Below are positions 1-20,633 of a DNA stretch of 20,633 bases, in pieces (within the stretch, counting starts at the first letter, position 1; each line of letters starts with the position of its first letter). A model generated the notes under the pieces. The model searched no databases and was not told the DNA's origin. It saw nothing but the letters and a program-made list of their open reading frames with translations. The position numbers were made by a program, and so were the translations under genes. This DNA is from Saccoglossus kowalevskii (Eukaryota > Hemichordata > Enteropneusta > Harrimaniidae), in NCBI RefSeq assembly GCF_000003605.2, contig NW_003116454.1, positions 259,610 through 280,242 on the forward strand, read 5' to 3'.

Positions 1-64
1 CCAGTATAATGTAAGTAATGAACTATGTTAAAGCAGCTCATTCAACTTGAAAATTCAAGTAAAC

Positions 65-96
65 AGACGTATAAAGTATACGCGCTGTATACGTCT
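65..96. repeat. Perfect 9-bp inverted repeat
   Basis: AGACGTATA at 65-73 pairs exactly with TATACGTCT at 88-96 around a 14-nt spacer that itself contains GTATACGCGC. The repeat could form a small cruciform. No gene is next to it apart from the LINE relic that begins at 210. A chance origin or the end of an old element are both possible. Confidence 0.6.
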
Positions 97-209
97 AGAC
101 CCTTGCCAAACAGGACGACATCAGTGCCGATTTGACCTGCCCCCCAAAATACTAAAAAAGTGTGTTATATTGTAACTTCAATTTCCGATTGATTCAGCTT
201 AATTATTAA

Positions 210-350
210 TTCAAGACTGATATATTCACGTCTTTGTGGAATTCAAGTTACGTAATAGTTCTATTCAAGTCACGTGATCCCAATGAAATGAATAATTATC
301 CCGGAATAACATTGTTTAGTTGTCTCTCAAAACATGTATTAAATGCTAAT
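210..350 (+). pseudogene. Decayed LINE reverse-transcriptase fragment (N-terminal RT motifs)
   Basis: This frame reads as the opening part of a non-LTR retrotransposon reverse transcriptase. It contains LWNSSYVIVLFKSRDPNEMN at about 231-290, followed at once by NYPGITLFSCLSK (about 294-332). The family pattern is W-N-x-S, then F-K-S-G-D-P, then N-N-Y-R-G-I-T-L-L-S-C-x-x-K, the first RT block upstream of the catalytic aspartates. The frame is closed upstream by TAA at 207-209. Downstream of about 350 it continues open but turns into lysine-rich, unrelated sequence. No YADD catalytic box, endonuclease domain or 3' tail is visible nearby, so this is a short dead remnant of about 47 codons. The motif is clear but the clade cannot be assigned from so little. 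Confidence 0.8.
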
Positions 351-1788
351 TACTTCAAACCAGTCAATAGGAAAAAAAGTAAAACAAAAATGAAAACAAA
401 TGCTCGAAACGTCTTAGTCAAAATATATTGTTTACAAACGTCCGCAGCGTCTTAAATTGTGCCTGTAATTACTAAATAAGTACATTCTCTAACTCGACAG
501 AAAGAACTGGAAATTGACATATTGCCTATTTTGAAAAATTCCGAATGCAACCATTGGTGGAAAGTTCGACCTCATTGTGGATTTTATAATACTTACATCA
601 ATGGGGTATGCAAGGTTGTAACCTCATCTTTACTTTATACTCAAACATTTTTTCTAAATCGATGCCATAAATTCTGATAATGCTTGTCGATACCTTCTTT
701 CATTTGCTTTATTACCAATGTACACATATAATAGATTTTTTTTTGGTATGGGATGATTCTGATATTTTTCCTTTTTCATGTCAGTACCAATGTTTACAGA
801 TATGCGCTGTGCGACGACCACCGCCCTTTAAAGTAGTTGTCTATTAATAAAAACTCATCGCCAGATTTCCTTTAATTTTTTTTTATTATTTACTGTATGT
901 TACCGATCACAAAATCCAGGGAAAAAGGTATGGTCACCGAACTACTTTTCTCACAAACTTGGAAAATGAGTCAAACATACAATTGATGAGCCATTTGCCA
1001 TTGGGTCCTATGGTTAAAAGGTTACGTTATATCTCAACATCTCATGTAGTTATAATATGGGTACTTATGTTTGTCCCGAAATTATTGGGAAATTCTAACG
1101 AATACTATTTATGTTTTTATGAAATACTGCTTTAATACGAATTTATATGTTGAATAGTTCCAAAAAAAGGTCAAACTTTTCAGACACAGTTTATTATTTT
1201 AAGAATGGCATACTGCGGGTGTTATAAGTGCAGAAGTATCGTTTTTAAACATGTGACATCACTCTTAAATATGCGTAACATCAACATGATAATAGAACAA
1301 TCTCCACGGAATCTTAAACAAATTACCTCAGGGCACGTATTCTCAAGAGTTCATCCTGCAAGGATATATCACCCTCTGGCGACGAAGCTGAAAATGTTTA
1401 ATAGATGACATCCGGGAAGTGACATCGTCTGATCAGACAGGTTCGTCGTAACTGCTCTAATCACTAATCGTTTTACAAGCGATAGTAATTAATATAACCG
1501 TAAACGTCAGTGTATTTTTTTTAAATCGATAAATGTATGATTAAAAGCAGGGTAGTACATCAACTGCTTAATCACCGAAAAGACAGAAGGAAACAAATGG
1601 ATACCCATCCTTCAAAAAAAAGGTTTTACATTTTATAACAGAAGGGAATATATCTGGTATTTATTCATGTACAAATATTTGAAAAAAATCCCTAAACGCC
1701 GGACTCCACATAAATTCGAATCGGAATATGACCAGCAATTACCAAAATAGTGATATGACTAATCAACATTGCCATAACCTTTTTACTG
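351..1788. other. AT-rich non-coding stretch, no gene recognised
   Basis: The sequence is AT-rich with frequent stops in all frames. The only open frame of note (1205-1408, 67 codons) has no recognisable motif and looks like chance. Homopolymer T runs occur near 738-745 and 880-890. I see no RNA gene or mobile-element end. Confidence 0.6.
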
Positions 1789-2072
1789 TACAATGTTATC
1801 TTTCTGTTATTTGGACAATTCTGCGATAATATTATCTCTCTTGCTATTGGGACCATTCAAGGATAATATTATCTCCCATATTCTTGTGACAACTCATGAA
1901 TAATATTATTTTTTTCTGTTCCTGTGACAGCTGAGGGAGAATATTATCTCCCTTGTTATCGGGACCTTTTACGGATAACATTATCTTTTATTTTCTATGA
2001 ACAATTCGGGAATAATATTATCGCCCCTGTTCTGGGGACAACTCGGGATAATATTTACCCCTTTCTTGGATG
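1789..2072. repeat. 37-bp minisatellite, eight degenerate units with a palindromic core
   Basis: Units start close to 1789, 1825, 1862, 1899, 1937, 1974, 2011 and 2047, a spacing of 36-38 bp. Most units begin with GATAATATTATC, a perfect 12-bp palindrome, or a one- or two-base variant of it. This is followed by a CTCCCTTGTTCTTGGGAC-like segment and then by AACTC plus a few bases. The fifth unit contains GGGAGAATATTATCTCCC, so the dyad can extend to about 18 bp. The copies differ from one another by several substitutions, which marks an old array. The first unit and the last, truncated unit are the most diverged. No ORF spans the array. It could be a free minisatellite or the internal array of an unrecognised transposable element. 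Confidence 0.85.
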
Positions 2073-4565
2073 TTTTTTTTTCAATTGAATCTAACAATAT
2101 ATAATTTTTGCTCTAAAAAGATTTGTTGTGTCAGGCTTCATATACAGATAATTATTTGTCATTCGATGTGTTAAGTGTAAATAAATATATTAAATTGTAC
2201 TATCTTGTGAGCTGTACAGCGTATCGCATTCGATAGAACATCAATTACCTGCCTGCATTAACAATTCGTTGAGATCATGAATTACCTTTAAAAATATATA
2301 TAACATAATATTTGCAATAATGTGGTGAAGTGGTTGAACTAGAACTCAGCACAACTTTTATATGGATACTGGTATTGGGATATTAAAGCGACAGATGTCT
2401 AGAGCAAATCCGTTGTTTTTATCACAAGTGTAAAAAAATCAAAATCAAGTGTATCAATTATAACATTTTTAATAACATTTTCTTGATTTCAGAAACGATT
2501 GTTTGTTTAAGTTGGCCGGAGGAGGCGACGACAATTAGGCCGTATGTGGGTACCTTGTTTTTTTTTTTTTATATATTACCATTAATAGTTATCATTGTAT
2601 GTAGCATACGTATACATGTTACCCAGTAGGAAAGCAAAGCTGCTTAAAAAGGGACAATATTTACACTGTATGTTAAACATATTTTAGGAACTCTCCTATA
2701 ATAAACTTGAATGTTTAAATTGTGAATATGTAAATTTATTTTGTGTGCGTGCATGATTTGTGAGAATCAGTTTTCGATTTTGCCTGAAACACTCGGAATA
2801 TAAATAAATAATGTTTTAATTGCCAACAACATCCATATTCCTTATTGTAGTTTTTTTAGAACAAATATTCATCAAAAATGAAAAAAAAAGATATATCATC
2901 ACGAAAAGAAGAATAACCACTCAAGGCACACAAGGTAATGGAATATGCTTTACAATTTTGACGAAGAACTCTCAGTTAAACCACAACAAAAAACATGCAA
3001 TTATTGTGAGCCGACCAGCCTTCAAATATAGAATTATCCATACATTCCACATCTCTGACGTATTCATCATTCCAGAATAATCTGCGACATAGAATGTAAT
3101 TCAAACTGAGCTTAGGACATGTATTCCGTCGGATTTACCTTAATATGATTAATCTAACCGTGTGAACCGACCTTCAGTAACCGTACGATCAGTAACCGAG
3201 TTATAAACTAAATGAGAGCGACAACTTTTAGAATATACACCAATCTGGCCTTTGTCTGTGTACCAGACTAGGAATACTACTTAGATTCAGTTTCTACGCA
3301 CGAATACGTATTATGTTTGCAATTCGAAGTAACCCATTGAATATAATACCACTATTTATTGCACATACGTCGTACGTCAGAACGTATACACAGCATTATT
3401 ACTCAATGAAAACATATGTGTTCCAATCAAGAGGGCTTTTACTTTTACATCGTGACAAACAGGAATGTGTTAAAGAGGTGGTTTAACCAAACATGACCTC
3501 TCGTGTTTTTTTATCTAAACAATGAAGACCATCCGCCAGAATATATTTTTCATTATGTGTGATGCTATTAGTGTGTTAGTTTTCATCGAGTTGTTTTAGA
3601 TAGGATTGCCTCATACTTCATCCTTGTTGCAACTACTCGGTACTGGTGTACCCATTGATGGATTTATACAATTATTTTGAGATCAAGTTCACTCATTGGG
3701 CTAATAGTCCTTTCCTGTCTCTTTACATATTGTATTATTATTGCATTTGATGTTTTTCAGACAATTTAAGGTAGTCTTATAATTCATGAGAAAGTTGGCA
3801 TAAATCGTGTGAAAATATTCATCTTTTTTTTATTTACAAGAACGTCATTGTGGTTCTATGATATTAGTAAACAAATTAGCAAACTATTATTTATAGACGT
3901 TATGTACAGAACAGTGTGATAAAGCAATATAGCATTTTTGATTCATTTTGTGAACCAGATATATAATTTTTTCACTAAATGTCTCCAGCCAACAGTTTGA
4001 GTTATGGCATAATATCTCCACCATAGTAGGTAACCAATGGCAACACAGTTCTGACGCTGACAAAAAATAACCGCCCGTGATACACTAAAATATGAGCAAA
4101 AATATATATGAGAAAATAGGCTGGTTTTAAGGTGTATATCCTCTTATTGCCCGGGAGAAAAATATATTGCAAACTGAATAAATTGTGGATATGTTCATTC
4201 TTGACGAATTACGAAGAATATTGTGTAAGCCTTCGTTCTGTTAATAGCAAAAAGTAATAGACATGTATTATTCGTCATGTTTTCATGTCAGAAAAGGCTG
4301 GCGTCAAACCAGACACTATCATTTAGTCTCGAGAGGAGTGCTTTATATGTATAAGTAGGTCATATGAGTATGTTGTAAAACAAAAACGATTCCATATCGC
4401 TGATTTTAAAAATGTGAACGCTGACTTTTTTAACGAAACTCTGATTGAGGTATCACACTACAATGGTGGATAGCACGGGAGATCAGATCGGCTGGAAATT
4501 GGTCGGCGCGAATTCATCTGTGATAGCGCGAACATGAAAGTTTTCGCGGAAACGGATCATTGTTT
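2073..4565. other. AT-rich non-coding stretch
   Basis: No coding region with recognisable motifs is present. A T13 run lies at 2558-2570, just after a weak exon-like segment at 2493-2549 that is described in the findings. The 86-codon frame at 2820-3080 is lysine- and isoleucine-rich and resembles no family I know. No RNA gene or mobile-element terminus is evident. Confidence 0.55.
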
Positions 4566-4591
4566 AACAGTTCGCAGTCATGTGAACTGTT
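4566..4591. repeat. 8-bp inverted repeat AACAGTTC / GAACTGTT
   Basis: AACAGTTC at 4566-4573 pairs exactly with GAACTGTT at 4584-4591 across 10 nt. Flanking T and A runs add further partial pairing. It sits in a locally GC-richer patch (about 4470-4600) with several CG dinucleotides. The half-site spacing does not match a steroid-receptor element, which uses a 3-nt spacer, so no function is assigned. Confidence 0.45.
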
Positions 4592-6440
4592 TAAAAATGA
4601 CCCATTTTAGGAAATAAAGGCGCATAAATATTCATTGATCAGCCTTGGGGCATTTGGTGGCCAACGAAGAGGAGTTATCAGTCAGCGAAGCGACGAAAAA
4701 GAATATTAAATAAATATCAAGCTATTAAATAGTTGGTCATCTCGATGCGTGCGAGATGTATCCTTGTTGAATATATATATGTATATATATACGTATTTTG
4801 TGTATAGGATTCAGTGTCCCCATTTTAGTCTCAATCTATATTTATTACCAAATAGACACCGAGATAATTAATTTGAATTGTTGAAGTCGAATTGTAAAAA
4901 GCAAAAACCGATACAAAGCCAATTCACTTAGTTTTCACACAAAAAACAAAACAAAACATTGAAGACAAAGTATCTAATATAAAACGAAACAATATATTGT
5001 ACTCTCATTTTGTCTTTACATTAATTACTTATGGTATCCCCAAGGATTACGTAGAATGCGACATCGTAAACCAACGATTCGTGAGTTGTAAAACACATTG
5101 CAAGCCAGACGTCCTTTACTTCACCGTTTTAAATCAAGTTCGGTTCCTCTTAACCAAAACAAAAAATACCCCAATTTCTCCATAGTATTTAGTTGATTTT
5201 CCTGAATATAAATTACCCCTGGATATTTGGGGCCAATTCCTTATACATAGGCATGTAAAGGAAATTACGGGCACAACTAAATGTGAATTTGGGAAATCAA
5301 CTGATTGTTTTTTTTCGATGTATTTGTCTCCGTCTTTCCCGTGTCTAGCAAATCTCTGCTGTCTATATTTACAAGAGAATTATTACGCCCCTCGAATTTT
5401 CAGAAGATCGAGTTGCCCCCATGACCCATGCAAGTTATGACCTTGAAGCGAGCTATGGGTTCCAACAAATATGGCATAGCGACAATAAAACTAATGGAAT
5501 GTTACGTAGTTACGTTTGTTCGGATTGCAAACGCAAAAAAGTATACCACTTACTTAAATTCGAATGTATAGGCGACAATTTAAATCTCCCATTGGAGTTT
5601 TGATGTGAATCTAGTGAAGACCATATTATGAAAATCTCATGACAATTCCGGGATAATTCATACGAGACTGAAATAGTGTTTATCGATCTCAAATCTGACA
5701 GTCGTCATGACGCCATATTGTTTACGGATGCAAGCGTCATCTGCAGATATATTATTCCATTATTATCTTCGAATAGTGGACTTGCAGAGCACAGAAAGGA
5801 AGAGAGACGGAGCGCATTTACACGAAGGCTCATCTGGGGAATATGACTCACAATCTATCCACCGGCAAATAATCTGCAAACAAAGAGAAGAAGCAATGAA
5901 TGTCTACTACCTTAGCTAAAACGGCTACTCAGCGTGAACATTACAACTTGGTAACCACCGCAACTCAGTGAAAGTCAATTCTATAGTTGTAAGCTTATAA
6001 TATAATTAAGGAAAATATTTAAAAATCTGAAAAATTTAGTACTGTCAACAAATTCTTGATTTCTTTGTTAAACCTATTTATAATTTTTTTTTCTTTCAAA
6101 CTGAAACGAGGGATTCTGTATATTGGCCGATGAAATAACATTGGTAATTTTTCTAATGACATCATTGCGCACTACGCAATTTATTTAGTTGGTTCGATTC
6201 AACCGCCGTTGAAATTTATGAATATTTATAAAAATGGGTTTGTTGTGCTGACAGTAATTGGTTGTAATGAACCCCACAACGTGATACAATGTCGCCCATG
6301 ACACCTATCATGCCAATCAGAGAACAACTCACTTGATTATCAGGTTAAACACCAATTTTTAGTCAGTACCAATTCTGTTGGAACGCTGGGAAGGCATCCA
6401 GTTGGAATATGATTTGTATATAATATTCCAAATAACACGT
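4592..6440. other. Non-coding stretch with AT microsatellite
   Basis: An alternating AT tract that is partly palindromic lies at about 4771-4795. An A- and C-rich low-complexity run lies near 4938-4958. The short open frames at 5421-5603 and 5707-5919 start with ATG but have no recognisable domain and no clear splice context. I treat them as chance. A GGTTCGATTCAACC segment near 6190 resembles a tRNA T-arm but has no matching tRNA body. Confidence 0.5.
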
Positions 6441-6458
6441 TCAACCGTCGACGGTTGA
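6441..6458. promoter_or_regulatory. 18-bp perfect palindrome TCAACCGTCGACGGTTGA
   Basis: The 18 bases equal their own reverse complement. Each half contains AACCG, which fits the minimal AACNG core recognised by Myb-type DNA-binding proteins. That link is inference only. The palindrome is immediately followed by four ATG triplets in tandem (from 6458), a short open frame and a strong splice-donor-like GAA|GTAAGTA at 6493/6494. This layout would suit a promoter or first exon but could also be coincidence. Confidence 0.4.
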
Positions 6459-6499
6459 TGATGATGATGCTTCGGGCAAAATCAAAGGAGGAAGTAAGT

Positions 6500-7375
6500 A
6501 TTATTAAAATAGAATATTATCCTGCATTCAACATGGTTAATATAGTAGCCGTATATTCACTAGCGAATAAAAGGCTAGAAGTTTCACACTCAAGGCATGG
6601 ATAGCATTTGATAATTGACGAGGAAGTATCCACTCGGCGACTCTTCTACTAGTCTTTGCTTCAAGGCGGCAACATTTCATGATGTGTTGTGGTCGACACT
6701 AATTAGTAATAAACACCGCGTTTCTGTGAGCACGGACAAGGGACTTGTTGTTTGTCGTCACATCGTAGAACTACTTCAAATAAATCGCTGCCAGGTTCAG
6801 TGTCGTTCATTGTAATAGTGAGTTCCTGTCAATTAATTATGAGTCGTAAATGTCAAATAGATCATCGCGAAGAGGCGAAGATAGATATGTTGTTCCAGCA
6901 TGTATTTATTTATTTATGGCGCGTGGTTGGAGCACAGGCTTTGAGAGCGTTAACTAACATCAAGGACACCGTAAACCGCGCTTGAAGTTCCGCGTTCCAG
7001 ATGAACTCAAAGCACCATTAAAATAATTCATTCGATTGAGGGCGTAAGACACTTTTGTTCTTTCTTTAAAACATTGTAAAAGGATGGAATCCCAAGTAAC
7101 CATTTTTCAATGTATGATTCGATTCATTATATATTGATGGGAATACGACTGTTAGTGTGCTATAATCAGAAACTTGCCAGGTATTTACAAATACCACACG
7201 CCATTCACGAGAAGACACGTGTGGAAGTTTCTTTTATTTTCCTGGCATACGATTTTGAAGGCTATGGTATTTGTTTGTTTGTGTTTTTGATTGATTACAG
7301 GTATGTCATTGTATTGATTATTCAAACTCTTATGGACGAATAATCATTATTTTTGTAGTAGGGATTTCCTTTCAG
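6500..7375. other. Non-coding stretch with a small hairpin
   Basis: The frames at 6615-6815, 6752-6985 and 7110-7343 have no recognisable motif. A perfect short hairpin GGTATTT-AC-AAATACC lies at about 7179-7194. The last 25 bases form a pyrimidine-rich splice acceptor-like tract ending in AG at 7374-7375, just before a candidate exon. Confidence 0.45.
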
Positions 7376-7462
7376 ACAAGAGCTAGTGTGTTGGAGTTTG
7401 GGAAAGCTCTGAAACTGGTTGCCATGGAAACAGGAATTTCGGGAAGAACAGACTGGGTCACT
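7376..7462 (+). CDS. Candidate internal exon, 29 codons, unknown protein
   Basis: This 87-nt segment lies between an acceptor-like GGATTTCCTTTCAG and a consensus-like donor ACT|GTAAGAA. It is open in exactly one frame for its whole length. The frame encodes 29 residues containing VLEFGKALKLVAMETGISG, with a normal mixed composition. The other two frames hit stops quickly. Length divisible by three, good splice sites and raised GC against the AT-rich surroundings are what a constitutive coding exon would show. No family is recognised and no partner exons are established on the same strand. An exon-like accident or a relic remains possible. Confidence 0.28.
7418..7431. promoter_or_regulatory. 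RFX X-box-like motif GTTGCCATGGAAAC
   Basis: The 14-mer is an imperfect palindrome. Both strands fit the RFX-family X-box form GTHNYYATRRNAAC, and the reverse strand reads GTTTCCATGGCAAC. RFX factors drive ciliary and other genes in animals. The motif lies inside the candidate exon and about 50-60 bp upstream of a CATGGCGGAGG start-like context at 7481-7491, so either a promoter role or a coding coincidence is possible. Confidence 0.4.
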
Positions 7463-7481
7463 GTAAGAATATTTTGCAGTC

Positions 7482-7559
7482 ATGGCGGAGGTTTGTGCGC
7501 TTGGAGTGCCTTGTAGTTTAGAATTACATCAAGGGAGGATAGCCAATCCCCCTTTTTAA
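7482..7559 (+). other. Short ORF with ATGGCGG start context, 25 codons
   Basis: ATG at 7482 sits in CAGTCATGGCGGAGG, a favourable animal initiation context with G at +4. It opens a 25-codon frame (MAEVCALGVPCSLELHQG, then about seven residues) closed by TAA at 7557. It could be the start of a first exon joined through an unrecognised donor, or a chance ORF. The peptide matches nothing I know. It is listed because it lies just downstream of the X-box-like site. Confidence 0.15.
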
Positions 7560-7562
7560 TAC

Positions 7563-8224
7563 GTGTATCTAGGTCTGAATTACCTTCATTCATTCTTAAA
7601 AGCTAGACGTAGCACTTTTTCCGCTTCTGTTAACCACACAGAAATACGACTTAGTGGGTATGCGCATAAAAAAAAGTCTGCTTTGCAAGTTCTTACCTCA
7701 TCTGAGTCACTCAGAATTTGCACGTTTGTCAATCACACAATCATAGGTACTCAACTTAATGGTTATATTTCCTCGACCCGTCGTTCATTTTCTGATACGC
7801 CTAAATCTCACTTGCAGCGCATATGTGTATCTGATATGTCTGAATGACGAATGAATTCGATATCATAAAATAATAACATCCACATGTATGTGAAACCTAC
7901 AAACTCAGCAATATACAGCGTCTGTATAATATATGTTGATGCCAGTGCACTTTCTTGGCAACTGATGGAAACTTGAAGGGTAATATATTACTAAGCAATC
8001 GAGACTTTGAAAAAAAGCTGACGGCATACTACTTTATTTTGATTTGACGAGGGCGCTAACAAAACATACAGTTGTCACGGTCAAGTGCTAATGTGTACTG
8101 ACTGTCGACGGTATACAATCGCGCGCCCGGTCGTATTCCTACAATTATTATATGATTTATATGACATTATTACATAACTTGTCAATACCTCCCAACTAGA
8201 AACATGCGTTGTTGTTCTTCGCAG
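7563..8224. other. Stretch with one 94-codon serine-rich frame, no recognised gene
   Basis: A plus-strand frame stays open from about 7560 to 7847. It has no ATG near its start and encodes a serine- and histidine-rich sequence with no identifiable domain. Its length is notable for AT-rich DNA but still compatible with chance. Nothing else is seen up to the splice-acceptor-like TTGTTGTTCTTCGCAG that ends at 8224. Confidence 0.35.
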
Positions 8225-8286
8225 GCACCCGAATGGCGTACTGCATGCGTTGGTACATTTGTCAACTCTGCAGTCATAGCTCGAAG
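8225..8286 (+). other. Weak exon-like segment, unknown product
   Basis: The segment follows an acceptor-like TGTTGTTCTTCGCAG and can end at a donor-like AAG|GTGTGA. It is GC-richer than its neighbours and open in one frame (APEWRTACVGTFVNSAVIAR). The frame also stays open past the donor to a stop at 8399-8401. No family is recognised and the evidence is splice-like signals only. Confidence 0.13.
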
Positions 8287-8289
8287 GTG

Positions 8290-9037
8290 TGAATGGGGTG
8301 ACAGGCCGACGTCGGGTGTTTTTGCACAAAAAGTTTCCATTCCTTATAATTATCACACATTTTCGAACGTTTTGTTCATCTGCATCTTCTGTGATATATG
8401 ATAGTTAACATGGATACGCACTTCATTACAAGCAGCGCCCCATTAAATACTGCCACGGGCAGCCACTCGTCACATTGTGCCTACATCCGTCGTGAACTAG
8501 CGTAGGCCGAGAGAGATCATCGCTTTTACCTAATTGGTATCTTGGTCCTAGAAACAAACTCGAAGACAATTATACACTGTATTTTGAAATACAAGTCACC
8601 AGCATTCAGTACTGACAAGTGAGGGAAATCTCCCTATTGCAAGGATTACCCTGATACCTTCGTGAGATATTTACTACAAGGCGGATTTATCATCATCATG
8701 TATTATTCATCGCTAAGCTACACGTGTTCCTGTTTACTTACGCCTTTAGCGTTTATTCATCCATAATACCTAAGACTGGATTAAGGGCCTTGGTTTTTTT
8801 TAGCAAAAAAATGAAATCGAAAACCAACTTCAACATACAAAACTTATGAAAATGGTTGTTGATTGGCATAGCAATTCCGGTCAGGTTTCTATAAGTAGAC
8901 GTCGCTAATGCATAACATAATAATATAAGTATCGATCGCTTATTTCGATCTTTTCATATACATCATATATATGGCAGGTAGATATATTTCAATTGTGTTC
9001 AGACAACGACCAAACCTGAATAGAGCAATCAGTTACA
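8290..9037. other. Non-coding stretch
   Basis: No open frame with a recognisable product, no RNA gene and no repeat of note is seen. The frame at 8971-9225 that begins in this stretch is not supported by any motif. Confidence 0.5.
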
Positions 9038-9045
9038 TGACGTCA
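9038..9045. promoter_or_regulatory. Full CRE site TGACGTCA (first of two)
   Basis: This exact 8-bp palindrome is the canonical CREB/ATF site. A second copy lies at 9356-9363. No promoter can be placed beside either copy. The nearest gene-derived unit is the Mic19 retrocopy, whose 3' end faces this side. Confidence 0.4.
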
Positions 9046-9355
9046 TACACCATAAATGATGTCTATATTAGGACTAAACATAACGTGACATTTTTATTAC
9101 TTTTTTTGTCGTACCTATCAAACTTATTGTGCAAGTGTATGTTTCATTTTTCTAACCATCGGGATTGCAACCTCGTTAAAACCGGTTTTGAAATGACAGA
9201 CTTGAGCGCGTCACTGAGTAGGTAGCTACAACACAATTGCACTGGATTCAACTCACACTGTGTGCAGATACGCGCACACGAAAACTAGAACATGGAAGAC
9301 AGTCAAGTAAAACACCGTCCTGTAATTAGTGCCCTCTAGCGATGACGGGTTTCTG

Positions 9356-9363
9356 TGACGTCA
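9356..9363. promoter_or_regulatory. Full CRE site TGACGTCA (second of two)
   Basis: An exact copy of the canonical CREB/ATF palindrome, 318 bp from the first. It lies in a short GC-richer patch (about 9310-9400). Function is untested. Two exact copies this close are uncommon by chance in AT-rich DNA. Confidence 0.4.
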
Positions 9364-9502
9364 TAGACCGCCATTCACAGCGCCGTGATTATTTGGATTT
9401 GTGGTTGTCCATTAATACCAACTTCACTCTGTTACAAATATTTACTTAATGACTAACTACTACTCAACCAAACACAATGCCGTAGAAACCGTACCGACCA
9501 TA

Positions 9503-9549
9503 CCGGCTATGGCCGGACCACTTCTGCACGTCCCCCCTAGCAGACGTGG
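9503..9549. repeat. Two adjacent GC-rich hairpins
   Basis: The first is CCGGC-TATG-GCCGG at 9503-9516. The second pairs CCACTTCTGC (9518-9527) with GCAGACGTGG (9540-9549), matching at nine of ten positions around a 12-nt loop that contains a C6 run. The patch is far GC-richer than its surroundings and ends 18 bp before the target-site duplication of the Mic19 retrocopy. Confidence 0.5.
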
Positions 9550-9567
9550 TTCTTCGGCGATTTATTG

Positions 9568-9580
9568 AAAATGTGTATTT
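9568..9580. repeat. Target-site duplication, 3' copy of the retrocopy (AAAATGTGTATTT)
   Basis: These thirteen bases are identical to 10395-10407. On the minus strand the sequence (AAATACACATTTT) directly follows the A-run that ends the retrocopy, as expected after LINE-mediated target-primed insertion. Confidence 0.85.
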
Positions 9581-9605
9581 TTTTAGGTGTCCCATTAACT
9601 TTCAC

Positions 9606-9611
9606 TTTAAT
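9606..9611 (-). terminator. Polyadenylation signal ATTAAA of the retrocopied mRNA
   Basis: ATTAAA on the minus strand is the commonest natural variant of AATAAA. It lies about 21 nt before the terminal A-run, the expected spacing for cleavage. An AATAAA also occurs farther upstream at 9655-9650, about 65 nt from the tail, and is less likely to have been the signal used. Confidence 0.65.
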
Positions 9612-9836
9612 AACCTTATTTCCATGCGGTACAAAACTCATATAGCATGTTTATTTTACATCTAATAAATATTTCATGCTTAGAATATACATGAAAATAG
9701 CAAATGGATTTAGAGGGATAACACTGCAATGTTGCATTGCATGTGAAATAATAAATTGTCTAACAGACTGATGATCAAAGATATTCTAGTTATAACAGTC
9801 CTTGTAAAAAGCACACTTTAATATGTTGATTTCTGA

Positions 9837-10325
9837 TCATAATTTTCCTGAGATTTCACGCTTTGTTAAAACACTATTTCTTGTAAGGTCTACACAGTTA
9901 GTGAATGCTCTGACCTCAGCTTCACAAATTAATGTCTCTCTGAGATTCATAGTGTAACATTTCAGTACTTCCTCTTGTAGATCTTTACACGCCGGTGGAT
10001 ACGACTGGTGTACGGAATTAGACTGCACATCTTCTGCTGACTTCGTGAACTGTTTTGATGTCAGTCTGTATAATTCAGCATTCTTGAGTTCTACTTGTCT
10101 AAGCTTTTCCTTTCACTGTCCTTCAGACAATTGTTTCCGAAATTCTTCATCTCTTTCCAAATCCACAGCAGTACTTGTCTTTTGGGAACCGGTTTGCTTT
10201 ACCGATCCTTTAGGTTCTTCTTCTCCCATCATGCGCCAGACAACGGCTTCAGATGTCTCTACTGTGCCCGTTTCTTTGTCCATCTCTACCGCCACTTTCT
10301 TTGGGGTGCTACCAGAAACTCCCAT
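9837..10325 (-). pseudogene. Mic19/CHCHD3-like MICOS subunit, intronless copy with one in-frame stop
   Basis: Mic19 is a peripheral inner-membrane protein of the MICOS complex that shapes mitochondrial cristae. The copy opens with MGVSGSTPKK, where Gly2 and Ser6 fit an N-myristoylation signal as in Mic19. An acidic, variable segment leads to DEEFRKQLSEGQ. TGA at codon 71 (10115-10113) interrupts the frame, then KEKLRQVELKNAELYRLTSK and a C-terminal CHCH domain follow in the same frame. That domain has Cys113-X9-Cys123 and Cys134-X9-Cys144, both exact twin CX9C motifs that form disulphides after Mia40-dependent import. The total of 162 codons, including the TGA, compares with about 227 residues in the human protein. 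Roughly 60 residues of the central coiled coil are absent. The first ATG upstream of GVSG is the likely original start, since the triplet before it is TTG-AAA. The insertion hallmarks make this a processed pseudogene. A truncated 70-residue product or a C-terminal CHCH peptide cannot be excluded. Confidence 0.85.
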
Positions 10326-10394
10326 TTTCAACTAACAGACCTCGAACAGTAAATGACCGCAAACACAAATTCCAGGACCACCACAGCAAGCACA

Positions 10395-10407
10395 AAAATG
10401 TGTATTT
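10395..10407. repeat. Target-site duplication, 5' copy of the retrocopy (AAAATGTGTATTT)
   Basis: Identical over 13 bases to 9568-9580. Read on the minus strand it is AAATACACATTTT, preceded by TT, so the inferred nick site is TT/AAAT. It marks the upstream boundary of the inserted mRNA copy. Confidence 0.85.
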
Positions 10408-10920
10408 AACAAACCAAAAAAAAATTCTCGAAAAATCTGATTTGATTACTTCTTCTTATTTAATGATGTTCATTGCCACACTTAAGGATGACATTCATCG
10501 CGACCTTTTATTACATTCATGATATATACAGATACGTGGGATATATTTCAAATATTGATGTTACAATAAAATTTGACTGTGAAACAACACCAATAGAGAA
10601 TGGACAATATGGTACACTAGCAGTACGTGATATATTATAAAGAAAGAAGACGATGACTGTAACTCCATACCCATTGTGACAGAAATGAATATTTCACCGG
10701 TATATTTGTTACGTGTTTTTCCACAAAATACATGAAACTGACACTAAGCAAAACACGAGTTTCAGGATATAATTGTTTTAAATTTTATGTTGACTAGGTG
10801 GTATTACTAACAGGTATTAATATATTCATGTCTGTGTTATGTCACTATTGCCAGTGACTTCATCTGGTTTATGTAACATTTATATGTGTGACATAACGTG
10901 CGGGGTAATTATCTTTGCAG
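10408..10920. other. Non-coding stretch before an exon-like segment
   Basis: An A9 run lies at about 10415-10423 beside the retrocopy insertion site. No MADF domain or other recognisable coding sequence appears upstream of the candidate exon at 10921. The stretch ends in the acceptor-like GTAATTATCTTTGCAG. Confidence 0.5.
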
Positions 10921-11108
10921 ACCGTGGGAAAAGAAAATGGCAGGAGCCAGGCACCCTTGAGATGCAAGTTGCAAATCACATTTGTTCACTCGAGACAGAA
11001 TCTTCAGGCGACGATATGTTCCGCGCCACGAGACCGCGCTTATATGTTGACATGACAACGGATGAAAACGAAGATGTTTTTTTTATGTTAAGCCTGCTAC
11101 AGGCGTAG
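10921..11108 (+). pseudogene. Possible terminal exon of a MADF-BESS-like protein, probably broken
   Basis: The segment begins after a good splice acceptor (TAATTATCTTTGCAG). It then encodes about 62 residues, with GKRKWQEPGTLEMQVANHIC near the start and DENEDVFFMLSLLQA at the end, before TAG at 11106. The layout of a basic patch, then an E-P-x-T-L-E-x-Q-V helix, then an acidic run followed by F-F-x-x-S-L-L resembles the C-terminal part of MADF-BESS DNA-binding proteins. There the BESS motif (D-x-x-F-F-x-S-L-x-P) mediates protein contacts. The BESS motif should continue for about 20 residues. Continuation-like residues (YRRRSHKDTKIK) appear in the next frame just after the stop, which suggests frameshift decay. 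The family call is by motif impression only. An unrelated acidic-tailed exon is possible. Confidence 0.35.
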
Positions 11109-12240
11109 ATCTCATAAAGACACGAAGATTAAAAATAATAATGATTGTAACAGTAAACCATGGAGCTTTTACAGACGAATGCAAATAAACAACAACAACA
11201 GGAGAATTCGTTAGACGAATCCCCGTGCCAGAATAAAAAACTTAAATATGCCATTCGGACATAGGAAATTACATCGATAAGGGTAGGTTAGATTAGATTA
11301 GGTCAATCACAATCACAATATTTCAATTGATCTTCGATGTTATTAAAGAGTATATCACTGTAAACAAAAACAAATAATAAAAACCAAATGACATTCATAT
11401 TTTTCAAAAGGCATTATGTTTTAATTAATGACCACAGACATTTTTTTCAACACATTGTTGTGTATGGATAATTATAAAGCACGTGAACGCTTACTGTTGA
11501 CATTTCGTATCTACGTCCTTATATATACACATAATTACAAATATACTCTATAATAATACATGTAATGGGAGTTTCTAATTTATCTAAGTACTAATAACAA
11601 ACTCGCCATTTAACCTTGATATTGTTATATTGATAACCGCATCCACTTACTTTGCCTATAGTAAGTAGACTTTAGTGTGGACACACGTACTTTAACTAAC
11701 AGCTACTCAACTACTACATTTTAAAAATATTCAGTGTAAATTATTTTGCATGTCCGTCGAATTTTGACATTGTTGAACTCGAAACCTTATGGAGAGTAAA
11801 AACCACAACATTAATTTAATCTTGTTAAAACAAGATTTTTTTTGAATATGTATTTATTTGTTTGATAACTTTTATTTCATTATTATAACTTTCTACTGGA
11901 TCTTGAAGAAAATAATTAAAACTGTCTTGGAGACATATTAAAATAGTATATGGCAATTACGGTACAAATAGAATAATTATGCTAATATTTCTGTTTATCG
12001 CTGGGCGCTTAACGAGAAATTGAATTTGAAATTGTTTCAATAATTACAATCCGGTTGTTCTGAAATATTCAAATACCCAAAATGTACTACACTTGAACTT
12101 ATTGTTTCACACCATTTTATTTTGTCTTATTTATTAGCTTAATAATATACCCAATAATGATTCAGTATATATTGAAATACTGTATGCTATATGTCAATCA
12201 TTATTGGAAACAAATGCCGGATCTCTCTCAACATTCCGTT
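11109..12240. other. AT-rich non-coding stretch
   Basis: Apart from the frameshifted BESS-like tail up to about 11190, no coding or RNA gene signal is seen. A short repetitive TTAGATTAGATTAGG run lies at about 11288-11302. The rest is strongly AT-rich with stops in all frames. Confidence 0.5.
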
Positions 12241-12294
12241 TTTAGTCAATGTGTAGACATAGTCTCACATTTCAAATATCTGGGCCTGACGTTT
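12241..12294 (+). pseudogene. LINE reverse-transcriptase relic with FKYLG motif
   Basis: The frame encodes FSQCVDIVSHFKYLGLTF. The pattern V-x-x-F-K-Y-L-G-x-x-F is characteristic of the region just downstream of the catalytic palm in non-LTR retrotransposon reverse transcriptases. The surrounding open frame (12157-12471) carries no other matching block, so only about 18 codons can be assigned. It is distant from the 210-350 relic and on the same strand, and nothing links the two to a single insertion. No tail or target-site duplication was found. Confidence 0.5.
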
Positions 12295-12581
12295 CCTTGG
12301 AGACTGGTAATTTATTGTGACTTCATGAATGTAATAATTGTAGAAAGTCGGAGAGTGTCCGACAACGGTATAGCACGCATATGGCGAGTGTTGCGTGTAT
12401 TTCAACACACTGCAATTTACACAAGACGTGATTACACTAGTTCAAGCGATGAGTTGTTCTTTATGGAGTAGTTTAGTGACAGTTGCACTATGCAAACGTG
12501 ACTTTTGATTTTAATGACATCAATTTTGTAACACCGCTGTGAAAACCTCCGGTATCTTTGCAAAGTTTGTATTGTGCTTAT

Positions 12582-12663
12582 CGTTGACTGTCGGAACGCC
12601 CGCGCGAGGTGCGATGCGCAAGTTTTTCATACGCGCGCGCCAAGAGTGCTGCGTTGATTCCGT
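12582..12663. other. CpG-dense patch with alternating CG
   Basis: About 13 CG dinucleotides occur in roughly 82 bp, including CCCGCGCG and ACGCGCGCGC, in otherwise AT-rich DNA. Such an unmethylated-looking patch can mark a promoter or an inserted element. The alternating CG tracts could adopt Z-form DNA. No gene is visible at its edges. Confidence 0.5.
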
Positions 12664-14771
12664 TCTAGGTTGCATATCACTCCAGACTCAAGTTTTAGGT
12701 TCCAATAGTTGAAATACTAGATCTGGATTTCTTTTATATAAATACTGAGTCACACCATGCTGGCAGGAAAAAGTAATATGACACTTTGCTGTACTAAATA
12801 CTTATTCAGAGTAATATCAGATTCCTGATCTCACTAAATCTAAAATCCAAATCTTACCGCCACGGGAGCCTGGCTTTGTAACATGATTATGAATGCTGTA
12901 AATTCGACAATAACAACAATATTTATTAATATATTTACATCAGCATCGTTCGGAAAATAATTGTTGAAAAGTTAAGTGTATTATTAAGTTTTAACACAAC
13001 AAAACCTTCACCTTCTTTTTAGTATTTATAAATTTGGCATTTGAATCCAGTCAGCCATTCAAGTTATTTTAACACGTTTCAATGTTATTCAATTGTCTTA
13101 GTTTGAATTGTCAAATTTATAAACATTTATAAAGATAAAATGAACGAGTTTGATGTTCTGATGTAAAATGCTGTGGGAATTCTTTTAAAAACGCTGTCAC
13201 AGTTACTGCGCGATCCACACCAAGTACTATTTGGTTGTAGCGAACAATCGCAAACATATCAAAATTATAAAGTCCCCTGGAGTGTTCCACTGGAGGTTTT
13301 ATATTGGTATAAGCTGCCTGGATATGCGTATCAACTCGTGTATTTATACTATATTTCCTTGTTTACCTCCTTCCCACGAATAATGGACCCTGGGATAAGG
13401 TTTTTCCAAGTCGTAGCAGTATTCTGTTACTGATGTTTGATTTGATACTGCCACTTTTGTTTACACTTAAATTTATTTTATGTTTCAATTACTAATCACA
13501 TGAAAGCGCCATATCCATCGCACATCGACAGTTTGAGTGTAAACCCCACGTGACGTATAACATGTATAACACACGTTGTTAAATAAATCGAACGTGCGCT
13601 GTGGGACAACTGTGGCGTTTTGTCTACATATGTTTCGTTTCAAGAGTCCTTTACTTATGAACAACGATCACGCAAATATATCAAGCGTGCTAAGTGGGAA
13701 TTGAAATAACGCAGATTCAGCTGGTGCCGGGGATTTGCACGCTGGCGCGAAAACGTTATTATATATATATCATACAATAAAAGATTAACCTGTCTGGCTG
13801 TCACTGTGTATTTAGTAGAGCGAAACGAAACTGAAAGCAGTTCACTTCGATTTGAAAGAATCAATTAAAGAAAACTGTGGCCCATAAGGCTGACAAGTTC
13901 TTAACACTTTTAATGCTTATCGTATCAACATTAACGCATGACAAAAGGATCGTCGGTGATGGCATAAAAGCTACTGAACAACATGCATCTGCATGTTTTA
14001 ATTGAAATTAGTGACAGCGCACAGGCTTTGTCGTGCACATCATACAATCTAACAGGTCATACAAATTGTTTAAGAAGTATTCACATCAGACTGTGTCATG
14101 TTTTGATTCTCTATGTAGTCACAAATTGATTGAAAATGTTTTTCTCAAACACAAACTCCCAAACAATACCAATCAATCAGTCCGGGTATTTGTTTTAAAA
14201 AAAAACGATTTGTGTCAGAGAAAGTAGTTATTGAAATGTACTAGTTGCGCCCTCGAACAAAATTCAACTAAGGGAAATGTTAATATTGCCTCATCTCCTG
14301 TTTTCATCTGGTTGCCTGCTTTTAATATGTTGAAATTTATGTTGCCACTTATTGAAGAAATGCCGACATTATAACGTATTTGCGCAGTGATTGTTTTCGA
14401 TTCTTCACGTCTTTGTAAATTTATATTTATTTTAGAATACTAGTATATTTATATCCCCAAACTTCGACATCGTGTGTTTTTGTCACGGGGTACTCGTCAC
14501 GGTACAACCAATATACGGACTTAGATTTAGAATAATTTCATTTGACATTCCTGACCGAATTTTCCACACAAATATATTTGGAATGAATACTTTATTTTTT
14601 AATACACACATTTGGTTTTTAATTAACTTAGTTTTATTTTAATTAGATAATCCGTTTCTAATGAAGCTTTGTTTAAGTCAACGAAATGTGCTGATATGGC
14701 TGACCATATACCCCAAATCTAAATATAATAATATATATTGCAAATATAAATAGTAAATATTTTGCGATAGT
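12664..14771. other. Non-coding stretch with small palindromes
   Basis: The frames at 13173-13433 and 13655-13864 have no recognisable domain. A CACGTG E-box abutting a TGACGT half-CRE lies at 13547-13556. A perfect palindromic AACATGCA-TC-TGCATGTT lies at about 13980-13997. An AT microsatellite lies near 13758-13770. No gene is supported. Confidence 0.5.
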
Positions 14772-14807
14772 AGATAATTTATTATGCATACTATACATAA
14801 ATTATCT
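14772..14807. repeat. 11-bp perfect inverted repeat
   Basis: AGATAATTTAT at 14772-14782 pairs with ATAAATTATCT at 14797-14807 around 14 nt. The composition is almost pure AT, so a chance origin is likely in this context. No target-site duplication was found. Confidence 0.5.
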
Positions 14808-15711
14808 GGGAAATCAAAGCCAAATAGGATCTAAATAATTGTTGAGATATATATCTGTTTTATCAAATATATGAATTATGAACAGGTCTGCTATGTAAGC
14901 TTATATCGAAGACGAGTGACGAGTATCTAAATCTTGTAAGGAAAGCTCCACATGTAACCAGATAGACACATCACACACACATTAAAACCGATATAAAAGT
15001 GAAATCAGTTCTGTTCCTACAGGGGGGGGGGATTTGTAGTCCAACTTTGTCAACGATGTCTTTGATTCAATCAACGAAGACAATGTCTTAGACGCATATT
15101 GCTTCACCCCGTCGAAAATAACATAAATGTTTCAAACAAGGTTAATCTTAAGATAAACACGTGTTTTTTTTAATTCATTTATCTCTTTGACCCACAAAAC
15201 TAATAAATAACAACGTGACTCGACTAGTCGTAACTACTATGCATTTCGATCTATATATGTGTAATCGTATAGAAGTAGGAGATTTCAAAAATCAGGCTAA
15301 ACGTCGTTCTCGTCTATATCGATGTTTCACAGTCAAAACATATTTTCATTTGAGTTATAAATTATACTATCGTGGATAGGCTCCTGTCAACAGCCTCGAA
15401 GCCGATGGACATATATGTCAATATTGTCATAAACTTTGAATATGTCTAATACACAATTATGGTAAAACGAAGCCATCATTTCTGTGAACACTGTCAAAAT
15501 CCTTTCTGCAGTGATATATTTACTGCGACTTCTCATTATTGTAAAATGAAATCCAAATTTGGATTGGACGGATTATTTATTGCTGTTATGAATAGATGGT
15601 TATTATACCACAAAGTGATGTACCATGAATACAAATACGAATCTCAAATAGAAATGACACACTTTCCCAATTCCATGTATTTTGACAAGGAAGCAATGCC
15701 ATGATCATCTT
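14808..15711. other. Non-coding stretch with a G10 tract
   Basis: A run of ten G lies at 15022-15031 in AT-rich DNA and resembles the G-tracts of the MITE at 15.7 kb, but no terminal repeats are seen around it. The ATG-initiated frame at 15459-15704 (81 codons, Cys- and His-containing) has no recognisable zinc-binding spacing and no splice context. I do not call it a gene. Confidence 0.45.
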
Positions 15712-15890
15712 AGAGGCACTCAGCACTGGTGGATCCAGAAATTCGTTAGGGGGGGGGGCTCCTATTGACGTAGCCGAAGTAGACCTCCAGTGGGCAGGGT
15801 TTGTCAATTAATACATTGATTTTTTTGCGGGCCGAAGTAGGGGGGGGGCACCTAGCGCCTTCCCCTAAATCCGTGAGTACGCAGAGGAAA
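15712..15890. mobile_element. hAT-like MITE with G-tracts
   Basis: The left end TCAGCACTGGTGGATCCAG (15720-15738) matches the reverse complement of the right end (GCGTACTCACGGATTTAG, ending at 15882) at many positions, as a decayed terminal inverted repeat. The imperfect 8-bp direct repeats AGAGGCAC (15712-15719) and AGAGGAAA (15883-15890) agree at six of eight bases, the duplication size of hAT transposons. Inside are two G-tracts, G10 at 15749-15758 and G9 at 15840-15848, and a repeated GCCGAAGTAG (15773-15782 and 15831-15840). At about 163 bp with no ORF it would be non-autonomous. The hAT assignment is an inference. Confidence 0.5.
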
Positions 15891-17498
15891 TGGAAACTTG
15901 TGCCACATTTTTCCATATTAAATCAACACTTGTTTGATGACCCTGTGAACTCGGATTGTGGGTCACATGGATAACACGTGTAAAGCTTGAAAGCAGATAA
16001 TACCACTGAATGTCATGTGATTATATATTTGAGATTATGTAACTTTACTTTGACCCAAACCGCCGTGTTTTCATCTAGGCTGTATGACAGTGGAAACTTT
16101 ACACAATGTTCGTCCCTCCCTCTAAACTCCCTCATTTTTTCTCAAGAGATCTATTTGATTATGACTTGACTTGAATTGATATATGGTGTACAAAGCACCT
16201 GACTCCAGCTCCCACTGTAAATTAGTATCGTGTCGTGTTTTTCAGTACAAGACCATAGATGCAAAAATGGAATAATCTGCCCCATTCAACTTTGTATTTC
16301 ATTCCATATAATGAGAAGTACACGTTTTAGCACGTGTTGTCTTTCGACTTATCAATTTGCATTACATTCATAGTAGACTAAAATATTGAAATTGATGTGA
16401 ACTGACGGTTGCAAATTAAGTTGTGTTGAGCTGGGATAGGATTTGGTCCACAACTTAATCTATCAGTTAGGGTGAGAACGTCTCATGTCATCTCTGTTTA
16501 TGTCTACCTTTTCATCCGCATAATATATTTTCTTCTTGTAAAGTAATGTGTTCGAAATGAAAGCAGTGGTTTTCACTTTAATTCGTTACTGGTATCTTTC
16601 CAGAGTTCTGTCAATAATAAAATAATAATTCACAGACAAAGAAAATGCATTAGAATGCGGGACCGCGCTCATTACACGTTTTTTGAATCTGTTCTAGATG
16701 GTGAATCGTGGCGAGGAGCCCGTCTGCCTGCTCTAATATTTGCACAACGTAAACGACTTAACTTGGTTAAGTTGATTGAGGAATACGATGATAACCCTGG
16801 AAACACACATACTACTAGAAACGGTTAGCTTTTCAGAGTTCAATTGATTTGTCCAAGTTGACACCACACGATGAACTGTATTTGCGCACGTCTCACAAAA
16901 TTTAAAAATAACCAAAACTAGCATTTACATCCGGACCTTTATTATGTGTGAGCTAATATAATGTGTAAGCTAAACGCGGCAAAGTATATGATCATACAAT
17001 CAATGAGTTTTTAATTAATTAATTTGATTTAATTTAATTAGAAAATCATATTACTTAAATAAATGTCCGTAACTTATTCGGTTAGAGCATAGACCTTAAA
17101 AATATCTTGAGCTTGAGCATTAAAAAATGATCGATATTTTGCTTATAATTTGAAGGATGTATGCTACGGAGTATCATTAATTTGTCAAACACTGCGAGAT
17201 CAAATATAATGTAAGTACTTGTTGGGTTAATAATTTAATTATGTTTCTCACCGCCCCCGGGGCATTGACATTCATCCAACTATTGAATGTAGCAATTAGC
17301 TTTGAGTAAATTACTGAATGCGATGTTTGGTAATGTCTGTCTCCATCAGTGATTTTGTCGGAAATTCATTTACAAATCATACGAATGTATTATATATTTT
17401 GATTACCATCTCAAAACTCCCATAAATAACGTTTATTGTATAATGTTAATGAAATGTGGATTGCCTCACAACTCTAACTATTATTTATGTGTTTTTAG
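15891..17498. other. Non-coding stretch with one stem-loop
   Basis: It holds the inverted repeat at 16415-16459 and a low-complexity AATTAATTAATT run near 17010-17041. No open frame has a recognisable product. It ends in CTCTAACTATTATTTATGTGTTTTTAG, which contains a CTAAC branch-site-like motif and an acceptor. Confidence 0.5.
16415..16459. repeat. 11-bp perfect inverted repeat with extendable stem
   Basis: ATTAAGTTGTG (16415-16425) pairs exactly with CACAACTTAAT (16449-16459) across 23 nt. Beyond an internal loop, AACTG upstream (about 16400) can pair with CAGTT downstream (about 16464-16468). It may be a hairpin RNA, a MITE remnant or chance. No target-site duplication is seen. Confidence 0.5.
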
Positions 17499-17573
17499 AA
17501 GATACATACACACGTTTGTAGGTCAGTGTCGATTCTGGCATGCTTTGCCCGCCTTCTTTTCGTGACTCTCCAG
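17499..17573 (+). other. Exon-like segment, 25 codons, unknown product
   Basis: The segment follows a CTAAC branch-site-like motif (17473-17477) and a pyrimidine-rich acceptor ending in AG at 17497-17498. It ends at a canonical CAG|GTATCG donor. Its 75 nt are open in one frame throughout (KIHTHVCRSVSILACFARLL, then five more residues), with symmetric phase. No family is recognised. The frame also runs on past the donor to 17747. The splice signals are good but this is a single unsupported exon. Confidence 0.2.
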
Positions 17574-18620
17574 GTATCGGGAATATATCACTATCTCTTC
17601 CCCATTGTGAACCATCCCGTGTTGCGTTTAACGAATTTAGACAGTTACAATTTTCATGCTTTAAGTTTAAATGGCTTTTCCAAATTGACTGCTGGTGTAG
17701 CGAACAGAACAGCTTCTAATTTGCCAGTGAACTTATTGTTGAAATAGCAGATTTACTCTCGAAGGAGATCACTATAACTCCGTCTTGTTCATTACATTAG
17801 GTATTTACGATTGTATGGTCGTATATTTCAAGAGACCAATAATGGTATTGCATAACGCATAAATCAAGTAAATAATATAATTTTATTACATTTAATGTAT
17901 CGCAAGGTTGTAAAATAACGGTCACTTTTAACACAGAAACAAAATTACTTTTAGCTGTCAATCGAACTAAGATTGTGACACGCTATCGGTCACTTGGCCT
18001 GGCACATTTAATTGACCCCCTTTCTTTGAAATCAGCCATACCTGAATTTTATCGCAATATTTCGGGCGCATTATTCCTCGTGAGCAGAATGTACGACATT
18101 ATAGGATAAAATGTAATGTCTCGGCAGAATGCGGAATTTTTCACTACTCTTAATCACTATCCCGGGAATTACAGGCAAAGTGTAATTGGGCATGAGCTAT
18201 AAATTTAACAGTTGTCAGCGTTTACATGAAACACGTCCCTATTTCATCTGAGAGTCAAATATATGGATAATATTTCATTATCAGCATATAAGTGACTAGA
18301 AGACGATCACATATGAAATACAACACACTATCTACAGCGCCCGTATGTTTAGTTCTTTCGAATCAGTTTCATATTATCTGTCAAAACGTCACATATTTAC
18401 ACGAATCACGCATACATGGTATAACGATATTGTTTCCTATTTTCTAATTATCTATTACAAGAGTCGATAATTAGTACATGTCTGGTGCAATCATTAAAAA
18501 ACATATACTATTTATACATAGAACCATACGACATTTTTTTTCAGCAGGACAGATTTCCCTAAACTTCATAAAGTTGGGTACAACCTTCGGCTTCGATTCT
18601 TGTGGCGCACTCCCCGCGCT
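17574..18620. other. Non-coding stretch
   Basis: No recognisable coding motif, RNA gene or mobile-element end is seen. The composition is AT-rich with scattered short T and A runs. Confidence 0.5.
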
Positions 18621-18658
18621 TTCATCCTGTAGATATCATTTCATCCTGTAGATATCAT
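18621..18658. repeat. 19-bp exact tandem duplication
   Basis: TTCATCCTGTAGATATCAT is present twice back to back (18621-18639 and 18640-18658) without mismatch, which indicates a recent slippage or repair event. No ORF is affected. Confidence 0.9.
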
Positions 18659-18879
18659 AAGATGTCATAATGCCTATAGCGATTGGGTTACGATGGGGCT
18701 AGCAAACTGGGTCGACTCTGATTTATTCAAATGTTTCCGGATTAATGATTATTTATTAATATTTTTTTCAATAGTACTTTTATATTGTTAGCTTATGAAT
18801 CAGTAAAATTGCAGCCACTTATCCTAACGTAATCAGTCAGAACTTCAAATCGAATGCACCATGTATGTATGTTTAATAC

Positions 18880-19059
18880 ATCTATGATTGGGCGAAACAC
18901 AAACCCAGAAGTCGACAGGTTCAAATTCCGAAGATACCTAACGGGTTGTAACATCCCATAAAAGCCTAAGCTACACCACACCACACTACACTACACTACA
19001 CTACACTACACTACACTACACTACACTACACTACACTACACTACACTATACCTAAGCTA
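18880..19059 (+). repeat. SINE-like 3' end with microsatellite tail (tentative)
   Basis: GGTTCAAATTCC at 18918-18929 resembles the internal B box of Pol III promoters (GGTTCRANNCC) with one extra base. About 40-50 bp farther on, CCCATAAAAGCCTAAGC leads straight into the pentanucleotide array. Many invertebrate tRNA-derived SINEs end in a short A-rich stretch plus a simple repeat, which is the layout seen here. CCTAAGCTA occurs at both edges of the array (18965-18973 and 19051-19059). No convincing A box was found upstream, so the SINE call rests on the B box and tail only. Confidence 0.3.
18983..19048. repeat. (ACACT)13 pentanucleotide microsatellite
   Basis: About 13 perfect ACACT units follow a short degenerate lead of ACACC units (18974-18982). 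The run is broken by a CTATA variant at its right edge. The purity suggests active or recent expansion. Confidence 0.95.
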
Positions 19060-20633
19060 TCCACTATCGCAAACATGAGTGGTGTTTCCAATTTTGGGAA
19101 CCGTTTTTGTAATTGGTTGGTTGACTTATGTGTTTCATTCATATATGTTCCTGTTAACTTGACGAAACTGGTAATGTTATGCAGATTAGTGTGGAAAACC
19201 AGTAAAAAACATGCAAATTGTTGTTTACTTTGTTAATTCTCTTTTTTATTTGACATGGCAACGGAGACCATGCACTTATTCAAAATGACTCGCTTTCTGA
19301 TTGGATGACGTTGAACTATCTAATTAACATTAATTAGAAATCCTGATGATGTTACAATACGAGTATCATTTCCGGATTGCTAAATTTGAAATCTCACGGC
19401 ATTCAGATTTATAAAAAAATGTATATTTATAAAACGTTCATAACGTTCCCATTCATCTGCCCTTCACTGTATTTACTATTAGAACATCCGATCTATCTTT
19501 GTTAATTGCCACTTGTCAGTCATATGTTCCTATGCAATATATAACACACACTAAGCAATATTTTGCATATATAATGGGAATTGCATCATCAGCAGCAAAT
19601 AACATAACTTAATAAGCATTGCTTTTAATGCCTTCCCAAGTGTTTGACACATTCACCGCTTCTTTTTTTAAAACGAATCATATCACTATTTAATGAATAT
19701 AGTACTGGCACCAAACATTCTCAAGTTCTTCATTGCCGTCAGACTAGACAATCTCTATAACACCATATGATATTACAGTATGATTAAACGTGAGCTTCAT
19801 CACACATATATACATATATATGAAACTACTCTACGGATAAGCATTTCATTATGTTACGGATGGCTGCAACAATGGCAAATCGGGATGTTCTATTTTCCCT
19901 ACCCCCTTGAATTCCACCCAAAGTACTACTTCATTTAATTGTCTCCGGCACAACAATAGTATCACGATAATATAACTACACTTAATGAATTGCTCTATAA
20001 TTTTATTACAATTACATGTATATAGGTTTTTATGGTATTTCAGTTGAAGACAGTCTTCTTGATAGAGTTTTTTTTCTAGTGATTTCTAGAAACATAAGCG
20101 AGGGATCATCAGTATTAGGAGTTGTGTTGTTCCATTACGTCATCACAAATAAATACCCATGATTCATTGCGAAAACATCACATGCTGAAGGTAATGAAAA
20201 TGAATACTTAACGTATTGACAGGCAAGGTAACATGAAAACAAGGACATTTAAATGTGACCGTCTAACCCAGTTTGTTTGATCGATTGTGAAATGAAAAGT
20301 TGTCATACAGGTATGACCTCCGCCATTAATTATGAGAAGAGGATTTACAGAAAGTAGAACACACTTGAAAGTATTGTACTAGCATGTGAACATTTCTTTC
20401 AGCGAACGTTAATTGAAACATTTTTGCGTATGCCCCGAGTTATTACTATATATATTTATTTAAAATATATTTGCCCGAATCGGAATCTCTAGAAAGGTTG
20501 ACTTCAGTATTTTAAAATTGTTACCAAGGTGTGCACAGTAATCTGGATGTAAACAAATGATGTCCTGAGAAACAAATTCGATAATATTTAGGTCGACGCC
20601 CATCGTAAAAGCAGAGTGAAGAATGTACGTGTT
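19060..20633. other. AT-rich non-coding stretch to the window end
   Basis: No open frame of note, RNA gene or repeat end is recognised. An X-box half-site ATGGCAAC lies at about 19255-19262, and an AT-alternating tract lies near 19806-19820. Donor-like AAG|GTAA strings occur near 20191 and 20227 without open flanking frames. Confidence 0.5.

Follow-up and report, generated by a model that had tools for sequence, protein, structure and literature searches.

The 814 bp between the 13-bp direct repeats at positions 9581-10394 of the window (the whole 20,633-nt stretch of Saccoglossus kowalevskii DNA analysed here, C1000:259610-280242) are almost certainly a Mic19-like processed pseudogene, probably formed via LINE-type reverse transcription. 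They amount to a near full-length mRNA copy of the organism's own seven-exon gene (Mic19/MIC25-like), which encodes a mitochondrial membrane protein. The copy lacks six introns at the splice points, is bounded by a target-site duplication, carries a short A tract and a near-complete 5′ end, and has its parent on another contig. Its parts, and the sequences at its ends, are as follows:

9568..9580: target-site duplication at the 3′ end of the retrocopy, an exact 13-mer whose last three Ts are As in the mRNA sense and are common with the A tract
9581..9584, minus strand: oligo(A) remnant, four As outside the repeat, or seven with the three that are shared
9585..9596, minus strand: 12 unmatched bases, AATGGGACACCT, without counterpart in the parent region in the alignment
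9597..9836, minus strand: 3′ UTR-derived part (parent exon 7), with 20 of 233 aligned sites different and gaps of 8, 7 and 10 bp
9606..9611, minus strand: ATTAAA, 21 nt before the A7 run; ATGAAA in the parent
9615..9620, minus strand: AATAAG, where the parent has AATAAA
9837..10325, minus strand: CDS-derived part, 162 codons and a stop, Mic19-like, disabled
10113..10115, minus strand: premature TGA at codon 71 of the copy; TGG in the parent
10326..10393, minus strand: 5′ UTR-derived part, 68 bases with 4 differences from the parent
10394, minus strand: single base between the homology and the repeat, T in the mRNA sense and C in the parent
10395..10407: target-site duplication at the 5′ end of the retrocopy, an exact 13-mer

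A seven-exon parent gene on another contig

The DNA of the insert was compared with the 572,110,611-base assembly (4830 contigs) and matched seven places: one is the copy, and the other six are exon-sized pieces of contig C2920 (minus strand, 536551-550911); the third exon, of 29 bp, was recovered by local comparison. The parent gene comprises seven exons over about 14 kb, the limits of which were drawn with the copy as guide (all on C2920, minus strand):

550911-550775: exon 1
545481-545433: exon 2
544698-544670: exon 3
542075-541974: exon 4
538773-538703: exon 5
537729-537594: exon 6
536840-536551: exon 7, with 536551 as the last base with homology

Its six introns, of 5293, 734, 2594, 3200, 973 and 753 bp, are all of the GT-AG type (6/6). 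The parental frame of 164 codons is intact, and the encoded protein scores 36.7 bits against PF05300 (MIC19_MIC25), above the gathering score of 33. All six exon junctions are uninterrupted in the copy; the parent is a multi-exon gene, and the copy passed through spliced RNA. The preliminary description had read this stretch as an intronless minus-strand copy of a nuclear mitochondrial gene, had predicted a multi-exon parent and had named an intronless parent as the finding that would speak against it; the parent identified here has six introns, and that reading stands.

The copy lies on C1000, its flanks are unrelated to those of the parent, and within the 901-bp query the homology to the parent locus is confined to the DNA between the repeats. 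An ordinary DNA duplication with later loss of the introns, or a product of gene conversion, is scarcely credible as the origin of such a copy: we found no point in support of either, the six introns are gone at the splice points, an A tract and a flanking duplication are present, and the flanks show no homology to the parent locus.

Target-site duplication and chance controls

The 13-mer AAAATGTGTATTT is found exactly at 9568-9580 and 10395-10407 and at no other place in the window, which bears out the perfect 13-bp duplications of the preliminary description. LINE-mediated target-site duplications are about 7-20 bp in size, and 13 bp falls inside this range. When one or two mismatches were allowed, AAAATGTGTATTT matched three more places in the window, a number reached in 33 of 100 shuffles, so that weight is given solely to the exact pair and to where it sits.

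The longest word common to the flanking stretches 9551-9600 and 10326-10450, both picked after the repeat had been seen, is 13 bases long. In 20,000 dinucleotide shuffles of both stretches, a common word of at least 10 bases arose in 80, of at least 11 in 13, of at least 12 in 3, and of at least 13 in 1. Exact repeats are not unusual in themselves: 31 distinct 13-mers recur somewhere in the window, a count that includes tandem arrays, and the 3-kb neighbourhood holds two further exact pairs of 12 bases; the element that is not due to chance is the presence of the AAAATGTGTATTT pair at both ends of the copy.

Insertion site and mechanism

Read along the inserted mRNA, the target is TTTGTT/AAATACACATTTT, and in this orientation the TT/AAAT site inferred in the preliminary description is supported. 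This site is one mismatch from the TT/AAAA consensus nick site, and TTAAAA is described as the target of L1-type insertion (PMC4838847). The 3′ A tract directly adjoins the duplication and is short. The A7 run reported earlier is present at 9578-9584; three of its seven As belong to the repeat, and the tail is accordingly 4-7 As long.

Taken together, the target, the A tract and the duplication favour LINE-type target-primed reverse transcription as the best mechanism. The action of LINE machinery on host mRNA, as proposed in the preliminary description, is likewise what would best account for the TT/AAAT target, the A tract and the exact duplication. LINE-type machinery in a germline cell would have copied a spliced, polyadenylated mRNA of the C2920 gene into DNA, after its endonuclease had nicked the strand opposite TT/AAAT (as read along the mRNA). 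The T-rich 3′ end released by this nick would then prime on the poly(A) tail, and a staggered second cut would give rise to the 13-bp duplication. Afterwards the copy drifted under little or no constraint and acquired its stop codon. Of these steps, the involvement of a LINE enzyme, the setting in the germline and the sequence of the two cuts are inferred. Several points stand against this best explanation: an A tract of only 4-7 bases, 12 terminal bases with no match in the parent region, the absence of ATTAAA from the parent, and the occurrence of exact 12- and 13-mer repeats elsewhere in the window.

A region on the plus strand at 210-452 was considered as the responsible LINE and rejected, being RT-like by eye only; it matched nothing in Pfam and no other place in the genome at the DNA level. 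The genome loci examined (141,655 bases, with overlaps counted repeatedly and locus L001 inside the window skipped) contained no RT active-site motif. Of the window's 112 stop-to-stop pieces of at least 50 codons, four other than the Mic19-like ones were searched against Pfam, and none matched at E up to 1 (0/4).

The 5′ and 3′ ends of the copy

Parental homology starts at 10393, one base from the duplication. The intervening base, 10394, may be an mRNA base, an untemplated base, or a 14th, mismatched base of the repeat. Complete leaders had been claimed for this copy, and mRNA ends matching 10394 and 9585 had been predicted; judged by homology to the parent, the prediction holds at the 5′ end, give or take one base, and fails at the 3′ end, where the last 12 bases have no match in the parent region.

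The ATTAAA signal noted earlier is indeed in place in the copy, but today's parent has ATGAAA there, with AATAAA upstream, and the difference may reflect a later change in either the copy or the parent. The parental AATAAA, which lies 18 nt before the last base shared with the copy, is likely to be the real poly(A) signal. A GT-rich stretch follows that last shared base, and the end of the shared homology would be expected to be a good place for cleavage.

The 12 terminal bases may be explained by an indel or end-turnover in the 3′ UTR of the parent, by untemplated filler, or by a template switch. The 19.5 kb around the parent contain no match to AATGGGACACCT on either strand when up to two substitutions are allowed; when the limit is raised to three edits, three partial matches of 9 to 11 bases appear from exon 6 onward, which were judged to be chance.

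One could instead suppose a 3′-chimeric retrocopy, for which reverse transcription was primed on another A-tailed RNA (AATGGGACACCT followed by As) and then moved on to the end of the Mic19 mRNA as its template. The lack of a match to the 12 bases around the parent would fit such an origin, as would the end of parental homology 18 nt past AATAAA and just before the GT-rich stretch, where cleavage is expected. However, no abundant donor is apparent, as TGGGACACCTAAAA has 6 occurrences in the genome, one of which is this copy, compared with 2 for the backward control; moreover, an indel or end-turnover in the parent 3′ UTR explains the 12 bases equally well, and there are three other gaps in that UTR. 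We consider a 3′-chimeric retrocopy unlikely, and the narrower proposal, in which the terminal 12 bases are the trace of a switch during priming away from a second A-tailed RNA as template, slightly less likely still. If such a switch did occur, the copy would be a two-part retrocopy.

A LINE tail was also considered as the origin of the terminal 12 bases and rejected, given the 6 genome matches against 2 for the control and, among the matches listed, no context common with the copy. The other five TGGGACACCTAAAA places lie in unrelated-looking contexts, and two pairs among them are repeats (among the matches listed). Two of the loci reached via TGGGACACCTAAAA, both on contig C3041 (L015 and L016), are filled over their entire 3 kb by a satellite of about 54-bp units. 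Two further loci, L014 and L017 (contigs C1339 and C3255), hold two copies that are 98.9% alike over 2305 bases; L014 contains an open frame of 506 codons that appears transposase-like by eye.

Disablement, divergence and age

Translated on the minus strand from 10325 down to 9837, the copy yields a Mic19-like protein interrupted by a single in-frame TGA at 10113-10115. The copy is a pseudogene owing to this TGG to TGA change at codon 71, a disabled frame being one of the marks of a processed pseudogene. When read through, with X at the stop, the copy scores 22.9 bits against PF05300 (MIC19_MIC25), under the cut-off of 33. A PDB search gave one weak and uninformative match (E 0.17), an Rfam search gave no matches at E up to 0.1, and a tRNA search with bacterial settings found none.

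The copy differs from the spliced parent at 63 of 790 aligned sites (8.0%; 38 transitions and 25 transversions; K2P 0.085), and four internal gaps of 6, 8, 7 and 10 bp separate the two; this divergence is pairwise and covers the changes of both lineages together. Differences at codon positions 1, 2 and 3 number 12, 10 and 17, each of 163. Pairwise dN is 0.067, dS is 0.144, and dN/dS is 0.47, calculated over 161 of 162 aligned codons (the TGA codon was omitted). As estimated from the alignment, this ratio is near that given by a free copy compared with a constrained parent.

A retrogene that is still used, whether for a shortened protein or as a regulatory RNA, is very improbable. The full-length copying of the 5′ UTR would be compatible with such use, and so would a pairwise dN/dS of 0.47, which is below 1, though it includes the parent's own constraint. 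On the other hand, the TGA at codon 71 takes away the C-terminal cysteine (CHCH-like) region, and differences at positions 1 and 2 are almost as frequent as those at position 3 (22/326 vs 17/163). No function of the copy is indicated.

If substitutions are assumed to accumulate at 2 to 8 per 10^9 sites each year, rates that are not species-specific, the copy and the parent would have split about 5 to 36 million years ago. The preliminary description had called the insertion probably recent, a claim that we do not retain in view of the 63 differences in 790 sites, the four internal indels and the premature stop. Near identity to the parent, the mark of a recent or polymorphic retrocopy, was not observed. 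At the observed divergence, the probability that the 26 bases of the two repeats would stay unchanged is about 0.15-0.33, and exact duplications therefore do not show youth.

Comparison with known retrocopies

The Mic19-like copy is an ordinary processed pseudogene, of a kind that is well known. Retrocopies numbered from 78 to 4738 per genome across 12 chordates, and their number tracked that of L1 and not of other LINE types (PMC3136929). Like the chordate retrocopies described there, the present one is an intronless copy of a multi-exon gene in the same genome, and its premature stop places it in the retropseudogene class of that study; unlike them, as they are described, it has 12 unmatched terminal bases.

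The L1-like retrocopies of dicots are characterized by the same three hallmarks of a TTAAAA-like target, a poly(A) and a target-site duplication, and a case from cassava has a 13-bp duplication with one mismatch and a 15-bp A tract (PMC4838847). In comparison with the cassava case and the dicots of that report, the Mic19-like copy has TT/AAAT rather than TTAAAA, its repeat is still exact, and its A tract is shorter. It also resembles the tailless retropseudogenes reported from therian mammals, with a flanking duplication and little A tail (PMC5322556); according to the same source, however, the therian ones are truncated internally and the tail is absent, whereas the Mic19-like copy has 4-7 As and a nearly whole 3′ UTR.

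No Mic19/CHCHD3 retrocopy was seen in the literature among the matches listed (titles and the starts of abstracts), which is no proof of absence. As one well-bounded case, the copy suggests that an enzyme capable of copying ordinary host mRNA into a TT/AAAT site was once present in the germline of this lineage. It could also be put to modest use, both as a freely mutating stretch that would serve as a clock and as an insertion that would be either common to relatives or absent from them.

Flanking DNA and neighbouring repeats

In the left flank, 9474-9558 covers roughly one half of a repeat some 170 bp long, which is found in at least 33 other places in the genome. These other copies give no empty site, because the repeat copy in the window breaks off about 9 bases short of the duplication. 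In the 800 bp of the right flank, no second genome match was found by a search that skips simple repeats and very common words.

The repeat at 9474-9558 appears MITE-like: its left ends are mostly CAAGGCCGTAGGAA, and the right end in L022, TTCCTACGGTCTTG, is nearly the reverse complement. Elsewhere in the window, a tandem array with a unit of 37 bp (7.2 copies) occupies 1792-2055, and a CTACA tandem array of 15.6 copies, with 97% matches, extends over 18971-19048.
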